A DNA stretch of 64,000 nucleotides from Labrys monachus. GTDB lineage: Bacteria > Pseudomonadota > Alphaproteobacteria > Rhizobiales > Labraceae. Position 1 is the stretch's first letter; every line of letters begins with the position of its first letter. The DNA lies in assembly GCF_030814655.1 (NCBI RefSeq), contig NZ_JAUSVK010000001.1, positions 689,043 to 753,042 of the forward strand, given 5' to 3'. The notes under the pieces were generated by a model, which was not told the origin of the DNA, did no database searches, and was given only the letters and a program-made list of their open reading frames with translations. Positions 1-64,000 of this stretch are shown here, one piece after another. The translations under genes and the position numbers were made by a program.

Positions 1-22
1 GAACCGAGCGCGAGGAGCTGTA

Positions 23-370
23 TCACGATCTGCTCTTGCTCCAGATGCCGAGCACGAGGCCGACGCCGGCCGCGATGGCCAGCGCCTGCAGCGGCTTCCT
101 GTTGACGTAATCGGCCGTCGCCTTCTGCAGGTCCGCCGCCTGGCTGCGGGCGACGTCGCCATATTCGCTGGCCTTGGCGCCGACGTCGCTCAGGGTTTCG
201 TCGATAACCGATCGGGCGGTCTTGGCCTCGCGGGCGAGGAAACGCGCCCAGGTCGATTTTTCCTCGCTGATATAGGCGCTGAGCTGTTCGGACAGCCTGG
301 CGACATCGGCGCGCAGGGAATCGAGGTCGCTTCCGATGTCACCCGGAAGCTTCGACTTGGCCTGATCCAT
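23..370 (-). CDS. DUF883-family (ElaB/YqjD-like) membrane-anchored protein
   Basis: A small protein of 115 residues with a long amphipathic, probably coiled-coil N-terminal part and one C-terminal hydrophobic segment (about the last 25 residues, ALAIAAGVGLVLGIW), ending in a short basic tail. This is the plan of the DUF883/ElaB/YqjD family of inner-membrane proteins, some of which bind ribosomes in stationary phase in E. coli; the role here is unknown. I chose the ATG at 370 because GGGAG stands 8 bases before it. An in-frame ATG at 385 would add five residues but has no Shine-Dalgarno sequence. It is transcribed away from rpoH. The family call rests on topology and composition. Confidence 0.75.
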   Translation of the reverse strand: MDQAKSKLPGDIGSDLDSLRADVARLSEQLSAYISEEKSTWARFLAREAKTARSVIDETLSDVGAKASEYGDVARSQAADLQKATADYVNRKPLQALAIAAGVGLVLGIWSKSRS

Positions 371-385
371 TTCCTTGTCTCCCAT

Positions 386-803
386 GGAGGTACAACAATC
401 AAACGTCGTGGCAGGCTTTGTCTGACCGCGATGAGGGACCGCCCGGCCGCCCGCGGCAAGCTTAAGCGCGGCATGCCCCGACGCAAGGCTAACGCCTTAT
501 TAACGTTACTGTTCCCGCCGGCGGCGATCATCCGCCGCCTTTCCCGCGCGCCAGAGCCGCAATGCCCCAGCGGAACGCATGGCGGGCATCGCAAATTTGC
601 AACGTGAAATCGCCGCATTCGGGCGCATGATAGAGATATGGGGATTGGCCCGTGCCTCCGCAATCGCGGCAGCACATGCGGGGCCGCCAGACAAGGGTCT
701 TCACAAATGCCCCTGCCGTCCCCATATTGCGATAGCGTTGTTTGCTCTGGATGAGGAACAACGGTTGAACTGCCCGGATTGGGGGTTCAGAGGAGAGGAA
801 CAT
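386..803. other. Intergenic region, presumed rpoH promoter and leader
   Basis: About 420 bases with no convincing gene. It should hold the divergent promoters of the DUF883 gene and rpoH. CCCCATAT at 720-727 resembles the -10 element of sigma-32 promoters, but the sequence about 16 bases upstream is a poor -35 match, so autoregulation by heat shock is only a weak possibility. Confidence 0.35.
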
Positions 804-1685
804 ATGGCTTCCGCCGCACTTCCCGTCTTGGCCGCCGAGAGTGGCCTTTCGCGTTACCTCGATGAAATCCGTCGCTTTCCCATGCTTCAGCCGCAGCAGG
901 AATACATGCTGGCGAAAAGCTGGCGCGAGCAGGGGGATCGCGAGGCGGCGCATCAACTCGTCACGTCGCATCTGCGGCTCGTCGCCAAGATAGCCATGGG
1001 CTATCGAGGCTATGGCCTGCCGCTCGGCGAGGTGGTGTCCGAAGGTAATATCGGCCTGATGCAGGCCGTCAAGCGCTTCGAGCCGGAAAAAGGCTTCCGT
1101 CTCGCCACCTATGCGATGTGGTGGATCCGCGCTTCGATCCAGGAATATATCCTGCGTTCGTGGTCCCTCGTGAAGATGGGGACGACCGCGAACCAGAAGA
1201 AGCTCTTCTTCAACCTGCGCAAGGCCAAGAGCCATATTTCGGCGCTGGACGAGGGTGATCTGCGTCCCGACCAGGTCAAGTCGATCGCCAAGTCGCTCGG
1301 CGTGCAGGAGCAGGAAGTCGTGGAGATGAATCGCCGCCTGGGCGGCGACGCATCCCTGAACTCGCCGGTGCGCGAGGACGGCGAAGGCGAGTGGCAGGAC
1401 TGGCTGGTCGACGAGACGTCGAACCAGGAGACCCGGCTTGCCGAGTCCGAGGAGAACGACAACCGCTCCAAGGCCCTCCGGCAGGCGCTCGGCGTGCTCA
1501 ACGATCGCGAGCGGCGCATCTTCGAGGCGCGCCGGCTGGCCGACGATCCGATAACGCTCGAGGAGTTGTCGGACGAGTTCGGCGTCTCGCGCGAGCGGGT
1601 GCGCCAGATCGAGGTCCGGGCGTTCGAGAAGGTCCAGGCCGCGGTGCGTTCGGGCGTCGCCCGCCTGGAAGCGCAGCACGCCTGA
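804..1685 (+). CDS. rpoH: RNA polymerase heat-shock sigma factor RpoH (sigma-32)
   Basis: Sigma factor that directs RNA polymerase to chaperone and protease genes after heat shock. The 293 residues match the family length. Region 2 runs from about residue 47 to 118 and includes the YAMWWIRASIQEYI core. The RpoH box QKKLFFNLR lies at 131-139 and separates this protein from RpoD. Region 4.2 carries the helix-turn-helix GVSRERVRQIE near residue 260. The ATG at 804 was chosen for its Shine-Dalgarno sequence (AGGAGAGG) and because the family begins here; the frame is open further upstream without similarity. Many alphaproteobacteria have several rpoH copies, and which one this is cannot be told. 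It converges on the next gene across a terminator. Confidence 0.95.
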   Translation: MASAALPVLAAESGLSRYLDEIRRFPMLQPQQEYMLAKSWREQGDREAAHQLVTSHLRLVAKIAMGYRGYGLPLGEVVSEGNIGLMQAVKRFEPEKGFRLATYAMWWIRASIQEYILRSWSLVKMGTTANQKKLFFNLRKAKSHISALDEGDLRPDQVKSIAKSLGVQEQEVVEMNRRLGGDASLNSPVREDGEGEWQDWLVDETSNQETRLAESEENDNRSKALRQALGVLNDRERRIFEARRLADDPITLEELSDEFGVSRERVRQIEVRAFEKVQAAVRSGVARLEAQHA

Positions 1686-1717
1686 GCCTGCGTTCGGCGC
1701 GGGATCGAAAGAGAACG

Positions 1718-1745
1718 AAGGCCGGTCCCCTGGACCGGCCTTTTT
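1718..1745. terminator. Bidirectional intrinsic terminator between rpoH and the convergent gene
   Basis: An 11-bp perfect stem (AAGGCCGGTCC / GGACCGGCCTT) with a CCT loop. It is followed by a T run on the plus strand and the 5' side is A-containing, so it can serve rpoH and weakly the opposing gene. Confidence 0.85.
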
Positions 1746-1770
1746 CGCGAGCGCCTGTGCTCGGTGCCGC

Positions 1771-3078
1771 TCAGGGCCGGGCGGCCGTCCCGTTGTTCCA
1801 GGCGGCCATGGCGTCGTCGAACACCTTCGTGCCGGTCGCGCCCTTCTCGAAGGTGAGGATGGCGTTGCGGCCGTTGTCGAAGGCGAACTCCAGCTGGAAC
1901 CACGAATTGTTCTGCAGCATCTTGGCGTTGCGGCCCTTTTCGTTGAAGGGATCGGCAATGCCCATCAGGAAGACGCCGGTGGTGACCTTCATCAGCGCGC
2001 CGTCGAGCGGAATGCCGGCCTGCTGCGGCGCCGGCTTGACCGAGATGCCCTTGAGCGCCGCGACGTTGCCGTTGGGATAATCCTGCGGCACCGTCATCTG
2101 GACCTGCAGCAGGAAGGCGGCCGGGAAGGCCGGATCGCTGTTGCGGCGCAGTGTCAGCACTGCTCTCAACTTGCGGTCGGGGATGTTCAGGTCGCCGATG
2201 ATGACGGTTTCAAGCGGCGCGTTGCTGCCGCTCGCCTGGGATTCGGTGCGCCAGTTGACGGTTCCGTCGAAGACGCGGTTGCGCATGGGGGCGAGCGGGT
2301 CCTCCTCCACCATGCGGGCGCGCTGGTTCTCGCTCGTCTCTCCCTGCGTGGAGGGGAGGAGGGGCGCGGGGGCGGCCGGCGCGGGCGCCTGAGCCGGCTT
2401 GGAAGGCTGGGGGGCGATCGAGCGCGTCGGCGCTTCCGGCTCGGCGCCATGATCGGGCGCGGCCTGCTGCGGCGCGGCGTTCGATCCGCTGCCGACCCGG
2501 TCGTCCAGCTTGGCGGGATCCGCCGGTGCGGGCGCCGCGGGCGTGGTCGCGGGTGCGGTGACGGCCTGCGACGACTCGCCGTCGCCGGCGCCCGCCCCGC
2601 GCAGATAGAGTGCGGTCGCGGCGCCGCCTCCCACGATCAGGGCGGCGACCACGGCCATGACGGCGTATCGCCTGGCATTGTTGTTGGACGGCGCGCGCCG
2701 TGGCGCCTGCGGGCGCCGCTGCTCCGGCCGGCGGTCGGCGGCGGCCGGGCCGAGCCGATCCCTGGCCTTGCCGCCCGCTGCGGGAGCATCCGCCGGCTGG
2801 TCGGCCGGGGCAGGCCTCGGGGCCGGCGGCGCCTGGAAGACCGGTCCCTCCGGCTCGGGCGCGGGCTCGTCATAGGATTGTTCGATGCGCAGGATCGCGT
2901 CCTCGAGCAGGTTGCGCTCGCGCGATATCTGGCTGTGGGTCAGCGCCGGGTCAGCCGCATGGAGCTGGCGCATCAGCGCCTTGCGTGCCTTCTCGTAAAG
3001 GGCCGCGCGCGTGTCCTGATTGTTGGGCGAGAGCCCTTGAACGGCTCGCTGGATGGGAGGGAAATAATCCGTCGACAC
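1771..3078 (-). CDS. Conserved hypothetical protein with one transmembrane segment
   Basis: A 435-residue protein of unknown function. It has a folded N-terminal region of about 75 residues (start of the chain through IEQSYDE), a proline/alanine-rich linker, one membrane helix near residues 138-160, a second low-complexity linker, and a C-terminal domain from about 270 that looks like an extracytoplasmic beta-rich fold. The order suggests a cytoplasmic N terminus tethered to a periplasmic domain. The start is GTG with a weak AGGAA upstream. It lies downstream of purA on the same strand (about 130 bases apart) and converges on rpoH. From memory, similar proteins sit between purA and rpoH in other Hyphomicrobiales. 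No function is assigned. Confidence 0.75.
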   Translation of the reverse strand: MSTDYFPPIQRAVQGLSPNNQDTRAALYEKARKALMRQLHAADPALTHSQISRERNLLEDAILRIEQSYDEPAPEPEGPVFQAPPAPRPAPADQPADAPAAGGKARDRLGPAAADRRPEQRRPQAPRRAPSNNNARRYAVMAVVAALIVGGGAATALYLRGAGAGDGESSQAVTAPATTPAAPAPADPAKLDDRVGSGSNAAPQQAAPDHGAEPEAPTRSIAPQPSKPAQAPAPAAPAPLLPSTQGETSENQRARMVEEDPLAPMRNRVFDGTVNWRTESQASGSNAPLETVIIGDLNIPDRKLRAVLTLRRNSDPAFPAAFLLQVQMTVPQDYPNGNVAALKGISVKPAPQQAGIPLDGALMKVTTGVFLMGIADPFNEKGRNAKMLQNNSWFQLEFAFDNGRNAILTFEKGATGTKVFDDAMAAWNNGTAARP

Positions 3079-3206
3079 TGTTCCTGGCTCGATCCAATCC
3101 GAAAGCCCGCGACCCTCGCAGACGCCTCACGCGCTTGCGACCGGACAATGCCCTAACGCCCGAATCTGACGGGATTGTGGGTACATCCGGGCCGATACGG
3201 TCGCTC

Positions 3207-4496
<1,290 letters not shown>

Positions 4497-4543
4497 GGTG
4501 CTCTCCTCTGCTGTGGCCCGGCACGACGCTGCTCCGGACGCGG

Positions 4544-4575
4544 AAAAGCCCGGCACATGCGATGGCCGGGCTTTT
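4544..4575. terminator. Terminator-like hairpin in the purA leader
   Basis: A perfect 11-bp stem (AAAAGCCCGGC / GCCGGGCTTTT) with a 10-base loop. It has T runs on both strands, so it can terminate either way. It lies about 50 bases upstream of purA between two divergent genes, where no gene needs terminating. It could be an attenuator of purA or a leftover of a gene once located upstream. Confidence 0.7.
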
Positions 4576-4631
4576 TGGTTCCTTACCGTATCGCCGGAGG
4601 CGAGTAAACCCGGCAATGTGAAACTCATGCC

Positions 4632-4670
4632 TGTCATATGTGACAGCCGGTCTTGACACAAAACTGTCAA
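4632..4670. promoter_or_regulatory. Two adjacent inverted repeats at a -35-like TTGACA
   Basis: TGTCA-TATG-TGACA (4632-4645) and TTGACA-CAAAAC-TGTCAA (4653-4670) are both perfect inverted repeats. The second begins with a consensus -35 hexamer oriented toward the ABC importer; the -10 match (around 4677-4683) is poor. The arrangement looks like a repressor operator controlling the importer, with a GntR- or TetR-type regulator encoded elsewhere. Confidence 0.5.
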
Positions 4671-4746
4671 CGCTCATTGATACCAGCGCCGATGTAAAAA
4701 CCCTTACGAAACGGGGCCAGCGCGGCACCATCAAGGAGTTGGGACA

Positions 4747-5850
4747 ATGAGCAGGAACATCTGGGCCGGCATCGCCTCGGTATCGGCCCTGGCCTTCACG
4801 GCTTCGATGGGCGGAGCCTTCGCCCAGGCCAGCGACGACCTCGTTGCCGCGGCCAAGAAAGAAGGCCAGCTCACCGTTATCGCCTTGCCGCACAGCTGGT
4901 GCGGCTATGGCGACGTCATCGCCGGCTTCAAGGCGAAATACGGCATCACCGTCAACGAGCTCAACCCGGATGCCGGTTCGGGCGACGAAGTCGAGGCGAT
5001 CAAGGCCAACAAGGGCAATACCGGCCCGCAGGCGCCCGACGTCATCGATGTCGGCCTGTCTTTCGGCCCGACCGCCAAGGCCGCCGGCCTGCTGCAGCCC
5101 TACAAGGTCTCGACCTGGTCGACGATCCCCGACACCGCCAAGGATGCCGACGGCTTCTGGTACGGCGACTATTATGGCGTGCTGTCCTTCGAAGTGAACA
5201 AGGACATCATCAAGACCTCGCCGCAGGATTGGCCGGATCTGCTCGGCTCCGATTTCGCCAATTCGGTGGCCCTCGACGGCGACCCGCGCGTTTCCAACCA
5301 GGCGATTCAGGCCGTCTACGCCTCGGGCCTGTCCGCCGCCAAGGGCGACGCCTCGAAGGCCGCCGCCGCCGGCATCGAGTTCTTCGCCGATCTGAACAAG
5401 AAGGGCAACTTCGTCCCGGTCGTCGGCAAGATCGCCTCGCTGACCCAGGGCACCACGCCGGTCATCGTCCGCTGGGACTACCTGGCTCTCGGCGATCGTG
5501 ACGCGGCCAAGGGCAATCCCAGCATCGACGTCGTCGTGCCGAAGACGGGCGTGCTCGCCGGTGTGTATGTCCAGGCCATCAGCGCCTATGCCCCGCATCC
5601 CAACGCAGCCAAGCTGTGGATGGAATACCTCTATTCCGACGAGGGTCAGATCGGCTGGCTGAAGGGCTATTGCCACCCGATCCGCTTCAACGATCTGGCC
5701 GCCAACAAGAAGATCCCGGCTGATCTGCTCGCCAAGCTGCCGCCGGCCGAAAGCTATGCGAAGGCTGTATTCCCCTCCCTCGACGAGCAGAACGCCGCCA
5801 AGGCCGAGATCACCAAGAACTGGGACAGCAAGGTCAGCTCCGCCAAGTAG
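4747..5850 (+). CDS. ABC transporter periplasmic substrate-binding protein
   Basis: A 367-residue type-2 periplasmic binding protein with a signal peptide cleaved near residue 26-28 (GGAFA|QA). The mature part follows the pattern of the spermidine/thiamine/iron/2-aminoethylphosphonate cluster, for example PDVIDVGLSFGP and YYGVLSFEVNKD. The ligand cannot be named. AGGAG precedes the ATG at the right distance. It is the first gene of a four-gene importer, followed after 155 bases by two permeases and an ATPase; the wider gap after the binding protein is common and fits its higher expression. Confidence 0.85.
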   Translation: MSRNIWAGIASVSALAFTASMGGAFAQASDDLVAAAKKEGQLTVIALPHSWCGYGDVIAGFKAKYGITVNELNPDAGSGDEVEAIKANKGNTGPQAPDVIDVGLSFGPTAKAAGLLQPYKVSTWSTIPDTAKDADGFWYGDYYGVLSFEVNKDIIKTSPQDWPDLLGSDFANSVALDGDPRVSNQAIQAVYASGLSAAKGDASKAAAAGIEFFADLNKKGNFVPVVGKIASLTQGTTPVIVRWDYLALGDRDAAKGNPSIDVVVPKTGVLAGVYVQAISAYAPHPNAAKLWMEYLYSDEGQIGWLKGYCHPIRFNDLAANKKIPADLLAKLPPAESYAKAVFPSLDEQNAAKAEITKNWDSKVSSAK

Positions 5851-6005
5851 CTCAAGCGTATCGAAGCGGAGCGCCGGCGCGGCTGGATAGGCCGATCCGA
5901 CGTTCCGCGGAAGCCTCCTCACGGAGATACCCCTCGAGGCCAGGCCCGTCCGGAAGAACCGGCGGGCTCTGGCACGCATTTTCCGCTCCGCTGTTCCGGT
6001 GAATA

Positions 6006-6908
6006 ATGACGACGACCGTGCTCACCACAGCCCCTCCGGCAAAAGCCCGCTCCGCAGGGACGGGGTTCTTCTCCTGGGCCATGCTCGGCATGACGCCCTT
6101 TGTCGCTTTCTCCCTGCTGTTCCTCATCCTTCCCACGGCGCTCCTGCTGGTCAGGGCCTTCGAGGATCAGACAGGAGCGTTCACGTTCGGCAATATCGGG
6201 GAACTGTTCCTCAATGAGCGGATCCGCGGCGAATTCCTGTTCAGCATCGAGGTCAGCGCCGCGTCCGCGGTCTCGGGAGCCTTCTGCGGCTTCTTCCTCG
6301 CCTATGCAGTCGTGCTCGGCGGCTTGCCGTCATGGCTGCGCAGCCCGGTCCTGACCTTCTCGGGCGTGGCATCGAATTTCGCCGGCGTTCCCCTCGCTTT
6401 CGCCTTCATCGCCACCATCGGGCCGGTCGGCCTGATCACCATGATGCTGAGGCAGAATCTCGGGGTCAACATCAATGTGGGCGGTATCATTCTCTACAAG
6501 TCCACCGGCCTGACGCTGGTCTATCTCTACTTCCAGATCCCGTTGATGGTACTGGTCATCGTGCCCGCGCTCGACGGCCTCAAGCGCGAATGGCGGGAGG
6601 CGACCTCCGTGCTGGGCGGAACGAACTATCATTACTGGCGCTATGTCGCCCTGCCGGTTCTCTGGCCCAGCGTTCTCGGCGCGACCTTGCTCCTGTTCGC
6701 CAATTCCTTCGGTGCGATTGCCACCGCCTATTCGCTATCGGCGCGTTTCCCGATCATCCCCATTGAACTATACGCCCAGATCCGAGGGGACGTTCTCAAC
6801 GATCCCGGCCTCGGCTACGCCATCGCCTTCGGCATGGTGGTGATCACCAGCATCACCAGCGGCGCTTATATCTGGCTGCGGAGCCGCAGCGAAAGGTGGC
6901 TGCGATGA
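6006..6908 (+). CDS. ABC transporter permease, first subunit
   Basis: Integral membrane permease of 300 residues with about six hydrophobic segments. The first starts near residue 27 after a short polar N terminus. The binding-protein-dependent transport signature that docks the ATPase is visible as EATSVLGGTNYHYWRYVALP near residue 200. It pairs with the next permease to form the channel. Its stop codon overlaps the next start (ATGA), which implies translational coupling. The Shine-Dalgarno sequence is weak. The substrate is undetermined; the family is that of polyamine-, thiamine- or phosphonate-type importers. Confidence 0.85.
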   Translation: MTTTVLTTAPPAKARSAGTGFFSWAMLGMTPFVAFSLLFLILPTALLLVRAFEDQTGAFTFGNIGELFLNERIRGEFLFSIEVSAASAVSGAFCGFFLAYAVVLGGLPSWLRSPVLTFSGVASNFAGVPLAFAFIATIGPVGLITMMLRQNLGVNINVGGIILYKSTGLTLVYLYFQIPLMVLVIVPALDGLKREWREATSVLGGTNYHYWRYVALPVLWPSVLGATLLLFANSFGAIATAYSLSARFPIIPIELYAQIRGDVLNDPGLGYAIAFGMVVITSITSGAYIWLRSRSERWLR

Positions 6909-7717
6909 AAAGCAGTTCGGTTCTGTCCTGGGTGATCCTCGCCCTTGCCGCGATCTATTTCTTCGTGCCGCTGTTCGCGACGCTCGAATTCGCCATGCGT
7001 CAGTTGCCCGACAGCGGTTTCACTTTCATGTTTCTCGGCCGGAAACATAGTTTCGATGCGTTCGTCACATCGATCGTCAGCCCGGATTTCCAGCTCGCTT
7101 TCCTGCGTTCGGCTCTCCTCGCGATCGCCTCGATCGTGGGCGGCATCCTGCTGGTGGTGCCGACCGTCTACCTGATCCGGCTCAAGCTGCCGCAATGGCG
7201 TTCGCCGGTCGAGTTCGTGACGCTGCTGCCCCTGGTGATTCCGGCGATCATCATCGTCTTCGGCTATACCAGGCTGTGGATCGTGCCTTCCTGGTCGCCC
7301 TTCAAGACCGGTCTGGCCACGGACGTGCTCCTGGCCGTCGGCTATGTCACGCTCGCTCTGCCCTATATGTACCGCTCGGTCGATACCGGCATGCGCGCCA
7401 TCGACATCAAGACCCTTACGGAAGCGGCTCAGAGTCTCGGGGCGAGCGGCTTCACCATTCTGTTCCGGGTCATCCTGCCGAACGTGCGTTCGGCGGTGCT
7501 GGGCGGCGCCTTCGTGACCTTTGCCATCGTCATCGGCGAATATACCTTTGCAAGCCTTCTCGGCCGCGAGGTGTTCGGCACCTATCTGCAGCGCATCGGA
7601 GCCAACGAGGCCTATGAACCGTCAGCGCTCGCCCTGATCGCCTTCGCCATCACCTGGGCTTGCATGGGCCTCATCCAATTTGTCGGCCGCGCCCCTGGCG
7701 CCAGGCCCGCGCGCTGA
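6905..7717 (+). CDS. ABC transporter permease, second subunit
   Basis: Permease of 270 residues with six predicted membrane spans. The cytoplasmic EAA-type loop reads EAAQSLGASGFTILFRVILP (near residue 180), the contact site for the ATPase. I took the ATG at 6905 that overlaps the preceding stop by four bases; a GTG three codons earlier is less likely. It forms a heterodimeric channel with the preceding gene product and is followed 18 bases later by the ATPase gene. Confidence 0.86.
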   Translation: MKSSSVLSWVILALAAIYFFVPLFATLEFAMRQLPDSGFTFMFLGRKHSFDAFVTSIVSPDFQLAFLRSALLAIASIVGGILLVVPTVYLIRLKLPQWRSPVEFVTLLPLVIPAIIIVFGYTRLWIVPSWSPFKTGLATDVLLAVGYVTLALPYMYRSVDTGMRAIDIKTLTEAAQSLGASGFTILFRVILPNVRSAVLGGAFVTFAIVIGEYTFASLLGREVFGTYLQRIGANEAYEPSALALIAFAITWACMGLIQFVGRAPGARPAR

Positions 7718-7735
7718 GCGAAGGAGTTCACTCTC

Positions 7736-8815
7736 ATGGCATTTCTCGAAATTTCGACCTTGAAGAAGAGCTTCGGCGCCAACCAGGTCGTCAAGCATTT
7801 CGACCTGAAGGTCGAGCGGGGCGAGTTCATCACCCTCCTCGGCCCCTCGGGCTGCGGCAAGACGACTGTGCTGCGCATGGTGGCCGGATTCGAAATGCCG
7901 ACATCCGGGTCCATCAGCATGGACGGCAAGGATGTTACGGCGCTCGCGCCGAACCAGCGCAATGTCGGCATGGTGTTCCAGGCCTATGCGCTGTTCCCCA
8001 ACATGACGATCGCCGAGAATATCGGCTTCGGCCTGAAGATCGCCAAGCGGCCCGCCTCGGAAATCGCCGCCCGGGTCAAGCAGATGCTCGACATGATCAA
8101 GCTGCCGCAGATCGCGGATCGCTATCCCTTCCAGCTTTCGGGCGGCCAGCAGCAGCGTGTCGCACTGGCGCGGGCGATCGCGGTGCAGCCCAAGATCCTG
8201 CTTCTCGACGAGCCGCTTTCGGCGCTCGACGCCAAGATCCGCGTCTCGCTGCGCGACGAAATCCGCGTGCTGCAGCAGCAGCTCGGCATCACCACCCTGT
8301 TCGTGACCCATGACCAGGAAGAGGCGCTGTCGATGTCAGACCGCATCGTCGTGATGAGCGAGGGACGCATGGAACAGGTCGGCACGCCCTTCGAGATCTA
8401 TAATTTCCCGAAGACGCGCTTCGTATCCTCCTTCGTCGGCACGCTCAATTTCCTCACCGGCAAGGTCGTCGATGCCGCCGCCGGCCGCATTCTGGTCGAT
8501 GGCCAGGAAGTGATCACCAATCGCGGCCTGGAGGGCGCCAGCAACGGCGATACCCGTTCCCTGGCCCTGAGGCCGGAGGCGGTGACGCTCGGCCAGGGTG
8601 GTGAAAACCGCAATACGCTGCACGGCAAAATCGAACTCGTCAGCTTCCTCGGTTCGATCGTGCGCATTCGCGTGCGTTTTGACAAGAACCTGGTGACGCT
8701 CGATACGTTCAACACTTCGAGTGCGAAGCCACCCCAGATGGGAGAGGAAGTCACGGTCTCCTTCGGCCACGACGATCTGCAGCCTCTGGAAGAGGCCGTG
8801 AAGGTCGCGGCCTAG
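7736..8815 (+). CDS. ABC transporter ATP-binding protein
   Basis: ATPase of 359 residues that powers the importer. It carries Walker A GPSGCGKTT (about residues 38-46), the Q-loop in MVFQAYALFP, the signature LSGGQQQR, Walker B ILLLDEPLSALD and the switch histidine in FVTHDQEEA. A C-terminal TOBE-type domain of about 120 residues is typical of the PotA/UgpC/FbpC branch. GAAGGAG stands before the ATG. It is the last gene of the operon; no clear terminator was found before the convergent creatininase-family gene. Confidence 0.92.
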   Translation: MAFLEISTLKKSFGANQVVKHFDLKVERGEFITLLGPSGCGKTTVLRMVAGFEMPTSGSISMDGKDVTALAPNQRNVGMVFQAYALFPNMTIAENIGFGLKIAKRPASEIAARVKQMLDMIKLPQIADRYPFQLSGGQQQRVALARAIAVQPKILLLDEPLSALDAKIRVSLRDEIRVLQQQLGITTLFVTHDQEEALSMSDRIVVMSEGRMEQVGTPFEIYNFPKTRFVSSFVGTLNFLTGKVVDAAAGRILVDGQEVITNRGLEGASNGDTRSLALRPEAVTLGQGGENRNTLHGKIELVSFLGSIVRIRVRFDKNLVTLDTFNTSSAKPPQMGEEVTVSFGHDDLQPLEEAVKVAA

Positions 8816-8833
8816 ATCGACGTCCAGCCGCTC

Positions 8834-9685
8834 TCAAACGGGTGCCCGGCCCCGGTCGTGCCCCGCCTTCAGCGGCCCGTCCTTCAGGCGGGACATGTCG
8901 AAATCCCTGAGGTCGCGCAGCAATTCGACCAGCGCCGCCGCGCCGAAGCGGGCCGACACGGCGCCGTGGTCCGGCGTCGCCTTCGAGGCGTCGCCTGCGG
9001 CGCCTTCGGGATGGAGGTCCTGCGCCATCCAGCCGAACCCGCCCGGGCGGCCGGTGCGCAGATGCCGGAAGCTCGCTTCCATCTCGTAGGTCACCGGTCG
9101 GAAATCGGCGGCCTTGTCCATATGGACGAGATCCGGGCGGAATTCGAGCATGAGGGCGGTCTCGATCTCGCCGGCATGGATGCCCAGCCGCATCTCGTCG
9201 ACGCCGAAGGTCTCGGCGGGATAGCCGAACAGGCTCCAGGAGGTGAAGGCGGCCAGCATGCCGTGGCGCACCCGCAATTCCCGCGCGACGATATCCATCA
9301 CGCTGGCGTTGCCGCCATGCGAATTGACGATCAGCAGCTTCCTGACCCCGGCGCGGTGCACGCTTTCGCCGATCTCCACCCATGCGCGGATCGCCGTCTC
9401 GGCCGAGAGGCTGAGCGTGCCGGGGAATTCCAGGTGCTCGTTCGACTTGCCGATGGTCTGGACCGGCAGGAAGGTCGCCGGGATATCGGCGGGGATGTGC
9501 GACAGCGTGCGGTCGAGATAGCCCTGCATGATGAGGGCGTCGGTGCCGACCGGCAAATGCGGTCCATGCTGCTCGATCGCGGCGACGGGCAGAACGGCGA
9601 TCCAGGAGGCGGTATCGGACGTGCGGAACTCTTCCGTCGTCATGTCGAGCCAGTGGCGGCGGGGAAGCGAGGAAGCGTTGGGCAT
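8834..9685 (-). CDS. Creatininase-family amidohydrolase
   Basis: Metal-dependent cytoplasmic hydrolase of 283 residues. The family motifs are intact: AIEQHGPHLPVGTD (metal-binding Glu/His and Asp), NSHGGN, and GIHAGEIETALM with HAGE-x-ET. Members include creatinine amidohydrolase and ring-opening enzymes of other metabolites, so the substrate cannot be given. I chose the ATG at 9685, just ahead of the conserved LPRRHW segment; the frame is open 30 codons further up to an ATG at 9775. It converges on the ABC importer and need not be related to it. Confidence 0.85.
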   Translation of the reverse strand: MPNASSLPRRHWLDMTTEEFRTSDTASWIAVLPVAAIEQHGPHLPVGTDALIMQGYLDRTLSHIPADIPATFLPVQTIGKSNEHLEFPGTLSLSAETAIRAWVEIGESVHRAGVRKLLIVNSHGGNASVMDIVARELRVRHGMLAAFTSWSLFGYPAETFGVDEMRLGIHAGEIETALMLEFRPDLVHMDKAADFRPVTYEMEASFRHLRTGRPGGFGWMAQDLHPEGAAGDASKATPDHGAVSARFGAAALVELLRDLRDFDMSRLKDGPLKAGHDRGRAPV

Positions 9686-9895
9686 GGGAAATCCGGAGGA
9701 ACGGGCTTGGACGGCGGTGCCTGCACGATCGCGCAGCTCCCGGTCCACTCTAGCCGCTTCCCTCGGCGGTGCCATCCTGAAATGCCGCGGATGAAACGCC
9801 GTACCGGCGGCGGTGTCATGCGCCCCGATGTGAAACCGTCGGTCCCGGATGCCATATCCGGGCCGACGGATGGACGATACCCGATTGTTTCCGGG

Positions 9896-10075
9896 TCAGT
9901 GCACCGTTCCGGTGCTTTTCAGTTTCTCGATCTCGTCCTTGAGAATGAGTTTCTTGCGCTTGAGCTCCGCGATCTTGAGGTCATCCGAGGAGGGATGGGC
10001 CAGCGCGGTCGTAAGTTCGACTTCAAGGGCGTGATGCTTACGCTCCAGTTCGACCAAATGCGGTTGCACAGGCAT
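9896..10075 (-). CDS. Small DUF465 (YdcH-like) coiled-coil protein
   Basis: A 59-residue protein with a strongly charged helical hairpin: MPVQPHLVELERKHHALE at the start, then DDLKIAELKRKKLILKDEI. This is the DUF465 pattern. AAGGAG lies 8 bases before the ATG. It diverges from a second DUF465 gene about 470 bases away (10550-10732). The family has no established function beyond a short antiparallel coiled coil. Confidence 0.85.
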   Translation of the reverse strand: MPVQPHLVELERKHHALEVELTTALAHPSSDDLKIAELKRKKLILKDEIEKLKSTGTVH

Positions 10076-10549
10076 TAATGGGCTCCTTGTGTCATCGTTC
10101 CGACATGTAAACCTCTCACGATTTTGAGGTGATGTCGAAGAAAAACCGCATGGCGGCGGCGTGCGGAGCGTGTTTGTGGCGGGAATTTGTCGAGCCGAAA
10201 CAAGGCCTTAATCCGTCATCAGCCGGCGGTGGGGCCGCCTGCGGGAGGAGAAGGTCCGCGAAAACAAGAAGATAGGGCGGCCGGATGCCGCCGCGCGGCG
10301 GCCGCCCGGACGGGACAAATTCTCGGCGATATCCGGTGCCGGCGCTTGCGGCGGCCCGGCCATGCTTGCATAGTCTGCCGCCTCTTCCGCGGCCCTTGGC
10401 GGTGGGTAGGAGGGGCGAGCGGAAGGCACGGCGCCGGCCATGGCGACACGACTTCGCGAGGCGCGCCTTTTCGGCAAAGGCGGGGCCGGCCGGAAGAACG
10501 GAAGGGGACAGGCTTGCCAAATCCGATCAGCAAGGAGGAAGAGGCTGCG
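10076..10549. other. Intergenic region between two divergent DUF465 genes
   Basis: About 470 bases with no supported gene on either strand. The open frames that cross it have arginine/proline-rich composition typical of shadow frames in GC-rich DNA. It should contain both divergent promoters. Confidence 0.4.
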
Positions 10550-10732
10550 ATGGTTGCCGAATTGGCACGGCTGCGCCAGGAGCATCGTGATCTCGATGCC
10601 GCGATTTCGGCCCTGGAACTGATCGGCGCGCCCGACCGGCTGCAATTGCAGAGGCTGAAGAAGCGCAAGCTGAGCCTGAAGGACCGCATCTCCTTCATCG
10701 AGGATACGCTGACGCCCGACATCATCGCCTGA
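10550..10732 (+). CDS. Second DUF465-family small protein
   Basis: A 60-residue charged, helical protein. The core RLRQEHRDLDAAISALE followed by QLQRLKKRKLSLKDRI is the DUF465 hairpin, ending TPDIIA. The ATG at 10550 has AAGGAGG 11 bases upstream, but an in-frame TTG at 10514 (12 codons earlier, LPNPISKEEEAA) is an alternative start seen in some relatives from memory. It is a divergent paralogue of the gene at 9896-10075. Function unknown. Confidence 0.82.
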   Translation: MVAELARLRQEHRDLDAAISALELIGAPDRLQLQRLKKRKLSLKDRISFIEDTLTPDIIA

Positions 10733-10760
10733 GAGTTCGGGCAGGCCGGCGCGTGTCTCG

Positions 10761-11702
10761 TCAGCCGGCGGCCGTCTCGACGCCTCCCTGCGCGATCTCG
10801 GCCAGCATCCATTCGCGGAACGCCTTGATCATCGGCTTGTCGGCCCGGGCCCTGGGCGCGACGAGATAATAGGCGAAATCGGACGCGATCTTCAAAGCGG
10901 GGTCGAACGGCCGGATGAGGCGGCCGGCGGCGAGGTCATCGCCCACGAGGCTGGTGTTGCCGAGGGCGACGCCCTGGCCGTCGACCGCCGCCTGCAGGGC
11001 CATGATCGACTGGCTGAAATGGAGGCCGCGGGTCGGGTCCGGCTTGTCGGCCTTGGCCGCCAGCAGCCACATGCGCCAGTCCGGCCAGATGTCGTCCTGG
11101 GCGTGCCAGTCGAGATGGATCAGCGTGAAATGGCGCAGGTCGTCCGGCTCGCGCAGGGGCCGCGGTCCCTCCAGCAGCTTGGGGCTGCAGATCGGAAACA
11201 CGTCCTCGACGAACAGGCGGTCCGAGCGCAGGCCCGGATAGGCGCCGTTGCCGAAGCGGATGCCGACATCGATCTCGTCCCGGCGGAAATCGGCGAGCGT
11301 GTCGGAAATGTCGATGCGCATGTCGATATCGGGGAATTTCTGCCGGAACTTCGGCAGGCGGGGCACCAGCCATTTGGCCGCGAAGGAGGAACCGGAGGAG
11401 ACCGCGAGCGTCTCGCGATGCGTCGTCCCCGCGGCACGCCGGAGCGCCTCGTCGATGGTGCGCAGCGCCGCGCCGGTGGAGGCGAGCAGTTCCTCGCCGG
11501 CCCGGGTCAGTTGCATCGTCCGGCTGGTGCGAAAGAACAGGCGCGTGCCAAGCCGCTCCTCGAAGGCGCGGATCTGGCTGCTGACGGCCGCGGGCGTGAC
11601 GTCGAGCTCGGTCGCGGCGCGGGCAAAGCTCAGATGGCGGGCGGCGACCGCGAAAGTCCAGAGGGCGCCGAGCCCGATGCCGGATCTGCTCATGGATATC
11701 AT
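10761..11702 (-). CDS. LysR-family transcriptional regulator (GcvA-like)
   Basis: A 313-residue regulator. The N-terminal winged helix-turn-helix spans about residues 10-68 (RHLSFARAATELDVTPAAVSSQI, then RLFFRTSRTMQLTRAG). The rest is a periplasmic-binding-protein-like effector domain (SGSSFAAKWLVPRLPKF, then WPDWRMWL near the middle), the plan of the GcvA/AmpR subgroup. A start at 11693 (MSRSG) is equally possible. It diverges from a small unknown gene at 11815, the usual arrangement for LysR regulation of a neighbour, but the inducer is unknown. Confidence 0.9.
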   Translation of the reverse strand: MISMSRSGIGLGALWTFAVAARHLSFARAATELDVTPAAVSSQIRAFEERLGTRLFFRTSRTMQLTRAGEELLASTGAALRTIDEALRRAAGTTHRETLAVSSGSSFAAKWLVPRLPKFRQKFPDIDMRIDISDTLADFRRDEIDVGIRFGNGAYPGLRSDRLFVEDVFPICSPKLLEGPRPLREPDDLRHFTLIHLDWHAQDDIWPDWRMWLLAAKADKPDPTRGLHFSQSIMALQAAVDGQGVALGNTSLVGDDLAAGRLIRPFDPALKIASDFAYYLVAPRARADKPMIKAFREWMLAEIAQGGVETAAG

Positions 11703-11814
11703 CAAGTTATTCTTGTTGATGAAGATAGGTCATCTACCTTGATCTCAGCCGATAAAACATTGAAAACACTAAGCATGCAAGGGTTTGAAATTAACATTTC
11801 GTTGAGGATGCGCC

Positions 11815-12108
11815 ATGTCGACCATCGATTTTCACGACGATGAATGGGGCCGCCACTGGAGCCATGCCCCGCTGCCGCAGCAGAGGGCGCCGAGGCGTTC
11901 GCGCTCCTCATTTGCGGGCATGCGGGGATGGATCGAGGCGCGGCTGGAGGAGCTCCGCGCCCGTTCGGCCGAGCAGCGCGACCGGAAGGTCTTCGAAGGC
12001 ATGAGTGCCGAGGCTCTGCGCGACATCTTTCCGGAGGACGCCGTGCTTCCGGTGCGGGCCGACCGGCTCGACGGAATCCGGGACGCCTTCGGCCGCCCGC
12101 TGGCCTGA
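11815..12108 (+). CDS. Small basic hypothetical protein divergent from LysR
   Basis: A 97-residue protein not recognised. It begins with an acidic/aromatic stretch (STIDFHDDEWGRHW), has an arginine-rich middle (RGWIEARLEELRARSAEQRDRK) and ends with a short region LRDIFPEDAVLP. The middle faintly recalls DUF1127 proteins, but this is not firm. GAGGATG is a usable ribosome-binding site. It shares the intergenic region with the LysR gene and is its likeliest target. The first half of the longer frame that overlaps it in the DMT transporter's phase is a shadow. Confidence 0.6.
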   Translation: MSTIDFHDDEWGRHWSHAPLPQQRAPRRSRSSFAGMRGWIEARLEELRARSAEQRDRKVFEGMSAEALRDIFPEDAVLPVRADRLDGIRDAFGRPLA

Positions 12109-12245
12109 TCGCCGAAGTGCCGGGCCGGGACGTCCGGCCTTCATGGATCCGGCGGCCGGCCGCCGGGTTCCCGACACCATGCTTGATCCGCCCGGTCCCG
12201 GCAGGGGAGTTCCTTGCCGGGGCAGCGGGCGTCGGAGGCCCGCCC

Positions 12246-13214
12246 GTGCATGTGGCGTATTTCGTGTTGCTCGGCGCCTTCTGGGGCCTGTCGCCGTCCT
12301 TCTACAAGGTGCTGGGGCCGGACGGCATGCCGATCAGCCACATCATCGTGCTGGCGGGCCTCGGTGTCGGCGCCGGACTGGCGGTGTGCGGGCGTGTGTC
12401 GCTGCGGCGCAGCCTCGCCGACCGGCGGCTGCTGCTCTACGGGCTCGGCTGCGGGGGCCTGCTGAATGCGCCCTTCGCGCTGCAGATCATGTTCGCGGCC
12501 CATATTCCGGCGGCGGTGCTGGCGATCGTGTTCTCCACCGCGCCGTTCTGCAATTATGTGCTCGCGCTGGCGACGGGGCGCGACCGGCTGCAGCCGCATC
12601 GGGTGCTCGCCCTGCTGGCCGGGCTCGCCTCCAGTGTGGTGCTGGTCGTCACGCGCGACCACGCGGAGGGCGGCGGCTTTTCTTTGTGGACGCTGGCGGC
12701 CTTTTCCTGCCCCGTGCTGTTCGCGGTCTACAACTGGTTCACCGCGCATCGCTGGCCGCCGCATGTGAGCGTCTACCAGGCGGGCATGGCGGAATCCTTC
12801 GCCTCCGCGCTTTTCGCGCTGCCGGTCCTGCTGATCGCAGCCCCGCCCTGGGCGATGGCGCTGCCGAGCCTGTCGAGCTACGGCCTGGTCGGCTTCCTCG
12901 CCGTGATGTGGGTCGCCGAGCGCATCGTCTATTACACGCTCATCCGCGACAGGGGGCCGGTCTATACGGCGCAGAGCATCTATGTCGCCGCGCCGGCAGG
13001 CGTCCTCTATGGGATGGCGTTCTTCCAGGAACGGCCCGACATCTGGCTCTGGATCAGCCTGGTCCTGGTCATATCGGCGCTCTGGCTCAACAATGCGCGG
13101 CCGGGGGCGAAGCCCGCCCGGGCGGACGGGGCCTCCCCGGGGCCGGGCCGGCCCGCGTCCGCCGGAGGGGCTGGCGCGGGCGTGACGGAGGCCGAGGTCA
13201 GTCCTTCTGCCTGA
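12246..13214 (+). CDS. DMT-family (EamA) membrane transporter
   Basis: A 322-residue inner-membrane protein with about ten hydrophobic spans arranged as two EamA repeats (first from YFVLLGAFWGLSPSF, second from LWTLAAFSCPVLFAV). Members export amino acids or other metabolites; the substrate is not predictable. The start is GTG at 12246, with GGAGG 7 bases upstream; the frame is open for another 134 codons upstream, but that portion overlaps the preceding gene and is not membrane-like. Its 3' end overlaps the convergent TrcR gene by 17 bases, so the stop codons lie inside each other's coding sequence. Confidence 0.85.
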   Translation: MHVAYFVLLGAFWGLSPSFYKVLGPDGMPISHIIVLAGLGVGAGLAVCGRVSLRRSLADRRLLLYGLGCGGLLNAPFALQIMFAAHIPAAVLAIVFSTAPFCNYVLALATGRDRLQPHRVLALLAGLASSVVLVVTRDHAEGGGFSLWTLAAFSCPVLFAVYNWFTAHRWPPHVSVYQAGMAESFASALFALPVLLIAAPPWAMALPSLSSYGLVGFLAVMWVAERIVYYTLIRDRGPVYTAQSIYVAAPAGVLYGMAFFQERPDIWLWISLVLVISALWLNNARPGAKPARADGASPGPGRPASAGGAGAGVTEAEVSPSA

Positions 13215-13914
13215 TGCCCTTCAGCTTGCCGAAGACGCTGTTGAGGTCGAGCTTGTCCTCGTCCTCGACGTGACGCGAGGAGCCGGAAAGCGAGGCGAAG
13301 GGATTGTCGTCCACGCGGGGCGAGCGGTCGACCGGCCCGGTGGTGATCTCCGCCGGCAGCAGCGTCGCGCTTTCCGGCTCGGCCGGGCGGTCCTTCGAGG
13401 CGCGCCCGACTTCGAAATCGAGGTCGATCTGCGAGCAAAGGCCGAGCATGACGGGGTCTGCCGGCGCCAGTTGCTGGGTGTTCCAATGGGTGCGCTCGCG
13501 GATGGCGGCGATGGTGGTCTTGGTGGTGCCGACCAGCCGCATGATCTGCGCATCCTTCAGTTCCGGATGGTTCTTCACCAGCCAGAGGATGGCGTTGGGG
13601 CGGTCCTGGCGCCGGGATACCGGCGTGTAGCGCGGGCCCTTCTTGACCTTGGCGACGGCGATCTTGACCTTGGATTCGGCGAGCTTCAGCCGATAATGCT
13701 GGTCACGCTCGCCGCGCTGGATCTCATCGCGCGTCAGCTGGTTGGCGACGATCGGGTCCTGGCCCTTGATGCCGGCCGCGACCTCGCCATCCGCAATGCC
13801 CTTGACCTCGAGCGGGTGGAGTTTGCAGAAGTCGGCGATCTGGTCGAAGGTGAGGCCGGTGTTTTCAACCAGCCAGACAGCGGTGGCCTTTGGCATCAGC
13901 GGGGCGGTCGACAT
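13198..13914 (-). CDS. trcR: DUF1013 / TrcR cell-cycle transcriptional regulator
   Basis: A 238-residue protein of the DUF1013 family, present throughout the alphaproteobacteria and named TrcR. Its N-terminal ~160 residues are the conserved part: PLMPKATAVWLVENTGLTFD, then a helix-turn-helix-like QIADFCKLHPLEVKGIADGE, then ILWLVKNHPELKDAQIMRLV and GTTKTTIAAIRERTHWN. The C-terminal 70 residues are low-complexity. GAGGAGAAG precedes the ATG. It overlaps the convergent DMT gene by 17 bases. The precise regulatory targets are not established from this sequence. Confidence 0.85.
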   Translation of the reverse strand: MSTAPLMPKATAVWLVENTGLTFDQIADFCKLHPLEVKGIADGEVAAGIKGQDPIVANQLTRDEIQRGERDQHYRLKLAESKVKIAVAKVKKGPRYTPVSRRQDRPNAILWLVKNHPELKDAQIMRLVGTTKTTIAAIRERTHWNTQQLAPADPVMLGLCSQIDLDFEVGRASKDRPAEPESATLLPAEITTGPVDRSPRVDDNPFASLSGSSRHVEDEDKLDLNSVFGKLKGIRQKD

Positions 13915-14342
13915 GATGGCTTCTCCTCACGGGGCTGATCTCGAAACAGGGCTGTTGCGGACATGAGCCCGCTGCCGCCTCGCTCCAGCCTCCTGGAACG
14001 AAGCCCGACGCGGGCTGATTGTCGGGATTCCCGATTACATATAGTCGGCGTTTGAGCGGAAGGAAAGGCCGCGCACGCATTTGCGCGCCTTTCGGTATCG
14101 ACAAGGCGAAGGGAGGCGGTATCATGAAACCGAGTCTCGCTTTCCCGGGTGCACGGCGTGCCGGCCGGGGCGGGCGAGGACATGCGGGCGACGTTCATCG
14201 GCGCCGGGCGGCGGTACGGGGGCGGGCCGATCGCCGGCATTTCGGACCGGACTGTCGGTGGCCCGGCTCTTCGTTGTCGAAGGTCACGGCCTGGGCCGGA
14301 TCAACGGCGGGACGAGCCTCGCCGACCGGCGAAGGCGGGGGG
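13915..14342. other. Intergenic region with an alternative upstream start for the next gene
   Basis: About 430 bases. A strong GGGAGG sits 7 bases before an ATG at 14124 that is in frame with the exported protein, but the 73 intervening residues are arginine/glycine-rich and carry no recognisable domain ahead of the signal peptide. This may be a leader, or the remains of a separate gene. Confidence 0.35.
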
Positions 14343-15227
14343 ATGAGGCTTGGACGCCGGACGTTCGTCGGGGCGCTCGTGGTGGGGGGCATGATGATGG
14401 TGTTGCCGAGGGCGCTCGCGCAGCCGGGCGGGGACGGCAGCTTTCGCGACGAGGTCGCCGAGGTGCTGCGCCGTCGCCGACCGGCCCTGCGTTTCACCTT
14501 GCCGGCGGGTCCCGAGACGATCGTCGTCGGTTCGGCCCACATCTATACAGGCAACCTGCAGCGCGACGTCGAGGGGCTGGGCGGGGCCGCGCGGGAGCAG
14601 GCCATCCTCCACTTCATCGACCGGTTGACCCGCGACTGGAAGAACGGAGAAACGTCGACCGGAAGCTGGCGGCTGGACAAGGAGCGGCTCCGGATCCAGA
14701 TCGCGCCGGCGGCGTACCGCAATCTGTCGGTCGAGCTTCTGTCCCGGGATTTCACCCCGCAGAACATCATCGTCTATGCGCTGGACGAGACCCTGTCCTA
14801 TATTCTCGTCACGCGGGAGATGGTGACCTCCTGGGGCGTCGACCCTGGGCTCGTCCACGCGGCCGCCGTCGCCGGGCTCGACAGGCTGTCCGAGAAGACA
14901 TCGATCGCGGTCAGCCGGCCGGCCGGCGGTCCCGGCGCCTATGCGGTCCTTGCGGCGGGGGATGGTTATGATGCGGCCCGCCTGCTGGCGCCGCGCTTCA
15001 TGCAGCGGTTGCGCAAAGCGTTGGCGGATACCGTCATCGTCGGCATTCCCGGCCGCGATCGCCTGGTGGCGTGGACGCCCGACTGCGCCGCCCGCGCCAT
15101 GCTTGCCGCCCATGTCGAAACGGACAGCGAATCGCTCTCCCATCCGCTGACCGGCGCGCTCTTCGTCGCCGGTCCCGGCGGCGTGCGGCTCGCCACGGCG
15201 GCGGAGACGGCGGCCCAGCATGGCTAA
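14343..15227 (+). CDS. Exported protein, possibly DUF1444-like
   Basis: A 294-residue protein with an N-terminal export signal that contains twin arginines (LGRRTFVGALVVGG) and a cleavage-like ALA|Q near residue 26, so Tat or Sec export is likely. The body has an alternating pattern (RLRIQIAPAAYRNLSVELLSRDFTPQNI, then ALDETLSYILVTREMV) resembling DUF1444/YtpQ proteins; I hold that family only loosely. The start at 14343 places the signal at the N terminus. It is followed 63 bases later by DUF1192 on the same strand. Function unknown. Confidence 0.65.
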   Translation: MRLGRRTFVGALVVGGMMMVLPRALAQPGGDGSFRDEVAEVLRRRRPALRFTLPAGPETIVVGSAHIYTGNLQRDVEGLGGAAREQAILHFIDRLTRDWKNGETSTGSWRLDKERLRIQIAPAAYRNLSVELLSRDFTPQNIIVYALDETLSYILVTREMVTSWGVDPGLVHAAAVAGLDRLSEKTSIAVSRPAGGPGAYAVLAAGDGYDAARLLAPRFMQRLRKALADTVIVGIPGRDRLVAWTPDCAARAMLAAHVETDSESLSHPLTGALFVAGPGGVRLATAAETAAQHG

Positions 15228-15290
15228 GCAAGGGCATTCCCAGCTTCGCTCGACGCGCTATATGTTTTCTGCCGCAACGGAGGACATGCC

Positions 15291-15488
15291 ATGACGCTTT
15301 TCGACGACGAGCCGCGCCGGCCGCCGGCCCAGCATCAGATCGGGCAGGATCTTTCCGCGCTCTCGCTGCACGAGCTCGACGAGCGGATCGAGCTGCTCAA
15401 GGCCGAGATCGCCAGGCTGGAGGAGGCCAGGAAACGCAAGGCCGCCTCGCTGTCCGCGGCGAGCGCCTTCTTCAAGACAGGCAAGTGA
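15291..15488 (+). CDS. DUF1192-family small coiled-coil protein
   Basis: A 65-residue protein: a variable polar start, then LSLHELDERIELLKAEIARL, a single heptad-rich helix that defines DUF1192, and a basic tail. GGAGG precedes the ATG by 8 bases. The family is widespread in alphaproteobacteria and has no established function. Downstream is a CtrA-type box and a terminator (see next entries). Confidence 0.88.
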   Translation: MTLFDDEPRRPPAQHQIGQDLSALSLHELDERIELLKAEIARLEEARKRKAASLSAASAFFKTGK

Positions 15489-15504
15489 GGGGTGGCGGCT
15501 GCCG

Positions 15505-15519
15505 TTAACCAAATCTTAG
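15505..15519 (+). promoter_or_regulatory. CtrA-type binding box
   Basis: TTAA-N7-TTAG, one base from the full CtrA consensus TTAA-N7-TTAA. It lies 17 bases after the DUF1192 stop and about 75 bases ahead of a UUCG-loop terminator. This suggests a cell-cycle-controlled short transcript or a promoter, but no downstream plus-strand gene is present before rpmE. Confidence 0.5.
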
Positions 15520-15594
15520 GATTTATGCGGTAGCCTCACCATGCCGAGTGGCTCCTGTTCATGCTGTTCGACTCCTCCCTGCTTCGACCCTGAC

Positions 15595-15621
15595 AGCCGC
15601 GATTCGTCGCGGCTCCTTTTT
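15595..15621 (+). terminator. Intrinsic terminator with UUCG tetraloop
   Basis: A perfect 8-bp stem AGCCGCGA / TCGCGGCT closing a TTCG loop, followed by CC and five T. It terminates plus-strand transcription, either of DUF1192 or of a short RNA starting near the CtrA-type box at 15505. Confidence 0.8.
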
Positions 15622-15709
15622 GAGCGGCGGGGAGGACTCTGCTGGCGTGCCGCCGAGACGGCGCCGGCGTCGTGCGGCGCGCAGCCTGCCGTCTTCCCCT
15701 CCGACAAAA

Positions 15710-15736
15710 CAAAAAAGCGGACCCAGGGGGTCCGCT
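15710..15736 (-). terminator. rpmE terminator
   Basis: A perfect 9-bp stem AGCGGACCC / GGGTCCGCT with a three-base loop. On the minus strand it is followed by a run of six T, so it terminates rpmE. Confidence 0.88.
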
Positions 15737-15803
15737 CATGGATCGGTCCGGCGACGGCCGGCATTCCCGCATGGAAAATGCCCGGCTCCCTCGGCAGGAC
15801 GTC

Positions 15804-16031
15804 TCAACGCTTGAAGTTGATGCCGGCGAAACGCTGGTTGAACTTGGAGACGCGGCCGGCGCGGTCGAGGAGCTGCTGCGAACCGCCGGTCCAGGCCGGA
15901 TGCGACTTCGGATCGATGTCGAGCTGCAGCGTGTCGCCTTCCTTGCCCCACGTCGAGTGGGTGAAGAACTCGGTGCCGTCGGTCATGAGCACCTTGATCT
16001 TGTGGTAGTTCGGATGAATGTCGGCCTTCAT
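15804..16031 (-). CDS. rpmE: 50S ribosomal protein L31
   Basis: Ribosomal protein L31, 75 residues, which joins the large and small subunits near bridge B1. Recognisable from [20 protein letters not shown] at the start and [20 protein letters not shown]. It contains no cysteine, so it is the zinc-independent (C-minus) form usual in alphaproteobacteria. It lies downstream of mgtE on the same strand, about 210 bases away, and has its own strong terminator. Confidence 0.96.
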
Positions 16032-16240
16032 GGGGTCAAATCCTGCTGTGCACCGGAGCGCTACCCCGGCTCGTACAAGTCAAATTCGAATGAGTGGGCG
16101 GGTCGATAGCGCAAATTTCCCGCCGGCACAAGCCTCTCCTGGAGCAAAATGCGTTCAAGCAGGGGCGGTTCACCCATTCAACACATTGGTATCACAAGAA
16201 TTTTGCGATTCCTGGTGATTCGACCCGACGGTCGAACGCG

Positions 16241-17614
16241 CTAGAGCAGCGTCCCCTTCAGGATGAGGAGGGCGACCGAGAAGTAGATCACCAGGCCGGT
16301 GACGTCGACCAGCGTCGCGACGAAGGGCGCCGAGGCACTGGCCGGATCGAGGCCGCATTTCTTGAGCGCGAAAGGCAGCATCGAGCCCGTCAGCGAGCCG
16401 AAGGTGACGATCGCCGTCAGCGCCGTGGCGATGGTGAAGGCGACGAGGATCCAATGCGTGCCGTAGTCGAAGAAGCCGGCCGTCTGCCAGACGGTGATGC
16501 GCAGCACGCCGAGGATGCCGAGGATGGCGCCGAGGCAGATGCCCGTCGGCAGTTCGCGCAGGGCGACCTTCCACCAGTCGCGCAGCTTGACCTCGCCGAG
16601 CGCGATGGCGCGGATGAGCAGCGACGTCGCCTGGGAACCGGAATTGCCGCCCGAGGACATCACCAGCGGGATGAAGAGGGTGAGCACGGCGGCTCTGTCG
16701 AGTTCGTCGGAGAAATGCTGCATGGCGCTGGCGGTCAGCATTTCCGAGAGGAAGAGGATGCACAGCCAGCCGGCGCGCTTCTTGATCATCGCCCAGAAGC
16801 CGATGGTGTTGTAGGGCTCGTCGAGCGCTTCCATGCCGCCGAACTTCTGGGCGTCCTCGGTGCCTTCGGCCACGATGGCGTCGATGATGTCGTCGACGGT
16901 GACGATGCCGATGACGTGCCAGCTTTCGTCGACCACCGGCACCGCCAGCAGGTCGTATTTCGAGATCAGCCGTGCCACTTCCTCGCGGTCGGCCGTGGGC
17001 GAGACGGTGATCGGCTTGTCGAAGCGGGCCGCCGAGAGGACAGAGGCCTTGGGATCGGCGGTGATCAGGCGGCGCAGCGCCACGGCCTTGAGAAGCTGGC
17101 GCGTCTTGGGATCGAGCACATAGACCGAGTAGATCGTCTCGCGCGTGCGCTCCACGCGCCGGATATGGTCGAGCGTCTGCTCGACGGTCCAGGAGGCGGG
17201 CACGGAGACGAATTCGGTGGTCATCAGCGCGCCGGCGCTGTCCACCGGATAGGACAGCACCTTCTCCAGCGATGTCCGGGTCTCCGCGTCGAGCTGGCGC
17301 AGCAGGTCGGCGCGCGGCGGGTCGTTCATATAGCGGAAGACGTCCGCCACGCGGTCGGACGACATGCCGGAAAGCAGCTTGAGCGCCCGTTCGGTCGGCA
17401 GCGCCTCGATCAGGCCCGCGGGATCGTCGAGATTGGGCTGGTCGAGAACTTCGACGGCCTTGTCGTCCGGCAGGTGGATGAGGACGCGCGCCTGCTCCTC
17501 GATATCCTGTTCGTTGAGGAGTTCGACGATGTCAGCGACATGTTCCTGCTGCAGGCACAGCGCGAGAATATCGCGATCGGCAGCATCGGCATGCTTTTCG
17601 GCCAGGTCTTCCAT
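16241..17614 (-). CDS. mgtE: Magnesium transporter MgtE
   Basis: Inner-membrane Mg2+ channel of 457 residues. The N-terminal MgtE_N helical domain (residues about 25-130, including LPDDKAVEVLDQ and RVADVFRYMNDPPRADLLRQL) is followed by two CBS domains (about 135-255) that sense cytoplasmic Mg2+, then a connecting helix and five membrane spans. The pore segment SSGGNSGSQATSLLIRA carries the family signature. GAAGGAAAG precedes the ATG. No M-box riboswitch was recognised upstream. It is divergent from an ABC exporter. Confidence 0.95.
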   Translation of the reverse strand: MEDLAEKHADAADRDILALCLQQEHVADIVELLNEQDIEEQARVLIHLPDDKAVEVLDQPNLDDPAGLIEALPTERALKLLSGMSSDRVADVFRYMNDPPRADLLRQLDAETRTSLEKVLSYPVDSAGALMTTEFVSVPASWTVEQTLDHIRRVERTRETIYSVYVLDPKTRQLLKAVALRRLITADPKASVLSAARFDKPITVSPTADREEVARLISKYDLLAVPVVDESWHVIGIVTVDDIIDAIVAEGTEDAQKFGGMEALDEPYNTIGFWAMIKKRAGWLCILFLSEMLTASAMQHFSDELDRAAVLTLFIPLVMSSGGNSGSQATSLLIRAIALGEVKLRDWWKVALRELPTGICLGAILGILGVLRITVWQTAGFFDYGTHWILVAFTIATALTAIVTFGSLTGSMLPFALKKCGLDPASASAPFVATLVDVTGLVIYFSVALLILKGTLL

Positions 17615-17933
17615 GGCTCTTTCCTTCCTTTCGGCCGTTGCCGGAAGGAGGACGAGCCGCGGGAACGGTCAGTCCATCTCAGCCGTCAACGGCGCGAACA
17701 TTCGACTGGTACTGTCGCTTGGCATGGCGGGGTTGGTCTCGTGGAGTCCGGCAGGAAAAATCCGTGCACCGGCGTAACCGCGAATTGCGCCTGTAAGTCG
17801 TCGCAGTCAAGCAGTTTTTTGCAGTGCGTTCGGCGCGATCCGGCGCGGCAAACTGAAGCGGTTTGGAAGGGTGCGATTGCGGGCGATGCGATGTCGCTGC
17901 ATTGTCCCGCTCGTTCTCAAGGAAGATCGTCAC
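17615..17933. other. Divergent promoter region between mgtE and the ABC exporter
   Basis: About 320 bases without a gene. It must hold both divergent promoters; no clear hexamers or riboswitch were identified. Confidence 0.35.
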
Positions 17934-19724
17934 GTGGCCATGGAATCCGCTCCCGATACCGCCGCAGAGGCCAGAAGACGCCGTTCCCTGAAGCCTTTGG
18001 GAACGCTGCTGCCTTATGCCATGGCCTATCGCGGCCGTATCTTCCTGGCCTTCGTCGCGCTCGCCGTTGCCTCGGCGGCCACGCTCGTCGTGCCCGTGGC
18101 GATGCGGCGCATGATCGATTTCGGCTTCTCCGCCGACCGGGAGAGCGCGATCAATTCCTACTTCCTCGCCATGACCGGCGTCGTGCTCATCCTCGCGCTC
18201 GCCAGCGCCTCGCGCTATTACCTCGTCATGACGCTGGGCGAGCGCGTGGTGGCCGATGTCCGCACGGCCGTCTTCGCCCATCTGACCGAATTGTCGCCGC
18301 TCTTCTTCGACACCGCCAAGACCGGCGAGGTGATCTCGCGGCTGACGGCCGACACCACGCAGATCAAAGCGGCGTTCGGCTCCTCCGCTTCGGTGGCGCT
18401 GCGCAACCTGTTCCTGTTCACGGGAGCCGCGGTGATGATGGTGGTGACGAGCCCGAAGCTGTCGGTGCTGGTGCTGGTCGCCATTCCCGTCATCGTCCTG
18501 CCTCTGCTCGCCTTCGGCCGCTCGGTGCGCGCGCGCTCGCGCATCGCCCAGGACACGCTGGCCGATGCCTCCGCCTATGCCGCCGAGATCGTGGGGGCGA
18601 TGCGGGTCGTGCAGGCCTTCACCGCCGAGCGGCTGGCGATCGGCCGCTTTTCGAGCGCCGTCGAGCGGGCCTATGAGGCGGCGGCGGTGTCGACGCGTTC
18701 GCGCTCCTTCCTCACCGCCATCGCCCTCTTCCTGATCTTCGCCTCGGTGGTCGGCGTGCTCTGGCTCGGCGCCCAGGACGTCGTCGCCGGCTCGATGACG
18801 GCGGGCGCGCTCGGCCAGTTCGTCCTCTATGCCGTGTTCGGCGCCGGCGCCCTCTCGGAGCTCGGCCAGGTCTGGTCGGAGATCGCCCAGGCGGCGGGCG
18901 CGGCCGAACGGCTCGGCGAGCTTCTGCACGAGCGCCCGGCGATCACCGCGCCGGCGCGGCCCGTCCCGCTGCCCGAAGCTCCGCGCGGCGCCATCGCCTT
19001 CGAGAATGTCGGCTTCGCCTATCCGGCGCAGCCGGGCAGGCCCGTCCTGACCGCGATCGACCTCGTCGTGAAGCCCGGCGAGACGGTCGCCATCGTCGGC
19101 CCCTCGGGCGCCGGCAAGAGCACGCTGTTTCAGCTGCTCCTGCGCTATTACGACCCGCAGGTGGGCCGCATCGTCCTCGACGGCGTGCCGCTGCCGTCGG
19201 CCGATCCCAAGCGCGTGCGCCAGCGCATCGCCGTGGTCGCGCAGGATCCGGTGGTCTTCGCCGCCTCCGCTCGCGACAATATCCGTTTCGGCCGGCCGGA
19301 CGCCAGCGATGTCGACATCGAGCAGGCCGCCCGTCTCGCCGCTGCCGACGATTTCATCCGCGCCTTGCCGATGGGCTACGACACCATGATCGGCGAGCGC
19401 GGCGTCACGCTGTCGGGCGGCCAGCGCCAGCGCATGGCCATCGCCCGGGCCATCCTCAAGGACGCGCCGGTGCTGCTGCTCGACGAGGCGACCTCCGCCC
19501 TCGATTCGGAGAGCGAGAAGGTCGTCCAGCATGCCCTGGAAGGCCTGATGACCGGCCGTACCACCCTGGTGATCGCCCATCGGCTGGCGACGGTGCAGGC
19601 GGCCGACCGCATCGTCGTGATCGAGGACGGGCGGATCGTCGAGGAAGGCACGCACGAGGCCCTCGTCGCCGGCGGCGGCCTCTATGCCCGGCTGGCGCGG
19701 CTTCAGTTCCGGGACGCCGCCTGA
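17934..19724 (+). CDS. ABC exporter (MsbA/ABCB-like, fused membrane and ATPase domains)
   Basis: A 596-residue half-transporter that works as a homodimer. Residues 1-330 form six membrane spans (first near FLAFVALAVASAATLVVPVA). The nucleotide-binding domain follows with Walker A GPSGAGKST, signature LSGGQRQR, Walker B VLLLDEATSALD and switch histidine in VIAHRL. This branch exports lipids, peptides or drugs; the substrate is unknown. The GTG at 17934 was chosen because AAGGAAG lies 8 bases upstream; an ATG two codons later is possible. The frame is open for 21 further codons upstream. Single-gene unit. Confidence 0.9.
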   Translation: MAMESAPDTAAEARRRRSLKPLGTLLPYAMAYRGRIFLAFVALAVASAATLVVPVAMRRMIDFGFSADRESAINSYFLAMTGVVLILALASASRYYLVMTLGERVVADVRTAVFAHLTELSPLFFDTAKTGEVISRLTADTTQIKAAFGSSASVALRNLFLFTGAAVMMVVTSPKLSVLVLVAIPVIVLPLLAFGRSVRARSRIAQDTLADASAYAAEIVGAMRVVQAFTAERLAIGRFSSAVERAYEAAAVSTRSRSFLTAIALFLIFASVVGVLWLGAQDVVAGSMTAGALGQFVLYAVFGAGALSELGQVWSEIAQAAGAAERLGELLHERPAITAPARPVPLPEAPRGAIAFENVGFAYPAQPGRPVLTAIDLVVKPGETVAIVGPSGAGKSTLFQLLLRYYDPQVGRIVLDGVPLPSADPKRVRQRIAVVAQDPVVFAASARDNIRFGRPDASDVDIEQAARLAAADDFIRALPMGYDTMIGERGVTLSGGQRQRMAIARAILKDAPVLLLDEATSALDSESEKVVQHALEGLMTGRTTLVIAHRLATVQAADRIVVIEDGRIVEEGTHEALVAGGGLYARLARLQFRDAA

Positions 19725-20107
19725 AGCGACAGCCAGCGGTTTCTCAGCCCTCCCGGCTTGACGGCGATCGAGGCGCTTCCGGACGCCTGTTCCGAGCAGG
19801 CCGTGTGCGATGGGAAAGAGGGCAGGCGGCTCTCGTACAGGCGCCGAGCCAAGGCGTTTCTCGGCCTGCAACCGTCAGGATCTGGCATTGGCGGGTTTGT
19901 CCCGGCAAGCCCGCCGGGCCGCCTGTCCTCATTCCGGACGAAGCCTGAACACCCGTGGGACAGGCCCGATTATGAAAAAAAGCGCCTCTTCCTCACTCTT
20001 CGCGCGCATGGGCAGCCCTCGTCGCCAACGCCGGGAGAGCCGCGCGGCCGTGGCGGGCGAGGACGGCATGGCCTGCGAGAGCCGGGCAGCAAAGCACGGG
20101 TTCCACG
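19725..20107. other. Intergenic region between the ABC exporter and ftsH
   Basis: About 380 bases between two convergent genes. No gene or T-tailed terminator for the exporter was found; it contains a GC-rich imperfect hairpin near 19890-19920. Confidence 0.35.
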
Positions 20108-20134
20108 AAAAAGGCCGGTCTCGCGACCGGCCTT
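20108..20134 (-). terminator. ftsH terminator
   Basis: A perfect 10-bp stem AAGGCCGGTC / GACCGGCCTT with a TCGC loop, followed by five T on the minus strand, 13 bases after the ftsH stop. Confidence 0.87.
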
Positions 20135-20146
20135 CTATCTCTTCTC

Positions 20147-22078
<1,932 letters not shown>

Positions 22079-22240
22079 CTCTCGCCTTTCGCGGCGCCTT
22101 GCTCCCGGTTTGGAAGCGGCGTCGCCGGATATCACGCCTAAAATAGGCACATGGCAAACAAATGCCAAGGCGAGCCGGCACGATAGATGGCAATGTATGG
22201 CCCGCCGATTTGCCCGGGCCCCCGCCCGGGCGGCCCGAAA

Positions 22241-22264
22241 GCCGGGCCGGCATGCCGGCCCGGC
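22241..22264. repeat. Perfect 24-bp palindrome between tilS and ftsH
   Basis: GCCGGGCCGGCA followed immediately by its exact reverse complement, inside a 313-bp spacer between tilS and ftsH that has no gene. Nearby GC-rich arms (22213-22232) add a second hairpin. With no loop it is more a cruciform or protein site than a terminator. Confidence 0.7.
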
Positions 22265-22391
22265 CGCGGAGATCTCGCGCCACGGGCGCCGGCAAACGCC
22301 TGAATATAAAAGGAATTGATCGTCATGGTGCGCCGGGACGCCGCCAGGTTCCGCTGCGGCGCCGGCCTCGGCGTGCCGCACATGACATTTT

Positions 22392-23471
22392 CTACACCTG
22401 CGGCATCGCCGGGCCGCGTCCCCGATGCCGCTCGCCCTCCGGACGGACGAGAAGCCGGCCGTCGCGGTCGAGACTGACGAGGGCGCCGCCGAGGCTTCGG
22501 CGCCATCCCCCGCGCCCCGCCGCGATGGCCGCCTCCGCCTCCGCCTGCAGCGATTCGAGCCTTTCCAGCCGCAGCCGGTAGGACGGCCGGTCGCCGGTCC
22601 GGACGGCGGCGATGGCCTTTTCGAGCACGCGCAGCCTGATCTCGGCGGGAACCCCGGCAAGCAGTCCGGGGTCCAGCACGACGCCTTCCTCGTCCCGGCG
22701 CATCGCCGCGGCAAGGGTCGCCTGCGCGACATGGTCGAGGGCGTCGGCGCCGCGGGCGGCGCGGCGGGCGAGAAGGGCGAGCCGCTCGGCCTGAAGGCCG
22801 AGCGGGCCGAGCGCGGCGAGCAGGTCGCGGATGCGGGTGCGCTCGAAGCGGGGATCGACATTCGAGGGATCGTCGATCCAGGGCATTCCCGCCTGCCGGA
22901 GCGTCGCGGTCAGCCGCGCCCTCGGCGTGCCGAGGAGCGGACGCAGATGGAGGAGGGCCCCGCGCCGGGTCGCCGCGCGCATCGCGGCGAGCCCGTCGAG
23001 CGAGGATCCGCGGGCGAGGCGCATCAACACCGTCTCGGCCTGGTCGTCCAGCGTGTGGGCGGTGGCGATCGCGTCGGCGCCGATATCGGCCGCCGCTTCC
23101 GAGAGCAGGCGGTAGCGGGCCTCGCGGGCCTTTTCCTGCAGCCGCGTCGCCGGCTTCTCGCCGGTCCAGCGGCGCATGAGGCCGCGCAGGCCGAGGCTCG
23201 CCGCCCGCTCGAGGACGAGGGCGCATTCACGGGCGCTCTCGTCCCGCAGGCCGTGATCGATCGTCGCCACGCTGATGTCCGGTCCGCCCGCCTGCCGGCG
23301 CCGGAGCGCGGCGAGCAGCATCATCGCCGTCGAGTCGCGTCCGCCGGAGACGGCGAGCAGGATGTGCCGGCACCCGCCGAAGGACGCGAAGAGGGCGGGC
23401 AGTTCGTCCTCGGACAGAGGAGAAGCGGCGGCATCGCGGTACAATGGCGTTTTCCGGAGCGGGACGGGCAT
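22392..23471 (-). CDS. tilS: tRNA(Ile)-lysidine synthetase
   Basis: Converts the CAU-anticodon wobble cytidine of tRNA-Ile2 to lysidine, so that AUA is read as isoleucine. The 359 residues include the PP-loop SGGRDS (42-47), TIDHGLR, the [19 protein letters not shown] motif and [18 protein letters not shown]. The C-terminal domain found in E. coli TilS is short here. It lies between cpoB and ftsH on the minus strand. Confidence 0.94.
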
Positions 23472-23591
23472 GCCTTCCTATAGCAGGCCGGCGACGGAAT
23501 CACCGAAGCGAAAGGCGGCGCCGGCCCGCGATCGTCAGGCGGGCGCCGCCGTCGGCCGACGGGCCACGGTCGGGCCGATGCGGCGTCGCGC

Positions 23592-24764
23592 TCACGTCCC
23601 CGGGCAGCTGTTCCGCTTGGCCTCGCGGCTGGCCCCGTTCAGGATGCTCGGGCCGGCCTTGGGATATTTGCGCGGCAATTCCAGCAGCGTGGCGCAGGCG
23701 GTGTCCTTCTCCCCGATCGCCGCCAGCGACATGCCGAGCTTCAGCATGCTCGAAGGGGCGCGGCGGGAATTGGCGTAGGTCTTCGTCACCTTGATGAACT
23801 GCTCGGCCGCATCGCTGTATTGCCGGCGCTGGTAGAGGCTCTCGCCGATCCAGTGGATCGCGTCGGGCACGCGCTTGTCCCGGGGATGGGCCTCGACGAA
23901 GCCGCGGAAGGCGCTCTCGGCCTGTTCGTATTTCTGCGCCGCGATCAGGCGGTAGTCGTTGTTGTATTCCTCCTCCGGCGTCGCCGCCGCGGTGGGCGGG
24001 ATGCCGGCGGCCGGCTCGTTGCTGGCGAGCGGCCGGCTGGTGTCGACGGCGACACCCGGAAGGCCGGGGGTGATGGTGGAGGAGTTCATCCGCTGGCGCG
24101 GCGGAGGCGGCGCCTGCAGGTCGTCGCCGCCCTGGTCGGCCGACATCTGGTCCTGGCCCGGATCCTGCCCGGCGGTGCCGGTCTGATCGCCGCCGGAGAG
24201 GGTGCCGAGCGTACGGGGCGGCGTGCCGAGCCCGTTCTGCTGGCGCGGCGGCGCGGCGTCGCTGCGCTGCTGCCGCGGCACCTGCGCGGGGGGAGCCTGC
24301 GGCGCCGGCCTCGGCGCCGGTGCAGCGCCGCCCTTGCCGCCTTCGAGGGCCTGCAGGCGATATTCGGTATCGTCCTGGGCGCGCTTCATGTCGTCCTGCA
24401 GCTTGCGGATCTGCGCCTGCAGATCGTCGACCATGCCGTTCAGGCGTCGATTGTCGCCCTCCAGGCGCTGCACCCGCACGAGGAGGTCGCCCACCTGGCT
24501 GTCGTTCTGCGCCACGACATAGTTGCTCCGCGCCGGTGAGACCTGATAAGTCGGCGGCTGAGCGGAGGGGGCCTGATCATATTGCGACTGGCCGTATTGC
24601 GGCTGGTCATACGCCTGGCCGCCCTTGTCCTGGCCGTACTGGTCCTGGTCGTTCTGGGCCGAGCCGACGGAACCCGGCGGCAGCAGGCCGTCGTCGGGTG
24701 AGGCGGCATGCGCCGCGCCCAGGGTCAAGGCCAGGAGAAGGGCGGCGGAGGCAGAGCGGAGCAT
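23592..24764 (-). CDS. cpoB: Tol-Pal cell division coordinator CpoB (YbgF)
   Basis: Periplasmic protein that links peptidoglycan synthesis with Tol-Pal constriction of the outer membrane. Of 390 residues, 1-20 are a signal peptide (LLLALTLGAAHAA), followed by a Gln/Tyr-rich stretch, a trimerising coiled coil (about 85-135; LVRVQRLEGDNRRLNGMVDD), a long Pro/Gln/Gly linker, and three TPR motifs from about residue 260 (YNNDYRLIAAQKYEQAESAF, RVPDAIHWIGESLYQRRQY). The ATG at 24764 gives a proper signal sequence; the frame continues upstream without it. It diverges from ybgC across a 93-base spacer. Confidence 0.9.
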   Translation of the reverse strand: MLRSASAALLLALTLGAAHAASPDDGLLPPGSVGSAQNDQDQYGQDKGGQAYDQPQYGQSQYDQAPSAQPPTYQVSPARSNYVVAQNDSQVGDLLVRVQRLEGDNRRLNGMVDDLQAQIRKLQDDMKRAQDDTEYRLQALEGGKGGAAPAPRPAPQAPPAQVPRQQRSDAAPPRQQNGLGTPPRTLGTLSGGDQTGTAGQDPGQDQMSADQGGDDLQAPPPPRQRMNSSTITPGLPGVAVDTSRPLASNEPAAGIPPTAAATPEEEYNNDYRLIAAQKYEQAESAFRGFVEAHPRDKRVPDAIHWIGESLYQRRQYSDAAEQFIKVTKTYANSRRAPSSMLKLGMSLAAIGEKDTACATLLELPRKYPKAGPSILNGASREAKRNSCPGT

Positions 24765-24785
24765 AGGCGGCTCATCCGGTTGCAA

Positions 24786-24805
24786 AATGTCCGTGATTGG
24801 ACATT
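24786..24805. promoter_or_regulatory. Inverted repeat between divergent cpoB and ybgC
   Basis: AATGTCC-GTGATT-GGACATT, 7-bp perfect arms, in the 93-base spacer shared by the two divergent starts. It could be an operator or a short hairpin in the leader. Confidence 0.5.
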
Positions 24806-24857
24806 CGGATACCACAGCGCGCAACTTCGGCGAAACTTTGAATGGTGCTTTCCCCCA

Positions 24858-25331
24858 ATGATCGGCAACCAAACATCGGCAGGGACCCCGGCGCTTTCCG
24901 GCGGCGTTCTCGATGGAGACGTCCATGTCCTGCCCCTGAGGGTCTATTACGAGGACACGGACTTCTCAGGCATCGTCTACCACGCCAATTACCTGCGTTT
25001 CTTCGAGCGCGGCCGCACCGAATTCATCCGGGCGCTCGGAATCGACCAGCGCTCGCTGCACCGGGACGAAGGCGTCGCCTTCGCCGTGCGGTCGATGAAT
25101 GTCGAGTTCCTGCGGCCGGCCCTGATGGACGACATCGTCGCGGTCGAGACGCGGGCGGGCCTCGTGCGCGGGTCTTCGCTCGGCCTCGACCAGACGATTC
25201 GCCGCGGATCGGATATCCTGACCACGGCCCGCGTCACCGTCGTCTGCGTCAGGGACGGACGGCCCCGGCGGCTGCCGGAGGCGCTCCGCCTCGTGCTGGC
25301 CGGCCTTGGCGACGCCGGGAGCACCGCATGA
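24858..25331 (+). CDS. ybgC: Tol-Pal-associated acyl-CoA thioesterase YbgC
   Basis: Hot-dog-fold thioesterase of 157 residues that hydrolyses acyl-CoA or acyl-ACP and associates with phospholipid enzymes near the Tol system. The active-site block is LRVYYEDTDFSGIVYHANYL, with the catalytic aspartate at residue 35, followed by RFFERGRTEFIRALG. The Shine-Dalgarno sequence is poor (CCCCCA before ATG). It is the first gene of the tol cluster but is separated from tolQ by 375 bases. Confidence 0.93.
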   Translation: MIGNQTSAGTPALSGGVLDGDVHVLPLRVYYEDTDFSGIVYHANYLRFFERGRTEFIRALGIDQRSLHRDEGVAFAVRSMNVEFLRPALMDDIVAVETRAGLVRGSSLGLDQTIRRGSDILTTARVTVVCVRDGRPRRLPEALRLVLAGLGDAGSTA

Positions 25332-25706
25332 CAGGGCTCGGCCGGGAGCCCGGCGCCGGCGAAATCGCGAAATCGCGCTCGCCGTAACCCGGCATTAAGG
25401 ATGGCGATGGTCAATAGGTACCGAATCTGCTGCAACCTGCAGCATAGGAAAGTGCCGTACTGCCGTCACATTCAAAGGCGAAAAGGGCTTACGCCGTGGT
25501 CGTTGTCGCTGGGCGCAGCGAGGCGCGGCGGGATTTCCTGAGTTCGCCTGGTGTGGCCTGTGTGATTCGAACCCGACGGGAGCTGTCTCCGTCTGCCGGG
25601 TGCGGAACACATGAGGATTGATGTCGTGGGATGATTCGGACGGATGCGAGGCATCCGGAGGGGCGCCCACCGGCCTGCCGGCTTCAGGACGAGGATTTTG
25701 GACGCC
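25332..25706. other. Intergenic region between ybgC and tolQ
   Basis: About 375 bases without a supported gene. The length suggests that tolQRAB has a promoter of its own here. No hexamers are convincing. Confidence 0.35.
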
Positions 25707-26426
25707 ATGAATTCGACTGTCGATATCGCCCAGACGGCGCTTGCCCCGGTGGGGGACGTCAGCCTTCTGGGGCTGTTTCTCCAGGCCCATTGGGTCGTCA
25801 AGCTGGTGATGCTGGGCCTGCTGATCGCATCGGTGTGGTGCTGGGCGATCATCTTCGACAAGACGATCCTGTTCTCGCGGTCCCGCTCCGCGATGAACCG
25901 TTTCGAGCAGGTCTTCTGGTCGGGCCAGAGCCTCGAGGATCTCTACCGGTCGCTGTCGCAGCGCCAGAACAGCGGCATGGCCGGCCTGTTCGTCTCGGCC
26001 ATGCGCGAATGGAAGCGGTCGCTCGAAACGCCCGGCCGTTCCTTCCTCGGCCTCCAGGCCCGCATCGAGAAGGTGATGGACGTCACCATCCAGCGCGAGG
26101 TCGAGCGGCTGGAATCCAAGCTGCTGGTGCTGGCGACCGTCGGCTCGTCCGGCCCGTTCATCGGCCTGTTCGGCACGGTGTTCGGCATCATGACGGCCTT
26201 CCAGTCGATCGCCGCCACCAAGAACACCTCGCTCGCCGCGGTGGCGCCGGGCATCTCGGAAGCGCTGTTCGCCACCGCCATGGGCCTGATCGCCGCCATC
26301 CCCGCGGTCATCGCCTACAACAAGTTCAATGCGGAAGTCTCCAAGCAGCAGGGCCGCCTCGAGGGCTTCGCCGACGAGTTCTCCGCGATTCTGTCGCGCC
26401 AGATCGACGAGCGCATGGCCGCCTGA
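25707..26426 (+). CDS. tolQ: Tol-Pal proton channel subunit TolQ
   Basis: Inner-membrane proton-channel subunit, 239 residues with three spans: near 18-40 (LFLQAHWVVKLVMLGLLIAS), near 135-160 (VGSSGPFIGLFGTVFGIMTAF) and near 175-200 (ISEALFATAMGLIAAIPAVIAYN). These match TolQ/ExbB. The ATG at 25707 puts the first membrane span at the normal distance; the frame is open 21 codons earlier. With TolR it uses the proton gradient to energise TolA. First gene of the tolQRAB run. Confidence 0.94.
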   Translation: MNSTVDIAQTALAPVGDVSLLGLFLQAHWVVKLVMLGLLIASVWCWAIIFDKTILFSRSRSAMNRFEQVFWSGQSLEDLYRSLSQRQNSGMAGLFVSAMREWKRSLETPGRSFLGLQARIEKVMDVTIQREVERLESKLLVLATVGSSGPFIGLFGTVFGIMTAFQSIAATKNTSLAAVAPGISEALFATAMGLIAAIPAVIAYNKFNAEVSKQQGRLEGFADEFSAILSRQIDERMAA

Positions 26427-26465
26427 GCGGGCCTCCCGGCGGCATCCCAACAGCAAGGACAGGTC

Positions 26466-26924
26466 ATGGCTGGAAGTCTCGCGGCAGGATCGGGCGGATC
26501 GGGGGGCGGCGCCCGCCGCCGGCGGCGGCACAAGGCGCCGATCGCCGACATCAACATGACGCCGTTCATCGACGTCATGCTCTGCCTCCTCATCATCTTC
26601 ATGGTCGCGGCGCCCCTCCTCACCTCGGGCGTGACGCTGGACCTGCCGCAGAGCGCGGCGGGGGCGCTCAATGTCGACAAGAAGCCGCTGACCGTCTCGA
26701 TCAAGGCGGACGGGCAGGTCTACATCAACGACAGCGAGACGCCGGAGACCGATCTCCTCGGCCATCTGCAGGCCATCGCCGGCCAGGGCGCGGGCACGGA
26801 CGAGCGGATCTTCGTGCGCGGCGACAAGGCGGCGAATTACGGGGCCATCATGCAGGTCATGGGCCGCATCTCGGGAGCGGGGTACAAGAAGGTTGCCCTG
26901 ATCACCGACCAGGACAACCAGTAG
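26466..26924 (+). CDS. tolR: Tol-Pal proton channel subunit TolR
   Basis: Inner-membrane partner of TolQ, 152 residues. A basic N terminus precedes one span (TPFIDVMLCLLIIFMV) that carries the proton-binding aspartate, D36. The periplasmic domain follows (VTLDLPQSAAG, then PLTVSIKADGQVYIND). AAGGACAGG stands before the ATG. It lies 39 bases after tolQ and 34 before tolA. Confidence 0.95.
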   Translation: MAGSLAAGSGGSGGGARRRRRHKAPIADINMTPFIDVMLCLLIIFMVAAPLLTSGVTLDLPQSAAGALNVDKKPLTVSIKADGQVYINDSETPETDLLGHLQAIAGQGAGTDERIFVRGDKAANYGAIMQVMGRISGAGYKKVALITDQDNQ

Positions 26925-26958
26925 GCGGCCCAGGGGTCGGTTCGAAGCAAGGGTCGGT

Positions 26959-28395
26959 TTGAGTACGATGCGTGATTATGGGCTTCCCGTTTCGGCGGTT
27001 TTGCATGTGCTGATCCTGGGCGCGATGATCTTCGTGCTTCCGGGTGCGCAGCCGCTCGAGCCCCCCATGGAAAGCCTGCCCGTCGAGGTCATGACCTCGC
27101 AGCAATTCGACGCGCTGACCAAGGGCGAGAAGACGGCGAAGGAACAGACCAGGCAGGCCCGGAAGGTCGACAAGGTGGCGCCGCCGACCGACACGCCCGA
27201 CAGCAATGTGCCCGTCAAGGCCGATGCGGTGACGCCGCCGCTGCCGCCGCAGCGCGACGACCAGCCCGATACGCAGCAGACCGCCGAGGCCGACGCGCCG
27301 CCTCCGCCGCCGCGGCCCAACATCGAGCCGGTGCCCGAGCCGCCGACGCCGCCGCAGCAGGCCGAAGCCAAGCCGGCCAAGCCGACGCCCAGGAAGGTCG
27401 ACAAGCCGGTCGATGCGCCGGATTCCAAGGCGCTCGCGCAGATGGCGCAGGCCGCCGTCGACGCCGCGGACGCGCAGGCTAAAGCCGATGCGCAGGCCAA
27501 GGCCGATGCCGCCAAGGCCGAGGAGGCCAAGACGGCCGCTGCCAAGGCAGAGGCCGAGAAGGCGGCGCAGGCCAAGACTGCGGCGGCCAAGGCCGTTGCC
27601 GCCAAGGCCGCCGCCGATGCCGAAAAGCTGGCGCAGGCGAAGGCCGACGCCGAGGCGGCCGCGCAGGCGCAGGCGGACAAGGTCGCCGAGGCCAAGGCCG
27701 ACGCCGCCAAGGCTGCTGCTGCCAAGGCGCAGGCTGACAAGGTCGCGAAGGCCGAAGCGGCCAAGGCCGCCGCCGCGAAGGCCGAGGCCGAGAAGGTGGC
27801 GCAGGCCAAGGCGGAGGCCGCGAAGGCAGCGGCCGCGGCCGCGGCCAAGGCGGAAGCCGAGAAGGTCGCCGCTGCCAAGGCCGAGGCGGCCAGGAAGCAG
27901 GCGGCCGCCTTCGACATCAACAATATCGAAGCGGTCATCGGTAAGCACGCGTCGAAGAAGAACACCAAGGTGGCTTCGGCCGGCGCTCCCGCCACCGTCC
28001 CGAGCCGGGAGCCGGCTGCCCGCGCCGCCCGGACGGGCGATGCCCCGAGCCAGACGGCCTCGACCGGCGCGCCCGACGCGGATGCGCCCAAGCTGAGCAT
28101 CAGCGAGCAGATGGCGATGCAGAGCATGATCAACCAGCAGATCAAGCCCTGCCTGCCGCCGTCCTTCGCTGCGGATGCCAGCGCCTCGGTCGCGACCCTG
28201 CGCCTGCAGATGAACGAGGACGGAACGCTGGCCGCGACGCCGCAACTGGTCAAGGCCGGCAGCCCCTCCGCCGGCAACACGGCGACCCGCGCCGTGATAC
28301 GCTGCATCACCGCCCAGAACCCCCTCAAATTCAGGCGCGAGCTCTACGCCTCATGGAAAGTCTTCAACCTGGTCGTCAAGCCGAGCGGGTTCTGA
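26959..28395 (+). CDS. tolA: Cell envelope integrity protein TolA
   Basis: A 478-residue protein that bridges the inner membrane and Pal/TolB. One N-terminal span ([20 protein letters not shown]) is followed by a Pro/Glu-rich region, a very regular Ala-Lys-Ala-Glu helix (about 155-315) that spans the periplasm, and a C-terminal TolAIII-like domain with two cysteines (IKPCLPPSF and [11 protein letters not shown]). The start is probably TTG at 26959, since AAGGG lies 5 bases upstream; an ATG at 26968 is the alternative. The repetitive helix generates very long shadow frames on the other strand. Confidence 0.93.
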
Positions 28396-28433
28396 GGATC
28401 ACGCCATCGCCTCGTAACGGAACGCATGAGATC

Positions 28434-29759
28434 ATGATGTCCTTCGTCCTCATCGCCCTCAAGCCGGTTCGCCTGCTCGCGGCCGCCCTGGCCCTGGCCG
28501 CTCTCGGCATCGCGACGCCGGCGACGGCCGAGATTCTGACACTGCAGGTCGACGGCGGTACCAGCATACAGCCCGTTTCCGTCGCAATCATGAGCATGAA
28601 TGGCGGCGGCCGCGACATATCGGGCATCGTCAGCAACGATCTCAGCCGCTCCGGCCTGTTCCAGCCGATTGATCCCAAGGCGTTCGTCGAACAGGTCGGC
28701 CCCGATGCCGCGCCGAATTTCAGCAGCTGGCAGACGCTGAACGCCCAGGTCGTCGTCGCGGGCAAGGTCATCCCGGCCGGCGACGGCAGCATCCGGGTGC
28801 AGTTCCGCGTCTGGGACATCGCGCAGGGCAGGCAGATCGCCGGCGAGCAGTTCGCCACCAATGCCGCGAACTGGCGGCGGCTCGCCCATATGGTCGCCAA
28901 CTCGATCTTCAAATCGGTGACCGGCGAGCCCGGCGCCTTCGACACGCGCATTGCCTTCATCGACGAATCCGGCCCGAAGGACCAGCGCCGCAAGCGGCTG
29001 ACCGTGATGGACCAGGACGGCGCCAATGTGCATTACCTCAGCCGGGGCAATGATCTCGTGCTGACGCCGCGCTTCTCGCCGACCAGCCAGGAATTGACCT
29101 ATATGTCGTTCGGCGACGCCGATCCGCGCGTGTTCCTGCTCAACATCGAGACGGGCCAGCGCGAGGTGGTCGGCAACTTCCCCGGCATGACCTTCGCGCC
29201 GCGCTTTTCGCCCGACGGCCGCAAGATCGTCATGAGCCTCGAGCAGAACGGCGCGGCGGCGATCAACGTCATGAACCTGCAGACGCATCAGGTCGGCGCG
29301 CTGACCGAGGGAAGCGCCATCGATACCGCGCCGTCCTACTCGCCCGACGGCAGCCGGATCGTGTTCGAGTCGGATCGCGGCGGCACCCAGCAGATCTATA
29401 TCATGAACGCCGACGGCTCGAACCAGCAGCGCGTCACCTCGGGCGAGGGCGGGGCGCGCTATTCGACGCCGGTGTGGTCGCCGCGCAGCGACCTCATCGC
29501 CTTCACCCGCCAGAAGGACGGCAAGTTCGGCATCGGCGTGATGCATCCCGATGGCTCGGGCGAGCGCATGCTGACCGACGGCTTCCACAATGAGGGGCCG
29601 ACCTGGGCGCCGAATGGCCTGTATGTGATGTGGTTCCGCGACCTCGGCCAGGGTCCGCAGCTCTGGCAGGCCTCGATCTTCGGCACGCCCGAACAGCGCG
29701 TGCCGACGCCGGGCTTCGCCTCCGATCCTGCCTGGTCGGCCAGCATGAGCCCGAATTGA
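28434..29759 (+). CDS. tolB: Tol-Pal translocation protein TolB
   Basis: Periplasmic beta-propeller that interacts with Pal and TolA, 441 residues. The signal sequence runs to ATA|E near residue 32-33 ([18 protein letters not shown]). The D1 domain is about 34-165. The propeller repeats show the DPRF/FSPDG pattern ([50 protein letters not shown]). The ATG at 28434 was chosen for the signal peptide. It is 38 bases after tolA. Unlike the usual order, pal is not next; two hairpin repeats and a 5.6-kb insertion separate them. Confidence 0.95.
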
Positions 29760-29790
29760 GGGCGGCTGGATAGGCGCCGCGCCTCGGTAT

Positions 29791-29836
29791 GGGCTCGGCG
29801 TCTCCAAGAAGGGCGATCGGTGATCGCCCCTCCATC
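29791..29836. repeat. 46-bp intergenic repeat, copy 1, with hairpin
   Basis: First of two copies (42 of 46 bases identical to 29908-29953). Its centre is a hairpin, AAGGGCGATC-GGT-GATCGCCC, close to a perfect stem. It lies between the tolB stop and the convergent transporter gene. Confidence 0.8.
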
Positions 29837-29907
29837 TGCGGCAGGTATGCGCCGGACTGAACGCGGGTCGGAGGGTCGATCCCCGATCGACCTCTTCCCG
29901 TCCCGGT

Positions 29908-29953
29908 GGGCTCGATGTTTCCAAGAAGGGCGATCGGTGATCGCCCTTCCATC
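29908..29953. repeat. 46-bp intergenic repeat, copy 2, with hairpin
   Basis: Second copy of the element at 29791-29836, in direct orientation. The stem AAGGGCGATC / GATCGCCCTT is perfect. Between the two copies lies another palindrome (GGTCGAT ... ATCGACC, near 29875-29891). Confidence 0.8.
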
Positions 29954-29971
29954 CGGCGGGCTCGGCGTTCC

Positions 29972-30979
29972 CTACGCCGCCTTGACCGGCTGCGGGGCCG
30001 CGTCCGGCATGGCCGTGCCCGGCTTCAGCCGTCTGGCGTAGCGCTGGGCGAGGACCGCGCAGGTCATCAGCTGGATCTGGTGGAACAGCATCAGCGGCAG
30101 CACGATCGCGCCGATATTCTGGCCCGCGAAGATCACCGTCGCCATCGGAATGCCGCTCACCAGGCTCTTCTTGGAGCCGCAGAACACGATGGTGATCTCG
30201 TCTTCCTTGGCGAAGCCGAGCCAGCGGCTGCCATAGGTGGTCACCAGCAGGACCAGCGCCAGCAGCAGCGCGTTGACCACCGCCACGACGACGAGCGATC
30301 CCACGGAGTTCTGCCGCCACAGCCCGGTGACGACCGCCTCGCTGAAGGCGAGATAGACCACCATCAGGATCGAGCCGCGATCGACCAGCGAGAGGACGCT
30401 GCGGTGGCGGCGGACGAAATTGCCGATCCAGGGCTGCAGCACCTGCCCGAGCACGAAGGGCAGGAAGAGCTGCAGCAGGATCGTCGTCAGCACCGAGGCG
30501 GAAAAGCCGACGCCGCGGGCGCTGAACAGGATGCCGGCAAGGATCGGCGTGAGGAAGATGCCGAAAATATTGGAGCCGGAGGCCGCGCAGACGGCGGCAG
30601 GCACATTGCCGCCGGCGATCGAGGTGAAGGCGATCGAGGACTGCACCGTCGAGGGCAGGATGCACAGGAACAGGATGCCGCTCGCCATCGCCGGCGTCAG
30701 CACGGACGCGAGACCGTGGTCGATCGCCAGGCCGAGCAGCGGAAACAGCACGAAGGTCGAGAGGACGATGGTGATGTGCAGGCGCCAATGGGAGAGGCCG
30801 GCGAGGGCGGTCTCGCGCGAAAGGCGCGCGCCGTGCAGGAAGAACAGCAGGGCGATGGCGGCATTGACGAGATAGCCGAAGAATTCGGCGGCCATGCCCT
30901 GGATCGGCAGGAAGCTCGCCAGGGTGACGGTCGCGACCAGCGCCAATGTGAAATTGTCGGGGCGTATGCGAGAGAACAA
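29972..30979 (-). CDS. Bile acid:sodium symporter family (YfeH/BASS-like) transporter
   Basis: A 335-residue inner-membrane protein with about nine to ten spans. Typical motifs are ALLFFLHGARLS near residue 40, ILPSTVQSSIAFTSIAGGNVPAAV near 108 and FCGSKKSLVSGIPMA near 260, which is the SBF-like YfeH branch. The transported compound is unknown. The start is TTG at 30979 with a weak Shine-Dalgarno sequence. It converges on tolB and lies in the segment inserted between tolB and pal, next to a sulfate importer on the same strand. Confidence 0.85.
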   Translation of the reverse strand: MFSRIRPDNFTLALVATVTLASFLPIQGMAAEFFGYLVNAAIALLFFLHGARLSRETALAGLSHWRLHITIVLSTFVLFPLLGLAIDHGLASVLTPAMASGILFLCILPSTVQSSIAFTSIAGGNVPAAVCAASGSNIFGIFLTPILAGILFSARGVGFSASVLTTILLQLFLPFVLGQVLQPWIGNFVRRHRSVLSLVDRGSILMVVYLAFSEAVVTGLWRQNSVGSLVVVAVVNALLLALVLLVTTYGSRWLGFAKEDEITIVFCGSKKSLVSGIPMATVIFAGQNIGAIVLPLMLFHQIQLMTCAVLAQRYARRLKPGTAMPDAAPQPVKAA

Positions 30980-31131
30980 GATCGATCCGTATGAAAAGAG
31001 CGCTGTCGATGTCGAAAAACGGCACCGGCGATCATTCCACGTCCGGGCCCGGCATCATAGCCGATTTTCGCACAGGCGGCATCGCATGGATGCAGGGCGG
31101 CCCTGCCCGAGGCGCAGGGCGCGTCTCCGCG

Positions 31132-32247
31132 TCAGGCCCGGTGGAAGGCGCTGGGCCTGACGATCACGGGCTCCTTGGCGGAACTGCGAAAATAACGGGC
31201 CTCGCCCGAGGCGGCGAAGACCGTGGCGTTCAGGATCCTGAGGCCGACCGGCTTGTTGTTGAGCTCGCTGCTGCGCAGGCTCGGCAGGTCGGCTTCGACG
31301 ATGGTGCGCTGCGCCCCGAGCGCGACTTCGAGCCGCCGCGTGGCGCCGACGCGGCGCTGCGCCACCACGAGCCCGTTCAGCGTGGTCGGGACCGGTTCCA
31401 CCGGCGCCACGTCGTGCGGGCGCACGAACAGGCTGGCTGGACCGTCGGGCAGGCCCTCGGCGTCGAAGGGCAGGGTCGAGCCCTCGAACAGGATGCGTCC
31501 GGCCGAGAGGATGACGGGCACGCGGCTCGATTCGCCGATGAAGCCGAAGACGAAGGGCGAGGCCGGGTGGTCGTAGATCTCGTCGGGCACGCCGAGCTGG
31601 TCGATCCGTCCCTTGTCGAGCACGGCGATGCGGTCCGACAGTTCGAGTGCCTCGTCCTGGTCGTGGGTGACGAAGATGGTGGTGTGGCCGGTCCTATCGT
31701 GGATGGTGCGCAGCCAGCTGCGCAGGTCCTTGCGCACCTTGGCATCGAGCGCGCCGAAGGGCTCGTCCAGCAGCAGCACCTTGGGTTCGACGGCTAGGGC
31801 GCGGGCGAGCGCCACGCGCTGGCGCTGGCCGCCGGAGAGCTGGGCGGGGAAGCGCGTGCCGAAGCTGCCGAGCTGGACGAGGTCGAGCAGGTCGGCGACC
31901 CGCTTCACGATCTCGGCCTCGGGCGGCCGCTGGGCGCGCTTGCGCACGCGCAGGCCGTAGGCGATGTTGTCGGCGACGGACAGGTGCCGGAACAGCGCAT
32001 AATGCTGGAACACGAAGCCGACACGCCGCTGCTGCACGCTCATCCGGGCGGTGTCCTCCTCGCCGAAGAACACCGTGCCGCCGCTCGGCTGCTCGAGGCC
32101 GGCGATGATGCGCAGGAGCGTCGTCTTGCCGGAGCCGGAGGGGCCCAGCAGGCCGAGCAGCTCGCCCGAGCGGATGTCGATGTCGACGCCGTGCAGCGCC
32201 GGGGAGACGCCGTAATTCTTGGTGAGGCCGGTAACGCGGATGTCCAT
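31132..32247 (-). CDS. cysA: Sulfate/thiosulfate ABC importer ATPase CysA
   Basis: ATPase of 371 residues with Walker A GPSGSGKTT, signature LSGGQRQR, Walker B VLLLDEPFGALDAKVR and FVTHDQDEA. The block QRRVGFVFQHYALFRHL and the C-terminal TOBE-like region (RPHDVAPVEPVPTTLNGLVV) place it in the CysA branch, supported by the adjoining cysT, cysW and sbp. GGAG lies 8 bases ahead of the ATG at 32247; a TTG five codons earlier overlaps the cysW stop. Last gene of the minus-strand operon. Confidence 0.95.
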   Translation of the reverse strand: MDIRVTGLTKNYGVSPALHGVDIDIRSGELLGLLGPSGSGKTTLLRIIAGLEQPSGGTVFFGEEDTARMSVQQRRVGFVFQHYALFRHLSVADNIAYGLRVRKRAQRPPEAEIVKRVADLLDLVQLGSFGTRFPAQLSGGQRQRVALARALAVEPKVLLLDEPFGALDAKVRKDLRSWLRTIHDRTGHTTIFVTHDQDEALELSDRIAVLDKGRIDQLGVPDEIYDHPASPFVFGFIGESSRVPVILSAGRILFEGSTLPFDAEGLPDGPASLFVRPHDVAPVEPVPTTLNGLVVAQRRVGATRRLEVALGAQRTIVEADLPSLRSSELNNKPVGLRILNATVFAASGEARYFRSSAKEPVIVRPSAFHRA

Positions 32248-32258
32248 GGCGGTCTCCG

Positions 32259-33161
32259 TCAATGTTTATGGCTGCGCGCCAGCTCGTCGCCGTAGCGCCA
32301 TTCGAGCAGCGTCTTGGCGACGAGGGTGACGAGGGCGAGCAAGGCGAGGAGGGACGCGACCGAGAAGGCCGCGGCGGTGTCGCCGCCCTCGTTGAGGATC
32401 TGGATATGCAGCGGCATGGTGTTGGTGCCGCCGATGATGTGGCCGGACACCACGGAGACGGCGCCGAACTCGCCCATGGCCCGCGCATTGCACAACAGGA
32501 CGCCGTAGAGCAGGCCCCAGCGTATGTTGGGTATGGTGACCGTCCAGAACATCTTCAGCGGCGAGGCGCCGAGGGTGAGGGCGGCTTCCTCGTCCGATTT
32601 GCCCTGCGCTTCCATCACGGGAATGAGCTCGCGGGCGACGAAGGGGAAGGTCACGAAGAGGGTGGCGAGCACGATGCCCGGCACCGCGAAGATGATCGGG
32701 ATGCGGTGCGCGGCGAGGAAGGGGCCGAAAACGCCCTGCGCGCCGAACAGCAGCACGAAGACGAGGCCGGCGACGACGGGCGAAACCGAGAAGGGCAGGT
32801 CGATCAGCGTCGTCAGCAGGCTCTTTCCCTTGAAGTCGAACTTCGCCACCGCCCAGGCGGCGACGATGCCGAAGACGATGTTGAGGGGAACCGCGATGGC
32901 CGCGACGAGCAGTGTCATCATCACGGCGTCGAGCGTGTCGGGGTCCTCCAGCGCCTGGAGATAGGTCGCCACGCCGTATTGGAACGCTTCGTAGAAGACG
33001 TCGAGCAGCGGCATCACCAGGAACAGCGCCAGGAAGACGAGCGCGATGCCGGTGAGGAGCCAGCGGAACCAGCGTGCTTCCGTGGTGACGTTGTGCTCGC
33101 GCGAGACCGGCGGATCCCGGTAGAGCTCGATGGCGAGTTCGGAGGCGGCAGGTCTAGACAT
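32259..33161 (-). CDS. cysW: Sulfate ABC importer permease CysW
   Basis: Permease of 300 residues with six spans. The ATPase-docking loop EEAALTLGASPLKMFWTVTIPN and the CysW hallmark NARAMGEFGAVSVVSGHIIG are present. It pairs with CysT in the membrane. Its start overlaps the cysT stop by 8 bases, showing tight coupling. Confidence 0.95.
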   Translation of the reverse strand: MSRPAASELAIELYRDPPVSREHNVTTEARWFRWLLTGIALVFLALFLVMPLLDVFYEAFQYGVATYLQALEDPDTLDAVMMTLLVAAIAVPLNIVFGIVAAWAVAKFDFKGKSLLTTLIDLPFSVSPVVAGLVFVLLFGAQGVFGPFLAAHRIPIIFAVPGIVLATLFVTFPFVARELIPVMEAQGKSDEEAALTLGASPLKMFWTVTIPNIRWGLLYGVLLCNARAMGEFGAVSVVSGHIIGGTNTMPLHIQILNEGGDTAAAFSVASLLALLALVTLVAKTLLEWRYGDELARSHKH

Positions 33162-34026
33162 GGCCCATCCTCTTGCGGCTCCAGGCCTGGATCAGGTTGA
33201 TCACCAGCAGCATGACGAAGGATATGGCCAGCATGATGATGGCGATGGCCGTCGCCTGCGCATATTTGTTCTGCTCCAGTTCCTGCACGATCAAAGACGG
33301 CACGATCTCGGAGCGGTAGGGCAGATTGTCCGAAATGAAGATCACCGACCCGTATTCGCCGATCGCCCGGGCGAAGGCGAGCGCGAAGCCGGTGAGGATG
33401 GCGGGAACCAGCGGCGGCAGCACGACCCGCGTCACCGTCTGCAGCCGCGAGGCGCCAAGCGTGGCGGATGCCTCCTCGATCTCGCTGTCGAGCTCCCCGA
33501 GCACCGGCTGCAGCGTGCGCACCACGAAGGGCAGACCGATGAAGACGAGCGCGATGAAGATGCCGATCGGCGAATAGGCGATCTTGATGCCGAAGGGCGC
33601 GAAGAACTGCCCGAGCCAGCCATTGGGCGCGTAGAGGCTGCTGAGGGCCAGCCCCGCCACCGCGGTCGGCAGCGCGAAGGGCAGGTCGACTGCGGCGTCG
33701 ACCAGGCGCTTGCCGGTGAAGTCGTAGCGCGCCAGGACCCAGGCGACCACCGTGCCGAAGACGACGTTGACGATCGCCGCCAGGAAGGAGATCCCGAAGG
33801 TGACGCGCAGCGCCGCGGTCACGCGCGGATCGACGCCGACCGCCACGATGCCGGACAGGCCGAGCGTGCCCGCCTTCAGGATCAGAGCGGCCAGCGGGAT
33901 CAGCACGAGGAGGCTGAGATAGAGGATGGTGTAGCCCATGGTCAGGCCGAAGCCCGGCAGGGCACTGGGCTTGACGAAGGCGTCTCTCCATCTCCCTGTC
34001 GATGCCGAAGTCATGGTCGAAGCCAT
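33154..34026 (-). CDS. cysT: Sulfate ABC importer permease CysT
   Basis: Permease of 290 residues with six spans. It shows EASATLGASRLQTVTRVVLPP and FARAIGEYGSVIFISDN, the CysT/CysU signature. The N terminus is short and polar; an in-frame ATG four codons in is also possible. It follows sbp after 140 bases, a gap that contains a long hairpin which may shield the sbp message. Confidence 0.95.
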   Translation of the reverse strand: MASTMTSASTGRWRDAFVKPSALPGFGLTMGYTILYLSLLVLIPLAALILKAGTLGLSGIVAVGVDPRVTAALRVTFGISFLAAIVNVVFGTVVAWVLARYDFTGKRLVDAAVDLPFALPTAVAGLALSSLYAPNGWLGQFFAPFGIKIAYSPIGIFIALVFIGLPFVVRTLQPVLGELDSEIEEASATLGASRLQTVTRVVLPPLVPAILTGFALAFARAIGEYGSVIFISDNLPYRSEIVPSLIVQELEQNKYAQATAIAIIMLAISFVMLLVINLIQAWSRKRMGHV

Positions 34027-34059
34027 CGATGATGCCTGTCTTTGGTGTCGCTTACGGTC

Positions 34060-34094
34060 GAAATCCCCTGGCCCTTCGCAGGGCAGGGGATTTC
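34060..34094. promoter_or_regulatory. Long hairpin between sbp and cysT
   Basis: Perfect 11-bp outer stem GAAATCCCCTG / CAGGGGATTTC with an inner CCCT/AGGG stem. No T run follows on the minus strand, so it is more likely a message-stabilising or processing hairpin that favours the binding-protein gene over the permeases. Confidence 0.65.
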
Positions 34095-34134
34095 GGTGTT
34101 TTCCGGGCCGCCCGGCTGCGAGGACGGAGCGGCA

Positions 34135-34182
34135 TCAGCCCTTGGGGACGTCAGCGCTTGAGGACGTCAGCCCTTGGGCTTG
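34135..34182. repeat. Three tandem 16-bp units spanning the sbp stop codon
   Basis: Units at 34135-34150, 34151-34166 and 34167-34182. On the sbp strand each reads roughly CGTCCYCAAGSGCTGA, so the terminal PKG-stop of sbp is repeated downstream twice. The first coding stop is used and the protein is unaffected. Confidence 0.75.
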
Positions 34183-35204
34183 TAGATCTGGTCGAAGACG
34201 CCGCCATCGCCGAAATGCTTGGGCTGCGCCGTCTTCCAGCCGCCATAGACGGGATCGTCGATGTTCAGCAGCTTGAGCTTGGGAAAGCGCTTGAGGTCGG
34301 CCGGATCGGCGGCCGCCTCGTCGATCGGGCGATAATAGTCGTGGGCGATGATCTTCTGGGCCGCCGGCGTGTAGAGGAACTGCAGATAGGCCTCGGCCTC
34401 CTTGCGGGTTCCCTTCGCGTCGACATTGCCGTCGACGACCGCGACCGGCGGCTGCGCCAGGATCGAGATCGAGGGCACCACGATCTCGAACTTGTCGGCG
34501 CCGAACTCGTCGAGGGTCAGGAACGCTTCGTTCTCCCAGGCGATCAGCACGTCGCCGGTGGCGCGCTGGGCAAAAGTGAGGGTCGAGCCGCGGGCCCCCG
34601 AATCGAGCACCGCGACATTGTGGTAGAGCGCGGCGATGAAATCGCGCGTCTTGGCCTCGTCGCCGCCGAACTTCTCATGGGCATAGCCCCAGGCCGCCAG
34701 ATAGTTCCAGCGCGCGCCGCCGCCCGACTTCGGATTGGCGGTGATCACGGAAACGCCGGGCTTGACGAGGTCGTCCCAGTCCTTGATGCCCTTGGGGTTG
34801 CCCTTGCGCACCACGAGCACGATCGTCGAGGTATAGGGCGAGGAGCCGTGCGGCAGGCGGCTCTGCCAGTTCTCGGGGATCTTCTTGGTCTGGGCGGCGA
34901 TGGCGTCGATGTCGCCGGAGAGGGCGAGCGTCACCACATCGGCGTCGAGGCCGTCGATGACGGCGCGGGCCTGCTTGCCGGAGCCGCCATGGGACTGCCG
35001 GATGGTGACATCCTCGCCGGTCTTGGCCTTCCAGTCGGCCGCGAAGGCCTTGTTGATGTCCTTGTAGAGTTCGCGCGTCGGATCGTAGCTCACGTTGAGC
35101 AGTCCGGCTGCATGGGCTCCGAACGTCATCCACAGCACGAAGCCGAGGGCGACGAGGACGGCGGCCGTATCCCGGAGGCGGGCGAGGCTGAGAGGCTTTG
35201 TCAT
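34167..35204 (-). CDS. sbp: Periplasmic sulfate-binding protein
   Basis: Sulfate-binding protein of 345 residues with a signal peptide cleaved near residue 33 (AHA|AGLL). The family blocks [40 protein letters not shown] and [10 protein letters not shown] are intact. It delivers sulfate (or thiosulfate) to CysTWA for cysteine synthesis. I took the ATG at 35204; an ATG seven codons earlier is possible. The frame remains open to 35429. First gene of the sbp-cysTWA operon, divergent from pal. Confidence 0.94.
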
Positions 35205-35525
35205 GACGGGACCCGAAATCAACATTGGGCTATCGTCTACTAAATCAATCGACATTGTCAATGTGTGAAACGCGGCAATCCGCAGAAAAACGATGTGTGA
35301 CATTTCTGCATCGGTATGCCCTAATCGCCCGGCAGCGGACCAAGGCCACCTTTGTGCCAGAATCCGGCAGCACTCCGTTAACCATAGAATCAGGTCGCTC
35401 GCGGTTGAGTGCTGTTGCCGGGCCGCCACACACTGAAAAACTCTGCGAACAGGGTTTCCAGAACGTTCGATTAACCGAGTGCCACTATGGCTGAATCACC
35501 AATTTCGACCGGAGGAGTAACCGGA
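35205..35525. other. Divergent promoter region between sbp and pal
   Basis: About 320 bases without a gene. It contains TTAACC motifs at about 35377 and 35471 on the pal side, reminiscent of CtrA half-sites, but no full TTAA-N7-TTAA box. It must carry the sulfate-operon promoter and the pal promoter. Confidence 0.4.
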
Positions 35526-36053
35526 ATGATGACGTCCCTTCGCGCAGTCCATGGACTGCGTTTCGCTGCCGCGATCGCCTGTGTCCTCGCCCTGGCGGCC
35601 TGTAAGAGCAGTTCGAGCACCGCCGACGGCAGCATGGGCGGCGCGGGCGGCGGCTACGGCGCCGGCGGCGCGGCGAGCCCCGGCAGCCAGCAGGACTTCG
35701 TGGTCAATGTCGGCGACCGCGTGTTCTTCGAGCAGGATCAGTCCGATCTCACGGGCCAGGCCCAGGCCACGCTCGGCAAGCAGGCCCAGTGGCTGCGCGC
35801 CTATCCGCGCTACACCGTGACGATCGAGGGCCATGCCGACGAACGCGGTACGCGCGAATATAATTTCGGCCTCGGTGCCCGCCGTGCCCAGGCCGCCTTC
35901 GACTATCTGCGGTCGCAGGGCATCGCCGCCTCGCGCATGCGCACGATCTCCTACGGCAAGGAACGGCCGGTCGCCACCTGCGACGACAATTCCTGCTGGT
36001 CGCAGAACCGTCGCGCCGTCACGGTGCTCAACGGTGCGGGCGGCAACTCGTAA
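35526..36053 (+). CDS. pal: Peptidoglycan-associated lipoprotein Pal
   Basis: Outer-membrane lipoprotein of 175 residues. The lipobox LAAC puts the modified cysteine at residue 26. A Gly/Ala-rich linker leads to an OmpA-like peptidoglycan-binding domain (FFEQDQSDLTGQAQATL, EGHADERGTREYNFGLGARR). GGAGGAG precedes the ATG. It is separated from tolB by about 5.8 kb of transporter genes and now ends opposite ruvB. The last 39 coding bases and stop are duplicated imperfectly at 36436-36484. Confidence 0.96.
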   Translation: MMTSLRAVHGLRFAAAIACVLALAACKSSSSTADGSMGGAGGGYGAGGAASPGSQQDFVVNVGDRVFFEQDQSDLTGQAQATLGKQAQWLRAYPRYTVTIEGHADERGTREYNFGLGARRAQAAFDYLRSQGIAASRMRTISYGKERPVATCDDNSCWSQNRRAVTVLNGAGGNS

Positions 36054-36063
36054 ACGTCTTCCC
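36015..36063. repeat. pal 3'-end direct repeat, copy 1 (native)
   Basis: The 49 bases at the end of pal including its stop are repeated at 36436-36484 with four mismatches. The second copy lies just ahead of the ruvB stop and has lost the stop codon. Confidence 0.85.
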
Positions 36064-36064
36064 T

Positions 36065-36405
36065 GGGACCGCAGGCTTCCAGCCTGCTCTTGAAAACGGG
36101 TGCTTGCCGGAAAGAGCAGGCGAGACGCCCATATGCGCTGACATAACGGAAATACCCGCCTTCTCCCGGTTCGGGACACCGCATTTCCTTTGGAAATGCT
36201 TGGGGTCCCGGCAGGGGGATGAGGGTCTAAACTTCAACGCAGATAGCTCAATAGTCGCGCTGGAATTGCACAAGTCCAGACCCTCATCCGGCGCTTCGCG
36301 CCACCCCCAGCATTTCCGCAGGAAATGCGAAGTCCCGCATGGGAGAAGGAAAATCGCGCTATTGTCGGCAAAGTTAGCGCATATGGGCGAGATGCCTGCG
36401 GTCCC
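36065..36405. mobile_element. 341-bp palindromic (MITE-like) element between pal and ruvB
   Basis: The ends are perfect 12-bp inverted repeats, GGGACCGCAGGC (36065-36076) and GCCTGCGGTCCC (36394-36405). Inside, the two arms stay similar: CCCATATGCGCT near 36127-36139 faces AGCGCATATGGG near 36376-36388, and GATGAGGGTCT near 36218-36230 faces AGACCCTCATC near 36276-36288. The whole can fold back on itself. No gene is present. It sits inside a duplicated stretch formed from the ends of pal and ruvB. Confidence 0.7.
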
Positions 36406-36435
36406 GGGATCTCCACTCTATTCGTCGCCGGCGAG

Positions 36436-36484
36436 GCCGTCACGGTGCTCAACGGCGCGGGCGGCAACGCGCAAGCGTCTTCCC
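36436..36484. repeat. pal 3'-end direct repeat, copy 2 (fragment)
   Basis: Imperfect copy of 36015-36063 (45 of 49 bases). Immediately upstream, 36418-36434 resembles the 3' end of ruvB (36498-36513), so both flanking gene ends are duplicated. Confidence 0.8.
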
Positions 36485-36497
36485 CAGAGTCTCTCTT

Positions 36498-37568
36498 CTA
36501 TTCGTCGTCGGCGAAAAGCTGCATCTGGGGTGCGGCCGAGGGCACGGCGAGGCCCTGATGCCGGAAGGCATGGGGCGTCAGCACGCGCCCGCGCGGCGTG
36601 CGCTGGAGGAAGCCCTGCTGGATCAGATAGGGCTCGATGATGTCCTCGATGGCGTCGCGGGGTTCCGAGAGCGCGGCGGCGATGGTCTCGATCCCCACCG
36701 GGCCGCCGCCGAAGCTCATGGCGATCAGGCGCAGATAGCGGTTGTCCATGGCGTCGAGCCCGGCTTCGTCGACCTCGAGGGCCCGCAGCGCCTTGTCGGC
36801 AACGGCGCGGGTGATGGTATCGGCGCCGAGGACCGAGGCGAAGTCGCGCACGCGGCGGAGCAGGCGGCCGGCGATGCGCGGCGTGCCGCGCGCGCGCCGG
36901 GCGATCTCGTTGGCGCCGTCCTCGCTGATCGGCGCGCCCAGCACCCGGCCGCCGCGTTTGACGATCAGTTCCAGCTCTTCCACCGTGTAGAATTGCAGCC
37001 GCACCGGGATGCCGAAGCGGTCGCGCAGCGGCGTCGTCAGCAGTCCCGCGCGCGTGGTCGCCCCCACCAGCGTGAACTTGGCGAGGTCGATGCGCACCGA
37101 GCGCGCCGCCGGCCCCTCGCCGATGATGAGGTCGAGCTGGAAATCCTCCATCGCGGGGTAGAGGATCTCCTCGACCGCGGGATTGAGGCGGTGGATCTCG
37201 TCGATGAAGAGCACGTCGCGCTCTTCCAGATTGGTGAGCAAAGCGGCGAGGTCGCCCGCCTTGGCGATCACCGGGCCCGAGGTCGCGCGGAAATTGACGC
37301 CGAGCTCGCGCGAGACGATCTGGGCCAGCGTCGTCTTGCCCAGGCCCGGCGGGCCGACGAAGAGGACATGGTCGAGTGCGTCGCCGCGCCCCCGCGCCGC
37401 TTCGATGAAGACCGAGAGGTTGGCGCGCGCCTGCGCCTGGCCGACGAATTCGGACAGGTTCTGCGGCCGCAGCGTGGAATCGGCGACATCCTCCTCGCGG
37501 GTGTCGCCCGTGACGAGGCGGCCCGATTTCGGCGCCTCGCCGCCTGTCGTCCGGCGCGTCGGCTTCAT
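36498..37568 (-). CDS. ruvB: Holliday junction branch migration ATPase RuvB
   Basis: AAA+ motor of 356 residues that drives branch migration with RuvA. It has Walker [12 protein letters not shown], Walker [11 protein letters not shown], the sensor region [21 protein letters not shown] and a winged-helix C-terminal domain ([21 protein letters not shown]). It overlaps ruvA by four bases. It now ends opposite pal at a rearranged junction. Confidence 0.97.
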
Positions 37569-38182
37569 CGCGACAATTCCTTCAGGCCGAGGCGGATGAG
37601 CTTGGCGGTCTCGGCATCCTCACCGGCCTCGCGCAGGGCCGCGGCGACGGCAGCCGAGGCCTGGATCTGGGCATAGCCGAGATTGACCAGCGCCGACACC
37701 GCGTCGCTCGCCGGCCCCGGCGCGCTCCTCTCGCCGATGCCGCCCTGCAGGGCGATGACGTCGGAGGCGACGCCGCCGAAGGAGGGCACCTTGTCCTTCA
37801 GCTCGGTGACGATGCGCTGGGCGACCTTGGGCCCGACGCCGGGCGCGCGCGCCACCGCAGCCTTGTCGCCGAGCGCGATGGCGGAAGCGAGGTCCCCCGG
37901 CTTGAAGGTCGAGAGGATGGCGAGCGCCACCTTGGTGCCGATGCCCTGCACGGTCTGCAGCAGGCGGAACCAGTCCCGTTCGAGATCGCCGGCGAAGCCG
38001 AACAGGCGGATCTGGTCCTCCCGGACATAGGTCTCGATGGCGAGCATGGCGGCTTCTCCGGCGGCGGGGAGGGCGGCGAGCGTGCGGCTCGAGCAGAACA
38101 CCATATAGCCCACGCCCTGCACGTCGAGGATCACCCAGTCCTCGCCATAGCTGTCGACGATGCCGCGCAATTTGCCGATCAT
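37565..38182 (-). CDS. ruvA: Holliday junction DNA-binding protein RuvA
   Basis: A 205-residue tetrameric protein that holds the four-way junction open for RuvB. The N-terminal OB-fold ([19 protein letters not shown]) is followed by two helix-hairpin-helix motifs ([20 protein letters not shown] and [20 protein letters not shown]) and the C-terminal RuvB-contact domain. The ruvB start overlaps its stop. ruvC lies 1.0 kb away, separated by a PEP-mutase-family gene. Confidence 0.96.
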
Positions 38183-38231
38183 GGAACCCTCCCGGTCCTC
38201 TCTATCGTCTTGCGGCGATTCGTCCGCGCGC

Positions 38232-39050
<819 letters not shown>

Positions 39051-39156
39051 CGACCTCTCCCATCATTCATGATTTGTTCTAGGCAAGGACGGCGCGGGCC
39101 GCAAGGATTTTCCGGGCGGATGCGGCGCAGGGCCGGCGATGCCGGGATGGCTTGAG

Positions 39157-39186
39157 GAAGAGGCCGGCGGGACGCCGGCGGTCCCG
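39157..39186. repeat. Short hairpin repeat resembling the pal/ruvB element ends
   Basis: AAGAGGCCGGC-GGGAC-GCCGGCGGTCCC just downstream of ruvC. It follows the same pattern as the end of the pal/ruvB element (AAGAG, C/GGGC stem, then GCGGTCCC), with different stem bases. Confidence 0.55.
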
Positions 39187-39207
39187 GGGAGGGGCTCCGG
39201 AGGCCGC

Positions 39208-39717
39208 TCATTTCAGGGAGGCGAGCAGGGCCCGGCTGGTGCGGTGATGGGCATGGGTGATGGCGATGGCGAGCGCGTCGGCGGCGTCGTCGGATTTCGG
39301 GTCGGCCTTGGGCAGCAGCACCTTGATCATCACCCGGATCTGCTTCTTGTCGGCATGGCCGGAACCGACGACGGTCTTCTTCACCAGATTGGGCGCGTAT
39401 TCGCTGACGAGCAGGCCGGCCTGCGCCGGCACCAGCATGGCGATGCCGCGCGCCTGGCCGAGCTTGAGCGTCGCGCCGGCGTCCTTGTTGACGAAGGTCT
39501 GCTCCACCGCCGCTTCGTCCGGGGTGAAGCTCGCCAGCACCTCGGTCAGCCCGCGATGCAGGGCCAGCAGGCGATGGGCGAGCTCCTCCTTCTCGTCGGA
39601 CAGCACGGTGCCGCAGGCCACGAAGCTCAGGCGGTTGCCCAAGGCCTCGATCACGCCCCATCCCGTCCGGCGCAGGCCCGGATCGACGCCGAGGATACGG
39701 AGGGGAATCGTCGACAT
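39208..39717 (-). CDS. ruvC: Holliday junction resolvase RuvC
   Basis: Endonuclease of 169 residues that cuts Holliday junctions. It has the acidic active-site residues in [16 protein letters not shown] and [16 protein letters not shown], and the [20 protein letters not shown] block. Its ATG overlaps the yebC stop by one base (TGATG), showing coupling to yebC. ruvAB are downstream after an intervening gene. Confidence 0.96.
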
Positions 39718-40463
39718 CAGGCCCCGAGCTTGGCCATCAGCGCCGGCGAGACTTCGAAATTGGCATAGACGTTCTGGACGTCGTCGTGATCGTCGAGCGT
39801 GTCGACCAGCTTGAGGAGCCGCTCGCCCGTCTCGTCGTCGACGGCGATCGCCGTCTGCGGACGCCAGACCAGGCCGGACTTGCGCGCCTCGCCGAAGCGC
39901 TCCTCCAGCGCCTTGACGACATCGGCGAGGTTTTCGGCGGCGCAGATGAATTCATGGCCGCTCTCCGAGGAGATGCAATCGTCGGCGCCCGCTTCGAGCG
40001 CGGCTTCGAGCATCTCGTCGGGCGTGCCCTTGTCGGCGTCGTATTCGACGAGGCCGACGCGGTCGAACATGAAGGAGACGGCGCCGGTCTCGGCGAGGTT
40101 GCCGCCGGCCTTGGTGAAGTAGGAGCGTACATCCGAGGCGGTGCGGTTGCGGTTGTCGGTCAGGGCTTCGACGATCAGCGCGACGCCGCCGGGGCCATAG
40201 CCCTCATAGCGGATCTCGTCGTAATTCTCGCTGTCGGCGCCTGAAGCCTTCTTGATCGCGCGGTCGATATTGTCCTTGGGCATGTTTTCGGCGCGGGCGG
40301 CGAGGACGGCGGCACGCAGGCGCGCATTCATGTTCGGATCGGGCACGCCGAGCTTGGCCGCCACGGTGATCTCGCGCGCCAGCTTGGAGAAGAGCTTGGA
40401 GCGCTTGGCGTCCTGCTTGCCCTTGCGGTGCATGATGTTGGCGAACTGCGAATGACCTGCCAT
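39717..40463 (-). CDS. yebC: YebC/TACO1-family protein
   Basis: A 248-residue cytoplasmic protein of the YebC/TACO1 family, which acts in transcription regulation or in relieving ribosome stalling at proline runs depending on the member. The start [20 protein letters not shown] is diagnostic, followed by [11 protein letters not shown] and [20 protein letters not shown]. Its stop overlaps the ruvC start. yebC-ruvC adjacency is conserved in many bacteria. Confidence 0.96.
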
Positions 40464-40648
40464 TTGTTCTTGTCCTTCGTTAATCGGGTCCTGAACTCGA
40501 TAGGGGAGTCGGATGATTTGTGGCGCGGCTTATAGAAGCGAACGCCGGAAAAATCCATCGCGGCCGATATTTTCGCGGTGCGGGGCGGGAGGCTCTGCAT
40601 GGGTGGGCGGGTCCCGAACCGCCCTCTCGACACGTGCGATGCTTCCGG

Positions 40649-40675
40649 AAGGGGCCGGTCGGGGGACCGGCCCAC
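40649..40675. repeat. GC-rich hairpin upstream of yebC and downstream of the metallophosphoesterase gene
   Basis: Stem GGGCCGGTC / GACCGGCCC with a four-G loop and GGAA flank, without a T run. It resembles the hairpins after tolB and gap in layout (AAGG rim, variable stem). Confidence 0.55.
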
Positions 40676-40685
40676 CAAAATCGCG

Positions 40686-41504
40686 TCACCAGAAGTCGGG
40701 CACTGCCTGGGACAGCCGTCCGCCGACGCGCACCGGCGCGATGCGGATGGCGAGGCCGGTCCGGTCGTCGGTCTCGACAGCGATGCCGGAGAGGGTGGCC
40801 TCGCCGGTGGCCGGTTCCAGGCGCAGGCCCGGCGTCTTCTGGACGAAGCGGCGCACCGGCTCTTCCTTGTCCATGCCGAGCACGCTGTCGTAATCCCCGC
40901 ACATGCCGGCATCCGACATATAGGCGGTGCCGTGATTGAGGATCTGGTGGTCGGCGGTCGGCACATGGGTGTGGGTGCCGACGACGAGGCTGGCGCGGCC
41001 GTCGGCGAAATGGCCGAGCGCCTGCTTCTCGCTGGTCGCCTCGGCATGCACGTCGACGATGACCGCATCGGCGCCGAGGCCGAGCGGGCAGGCGGCAAGC
41101 TCGCGCTCCAGCGCGGCGAAGGGATCGTCGAGCGCATCCATGTAGATGCGGCCCATGACCTGGACGACGAGCAGGCGGGCGCCGCTCCGCGTCTCGATCA
41201 GGGTGGCGCCGCGCCCCGGCGTGCCCTTGGGATAATTGGCGGGGCGCAGCAGGCGCGGCGCCCTTTCGATGAAGACGAGCGCCTCGCGCTGGTCGAAGGA
41301 GTGGTTGCCGAGCGTCACCACATCGGCGCCGGCCGCCATGATATCGTCGTAGATCGCTTCCGTCAGCCCGAAGCCGCCGGCGGCGTTCTCGCCGTTGATG
41401 ACGACGGCGTCGAGCTTCCAGGCCTGGCGCAGGCCCGGCAGGCGGTCGGCCACGGCATTGCGCCCCGAGCGGCCGACGATGTCGCCGAGAAAGAGCAGGC
41501 GCAT
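40686..41504 (-). CDS. YmdB-family metallophosphoesterase
   Basis: A 272-residue metal-dependent phosphoesterase (TIGR00282/YmdB). Motifs in order: LGDIVGRSGRNAV, INGENAAGGFG, LGNHSFDQ, DVHAEATSEKQA, GTHTHVPTAD and MCGDYDSVLGMD. In Bacillus, YmdB hydrolyses cyclic nucleotides and affects development; the role here is not established. The ATG at 41504 is chosen as the family start; the frame is open 84 codons further. One base separates it from the upstream cyclo-ligase stop, so the two form an operon. Confidence 0.92.
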   Translation of the reverse strand: MRLLFLGDIVGRSGRNAVADRLPGLRQAWKLDAVVINGENAAGGFGLTEAIYDDIMAAGADVVTLGNHSFDQREALVFIERAPRLLRPANYPKGTPGRGATLIETRSGARLLVVQVMGRIYMDALDDPFAALERELAACPLGLGADAVIVDVHAEATSEKQALGHFADGRASLVVGTHTHVPTADHQILNHGTAYMSDAGMCGDYDSVLGMDKEEPVRRFVQKTPGLRLEPATGEATLSGIAVETDDRTGLAIRIAPVRVGGRLSQAVPDFW

Positions 41505-41505
41505 G

Positions 41506-42084
41506 TCAGGCGCCCGCCACGGCGATGATCTCGGCCTCGGTCGCGATGGCGTCGAGCGGAACGTCGTGATGTTCGGCCGGCAGGTCCTCGGTCTCCTGGC
41601 AGGCGAAGGCGTAGCCGAGCGCGAAGACGGGATGGCGGGCGCGCAGCATCGGGATGGTGCGGTCGTAGAAGCCGGCGCCGTAGCCGATGCGATAGCCGCG
41701 CCGGTCGAAGGCGACCGGCGGCACCAGAAGGACCTGCGGATAGACTTCCGGCGCATCCGGCGAGGGCTCGGGAATGTTCATGCGCCCTTGCACCAGCGGA
41801 TCGCCCGGGGCCCAGGCGCGGAAGACCAGGGGCTGGCCGAATTTCGGCGTGGCGGGCAGGGCCAGCCTGCGTCCGCCGGCCGCCAGGCGGCGGGCGACCT
41901 CGCCGGGATGGATCTCGTCGCGGAAGGCTTCGTAGAGGCCGACGATGCCGGTCGTGCCGGAGAGGCGCTCGAAGGCGCGTGCCGCGGCCTTCGCCGTTGC
42001 TTCGTGCCGGGCGGGCCCGCGCAACTCGGCGCGCGCTGCCATCGCCTTCCGGCGAAGCTCGGTCTTCTGGTCGGTGGAGGCCAT
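41506..42084 (-). CDS. 5-formyltetrahydrofolate cyclo-ligase
   Basis: ATP-dependent enzyme of 192 residues that converts 5-formyl-THF to 5,10-methenyl-THF, returning stored folate to one-carbon metabolism. Motifs: KTELRRKAMAARAEL at the start, LALPATPKFGQPLVFR, LLVPPVAFDRRGYRIGYGAGFYDR with the ATP/substrate loop. The ATG at 42084 is preferred over the GTG at 42090; neither has a Shine-Dalgarno sequence. In alphaproteobacteria this gene lies next to 6S RNA, which is seen upstream here. Confidence 0.93.
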   Translation of the reverse strand: MASTDQKTELRRKAMAARAELRGPARHEATAKAAARAFERLSGTTGIVGLYEAFRDEIHPGEVARRLAAGGRRLALPATPKFGQPLVFRAWAPGDPLVQGRMNIPEPSPDAPEVYPQVLLVPPVAFDRRGYRIGYGAGFYDRTIPMLRARHPVFALGYAFACQETEDLPAEHHDVPLDAIATEAEIIAVAGA

Positions 42085-42114
42085 GATCACGCGGGGAAGG
42101 AAAATGAGGAGCGG

Positions 42115-42268
42115 GCCACCTCGGCCGTTGGACTGTTCGATCCCGGGTGCCTACTAATGTAGGTGGGCGCCGTAATGTCCAAGCCCACGGGCAGGGACAG
42201 TGACAGCTCCCTTGGGAGTCGTATGGCCCCGGGGATTGATGTGTCCTGACGCACCAGGCAGCACCGCC
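42115..42268 (-). ncRNA. ssrS: 6S RNA (candidate)
   Basis: 6S RNA mimics an open promoter and sequesters sigma-70 RNA polymerase in stationary phase. The minus strand upstream of the cyclo-ligase gene, its normal place, has the expected pieces: TATTAT as -10 (42274-42279), an estimated start at about 42268, ATCAATCCCCGGG pairing with CCCGGGATCGA around a central bubble, and the terminal hairpin CACCTACATTAGTAGG. The ends are estimated to within about 15 bases. zapA, the other usual neighbour, is displaced by about 3 kb. No covariance search was possible. Confidence 0.7.
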
Positions 42269-42382
42269 TAATGATAATAGGGCTGCGCCGCCCCAAGCGC
42301 CAGAGGTCGGCGAAGATTTAGCAGGCTCATGAAAACGGACGTCCGGCGTGCGAAGGGCCGCGAAGCGGCGGGCTTCCCCTGT

Positions 42383-43228
42383 CTACGGCCCCAGCAGCTT
42401 GTTCAACAGGGCGGCGAGGCGAAGACCGCCGGTTGCGAGCTGCTTGTCGAGAACCGGCTCGGCCGCCTTCTGATAGTCAGGACCAAGCGCGATCGGCGCT
42501 TTCGAACCGGCCCGTGAAGACGGAGGCGTCAGAGCATAGACGCCCTGGGCGACGATGTGACATTCGTCGATCCATGCCTTCGCAAAGTCCTGGTCGGTCC
42601 GAGGGCTCGGCAAGGTCGGCAAGACCTTGCTGTCGAGGTCGTCCGCATACCCACCCCACCCGTAAGCCCGCGCATTGACCAGGCTCTCGTCCCAGACCGC
42701 GTGCAGGTTGGTTGGCAGGATGGGAAGCTCCTTTCCGTCAGGGCCATTGATCCTGAGAAAGACGTCGACGTTGTTGGCTCCCCCATCGCCGTTGCGCTCG
42801 CTGCAGTGGAACGGCTGGGTCGAGTCGCCGACGAGGTGAATCACCATGAGCAGCGCCTTTCGTCGGTCGGCGTCGCTGCGCTTGATATCGGCAAGAAGGC
42901 TGCTCTGGTCTCGCAGCGCCGACACGAGGCAGCTGCCCTTGCAGTCGTCCTCGGAATAGCCCGGCTTGGCGATGTCGATATCGACGTAATGCCACGGCTT
43001 GGTGCCCGTGCCGGCCGGCGTGTTCTTGAAGTCGTCGGCCCAGCTCGCAACGCCGGCCATCGACGACGGGCCGATCAGCTTTTGTACGGCGGCGGCGGCC
43101 TGCGGGTTCAGATGATGCTGCGCTATTTCTGCAACGATCGAATGTCCTCGATCGCCCCAAGCATTTGCGGAGCCGATCGACGCCAGAGCCATCGCCGATG
43201 CCAGAAAAAAAGCCATTCTCTTTTTCAT
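42383..43228 (-). CDS. Secreted S1/P1-type zinc nuclease
   Basis: A 281-residue nuclease with a signal peptide cleaved at ANA|W (residue 23/24), leaving the tryptophan whose amino group binds zinc. All nine expected ligands can be placed: W24, H29, D65, H80, H131, D135, H141, H176 and D180 (HLVGDSTQPFHC, NLHAVWD). Such enzymes cleave single-stranded DNA and RNA and remove 3'-phosphates in the periplasm or outside the cell. It diverges from a DUF2235 gene across an AT-rich spacer and appears inserted between 6S RNA and zapA. Confidence 0.92.
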   Translation of the reverse strand: MKKRMAFFLASAMALASIGSANAWGDRGHSIVAEIAQHHLNPQAAAAVQKLIGPSSMAGVASWADDFKNTPAGTGTKPWHYVDIDIAKPGYSEDDCKGSCLVSALRDQSSLLADIKRSDADRRKALLMVIHLVGDSTQPFHCSERNGDGGANNVDVFLRINGPDGKELPILPTNLHAVWDESLVNARAYGWGGYADDLDSKVLPTLPSPRTDQDFAKAWIDECHIVAQGVYALTPPSSRAGSKAPIALGPDYQKAAEPVLDKQLATGGLRLAALLNKLLGP

Positions 43229-43342
43229 ATCGATTTTCTCCCCACCCTTTAAAATTTTAAAACGACGAAAGTATCTTTAATATAAATAAAATAACATAAT
43301 ATAACGATTTTATATATGTTTTAATTACAAGAAAATCGATAT
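43227..43342. promoter_or_regulatory. AT-rich divergent spacer with matching inverted repeats
   Basis: ATATCGATTTTCT (43227-43239), at the start of the nuclease gene, is the exact reverse complement of AGAAAATCGATAT (43330-43342), about 100 bases before the hydrolase gene. Between them is a nearly G/C-free stretch (about 43275-43325), very unlike the rest of the window. One regulator could bind both ends and control both genes. Confidence 0.6.
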
Positions 43343-43441
43343 ATTCAAGAGATCGACATTATCATTGCCTCTTGTGAAAGGCAAGTTCGCAATGTAGTGT
43401 TTCGTCATGATCCGTCAGTCCCTCGATCCGAGTGGTGCGCG

Positions 43442-44962
43442 ATGAAGAATCTGATCGTATGTTGCGATGGAACATGGAATACGCCGGACGAGAAGGATAA
43501 CGGCCTTCCTTCACCGACAAATGTCGTCAAGATCTACAATTCAATCGAGAACAATGACGATCAGATAATGTATTACCATCCCGGCGTCGGCACCGGAAGC
43601 AGCTGGTGGGACCATCTGGTCGGCGGCGGAACCGGCGAAGGATTGGATCAGAATACGAAAAGCGCCTATGCTTGGCTTTCCAGGCACTATCGTGCCGGCG
43701 ATAACATCTTTCTATTCGGCTTCAGCCGTGGCGCCTATACGGTCCGCAGCCTCGGCGGCCTGATCGCACATTGCGGCCTTCTGGATCTCGGTGACGCCGG
43801 GGTCGACGCACCGACAGGCTGGGCGAGGGTCGCGGACGTCTTCGACGCGTACAGGAACAAGGTGCCATACAAGAATATTCGCGGCTACGAGTTCCACAAC
43901 GTCCGTCCGGGCGAAGCCGTCGAGGATTCCACGGCGATTCACTTCATCGGCGTCTGGGACACGGTCGGAGCCCTGGGCATACCCGAGGATCTCGCCTTTC
44001 TCGGATTGTTCGACAATGCCGAGAAATACCGTTTCCACAACACGGACCTCAGTCCCATCGTTGCGCATGGCCGCCATGCCGTGGCGCTGGATGAAAGAAG
44101 GGCGAGCTTCGCTCCGACGCTTTGGTCGAATATCGGTTCCGGACAGGATATCGAACAAATCTGGTTTCCGGGATCGCATGGCGATGTCGGCGGGGGCTAT
44201 CTGCAGAGCGAGCTCTCCGACAGGGCGCTGAAATGGATGATCAAGGAGGCGTCGGATTGCGGCCTCCAAATTCATGCCGGCGTCGAGGATCAACTCAGGT
44301 CGGACCCTCTCGGGATCGTGCACGATTCATGCGATGGAATTTTCAAGTTTCTGAAGACGAAGCCGCGATCCACCCCATTGCTGCAGACAGAGAGCGCCGA
44401 TCTCGACGAGTCCGCCCGCATCCGCTGGGGCACGCCGGTCCTGCGCCAGGGGCGCTATTGGCGGACGATCGTGCTTCAGCCCGGCCAGTCGGCCACCTGT
44501 GACATCTTCGCCCGGGAACGCTGGAATGCGACGGGCCTCTTCCTGGAAGGCGGCAAGGCGTACCGCTTTGCGGCGACGGGCGAATGGATGGATCAGGAGG
44601 ACAAATTCTCTCCGGCGGGCAAGGAGCCCAGCGGCTTTCATTTCGGCGACGTCGCCCGGTTGGCGTCGAGCGTCCTGGGCTCGCTCGAGACGGACTACAA
44701 ACTGCTGACCCGGCGAGGGAACGTGGATTTCTGGTGGACACGCCGAGATGACGGCCGGCCCTGGTTCGCGCTGATGGGGTTCGTGGCCAACGCGGTGACC
44801 GCACCCGATTCCAATCTCGCAGCCGGCGAGACCTTCTTCATCGGCGACGGCACCTCCTTCGCGCCCAGGAGCAGCGGCTATCTCTACGGTTTCGCCAATG
44901 ATGCCTGGCAGGCCTATGACAACAATCGCGGCAGTGTCTCGTTGACTGTGACGATGGTGTAG
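43442..44962 (+). CDS. DUF2235 (Tle1-like) alpha/beta hydrolase with lectin-like C-terminal domain
   Basis: A 506-residue protein. The N-terminal ~330 residues are the DUF2235 hydrolase fold: CDGTWN (8-13), the nucleophile motif GFSRGA (93-98, Ser95), GVWDTVGALG with the acid, and PGSHGDVGGGY with the histidine. This family includes the Tle1 phospholipases of type VI secretion. The last ~170 residues look like a separate beta-sandwich: GQSATCDIFARERW through GETFFIGDGT, ending ANDAWQAYDNNRGSVSLTV, which recalls galactose-binding PA-I (LecA)-type lectins. No signal peptide, VgrG or PAAR nearby. Function: probable lipase with a carbohydrate-binding tail (inference). Confidence 0.82.
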   Translation: MKNLIVCCDGTWNTPDEKDNGLPSPTNVVKIYNSIENNDDQIMYYHPGVGTGSSWWDHLVGGGTGEGLDQNTKSAYAWLSRHYRAGDNIFLFGFSRGAYTVRSLGGLIAHCGLLDLGDAGVDAPTGWARVADVFDAYRNKVPYKNIRGYEFHNVRPGEAVEDSTAIHFIGVWDTVGALGIPEDLAFLGLFDNAEKYRFHNTDLSPIVAHGRHAVALDERRASFAPTLWSNIGSGQDIEQIWFPGSHGDVGGGYLQSELSDRALKWMIKEASDCGLQIHAGVEDQLRSDPLGIVHDSCDGIFKFLKTKPRSTPLLQTESADLDESARIRWGTPVLRQGRYWRTIVLQPGQSATCDIFARERWNATGLFLEGGKAYRFAATGEWMDQEDKFSPAGKEPSGFHFGDVARLASSVLGSLETDYKLLTRRGNVDFWWTRRDDGRPWFALMGFVANAVTAPDSNLAAGETFFIGDGTSFAPRSSGYLYGFANDAWQAYDNNRGSVSLTVTMV

Positions 44963-45136
44963 GGGGGTGCTGAGCGGACACCGATCTAGATGGCGCTCCG
45001 CTCTTGCCTGACGGACGCCGGCTGGTATTCGCCGGTGAGCGGCGGTGCCGCGACATGGCACCGCCCGGATGAACCGAGAAATCCCCTTGCGGCGCCGATT
45101 CACAGCTCCGCGGCGGCCTCCCGAAGGGCGGCCCGG

Positions 45137-45502
45137 TCAGACCCCGGTGCGCGAGAGGGCGTCGACGAGCTTCTCCACGCGGTTGGCGGCCTCGTCGAGG
45201 GCCTGGGTGACGCGGGCCTGCGTCTCCTCCTCGCGCTGCAGGACGCCGGCGCGATCGTTGCGCAGCTCGTCGAGGTCATGCTGGAGCGCGCCCACGCGCC
45301 GCTGCGTCTCGGACAATTCGTCGGCGATCATGATGCCGGCCATCACGGACAGGCGCATGTCGCCGATCTCGCCGAAGGCGCTGCGCAACTGGTCGATCTT
45401 TCCATCCAGCTGCCGTCCGAGTTCGAGCAGGTGTTCCTCCTGCCCTTCGTCGCAGGCCATGCGATAGGCCCGCCCTGCGATGGTGACTGAAACATGCGCC
45501 AT
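45137..45502 (-). CDS. zapA: Cell division protein ZapA
   Basis: A 121-residue protein that binds FtsZ and bundles filaments at the Z ring. It begins MAHVSVTIAGRAYRMACDEG, followed by the dimerising region EEHLLELGRQLDGKIDQLR and a long C-terminal coiled coil. The ATG at 45502 is the family start; the frame is open 40 codons earlier. It follows the DUF4164 gene by seven bases. In related genomes zapA directly precedes 6S RNA and the cyclo-ligase gene; here a 2.7-kb insertion separates them. Confidence 0.93.
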   Translation of the reverse strand: MAHVSVTIAGRAYRMACDEGQEEHLLELGRQLDGKIDQLRSAFGEIGDMRLSVMAGIMIADELSETQRRVGALQHDLDELRNDRAGVLQREEETQARVTQALDEAANRVEKLVDALSRTGV

Positions 45503-45509
45503 GGCGGGG

Positions 45510-45791
45510 TTACCTGTCCTGCGGTTCGAGAACGTGGCGGAGGGACTCCATTGCCTGGTCGAGGCGGCGGGAGACGTCGCGATTGGCGGTCTCCAGGGTG
45601 GAGAAGCGCGCATAGCTCGCATCGAGCTCGCGGGCGAGGCGGCTGCGGTCCTCCGACAGGGCCTGCACCTCGATGCCGCGACCGGCGATCGTGAGATCGA
45701 GCTCGATCCGATGCTCGGCCGCCTCCTCGAGCCGGGCCAACGCGTCGTTCAGTCGTTGCAGGGCTGCTTCCAGGGACAAGAGCGTACTCAC
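45510..45791 (-). CDS. DUF4164-family coiled-coil protein
   Basis: A 93-residue protein made of one long heptad-rich helix (ALQRLNDALARLEEAAEHRI, then DRSRLARELDASYARFSTLE). This is the DUF4164 pattern found upstream of zapA in Hyphomicrobiales. The GTG at 45791 was chosen; a TTG 15 codons earlier lacks any support. Function unknown, possibly a partner of ZapA. Confidence 0.85.
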   Translation of the reverse strand: MSTLLSLEAALQRLNDALARLEEAAEHRIELDLTIAGRGIEVQALSEDRSRLARELDASYARFSTLETANRDVSRRLDQAMESLRHVLEPQDR

Positions 45792-46004
45792 TTTCCGAAG
45801 ACGGCCGCGCTCGAATCGAGACGCGGCCTCCAGCAATATTACAGCAAATTACCGCGCATTGCCCGCCGGGCCAAGCCGGAACGCCGCGCCTCCCGCCACG
45901 AGCGTAAGACTGTACCGCCGGCACGCAACGCGATAGATTTCGCCGTCATGCCACCCATATGGGGTGCGATTCTCTCCCGGAAAGTGCCGGAAATCCCGCT
46001 GTCA

Positions 46005-46032
46005 TTGACAGTCGGGGATGAGGTGCTAAGAA
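46005..46032 (+). promoter_or_regulatory. Probable tkt promoter
   Basis: Consensus TTGACA at 46005-46010, 16 bases, then TAAGAA (46027-46032) preceded by TGC, giving an extended -10. It lies about 50 bases before the tkt start. Upstream is a CCCATATGGGG palindrome (45955-45965). Confidence 0.55.
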
Positions 46033-46080
46033 CCCACCGCCCATTTCGCCGTGTCCGGCGGATTCATCAGGAAACACTCC

Positions 46081-48069
46081 ATGGCACTCAGCGAATTGCA
46101 GAACCGCTTGGCGAACGCCATCCGTGGCTTGGCGATCGACGGCGTCGAAGCCGCGAAATCCGGACATCCCGGCATGCCGATGGGGATGGCGGACGTCGCG
46201 ACGGTCCTGTTCACGCGCTTCATGAAGTTCGATGCCGCCGCCCCGCATTGGCCCGACCGGGACCGCTTCATCCTGTCGGCCGGCCATGGCTCGATGCTGC
46301 TCTATTCCATTCTCTACCTGACCGGCGCGCCCGGCATGACGGTGGACGAACTCAAGCGCTTCCGCCAGCTCGGCTCCAAGACGCCCGGACACCCGGAGAA
46401 TTTCCATACCGCCGGCGTGGAGACCACCACCGGCCCGCTCGGCCAGGGCATCGCGACGGCCGTCGGCTTCGCTTTCGCCGAGAAGATGCTCGCCGCCCGG
46501 CATGGCAAGGATGTCGTCGACCATTACACTTATGTGATCGCCTCGGACGGCGACCTGATGGAGGGCATCAGCCAGGAGGCGATCGCGCTGGCCGGCCATT
46601 ACAGGCTGAACAAGCTGATCGTGATGTGGGACCACAACGGCATTTCGATCGACGGGCCGCTCAGCCTGTCGGACTCCGTCGACCAGGTGAAGCGCTTCGA
46701 ATCGGCCGGCTGGCACGCCGTGAACGTCGACGGCCACGACCAGGATGCCGTGGCGGCCGCGATCGAGAGCGCCCGGAAGTCCGACGCCCCCACGCTGATC
46801 GCCTGCAAGACCACGATCGGCTTCGGTTCACCCCACCGCGCCGGCACCTCCAAGGCCCATGGCGAGCCGCTCGGGCAGGAGGAGGCCGCTCTCACCAAGG
46901 CCAATCTCGGCATCGAGGGTGCGCCGTTCGAGGTGCCCGCCGACATCCTCAAGGCGTGGCGGGAAGCAGGAAGCCGCGGCGTTTCCGCCCGCAAGCAGTG
47001 GGAAGGGCGCTTCGGCGCGCTGGCGGAGGACCTGCAGGCCGAATTCACCCGCCGCATGGCGGGCGAGCGTCCCGCCGGGCTGGGCGAGGCGATCCTCGCC
47101 CACAAGAAGGCGCTGGCTGCCGCGCCGGCCGCCATGGCGACGCGCAAATCCTCCGAACTCGCGCTCAACGCCATCGTCGGCATCATGCCCGAGCTGGTGC
47201 TCGGCTCCGCCGACCTGACGCCGTCCAACAACACCAAGGCCAAGGGGCTGGTCGAGATCTCGCCGCAGGATTTCGGCGGCCGCTACATCCATTGGGGCAT
47301 CCGCGAGCACGGCATGGCCGCGGCGATGAACGGCATCTCGCTGCATGGCGGCTTCGTGCCGGCGGGCGGCACCTTCTTCGCCTTCACCGATTATTGCCGT
47401 CCGGCGATCCGCCTCGGCGCGCTGATGGGGACATCGCCGGTCTACGTCATGACCCATGATTCCATCGGCCTCGGCGAAGACGGGCCGACCCACCAGCCCG
47501 TCGAGCACCTGGCGGCGATGCGCGCCATCCCCAATGTGCGCACCTTCCGCCCCTGCGACGCGATCGAGACGGCCGAATGCTGGCAGCTGGCGCTGGAGCG
47601 CCGGTCCGGGCCGACCATCCTGGTGCTGACCCGCCAGAACTTGCCGCTGCTGCGCGAGGCCACGGCGGACAATCCGTGCGCCCAGGGCGCCTACGAGATC
47701 GCCGCGCCCGTCGGCGGCAAGGCCGAGGTGACGCTGTTCGCTTCGGGCTCCGAGGTCGAGATCGCGATGAATGCCCGCGCCATCCTCAACCAGCGCGGCC
47801 TGCCGACTCGGGTGGTCTCGGTGCCCTCGCTGGAGCTCTTCATCGGCCAGTCCGACGAGGTCAAGGCGCGGATCATCGGCGATGCGCCGGTCAAGGTCGC
47901 GGTCGAGGCGGCGGTGCGCTTCGGCTGGGATGCGATCATCGGCCCGGAGGGCGGTTTCGTCGGCATGAGCGGCTTCGGCGCCTCCGCGCCGATCAAGGAC
48001 CTCTACAACCATTTCGGCATCACGCCGGAAGCGGTGGCCGAGACGGCGCTGCGCCGCCACAATGGCTAA
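46081..48069 (+). CDS. tkt: Transketolase
   Basis: Thiamine-diphosphate enzyme of 662 residues that transfers two-carbon units in the pentose phosphate or Calvin cycle. Motifs: [35 protein letters not shown], the ThDP site [13 protein letters not shown], and [20 protein letters not shown]. The ATG at 46081 has AGGAAAC upstream; the frame begins ten codons earlier. First of four carbon-metabolism genes (tkt, gap, pgk, fba) on the same strand; a hairpin repeat follows. Confidence 0.97.
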
Positions 48070-48169
48070 AGCGTTTTGCGTTTTGACGGACTCGGCAGAA
48101 CGCAAAGACGCGTCGAAAAACAAAGAGTTAGAGCAAAGCGGCGTTTCTGCCTAAACGCGCTTTGCTCTA
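48070..48169. repeat. Double-hairpin intergenic repeat between tkt and gap
   Basis: Two successive hairpins: TTTGCGTT with AACGCAAA (48070-48110), then a 17- to 18-base stem TAGAGCAAAGCGGCGTTT with AAACGCGCTTTGCTCTA (48129-48169). This AGAGCAAAGCG-type sequence is, from memory, a dispersed repeat in related genomes. It may also act as a barrier to transcription between tkt and gap. Confidence 0.7.
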
Positions 48170-48279
48170 GGGCTGTCTGACCGGAGGCGCCCGGGCCCAG
48201 GGGTGGGGGGCCTGGGACCGACGCTTTTGGATTGGCATTTCGGATCGATATTTGGGACAGAACAGGAAGGAAGGTTCGC

Positions 48280-49290
<1,011 letters not shown>

Positions 49291-49308
49291 GGCGGGCCGC
49301 GGCCGCAT

Positions 49309-49335
49309 GGAGGGCGGGCTGCCGGCCCGCCCTTC
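49309..49335. repeat. GC-rich hairpin after gap
   Basis: GGGCGGGC / GCCCGCCC with loop TGCCG, extended by A-T and G-T pairs through a TTCC rim. No T run follows. It has the layout of the hairpins at 29791, 29908 and 40649. Confidence 0.6.
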
Positions 49336-49494
49336 CGACGGCGAAAGAACGCGCGGGACGTCCCGCAGCCCGGCCTCAGGGCGTCCGGACCGTTCCTTCC
49401 CTTCCGGGGGAGCCAGTTGCGTCTTCGCGGTCGATCCGCCCATCGGCGTTTCGACGCAAACCCTTCCCACTCTACGAGCAAGGACCGCCGTCCG

Positions 49495-50688
49495 ATGAGC
49501 GCTTTCCGTACCCTTGATGACGTCGATGTCGAAAACAAGCGCGTGCTGGTGCGCGTCGACCTCAACGTGCCCGCCGAAAACGGGGTGGTCACCGATGCCA
49601 CGCGTATCGAGCGCGTGATCCCGACCATCCTGGAGCTGTCGCGGGCCAAGGCGAAGGTCATCCTGCTGGCGCATTTCGGCCGGCCCAAGGGCGTGGATCC
49701 CAAGGAAAGCCTCAGGCCCGTCGCCGCCAAGCTTGCCGAGATCGCCAAGCGCCCGGTCGCCTTCTCCGAGGACTGCATCGGCGAGGCCGCCTCGAGCGCC
49801 GTGGCGGCGATGCAGCCGGGCGACATCCTCTGCCTGGAGAACACCCGTTTCCACAAGGGCGAGGAGAAGAACGATCCCGACTTCGTCAAGGCGCTCGCCG
49901 CCAATGGCGACATCTGGGTCAATGACGCGTTCTCGGCGGCCCACCGCGCCCATGCCTCCACGGAAGGGCTCGGCCATGTGCTGCCCGCCTGTGCCGGCCG
50001 CGCCATGCAGGGGGAGATCGAGGCCTTGTCCCGCGCGCTGGAACATCCCAAGCGTCCGGTGGCGGCGATCGTGGGCGGCGCGAAGGTGTCGACCAAGCTC
50101 GAACTGCTCGGCAATCTCGTCACCAAGGTCGACGCCCTCATCATCGGCGGCGGCATGGCGAACACCTTCCTCTATGCGCAGGGCGTCGGCATCGGCAAGT
50201 CGCTGGCCGAGCGCGACCTCGCCGAGACCGCCCTCGCCATCCTGCAGAAGGCGGAGAAGGCCAATTGCGCCATTATCCTGCCGGTCGATGCCGTCGTCGC
50301 CTATCATTTCGCCGCCCAGGCGCCCAACCATGCCTATGGCCTGGAATCGATCCCGCATGACGGCATGATCCTCGATGTCGGACCGCAATCGATCGAGCGC
50401 ATCAAGGGCGCCATCGACGAGGCCGAGACGCTGGTGTGGAACGGGCCGCTGGGCGCCTTCGAGCTCGAGCCCTTCGACCACGGCACCGTGGTCGCCGCCA
50501 AGCATGTGGCGGCGCGCACCCATGCCGGCAAGCTCCTGTCGGTCGCCGGCGGCGGCGACACCGTCGCGGCGCTCAACCACGCCAAGGCCACCGAGCGGTT
50601 CTCCTATGTCTCGACGGCCGGCGGCGCGTTCCTGGAATGGCTGGAAGGCAAGCCGCTGCCGGGGGTCGAGATCCTGCGCAAGAAGTAA
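49495..50688 (+). CDS. pgk: Phosphoglycerate kinase
   Basis: A 397-residue enzyme that transfers phosphate between 1,3-bisphosphoglycerate and ADP. Motifs: [55 protein letters not shown] and the ATP site [11 protein letters not shown]. The ATG at 49495 has AAGGACC upstream. It lies 204 bases after gap and 22 before fba. Confidence 0.97.
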
Positions 50689-50710
50689 GCCCGTCGTCCC
50701 GGGAGGTCTC

Positions 50711-51775
50711 GTGGCCCGCGTCACCCTTCGCCAGCTGCTCGACGACGCCGCCGAGCACGGCTACGGCATCCCCGCCTTCAACGTCAGCACGATGGAGCAG
50801 GTCATCGCCGTGATGGAGGCCGCCCGGGCCTGCGATGCGCCGGCCATCGTCCAGGCCTCGCGGCGCGCGCGCCGCTATGCCGGCGATATCATGCTGGCCC
50901 GGATGATCGACGCGGCGGTCGAGACCTATCCGGACATTCCGCTATGCGTGCACCAGGACCACGGCAATGACGAGGAGACGTGCGCCTCCGCGTTGCAGGC
51001 CGGCTTCACCTCCGTGATGATGGACGGCTCCCTGCGGGAGGACGGCCGGACCCCGGCCGACTATGCCTACAACGTCGCCGTCACGCGCCGCGTCGTCGAT
51101 CTCGCCCACAGGGCCGGTGCATCGGTCGAGGGCGAACTCGGGCTGGTCGGCAGCCTGGAGGGTCTGGAGAACGAGGCCGAGGACGGCCACGGCGCCGAGG
51201 ACGCGCTTTCGCCCGAGCAGGTGCTGACCGATCCGGACGAGGCGGTGCGCTTCGTGCGCGAGACCAAGGTCGACGCGCTCGCCATCGCCGTGGGGACCTC
51301 GCATGGCGCCTACAAGTTCTCGCGCAAGCCGGACGGCGCGATCCTGGCGATGCAGGTGATCAAGGAAATCAACCGGCGGATGCCGGCGATGCATCTGGTG
51401 ATGCACGCCTCCTCATCGGTGCCGCGGGAGCTGCAGGATCTCATCAACAGGCATGGCGGCGAGATGCCGCAGACCTGGGGCGTGCCGGTCGAGGAGATCC
51501 AGCTCGGCATCCGATATGGTGTGCGCAAGGTGAATATCGACACCGACTGCCGCATGGCGATGACCGGTGAGATCCGCCGCGTCCTCGCGCAAAGCCCTGG
51601 GGAGCTGGACCCGCGCCGGTATCTCGGGCCCGCGAGGGCCGCGATGGCCAGGCTGTGCCGCGATCGCTACGAGGCGTTCGGCGCCGCCGGCCGGGCGTCG
51701 CGGATCAAGGTGGTGCCGATGGGCGAGATGGCGAAGGCCTATGAGGCCGGCGCCTTCGAGCCGCGATTCGCGTGA
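50711..51775 (+). CDS. fba: Fructose-bisphosphate aldolase, class II (CbbA type)
   Basis: Zinc-dependent aldolase of 354 residues that joins triose phosphates into fructose 1,6-bisphosphate. Zinc-binding HQDHGND, EGELGLVGSLEG, GTSHGAYKF and VNIDTDCRMAMTGEIRRV are seen. The sequence follows the long CbbA branch linked to the Calvin cycle. The start is GTG with GGGAGG just upstream; the frame is open into pgk's 3' end. It completes the tkt-gap-pgk-fba block; no RuBisCO or PRK is in the window. Confidence 0.95.
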   Translation: MARVTLRQLLDDAAEHGYGIPAFNVSTMEQVIAVMEAARACDAPAIVQASRRARRYAGDIMLARMIDAAVETYPDIPLCVHQDHGNDEETCASALQAGFTSVMMDGSLREDGRTPADYAYNVAVTRRVVDLAHRAGASVEGELGLVGSLEGLENEAEDGHGAEDALSPEQVLTDPDEAVRFVRETKVDALAIAVGTSHGAYKFSRKPDGAILAMQVIKEINRRMPAMHLVMHASSSVPRELQDLINRHGGEMPQTWGVPVEEIQLGIRYGVRKVNIDTDCRMAMTGEIRRVLAQSPGELDPRRYLGPARAAMARLCRDRYEAFGAAGRASRIKVVPMGEMAKAYEAGAFEPRFA

Positions 51776-51901
51776 CGGGTTCGGGAGAGGCCGACCGCTG
51801 CGGGCATGCGCAGCTTTCGGCCCGCACCTTGGAAACGTCACATTTGGGGGATGAGAAGGGGCGGACCGGGAGTCCGCGCTCCCGGGAAGTGAGATCCATC
51901 C

Positions 51902-52549
51902 ATGGCTGAGGCTGCGAACCGTCCTCCGGTTCAGATCTATCTGGTGACGCCCGCCGTCGCCGACACCGCTGCGTTCCTGCCGCCCTTGCGTGCGGCGCTG
52001 GGGGCGGGCGAGGTCGCCTGCGTCCTGTTCACGCCGTCGGCGTCCGACGACCAGAGCGCCAAGAAGCTGGTCAAGGAGATCGCGCCGGTCGTGCAGGCGG
52101 GCGGGGCGGCGCTGGTCGTCAGCGGCTGGAACGCCATTATCGCCCGCGCCGGTGCCGACGGGGTGCACCTGATCGACGGCAGCAAGGGGGTCGCGGAGGC
52201 CCTGGAAAGCTTCAAGCCCGAACGCATCGTGGGGGTGGGCGGCATCCGGACGCGCCACGAGGCGATGACGGCCGCCGAGGCCGGCGTCGACTATGTGATG
52301 TTCGGGGAGCCGGCGAAGGACGGCCGCCTGCCGCCGCTGGAGGCCATCGTCGAGCGCACGGCCTGGTGGGCCGAGCTGTTCGAGATCCCCTGCGTCGCCT
52401 TCGCGCCGGACCTTGCGGCCGTGCCGCTGCTGGCCGATGCCGGTGCCGACTTCGTCGCCCTCGGCAATGCGGTGTGGGAGCATGACAAGGGGCCGGCCGA
52501 GGCGATCGCGCTGGTCGACCGTCTGCTGAAGCAGAGGGCGAGCGTGTGA
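51902..52549 (+). CDS. Thiamine-phosphate-synthase-like TIM-barrel protein
   Basis: A 215-residue protein with the thiamine phosphate synthase barrel: IYLVTPAVADTAAFLPPL, ADGVHLIDGSKG, RIVGVGGIRTRHEAMTAAEAG and VDYVMFGEP. The usual GxHLGQ of true ThiE is altered, so it may be a paralogue with a different role; from memory a similar gene follows fba in other members of the order. It overlaps the next start by one base (TGATG). Confidence 0.75.
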   Translation: MAEAANRPPVQIYLVTPAVADTAAFLPPLRAALGAGEVACVLFTPSASDDQSAKKLVKEIAPVVQAGGAALVVSGWNAIIARAGADGVHLIDGSKGVAEALESFKPERIVGVGGIRTRHEAMTAAEAGVDYVMFGEPAKDGRLPPLEAIVERTAWWAELFEIPCVAFAPDLAAVPLLADAGADFVALGNAVWEHDKGPAEAIALVDRLLKQRASV

Positions 52550-53655
52550 TGAAGCGCCTTCTCGCCGCCGGCCTGCTCGCCTTCTCGCTGCAATCGCTGC
52601 CCGCCGCGCAGGCGGCCGAGGCGCAGACCGGGAACACGCCGCCGGCGCCCGCCGGACCGGCGGCGGGCATGCAGCCTACGGCGACCTTCAAGCCCGCCGA
52701 GCCGCCTGCGGTCGACCTTTCCGGGCCGGCCGGCCTCGCCCCGCCCGTCGACGTCGTCAAGCCCGCCGAGCCGCCCCCGGCGGCGCCGGCGGCCGACGCC
52801 GCATCGGCCCCGGCGCCGGGTGGTCCCCCGGCCGATCTCGCCTATGGCGCCTTCCAGCGCGGCTATTACCTCACTGCGATGAACTGGGCGATCAAGCGGG
52901 TGGAGGCGCAGAAGGATCCGGTGGCGATGACGCTGATCGCCCAGATCTACGACAATGGGCTGGGCGTGCCGGAGGACAAGATCAAGGCGGCGGAATGGTA
53001 TGCGGAGGCTGCCCGGCGCGGCGACCGCAACGCCATCTTCTCCTATGGCATGGCCAAGCTCACCGGCCGCGGCGTGCCGAAGGACGAGAGCGGCGGCATG
53101 CTGCTGCTCAACCGCGCGGCGGCGCTGAAGGTGCCGCAGGCCTCCTACAATCTCGGCATCATCGCCCTGCGCCCGAGCAACGGCGCTCCGGACTACGCCA
53201 CCGCCTTCCAGCGCTTCACCGAAGCGGCGGCTTCCAACAGCGGCGACGCGCTCTATTCCCTCGGCATCCTCACCCAGGAAGGCAAGGGTGTGCCGGCCGA
53301 TGCGCGCAAGGCGGCCGATTATTTCCTGCAGGCCGCCAATGCCGGCAATCTCGACGCCATGGTCGAATATGGCATCGCGCTGTTCAACGGGCAGGGCGTG
53401 CAGCAGGATGAGGAACTGGCGGCCGACTGGTTCGAGCGCGCCGCCGAGCGCGGCTCGCCGATCGCGCGCAACCGCCTGGCACGGCTCTATGCCGCCGGGC
53501 AGGGCCTCGCCCCCAATGCCATCCTCGCCTGCATGTGGCACATCCTGGCCAAGGCCGGCGGCCTGGAGGACCGGCAGCTCGACCAGTTCATGGCCCGGCA
53601 GACGCCCGAGGTCCAGCAGGCCGCCATTCTCGGGGCGCGGGTGCACGGCCTGTAG
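52549..53655 (+). CDS. Exported Sel1-repeat protein
   Basis: A 368-residue protein with a signal peptide (LLAAGLLAFSLQSLPAAQAA, cleaved near residue 22) and a Pro/Ala-rich region to about residue 95. Then come about six Sel1-like TPR repeats: YDNGLGVPEDKIKAAEWYAE, KLTGRGVPKDESGGMLLLNR, LTQEGKGVPADARKAADYFL, LFNGQGVQQDEELAADWFER. Sel1 proteins act as scaffolds in envelope or signalling complexes; the partner is unknown. Start coupled to the preceding gene. Neighbours are conserved in the order but the function is not known. Confidence 0.88.
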   Translation: MKRLLAAGLLAFSLQSLPAAQAAEAQTGNTPPAPAGPAAGMQPTATFKPAEPPAVDLSGPAGLAPPVDVVKPAEPPPAAPAADAASAPAPGGPPADLAYGAFQRGYYLTAMNWAIKRVEAQKDPVAMTLIAQIYDNGLGVPEDKIKAAEWYAEAARRGDRNAIFSYGMAKLTGRGVPKDESGGMLLLNRAAALKVPQASYNLGIIALRPSNGAPDYATAFQRFTEAAASNSGDALYSLGILTQEGKGVPADARKAADYFLQAANAGNLDAMVEYGIALFNGQGVQQDEELAADWFERAAERGSPIARNRLARLYAAGQGLAPNAILACMWHILAKAGGLEDRQLDQFMARQTPEVQQAAILGARVHGL

Positions 53656-53796
53656 CCCCGACCTCCCGGCTCATTCTTCCGCTCTTCCGCAGATTGCGGT
53701 TCAATCCCCGGCGGATTTGCACTAGACAGGCGCATTCCCTGATCCCTCGCGCGCGCCGGCTCCGGCCGCGCCGTCCGTTGTTCGAAAGTGCCCTCG

Positions 53797-54585
53797 ATGC
53801 TGCGTTCTCCCCTGATGAATGTAATGGTTGCCGCCGTGCTCAAGGCCGGCAAAGGCCTCAAGCGCGATTTCGGCGAGCTCGAAAACCTGCAGGTCTCCAC
53901 CAAGGGGCCGGGCGACTTCGTCTCCATCGCCGACCGCAAATCGGAGAAGGTGCTGCAGCAGGAACTCGAGCGGGCCCGTCCGGGCTACGGCTTCGTGATG
54001 GAGGAATCGGGCGTCATCGAAGGCGCCGACAGGACCCATCGCTGGCATATCGATCCGCTCGACGGCACCACCAATTTCCTGCACGGCATGCCTTTCTTCG
54101 CCGTCTCCGTCGCCCTGGAGCGCGAAGGCGTGCTGGTGGCGGGGGTGGTCTACAATCCGGCGACCGAGGATCTCTTCGTCGCCGAACGCGGCAAGGGCGC
54201 CTTCCACAATGACCGGCGCATGCGCGTCTCCGGGCGCCGGCTGATGGAGGATTCGCTCGTCGGCATGGGCGTGATGCATCTGGGTCGCGGCCAGCATGCC
54301 GCCAACCTCGCGGACATCGGCGCGGTGATGGGGCAGGTCGCCGGTGTGCGCAATATCGGCTCCATCGCCATGGAGCTCGCTTATGTCGCCTCGGGCCGGC
54401 TGGACGGTCTCGCCTCGCGCTGGCTGTCCTCCTGGGACCTGGCGGCCGGCATCGTGCTGGTGCGCGAGGCGGGCGGCTTCGTCAGCGACATCCGCGGCGG
54501 CGAAACCATGCTGGAGACGGGCGACATCGTCGCCGGCAACGAGGCGATCCACAAGAGCCTGCTGGCGGCCTTCGCCAAGGCCTGA
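53797..54585 (+). CDS. suhB: Inositol monophosphatase family protein (SuhB-like)
   Basis: A 262-residue Mg2+-dependent phosphatase. The metal site HIDPLDGTTNFLHGMP, the upstream acidic pair in VMEESGVIEG, and SWDLAAGIVLVREAGG are the IMPase signatures. SuhB-type members hydrolyse inositol or related sugar phosphates and in E. coli also assist rRNA transcription. The ATG at 53797 is chosen over a GTG three codons earlier. Last gene before the tRNA. Confidence 0.92.
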   Translation: MLRSPLMNVMVAAVLKAGKGLKRDFGELENLQVSTKGPGDFVSIADRKSEKVLQQELERARPGYGFVMEESGVIEGADRTHRWHIDPLDGTTNFLHGMPFFAVSVALEREGVLVAGVVYNPATEDLFVAERGKGAFHNDRRMRVSGRRLMEDSLVGMGVMHLGRGQHAANLADIGAVMGQVAGVRNIGSIAMELAYVASGRLDGLASRWLSSWDLAAGIVLVREAGGFVSDIRGGETMLETGDIVAGNEAIHKSLLAAFAKA

Positions 54586-54706
54586 GGCGGCGAGCCCCGA
54601 GGCGGCGCGCCCGGCCCGCAGGGCCCCCAAGATTTCACGCCGCGACGCTTGACAGACGGCGCGCGGCGCTCCATAAACCGCGCCGTTCCGGTCTTCCCGG
54701 GCCCTT

Positions 54707-54783
54707 GGCGGGGTAGCTCAGCTGGTTAGAGCAGCGGAATCATAATCCGCGTGTCGGTGGTTCGAGTCCACTCCTCGCTACCA
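54707..54783 (+). tRNA. tRNA-Met (CAT), elongator type
   Basis: A complete cloverleaf with encoded CCA. The acceptor stem pairs GGCGGGG with CCTCGCT (two G-T pairs), the D-arm is AGCTCAGCTGGTTAGAGC, the anticodon arm GCGGA-ATCATAA-TCCGC has CAT, and the T-loop is GGTTCGAGTCC. The acceptor and body are unlike tRNA-Ile2 or initiator tRNA (no C1-A72 mismatch), so elongator Met. It marks the start of accessory DNA: an integrase remnant lies 163 bases downstream. Confidence 0.95.
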
Positions 54784-54975
54784 TTTCTTTGTTCGCCATG
54801 ATGCGCGAACGATCGGATTGTTTGAAAATCGATAGGTTAGGGTAGGAATTGTGCTCGGATAGGCGCACGCGAGTGCGTTTGAGTTCGGTTGAAGTCGCGT
54901 AGTTTGTTGGTGTTCGGCAATACCAACATGAGCTGATACCAACACATGGCACTGTCTGAGACTGCGATTCGCTTA

Positions 54976-56033
54976 GAGCGAAATTGTTCAGACTGTAGAA
55001 TATCCAGCATTAGAGAAGTAATTTCTGCATTCGGACGGGGAGAAGCGCGGGAGAGTTTTGGCGATTTCGTCCCAGAGATCGTGGATGGATCGGGTTGCAG
55101 CCGCGCGCAGGAGAGCTTTGAGCTTTGCGAAGAGGTTCTCGATCGGATTGAGATCGGGGGAGTAGGCGGGCAAGTAAAGCAGTTCCGCCCCTGCGGCCTC
55201 GATGGCTTGGCGCACACCCGGGACTTTGTGGCTGCTCAGATTGTCCATGATGACGATATCGCCGTAATTGAGGGTGGGAACGAGGATCTGCGCGACATAG
55301 GCCTTGAAGCAATCGCCGTTGACTGGGCCGTCGAGCACGCAGGGAGCTGTCAATCCCCCGCTGCGCAGAGCGCCAATGAAGGTCGTGGTTTTCCAATGGC
55401 CATGCGGCACGTAGTCGATCAGGCGCTGTCCGCGCTTGCACCTGCCGTAGTGGCGCGCCATCGCGGTCGAGGCCCAGGTCTCGTCAATGAAGACCAGACG
55501 CGAGGGCCTCAGCCAGATTTGGTTGCTGTGCCATTTGCGGCGAGCGGCCGCGACATCGGGGCGTTTTTGCTCGCTGGCGTGGATCGTCTTTTTTTATATG
55601 TCAGCCCAAGCCGCTTGAGCATATGCCACATCGGGGCATGGCTGATGCTGACCCCCAATTCTTCCTCCGCCCAGGCCCGCAGATCCGCGACACGCGCATC
55701 CGGATCAGCCGCGACCTTGGCCCGCAGAACCTCTTCATGCTTGGCAAGCTTGAGCGGAACATGATTGCGCTGGGGGCGGGCACTGACCTCCCCCGTCGCG
55801 CGCCGCCGCGCGGCCGCCTTGTAGATGTAGGACACACTCACCCTGAAGATTGGTGCGATTGTGCTCGCCGACATCCCGCTATCCAGCGCCCCAAGCACAC
55901 GATCTCGCAAATCCTGCGAATAGGCTTCACCACGCTTCGTCATGCTTCATCTCCGGAATAGCCCGGAAACCTATGAATCACACTAAGCCATCCAGTGGAA
56001 TCCCTTCCGATTCCACTCAGACAAATTCCGCTC
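54976..56033 (-). mobile_element. IS630-family insertion sequence, 1058 bp
   Basis: Bounded by a TA target duplication (54974-54975 and 56034-56035), as expected for IS630/Tc1-mariner elements. The terminal inverted repeats begin GAGCGAAATTGTTC on the left and GAGCGGAATTTGTC on the right (read inward), 11 of 14 identical. It carries one transposase spread over two frames. Excision in silico restores the integrase reading frame, which confirms the boundaries. Confidence 0.93.
54988..55943 (-). CDS. IS630-family transposase, two frames joined by frameshift
   Basis: The upstream frame (55943-55509) encodes the DNA-binding part with two helix-turn-helix units (YSQDLRDRVLGALDSGMSAS and SYIYKAAARRRATGE). 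The downstream frame, from about 55595 to 54988, encodes the DDE catalytic domain: FIDETW, IVIMDNLSSHK, YSPDLNPIENL. They meet at seven A residues on the minus strand (55595-55589). A -1 slip there gives one product of about 318 residues, the normal length. Programmed frameshifting is known in several IS630 elements; a sequencing error or mutation is the other explanation. Confidence 0.88.
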
Positions 56034-56229
56034 TAATCAAATCCAGCGCCAAGCTTCAGAAATTATCGGATGGCGGCGGCCTTCACCTCCTCGCAAGATC
56101 GTGTCCCAGGAAGTAGCGTAGCAGGACGGCATCGCCCGACGAATCACATGATCCACGCTAAATTTCTTCAGCGGATATTCAAGATAGGGCGCTACTCCGG
56201 TGCCTGTTTCCGCTCGGCCCGGGCCAGCC

Positions 56230-56811
56230 ATGTCTTTACAATATGAAGAGATCAAAGGACCACGTTTCCGAGCCGTGACCGTCGACGGTTACGACTAGAT
56301 CATAGTACCGCCTCAGCGCAACGCCTTCATCATGTTGTTCTTGCTGGTCTGGCTTTGTGGCTGGACACTTGGTGGTGTCATGGCGATGTACAATCTCTTG
56401 TCTCGTCCATTCCAACCTTTCCTGGCTATCTGGCTCTGCGCCTGGCTGGCTGGCGAAGGGTTTGCCCTCGCCAGCCTGGGCTGGATGTCAACAGGCGCGG
56501 AAATTCTACGCTTGGCCGGCTCCGATCTGGAGGTCAGCTACCGCATGCTAGGTTTCACCCGGAGCAAGCTCTATCGCGGCACGGCAATCAGCGACCTTTC
56601 GGCCGGTGTAGCACCAGTGTTCACCCGCAATGGCCGCTACGGCCAGATGTCGCTCCCCTTTTTCGGCGGCAACAAGACCGGCAGCGTCAAATTCATCTAT
56701 GGAGCGCAAACCATCTATTTGGCGGCAGGGTTGGATGAGGCCGAAGGGCAATTCATCGTCGAGCGCCTAAGCAAGAGGCTGCCCGTCACAGCAGGTGTTC
56801 GGAAAAGTTAG
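56230..56811 (+). pseudogene. Two-span membrane protein gene with an in-frame amber codon
   Basis: The frame reads MSLQYEEIKGPRFRAVTVDG, then YD, TAG at 56296-56298 (codon 23), then IIVPPQRNAFIMLFLLVWLC and on to 56811. It has two membrane spans (about residues 35-55 and 62-85) and a PH-like beta-rich C-terminal domain (ILRLAGSDLEVSYRMLGFTR, TIYLAAGLDEAEGQFIVERL). The codon is probably a changed tryptophan (TGG to TAG), since hydrophobic residues follow and the frame continues. A shorter product could start at the ATG at 56332. Family not named; unknown function. Confidence 0.72.
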
Positions 56812-57278
56812 CCGATTGCGGAGTGTGTATGTTCGATAACCTGATCAGAACGTCCAGACTGCTCGGCATCCTCCCACTATATCCGAATTTATTGTCGGTC
56901 TTTTGGCGAACCGGTGGGAATACCGTTTCGTCCTGAAAAATCGCGAGCAATGGGCGCAGGCGATCGACAAGCGGTGGAGCGCTATTGCAACAGCGTCTCC
57001 AGCGGCGCCGGCTTCGCAAGGCTGCCGGTCGCATCATTCAGAGGGGGAGGGGGGAAGGGGCGCCGGCTGACGACGGGGTTTGTGGTCGTCCGAGCGGTCT
57101 TGTCGATAGTTTAGCAATCACGAACGCCTCTCGTGATCGTTAATTGTCGTGGGCTCCAGTCAGTCTTACCATTTATAGTTGGTTGAGGCGCGAAGGGGGC
57201 GCACGTCGACTCGATCGGCATTTCTGTTTTGTTCGGAGGCTCGAATGCGATCGACGACAAAGGTTCGAGCATGGATCG
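56812..57278. other. Intergenic region before the MalT-like regulator
   Basis: About 470 bases without a supported gene. One plus-strand frame (about 56879-57065) encodes a moderately protein-like stretch (GLLANRWEYRFVLKNREQWA) that may be a gene remnant; I could not identify it. Confidence 0.35.
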
Positions 57279-59990
57279 ATGGAATACGCCAAACCCGAAT
57301 TGCTATCGTCCAAGATACTGCTCCCGACGCCGGCAGCATGGGAAATCAAGCGCCCCCGCCTGATGGAAAAGCTCCCCGTCGTGAGGCGCTCCCAGGTCAC
57401 GGTCCTCAAGGCGGGCGCTGGCTTCGGCAAGACTTCCCTGGCCAGCGCATGGGCGTCGCAATTGCGGCTGGACGGCAACGCCGTCGCTTGGATTTCCCTG
57501 GATCGAGAGGACGACGAGCCGACGGCGTTCTTTTTTTATCTGGCGCACGCCCTCAAGGAATGTGACAGCACGATCACCGCGGCATCAGTGAGCTTGTTTG
57601 ACCATAAGCCCCTCGTGGCGGTTACATCCGCTGTCTCGGCGCTGATCGACGACATAAGGGGATTCAGGAAAGAAATTTACGCGTTTATCGATGACTTCCA
57701 TTGTATTCTCGATGCGGAAATATTGGACGGTATCGACCTATTGTTGAAATACGCCCCGCGCAATTTTCATGTGATACTGACTACGCGGCTTGATCCCGGC
57801 CTTCCACTTGCGCGCCTTCGGTCACAGAATCGGCTGGTCGAGATCGATGCGTCGTCCCTTGCGTTCGATTTGAACGAGATCGGTGCCTTCCTGAAGCAGG
57901 AGCAGCTTGGCGATCTGAGTGTTTCGGCCCTCAGCCTCCTCCATCGCCGCACGGAAGGATGGCCGGCCCTTCTTCGGATCTTGTCTGTGACCTCGTCGCA
58001 GTCCGGCGAGACGTTCTCGAGCTACATTGAGCGGCTGACCGGGGACCTGAAGCCGGTAACCGAGTTCTTCGCGGATCTTCTCGACGGACTGGCGCCTGCG
58101 CTCCTCGAGTTCATGATGCGCATTTCGGTGCTTCGACGGTTCAGCGAAGCCCTCTGCGCGTCGGTCACGAACGATGTCGCCAGCATCCGGCATCTGGCCT
58201 CGCTGGCAACACGGCATGTCCTGCTGATACCCCTGGATCAGGAGGGGACGTGGTACAGATTCCATCCCCTGCTGGCGGAGCATCTCTCGCGGGAGTTGCA
58301 GGCCCGGAGCGCCGGTGCAATCCCGGAGCTGCATCGGCGTGCTGCGGACTGGCTCGCCAGGAACGAGCTTTGGACCGAGGCAATCCATCACGCGATTGCA
58401 GCCGGCGATATGAACCGGGCAGCCGAATGGATCGCCGGCTGCGTCATGTCGCTGATCAAATCGGGTGACCTGATCACACTTCTCAGTTGGCAGAGGCTCT
58501 TTCCCCGAGCCCTCATGCGGGCGCACACGCGTGCGAAGCTGTCGATCGCTTGGGGATTGGCGATTGCCATACGCTATGACGAGGCGCTCGATTTGGTCGA
58601 AGAAACCGAGCAGGAAATAAGACGCGACTGTGTTGATGGCGCCGAAGCGTTCTTGACGGAATGTGAGGCCATCCGGGCCGTGGTGCTCACATTCAGATTC
58701 GACATCGAAACGGCCAAGGTGACGGCCGAGCACACCGTATCCACGGCAACGGAGCCATGGACCTTCAACACAGCGTCAAACATGCTTCGGCTTTGCCATT
58801 GGAGAAACGGCGATCTTGCTGCCTTCTACGCGACTCCATGGATGCCTCTCTCGATCGAGGAGGAGCCGCGCTATATTTGGACGGCGGTGTTCAAACTCTG
58901 TCTTCAGGCCGGCGTCGAATTTGAACAGCTTCACGCCGGCCTCTCGAGGCGGTACAGCGAAGACGCGTATGCCAAGGCGAGAAAAAGTGCCGGAATCAAT
59001 TCGATGCCTGCCGCTCTGGCCGCGGCTCTGCTTGCTCGCATCCATTACGAACAAAGTCGCGTCGACGAGGCTGAGCAATTGCTGCTTCGCCATTTGACGC
59101 TGATAAATGCCACGGCCACCAGTGAGTACGCACTGAACGCCTATTTAACTCTGACAAGAATCTCCATTTTGCGCCAGGACTTCGCGAGTGCGCACCAATT
59201 TTTGGAATCCGCAGAGCACCTGGCGCACGGCCGGGAATGGCGGCGAATGATCGCGGCCGTTGTTTTGGAGCGATTACGCCTCTACTTGCTGGAGGGCCGC
59301 AAGCTCGAGGCGGATGCGACTCTCGTGCGCCTTGACCAAATGGCGGCTGCATTTTCCGCGGCGCCCCGCAAAGCCGATCTCCTGATACCTGTCTACGCCA
59401 AGGTGGCGCGGGCCTCGGTGGAACTCGGCGCCGGCCATTTTTTGCAGGCAGTCGATATTTTCGGCCGGGCCGCCGAGGATTTGGCAACTTATCATAATAA
59501 ATACTTGCGTATGTGGCTGGAGTTTCAGCTTTCGAGCGCGATGTATCTGGCCGGGAGAAGAGAGGAGGCGGAGCATGTTTTTAACGTCGCGCTCAGGAAG
59601 GCAGCCGGAGCGGGATTTACCCAGATTGTATTGGACCAAGGCCCCATAGGCGAAATATTGATACGAAGCATAAAGCTTGATCAGTCAAATATCGCCGCCG
59701 AAAACGAGCAGTTTATTCGTTTTTGCGAGAGGACGATCGATTTTGGGGAGCAGCTTCGACTGCGGAGCGGCGCCGCTATCACCGACGGTGTTCCGAACAT
59801 GCTCAGCCCGCGGGAGCATGGCATCCTGCAGCGCGTCAGTCACGGTCAATCCAACAAGGAAATTGCCAGAGAATTGGGAATTGCGGCCGAGACCGTTAAG
59901 TCGCATATCAAGAATATCTTTGTGAAGCTTGGTGTCGGCCGCCGCAATCACGCGGTCAGACGCGGCGTCGAGTTGGGGCTTTTGAAGTAA
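57279..59990 (+). CDS. MalT-like ATP-dependent LuxR-family regulator (LAL/STAND)
   Basis: A 903-residue regulator. The N terminus has a P-loop AGAGFGKTS (45-53) and a STAND-type NTPase domain (FIDDFHCILDAEILDGIDLL, FHVILTTRLDPGLPLARLR, TEGWPALLRIL). A middle of about 400 residues holds TPR-like helices. The C-terminal 65 residues are a LuxR helix-turn-helix (LSPREHGILQRVSHGQSNKE, ETVKSHIKNIFVKLGVGRR). Such proteins bind ATP and an inducer, oligomerise and activate nearby genes. I chose the ATG at 57279 for the MalT-like start; the frame is open 45 codons earlier. It lies upstream of poxB and cioAB on the same strand and is a likely activator of them. Confidence 0.88.
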   Translation: MEYAKPELLSSKILLPTPAAWEIKRPRLMEKLPVVRRSQVTVLKAGAGFGKTSLASAWASQLRLDGNAVAWISLDREDDEPTAFFFYLAHALKECDSTITAASVSLFDHKPLVAVTSAVSALIDDIRGFRKEIYAFIDDFHCILDAEILDGIDLLLKYAPRNFHVILTTRLDPGLPLARLRSQNRLVEIDASSLAFDLNEIGAFLKQEQLGDLSVSALSLLHRRTEGWPALLRILSVTSSQSGETFSSYIERLTGDLKPVTEFFADLLDGLAPALLEFMMRISVLRRFSEALCASVTNDVASIRHLASLATRHVLLIPLDQEGTWYRFHPLLAEHLSRELQARSAGAIPELHRRAADWLARNELWTEAIHHAIAAGDMNRAAEWIAGCVMSLIKSGDLITLLSWQRLFPRALMRAHTRAKLSIAWGLAIAIRYDEALDLVEETEQEIRRDCVDGAEAFLTECEAIRAVVLTFRFDIETAKVTAEHTVSTATEPWTFNTASNMLRLCHWRNGDLAAFYATPWMPLSIEEEPRYIWTAVFKLCLQAGVEFEQLHAGLSRRYSEDAYAKARKSAGINSMPAALAAALLARIHYEQSRVDEAEQLLLRHLTLINATATSEYALNAYLTLTRISILRQDFASAHQFLESAEHLAHGREWRRMIAAVVLERLRLYLLEGRKLEADATLVRLDQMAAAFSAAPRKADLLIPVYAKVARASVELGAGHFLQAVDIFGRAAEDLATYHNKYLRMWLEFQLSSAMYLAGRREEAEHVFNVALRKAAGAGFTQIVLDQGPIGEILIRSIKLDQSNIAAENEQFIRFCERTIDFGEQLRLRSGAAITDGVPNMLSPREHGILQRVSHGQSNKEIARELGIAAETVKSHIKNIFVKLGVGRRNHAVRRGVELGLLK

Positions 59991-60606
59991 GGTTCCGTAC
60001 GTCTTGCGGTGCGGAGCCTTCGAAGGACCGGGGCGCTTCCGAAACTCTCGAAGCTGCGATGACGGTCGTCACGAGCGTGCGGAGACCGACGGGGACGATC
60101 ACCGTACTATGGCTATCGTCCGGACAGTTCGACGCGCGGCGGGACATTTCCTGGTTGGGAGGTCTCGAGGCGTGGATTCCTGATGCGCTCCGGTCGATGT
60201 CGGATGCCACGGTTCACCAGACGATGCCGATTGTCCTCAGGGAGTGTCCTGCTTTCCCGCAAGCCTGGATGGAACGCGGGGAGCAAAGGGTTCAAGCTCT
60301 CGAAGTTGCCATGCTCGAGCGGCTGTGCCAGCAAATAGTCATCATCCACGCTGCTCTCGTCGTTCTTGCGGCGTCGTGGAGATGCCCCTCCACAACGCGG
60401 CCGCCATGCTTCGCCTGCTGGCCGCCGCGGAGGTATTTGGACGGGGGCAGCGAGGCGGGCGTCCCCCGATTTAGGGTGTCCGATCCCCACTTCAGGGGAT
60501 GCCGCGCCCCAGATCCGTTCCTTAACACTTCGGTGGCTTGGGCGGTCGAGACGTCGTCTGCGATGTCCGGCCGCGTTCGTAGGCCGTTTCCGAGGAGATC
60601 AGAGCT
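59991..60606. other. Long intergenic region upstream of poxB
   Basis: About 615 bases with no gene I can support on either strand; the open frames found are low-complexity or contain no family motif. It probably contains the regulatory sites for poxB and the operon. Confidence 0.4.
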
Positions 60607-62337
60607 GTGAGGAACTCAAAAGTTGCCGATCTTGTCACTGAAATTCTGTACTCGGTCGGCGTCCGCCGCATATACGGTATTGTCGGCGACAGCCTGAACG
60701 GGATTACCGACTCCCTTCGAAGGCGCGGCGACATCGACTGGATTCACACCCGTCATGAAGAGACGGCCGCCTTCGCCGCCGGGGCTGAAGCCCATTTGAC
60801 CGGCAATCTGGCCGTTTGTGCCGGCAGCTGCGGACCAGGAAACCTGCATCTCATAAATGGGCTCTTCGATGCGCATCGCTCGCGAGTGCCGGTCCTCGCG
60901 ATCGCCGCTCATATTCCCAGTGCCGAGATCGGGCGCGGTTTTTTTCAGGAAACCCACCCGGAGACGTTGTTTCGCGAGTGCAGCCATTATTGCGAGCTTG
61001 TCTCAAACCCGGCGCAGCTTCCCGGCGTCCTGGAGAGCGCCATCCGCGCAGCTCTCGGACAGCGCGGTGTTGCCGTCGTGGTCATCCCCGGGGACATCGC
61101 CCTGAAGGAGGTTTCGGCGCCGATCTCGTCGGCGGCGGCAATTGCACTCTCCCAGCCCGTCGTGACACCCGACGACACCGATCTCGAAGATCTGGCGGTG
61201 CGCTTGAACCGCAGCAAACGGACGACGCTTCTGTGCGGGCGCGGCTGTGCCGGGGCCCATGATGCGTTGCTGGCGCTGGCGGACAGGCTCAAATCTCCCA
61301 TCGTCCACGCATTCGGTGGCAAGGAGCATGTCGAATATGACAATCCCTTCGATGTGGGCATGACCGGGTTGATCGGGTTCAGTTCCGGCTATCACGCCAT
61401 GCTGGATTGTGACCTTCTCCTGATGCTCGGGACGGATTTTCCGTATCGGCAATTCTATCCAACCGACGCCAAGATCGTGCAGATCGACCTGCGCCCTGAA
61501 AACCTTGGCCGACGGACACATCTTGATCTTGGGCTGGTCGGCGATGTCGGCGCCACCATCTCCGCCCTGCTGCCGAAGTTGGAAGTCAAGCAGGATCGAT
61601 CCCATCTGGATGATAGCCTTGCCAATTATCGCAAGGCGCGTGCCGGATTGGACGAACTCGCGACGGGAAAGCCGGGACGAAAGCCCATTCATCCGCAATA
61701 TCTGGCCAGATTGCTCAGTGAACAGGCCAGTGACGACGCCGTGTTCACGTTCGATGTCGGCACGCCCTCGATCTGGGCGGCGCGCTATCTGAAGATGAAT
61801 GGTCGCCGCCGGCTCATCGGGTCGTTGACACACGGCTCGATGGCCAATGCCATGCCGCAGGCCATTGGCGCCCAAGCCGCCTATCCGGGCCGCCAGGTCG
61901 TCAGCCTGTCGGGCGACGGCGGCTTCGCGATGTTAATGGGGGATTTCTTGACGCTCGTGCAGCAGAAGCTGCCGATCAAGGTCGTGGTCTTCAACAATTC
62001 CACGCTCGGGTTCGTGGCATTGGAAATGAAGGCCACCGGCTTCCTCGAGACCGGAACCTCGCTGACCAATCCGGATTTTGCCGCAATGGCGCGGGCTGTC
62101 GGCATTCACGCCATTCGGGTCGAGGATCCTGCGGAGTTGGACGCTGCCATTCGAGACGTGCTGGCGCATGACGGGCCGGCTCTCCTCGATGTCGTCACCA
62201 ATGCGCAAGAGCTTGCCATGCCTCCGAGCATCGACCTGGAGCAGGTGAAAGGCTTCGGCCTATGGGCGCTCAGGGCCGTTATCAACGGGCGGGGCGACGA
62301 GTTGCTCGATCTCGCGCGGACCAATCTTCTGCGCTGA
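60607..62337 (+). CDS. poxB: Pyruvate:quinone oxidoreductase (pyruvate oxidase PoxB-like)
   Basis: ThDP- and FAD-dependent peripheral membrane enzyme, 576 residues, converting pyruvate to acetate and CO2 and passing electrons to ubiquinone. The N-terminal domain carries [18 protein letters not shown] (conserved Glu) and [20 protein letters not shown]. The ThDP site is [16 protein letters not shown] followed by [10 protein letters not shown]. It ends at DLARTNLLR, near where the E. coli lipid-binding tail begins. Start GTG, with AGGAG about 10 bases upstream. It precedes cioAB by 87 bases. Other members of the fold (acetolactate synthase) are less like it. Confidence 0.86.
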
Positions 62338-62424
62338 GCCGCCGGGCGGATTTGAGCGGGCGCCGAAGTCAGCGCCACTCGTCCATCATTCCGAATTTTG
62401 GCGTCATCTGCTCGGAGCCAGGTC

Positions 62425-63846
62425 ATGGACATGCCCGCGCTGTTGCTCTCGCGTATCCAGTTTGCATTTACCGTCTCATTCCACATTATTTTCCCGGCCT
62501 TCACTGTCGGTCTGGCCGCATGGCTTGCGTTCCTGGAGGCTCTATCCCTTGCGACCGGCCGGCCGGTGTATCGGCGGCTTTTCGATTTCTGGCTCGGCAT
62601 CTTCGGCGTCGCCTTTGGCCTGGGTGTCGTCTCGGGCATTGTCATGAGCTTCGAGTTCGGTACGAACTGGAGCGAACTGGCGCGTCGCACCGGTCCGATC
62701 CAGGGGCCCTTGCTCGGCTATGAAACCTTCACGGCGTTCGCCTTGGAGGCAGCCTTCTTCGGCGTCCTGATCTTCGGCCGAAAGCGGGTGCCCCGATGGT
62801 TCTATCTGGTGGCCTGCATCCTGGTCGCCGCCGGGACGAGCCTGTCGGCCTTCTGGATCATGGTCAACAACAGCTGGATGCAGTGGCCCGTCGGCTTCAC
62901 GCTAAGGCAGGACGGCGTTTTCGTACCGACGGATTGGTTCGCCATCATCTTCGATCCGGTCGTCTGGGTGCGCTTCCCGCATATGTTCCTGGCGGCCTAT
63001 GTCACCACGGCCTTCTGCGTGGCGGCGACAGGGGCATGGCATCTGTTGCGTGACAGCTTCAAGTCTGATGCTCGAACGATGCTCCATATGGGCCTGGGAC
63101 TTGCCGCTGTGCTGATTCCGCTTCAGCTGCTCTTTGGGCATCTGGTCGGCGATTACACCCACGACAAGCAGCCGGCAAAGTTTGCCGCCATCGAGGCCCG
63201 TTGGCATGACGAGCAGCCGGCGTCCGAAGTGCTGATGGCCTGGCCCGATCCGGGGCATGAACGCAATCTCTATGAGATCAGCATTCCCTATCTGGGCAGC
63301 CTCATCGCTTCCATGCGCTTCGATAGCAAGGAGGTGGGACTGGCGACCTTTCCTCCTTCCGACCGGCCACCGGTGCTGATCCCGTTCTTTGCCTTTCGCA
63401 TCATGGTCGGCTGCGGCCTCCTCATGCTCGCTTTGGCATGGTTCGGCACCTATCTTGTCGTGACCGGCCGCCTCGAGCGCATGCGCTGGTTCCTGTGGGC
63501 GACCTTCTGCTCGTTCCCTCTGGGCTTCATCGCCACCTTGACCGGTTGGTTTACGGCGGAGGTCGGGCGCCAGCCCTGGACCGTCTATGGGCAGCTTCGC
63601 ACAGCCGATGCGGCAACGCCGTTCCTGACCTCGCCGCAAGTGGCGACAAGCCTTGTGATTTTCGCCGCTGTCTACGCGCTGATTTTTCTGTTTGGCGCGA
63701 TCTACATCTATCAGCTGCTGCGGCGCGGGCCGGTCGTTCTGCCGGCCTTCGAAAGCGCGGCGACCAATCCCAAACGACCGCTTTCAATGTCGGGCGGCAG
63801 CCCCGGTGTGCCCGCACCGACTCCGGCTTCGGAGATCAGCGAATGA
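62425..63846 (+). CDS. cioA: Cytochrome bd-type (cyanide-insensitive) ubiquinol oxidase subunit I
   Basis: A 473-residue membrane protein with about nine spans that oxidises ubiquinol and holds haems b558, b595 and d. The haem-ligand histidine is at residue 20 (FTVSFHIIFPAF). QPAKFAAIEARWHDEQPASE is the quinol-binding loop start, and GWFTAEVGRQPWTVYGQLRT is the GRQPW block. The periplasmic Q-loop is short, which marks the CIO branch. The ATG at 62425 is preferred; another at 62431. Its stop overlaps the cioB start (ATGA). Confidence 0.93.
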   Translation: MDMPALLLSRIQFAFTVSFHIIFPAFTVGLAAWLAFLEALSLATGRPVYRRLFDFWLGIFGVAFGLGVVSGIVMSFEFGTNWSELARRTGPIQGPLLGYETFTAFALEAAFFGVLIFGRKRVPRWFYLVACILVAAGTSLSAFWIMVNNSWMQWPVGFTLRQDGVFVPTDWFAIIFDPVVWVRFPHMFLAAYVTTAFCVAATGAWHLLRDSFKSDARTMLHMGLGLAAVLIPLQLLFGHLVGDYTHDKQPAKFAAIEARWHDEQPASEVLMAWPDPGHERNLYEISIPYLGSLIASMRFDSKEVGLATFPPSDRPPVLIPFFAFRIMVGCGLLMLALAWFGTYLVVTGRLERMRWFLWATFCSFPLGFIATLTGWFTAEVGRQPWTVYGQLRTADAATPFLTSPQVATSLVIFAAVYALIFLFGAIYIYQLLRRGPVVLPAFESAATNPKRPLSMSGGSPGVPAPTPASEISE

Positions 63847-64000
63847 TCACCTTCTGGACCGTCGTGCTCGGCCTCGCCATTCTGCTTTATGTGATCCTCG
63901 ACGGCTTCGATCTCGGCGTCGGCATGCTGTTCGCCTTCGCACCGGATGAGACGGCGCGGCGCCATATGCTGGCTGCGATCTCGCCGGTTTGGGATGGCAA
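63843..64000 (+). CDS. cioB: Cytochrome bd-type ubiquinol oxidase subunit II (partial)
   Basis: The first 52 codons are present and the gene runs off the window. It begins MITFWTVVLGLAILLYVILD, then GFDLGVGMLFAFAPDETARR and MLAAISPVWDG, the typical start of CydB/CioB. Its ATG overlaps the cioA stop by four bases, so it is translated with cioA. Confidence 0.93.
   Translation, partial: MITFWTVVLGLAILLYVILDGFDLGVGMLFAFAPDETARRHMLAAISPVWDG

What the first reader, a model, noticed from the sequence alone, without database searches (positions are those of the whole stretch)
54707..56116. IS630 insertion inside a P4-type integrase remnant next to tRNA-Met
The sequence 54946-54975 joined to 56036 onward, with the IS and one TA copy removed, restores an in-frame integrase start (MALSETAIRLIKSSAKLQ... 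SDGGGLHLL). This gives an exact excision test of the IS boundaries and shows a tRNA-proximal island border in which the integrase was first disrupted or truncated and then lost. The island content downstream (regulator, poxB, cioAB) may have arrived with it.
Basis: partly seen in the sequence, partly recalled or inferred. Interest (0 to 1): 0.75.

Follow-up and report, generated by a model that had tools for sequence, protein, structure and literature searches.

The report
IS-split integrase relic beside tRNA-Met
A jumping gene has landed in the leftover first 29 codons of a dead island-integrase gene next to a methionine tRNA, which is ordinary, but comparing its leftover control region with living relatives suggests that three amino acids in this enzyme family track the short DNA word repeated beside the gene.

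Summary
An IS630 element (54976-56033, 1058 bp, TA on both sides; 17 full copies found in this Labrys chromosome, all TA-flanked) sits between codons 10 and 11 of an integrase start. Without the IS and one TA the flanks read MALSETAIRL|IKSSAKLQKLSDGGGLHLL, which aligns ungapped with 29 of 29 fetched relatives; 27 of these have a tRNA 151-204 bp upstream on the same strand (window: 162). Only 29 codons survive; no catalytic part and no attR were found. Whether the cargo came with it is undecidable. By itself this is ordinary.

The relic keeps repeats (TTGTTGGTG, two ATACCAACA) before the ATG. In relatives such repeats often read xyGGz, and x, y, z track arm-domain columns 41, 49 and 51: 58 of 61 called integrases match x and y (re-paired maximum 32; partly in-sample), with recurrent co-changes on a tree. 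Seven out-of-sample calls agreed (two near-copies), as does one of this genome's two intact PF13356-type integrases; several distant ones use other words. This looks like a recognition code, inferred from covariation only. A solved arm-domain entry (3rmp, titled on attP recognition) may already show part of it; its paper was not seen.

The parts
54707..54783 (+). tRNA-Met (CAT); its 3' end is the presumed attachment site
   Evidence: ARAGORN; orthologous tRNA after suhB in 4 of 4 same-genus genomes
54784..54945 (+). 162-bp relic of attL / integrase promoter region
   Evidence: position and length match 27 tRNA-linked relatives, 151-204 bp
54904..54912 (+). arm-site-like copy TTGTTGGTG
   Evidence: word TGTTGG on both strands in the last 95 nt, shuffle p 0.028, not corrected for the 28 gaps tested
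54920..54928 (-). arm-site-like inverted copy ATACCAACA
54936..54944 (-). second inverted copy ATACCAACA, 16 bp from the first, one base before the ATG
54946..54975 (+). codons 1-10 of the integrase relic (MALSETAIRL), ending in the target TA
54974..54975 (.). TA target copy, left
54976..56033 (-). IS630-family insertion sequence, 1058 bp; ends GAGCGAAATT / GAGCGGAATT (inverted)
   Evidence: 17 full copies found in the genome, 13 identical including this one, 4 sharing the same 4 substitutions
55509..55943 (-). IS630 orfA (helix-turn-helix part)
   Evidence: HTH_33, HTH_Tnp_IS630; transpos_IS630 profile positions 3-123
55589..55595 (-). A7 run (T7 on the + strand) where orfA would pass to orfB by a -1 shift
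   Evidence: shift inferred
54988..55461 (-). IS630 orfB as listed (DDE part); its frame continues upstream to the A7 run
   Evidence: DDE_3; NF033545 above cut-off; frame
56034..56035 (.). TA target copy, right
56036..56092 (+). codons 11-29 of the integrase relic (IKSSAKLQKLSDGGGLHLL); similarity to integrases ends here
57144..59990 (+). MalT-like LuxR regulator (downstream cargo, link to the integrase unproven)
   Evidence: best match in the same genus 29%, in G004
60607..62337 (+). poxB-like ubiquinone-dependent pyruvate dehydrogenase (cargo, link unproven)
   Evidence: NF006591 above cut-off
62398..63846 (+). cytochrome bd-type oxidase subunit I (cargo, link unproven)
   Evidence: PF01654

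Best explanation
This is the dead left edge (attL side) of an old genomic island that entered at the 3' end of tRNA-Met through a P4-type tyrosine integrase (PF13356 arm domain). Shown: the tRNA, a 162-bp gap with arm-site-like repeats, 29 codons of the integrase, and a clean IS630 insertion at a TTAA target between codons 10 and 11. Shown: no rest of the integrase and no right-hand repeat found in the next 176 kb, so the relic cannot catalyse movement. Inferred: the integrase in life bound the repeats just before its own ATG with its arm domain and, as shown elsewhere for tRNA-linked integrases with this layout (PMC2951348), would have repressed its own promoter there. Inferred from covariation in relatives: three residues on one beta-hairpin of the arm domain (columns 41, 49, 51) choose the letters x, y, z of the repeat word xyGGz. 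The window's repeats read TTGGT, so the lost enzyme should have belonged to the class with a small or Gln residue at 41, Gln at 49 and a residue other than Arg/Lys/Gln at 51.
For: IS boundaries and TA duplication in 17 of 17 copies; joined frame against HMM and shuffles; 27 of 29 relatives tRNA-linked on the same strand at 151-204 bp; alignment ends at the tRNA in 4 of 4 same-genus genomes and GC drops; two relatives with other islands and a tRNA repeat at this tRNA. Repeat arrays: 22 of 27 relatives at uncorrected p <= 0.05 in the both-strand word test; 22 of 27 with direct copies 12 bp apart against at most 7 in 200 shuffles. Code: in 65 called words of 95 non-redundant integrases, columns 41, 49 and 51 are the top columns for x, y and z; 58 of 61 match both x and y, re-paired mean 21.6 and maximum 32. 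On a tree built without the arm domain no independent pair goes the other way in six of the seven x and y rules tested, and z has 8 pairs with p 0.008. Out-of-sample x 7/7, y 5/5, z 7/7. Own intact integrase with D, R, T has ACGGTA, both strands counted, five times in 230 bp upstream. Residues 41, 48 and 50 lie on strands 36-44 and 47-56 of a model of mean pLDDT 87 that matches the solved arm domains 3ju0, 3jtz and 3rmp.
Against: Relic: the remnant alone is below Pfam's cut-off; no relative at tRNA-Met was found; none of the four same-genus genomes has a match; no attR; the window lacks the 12-bp direct pair seen in most relatives. Code: the extractor fixes GG and allows only T or C after it, a choice made after seeing the first words; 30 of 95 integrases gave no unambiguous word, and in 27 of these with assignable residues the predicted word was top or tied in 15, alone at the top in 9. 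Misfits L272, L361, L401, L405, L480. R at column 41 is the weakest rule (C in 5 of 7; pairs 2 for, 0.2 against, of 4). All but one of the x and y pair tests stay above p 0.05, having under 6 pairs. Of the 11 out-of-sample loci without a call, by eye L654, L662, L663 and L665 do not show the predicted word as a repeat, L666 fails at z and L652 has GGGGGAAC; L658, L663, L664 and L665 have 12-bp pairs of other words without GG. The second intact PF13356 integrase of this genome (residues R and P by eye) has GGGTAA copies, which the P-to-A observation does not predict. No binding was measured.
Confidence: 0.88

Rival explanations
1. The joined reading frame is a coincidence and no integrase was ever here.
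For: The fragment is short and scores only 13.0 bits against PF13356, no more than an unrelated model.
Against: 34.0 bits against the family HMM with at most 8.7 in shuffles; tRNA distance, orientation and arm-like repeats all fit.
Confidence: 0.02
2. The IS itself removed the integrase body by an adjacent deletion, so that truncation is a consequence of the IS.
For: IS elements can cause adjacent deletions (general knowledge, recalled); the IS family is recent here, 13 identical copies.
Against: Both TA copies and 57 nt of in-frame integrase lie beyond the right IS end, so no deletion starts at that end.
Confidence: 0.1
3. Regulator, poxB, cioAB and the following low-GC genes arrived together with this integrase as one island.
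For: They start right after the relic, GC is 0.58-0.64 for about 40 kb, and close orthologues are absent from three of four Labrys relatives.
Against: No attR, no mobility gene among the 8 downstream proteins scanned, and the sister genomes show that this tRNA takes up different islands, so layered gains are as likely.
Confidence: 0.4
4. The residue-to-repeat correspondence is shared ancestry, not direct DNA reading.
For: Related integrases share both residues and repeats; starred independent pairs number only 4 to 8 per rule.
Against: At least 13 changes of y and 14 of column 49 on a tree from the rest of the protein; the best columns of about 100 for x, y and z lie on one hairpin; within one column-49 class column 41 still tracks x, 59 against at most 53 in shuffles.
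Confidence: 0.12

Closest known systems
IS630 family (Tc1/mariner superfamily) insertion sequences
   Same: DDE transposase, HTH part, TA duplication, YTAR targets, inverted ends; TA duplication and mechanism of the family in PMC2170065 (passages read, where a cited title names preference for CTAG); frameshifting known in the family (PMC5009743, passages read)
   Different: Of 486 plasmid records with a match none covers 80% of the IS; the listed ones cover at most 55%. ISfinder was not available, so its element name is unknown
P4-type / IntSXT-type tRNA-linked integrases (PF13356, PF22022, PF00589)
   Same: First 29 residues, tRNA-integrase orientation and gap, repeats before the ATG; tRNA-linked integrases whose promoter overlaps attL are described in PMC2951348 (passages); the DUF4102 arm domain of the IntSXT subgroup in PMC8138268 (passages)
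   Different: Central and catalytic domains are gone; no relative at tRNA-Met among those fetched
GI-pheV islands of E. coli
   Same: P4 integrase next to a tRNA; 27 of 41 islands had flanking direct repeats, so many lack a recognisable attR; some lack a full integrase, presumably through IS (PMC11537424, passages read)
   Different: There intP4 is the one conserved gene; here it is reduced to 29 codons
Solved arm domains 3ju0, 3jtz and 3rmp
   Same: Same domain by sequence, E 1.1e-40 and 5.1e-30, and by fold, E 1e-8 to 1e-6. 3rmp is titled 'Structural basis for the recognition of attP substrates by P4-like integrases'
   Different: Only entry titles were seen. The 2009 paper (PMC2797237) is not held and the work behind 3rmp was not searched for, so single contacts may be known; whether a family-wide code has been stated is open

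Membership tests
IS630 family | Transposase of the family | tested here: met
   orfB 125.8 bits over the NF033545 cut-off of 100; orfA 57 bits to the same model
IS630 family | TA target duplication | tested here: met
   17 of 17 copies
IS630 family | Terminal inverted repeats | tested here: met
   GAGCG[A/G]AATT at both ends, imperfect beyond
IS630 family | Fusion of orfA and orfB by frameshift at A7 | not testable with these tools
   Frames and A7 run fit a -1 shift; expression not measured
P4-type tyrosine integrase | N-terminal arm domain (PF13356) | tested here: inconclusive
   Only 29 residues left: 13.0 bits, cut-off 27; 34.0 bits against own HMM of relatives
P4-type tyrosine integrase | Central and catalytic domains | tested here: not met
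   Not found in the following 176 kb; this is a relic, not a working member
P4-type tyrosine integrase | tRNA 3' end upstream, same strand, attL in between | tested here: met
   162 bp; relatives 151-204 bp
tRNA-borne genomic island | Synteny break at the tRNA | tested here: met
   4 of 4 same-genus genomes
tRNA-borne genomic island | Direct repeat of the tRNA 3' end at the far side | tested here: not met
   None found
tRNA-borne genomic island | Different composition | tested here: met
   GC 0.688 to 0.584 across the tRNA

The most novel reading that the evidence does not exclude
The arm domains of P4-type (PF13356) integrases read their arm sites by a simple three-residue, three-letter code on one beta-hairpin: column 41 sets x (K to G; A/S/Q to T; D/N to A; R mostly to C), column 49 sets y (Q to T; E to G; R to C), column 51 sets z (R/K/Q to C; L/T and other small or hydrophobic residues to T) in the word xyGGz, with further word classes without GG in more distant members. 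The attL arrays of islands, including dead ones like this, could then be matched to integrases from sequence alone.
Probability: 0.7. Interest if true: 0.7.

Novelty: new member of a known kind. Interest (0 to 1): 0.45.

Why it matters
The IS-in-integrase relic by itself is a familiar case of island decay. It led to something more useful: in a common family of island and phage integrases the DNA word beside the gene appears predictable from three residues. If true, attachment-site arrays can be located and paired with their integrase without experiments, orphaned attL scars can be assigned to an integrase class, and arm-site specificity becomes a directly testable protein-DNA recognition problem. 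The residue-base pairs for column 49 (Gln with A, Glu with C, Arg with G on the partner strand) are those expected from general knowledge of side-chain contacts (recalled).

Tried and rejected
Chance reading frame: rejected. attR: searched genome-wide and in the 176 kb downstream, none. Downstream core by DNA of a relative: only scattered repeats of up to 183 bp found, so the island's right end stays undefined. Translocated integrase body: none in the 180-kb stretch; the genome's 12 PF00589 and 2 PF13356 matches lie elsewhere. Plasmid records for the tRNA-to-integrase DNA: matches cover at most 32% of the query in the listed rows, the tRNA part. The Foldseek search finished late and brought the title of 3rmp, after which no paper search was left. 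Two late scans gave 5 loci, of which 2 were used.

Full report
WHAT IS THERE. The window lies at 689043-753042 of a 6.92-Mb single-contig chromosome. After a suhB-like gene (inositol monophosphatase family) comes tRNA-Met at 54707-54783, a 162-bp gap, and an ATG at 54946. Ten codons later the frame is cut by a 1058-bp insertion sequence, 54976-56033, flanked by TA on both sides. Beyond the second TA, 19 further codons in frame follow (56036-56092), and then similarity to integrases ends.

THE INSERTION SEQUENCE. Seventeen full-length copies were found in the chromosome (which scored 40 of 79 candidates). All 17 are 1058 bp, all are flanked by TA, and all targets read Y-TA-R; 13 including this one are identical and 4 share the same 4 substitutions. 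The transposase is split into orfA (HTH) and orfB (DDE_3; IS630 family above NCBI's cut-off) with an A7 run where a -1 shift would fuse them. Frameshifting is known in the IS630 family (PMC5009743, passages) and so are TA duplications (PMC2170065, passages). The boundaries were also tested away from the finding: the joined flank of copy L129 equals over 24 nt two uninterrupted copies of a dispersed repeat.

THE INTEGRASE RELIC. The reading restored by leaving out the IS and one TA scores 34.0 bits against an HMM from 22 intact relatives; the right ORF alone gives 17.3, the left alone -0.6, shuffles at most 8.7 (864 of 1000 reported). A search of 397 genomes of the order gave matches at E <= 0.1 in 63, own genome included; G001 to G004, the same-genus genomes, had none. 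Thirty loci were returned, one of them the own locus; in all 29 others the alignment crosses the junction without a gap, 22 of the 29 have at least 350 codons open, and 27 have a tRNA (13 Leu, 7 Thr, 5 Phe, 2 Ser, none Met) on the same strand with the integrase start 151-204 bp after its 3' end. The intact relative L086 has the three domains PF13356, PF22022 and PF00589. So the two halves do belong together. Against Pfam alone the remnant stays below the cut-off (13.0 against 27 bits).

THE ISLAND QUESTION. In the four same-genus genomes the DNA aligns with this genome up to 3-7 bp after the tRNA; in the stretches fetched only patches of 46-860 bp align further on. G001 and G002 carry, at the same tRNA, an integrase-like frame pointing towards the tRNA (25% identity to one of this genome's integrases, E 7e-4 and 2e-4) and a repeat of the tRNA's 3' half 18.8 and 59.0 kb away, so this tRNA is a recurrent entry site. 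In the window's genome no such repeat was found, no further integrase in the following 176 kb, and GC falls from 0.69 to 0.58, stays at 0.58-0.64 for about 40 kb and then varies between 0.61 and 0.71. In G001 to G003 the regulator matches only around its LuxR domain, poxB at best at 29-36% and cioA at 37-38%, with a further piece of 150 residues at 42% in G002; G004 has a 29% regulator, a 68% poxB and a 46% cioA on contigs other than the tRNA contig. Eight larger downstream proteins scanned are transport or metabolic. Gain by transfer is likely; gain with this integrase is not shown.

WHAT THE GAP STILL HOLDS. The 162-bp gap keeps TTGTTGGTG at 54904 and two inverted ATACCAACA copies at 54920 and 54936, the last ending one base before the ATG. 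In the relatives the same place carries short repeats: 22 of 27 reach uncorrected p <= 0.05 in a both-strand word test with 500 shuffles each, and 22 of 27 have direct copies 12 bp apart against at most 7 in 200 shuffles. The window lacks that 12-bp pair. The layout fits integrases whose promoter overlaps attL and which repress themselves (PMC2951348, passages).

A RECOGNITION CODE. The repeat words differ between relatives, and in the first 22 intact integrases two arm-domain columns split the two word classes without exception: column 49 Q in 12 of 12 and E in 10 of 10, column 41 A/S in 12 of 12 and K/R in 10 of 10 (the classes were assigned by me by eye). I wrote down a test and fetched viral-contig integrases. 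By the word counts set there (over 110 instead of 130 bp), 4 of 4 class A had Q and 25 of 26 class B had E; 30 of the 60 non-redundant ones fell in neither class. With four more scans, 433 loci, the 29 first ones included, gave 277 usable and 95 non-redundant integrases (below 80% identity over 100 residues). An extractor that does not look at the protein, but whose form (GG followed by T or C) I chose after seeing the first words, called a repeated word in 65 of 95, against a mean of 6.15 and a maximum of 12 in 20 rounds of shuffled DNA. Of about 100 columns, 41 had the highest mutual information with x (1.465 bits; 300 shuffles at most 0.786) and 49 with y (1.316; at most 0.677); each is also second best for the other letter. 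Column 49: Q to T 17/17, E to G 37/38, R to C 6/6, A to A 1/1, P to A or G one each, H to G 1. Column 41: K to G 32/32, A/S/Q to T 16/16, D to A 5/6, N to A 3/4, R to C 5/7. Column 51 tracked z: R/K/Q with C 17/17, others with T 47/48; 0.764 bits against at most 0.447 in 500 shuffles. Thinned to 60% identity (43 left): Q to T 12/12, E to G 21/22, R to C 6/6, K to G 18/18, A/S/Q to T 10/10, D to A 5/6, N to A 3/4, R41 to C 3/5.

CONTROLS AND LIMITS OF THE CODE. On a tree from residues after 100, y changes at least 13 times and column 49 at least 14 times. Seven x and y rules were tested by independent pairs on starred branches, 4 to 6 pairs each: in six no pair goes the other way, R41 to C is weak (2 with, 0.2 against, of 4), and only K41 to G reaches p 0.03, the others having too few pairs; z reaches p 0.008 with 8 pairs. 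Of 61 called integrases with assignable residues 58 match x and y, against a mean of 21.6 and a maximum of 32 under re-pairing; within a column-49 class x still matches in 59 against at most 53. These 61 helped to make the rules. Out of sample, 22 loci were fetched (L646-L667) and 19 given to the test; two of the others were the query loci themselves and one had almost no upstream DNA. Eight gave a called word; L656 was excluded as redundant; the other 7 agreed at x 7/7, y 5/5 and z 7/7, but L648 and L650 look like near copies of each other, have an extra residue in the hairpin and no y prediction. Of the 11 without a call, L660 shows its predicted ACGGT by eye, L652 has GGGGGAAC, L654, L662, L663 and L665 do not show the predicted word as a repeat, and L666 fails at z; L658, L663, L664 and L665 have 12-bp pairs of other words. 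Of the 30 uncalled, 27 had assignable residues and the predicted word was top or tied in 15, alone at the top in 9. This genome has two intact PF13356 integrases. One, at 3899358-3900485 (D, R, T read by eye from its sequence), has ACGGTA four times and its complement once in the 230 bp upstream, two of them 12 bp apart; only one lies in the 115 bp that the extractor uses. The other (R and P by eye) has GGGTAA three times, both strands counted, which the rules do not predict. An AlphaFold model of L257's arm domain (mean pLDDT 87) puts residues 41, 48 and 50 on the two strands 36-44 and 47-56 of a hairpin; that they share one face is my inference from strand alternation.

WHAT IS KNOWN. Arm domains of this family have been solved: 3ju0 and 3jtz, and 3rmp with the title 'Structural basis for the recognition of attP substrates by P4-like integrases'. 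The domain is described as the DUF4102 arm domain of the IntSXT subgroup (PMC8138268, passages). Part of the contacts may well be published; a family-wide code I have neither found nor excluded.

VERDICT. The finding is correct and ordinary as an anatomy: IS630 in the start of a decayed tRNA-linked integrase. The comparison it led to is the interesting part and remains a covariation result, limited to words with GG, until binding is measured.

Noticed in passing
window 56230-56811: Gene-like frame with one in-frame TAG after 22 codons (MSLQYEEIKGPRFRAVTVDGYD*...); the rest has a 46% homologue on a Novosphingobium plasmid. Probably a decayed gene.
   Followed up: partly
L118, L119, L129, L130 and L219-L229: A dispersed repeat of roughly 100 bp with palindromic parts hosts, judged by eye from the flanks, four of the 17 IS630 copies at its TA sites.
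   Followed up: partly
G001 contig 1 near 1375149-1356329; G002 contig 29 near 173166-232156: Two sister Labrys genomes carry islands of 18.8 and 59.0 kb at the same tRNA-Met with a repeat of the tRNA 3' half; the first 1276 bp after the tRNA are 91% identical between them.
   Followed up: partly
G000 contig 1 392960-392987: A solitary 28-bp right end of the IS630 element, followed by TAG like many of the full copies.
   Followed up: no
L648, L650: Integrases with GTGGTA repeats and an extra residue in the hairpin (KKQPK); a possible further word class.
   Followed up: no
L658, L663, L664, L665: More distant arm-domain integrases with 12-bp direct pairs of words without GG, such as GAGTA or TAGTACA.
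   Followed up: no
L286, L290, L291, L292, L652: Integrases with K, E, R residues and a GGGGGAAC-like word, not covered by the T/C rule for z.
   Followed up: no
window 24233-24329: A second tRNA gene, tRNA-Ser (gct), 97 nt.
   Followed up: no
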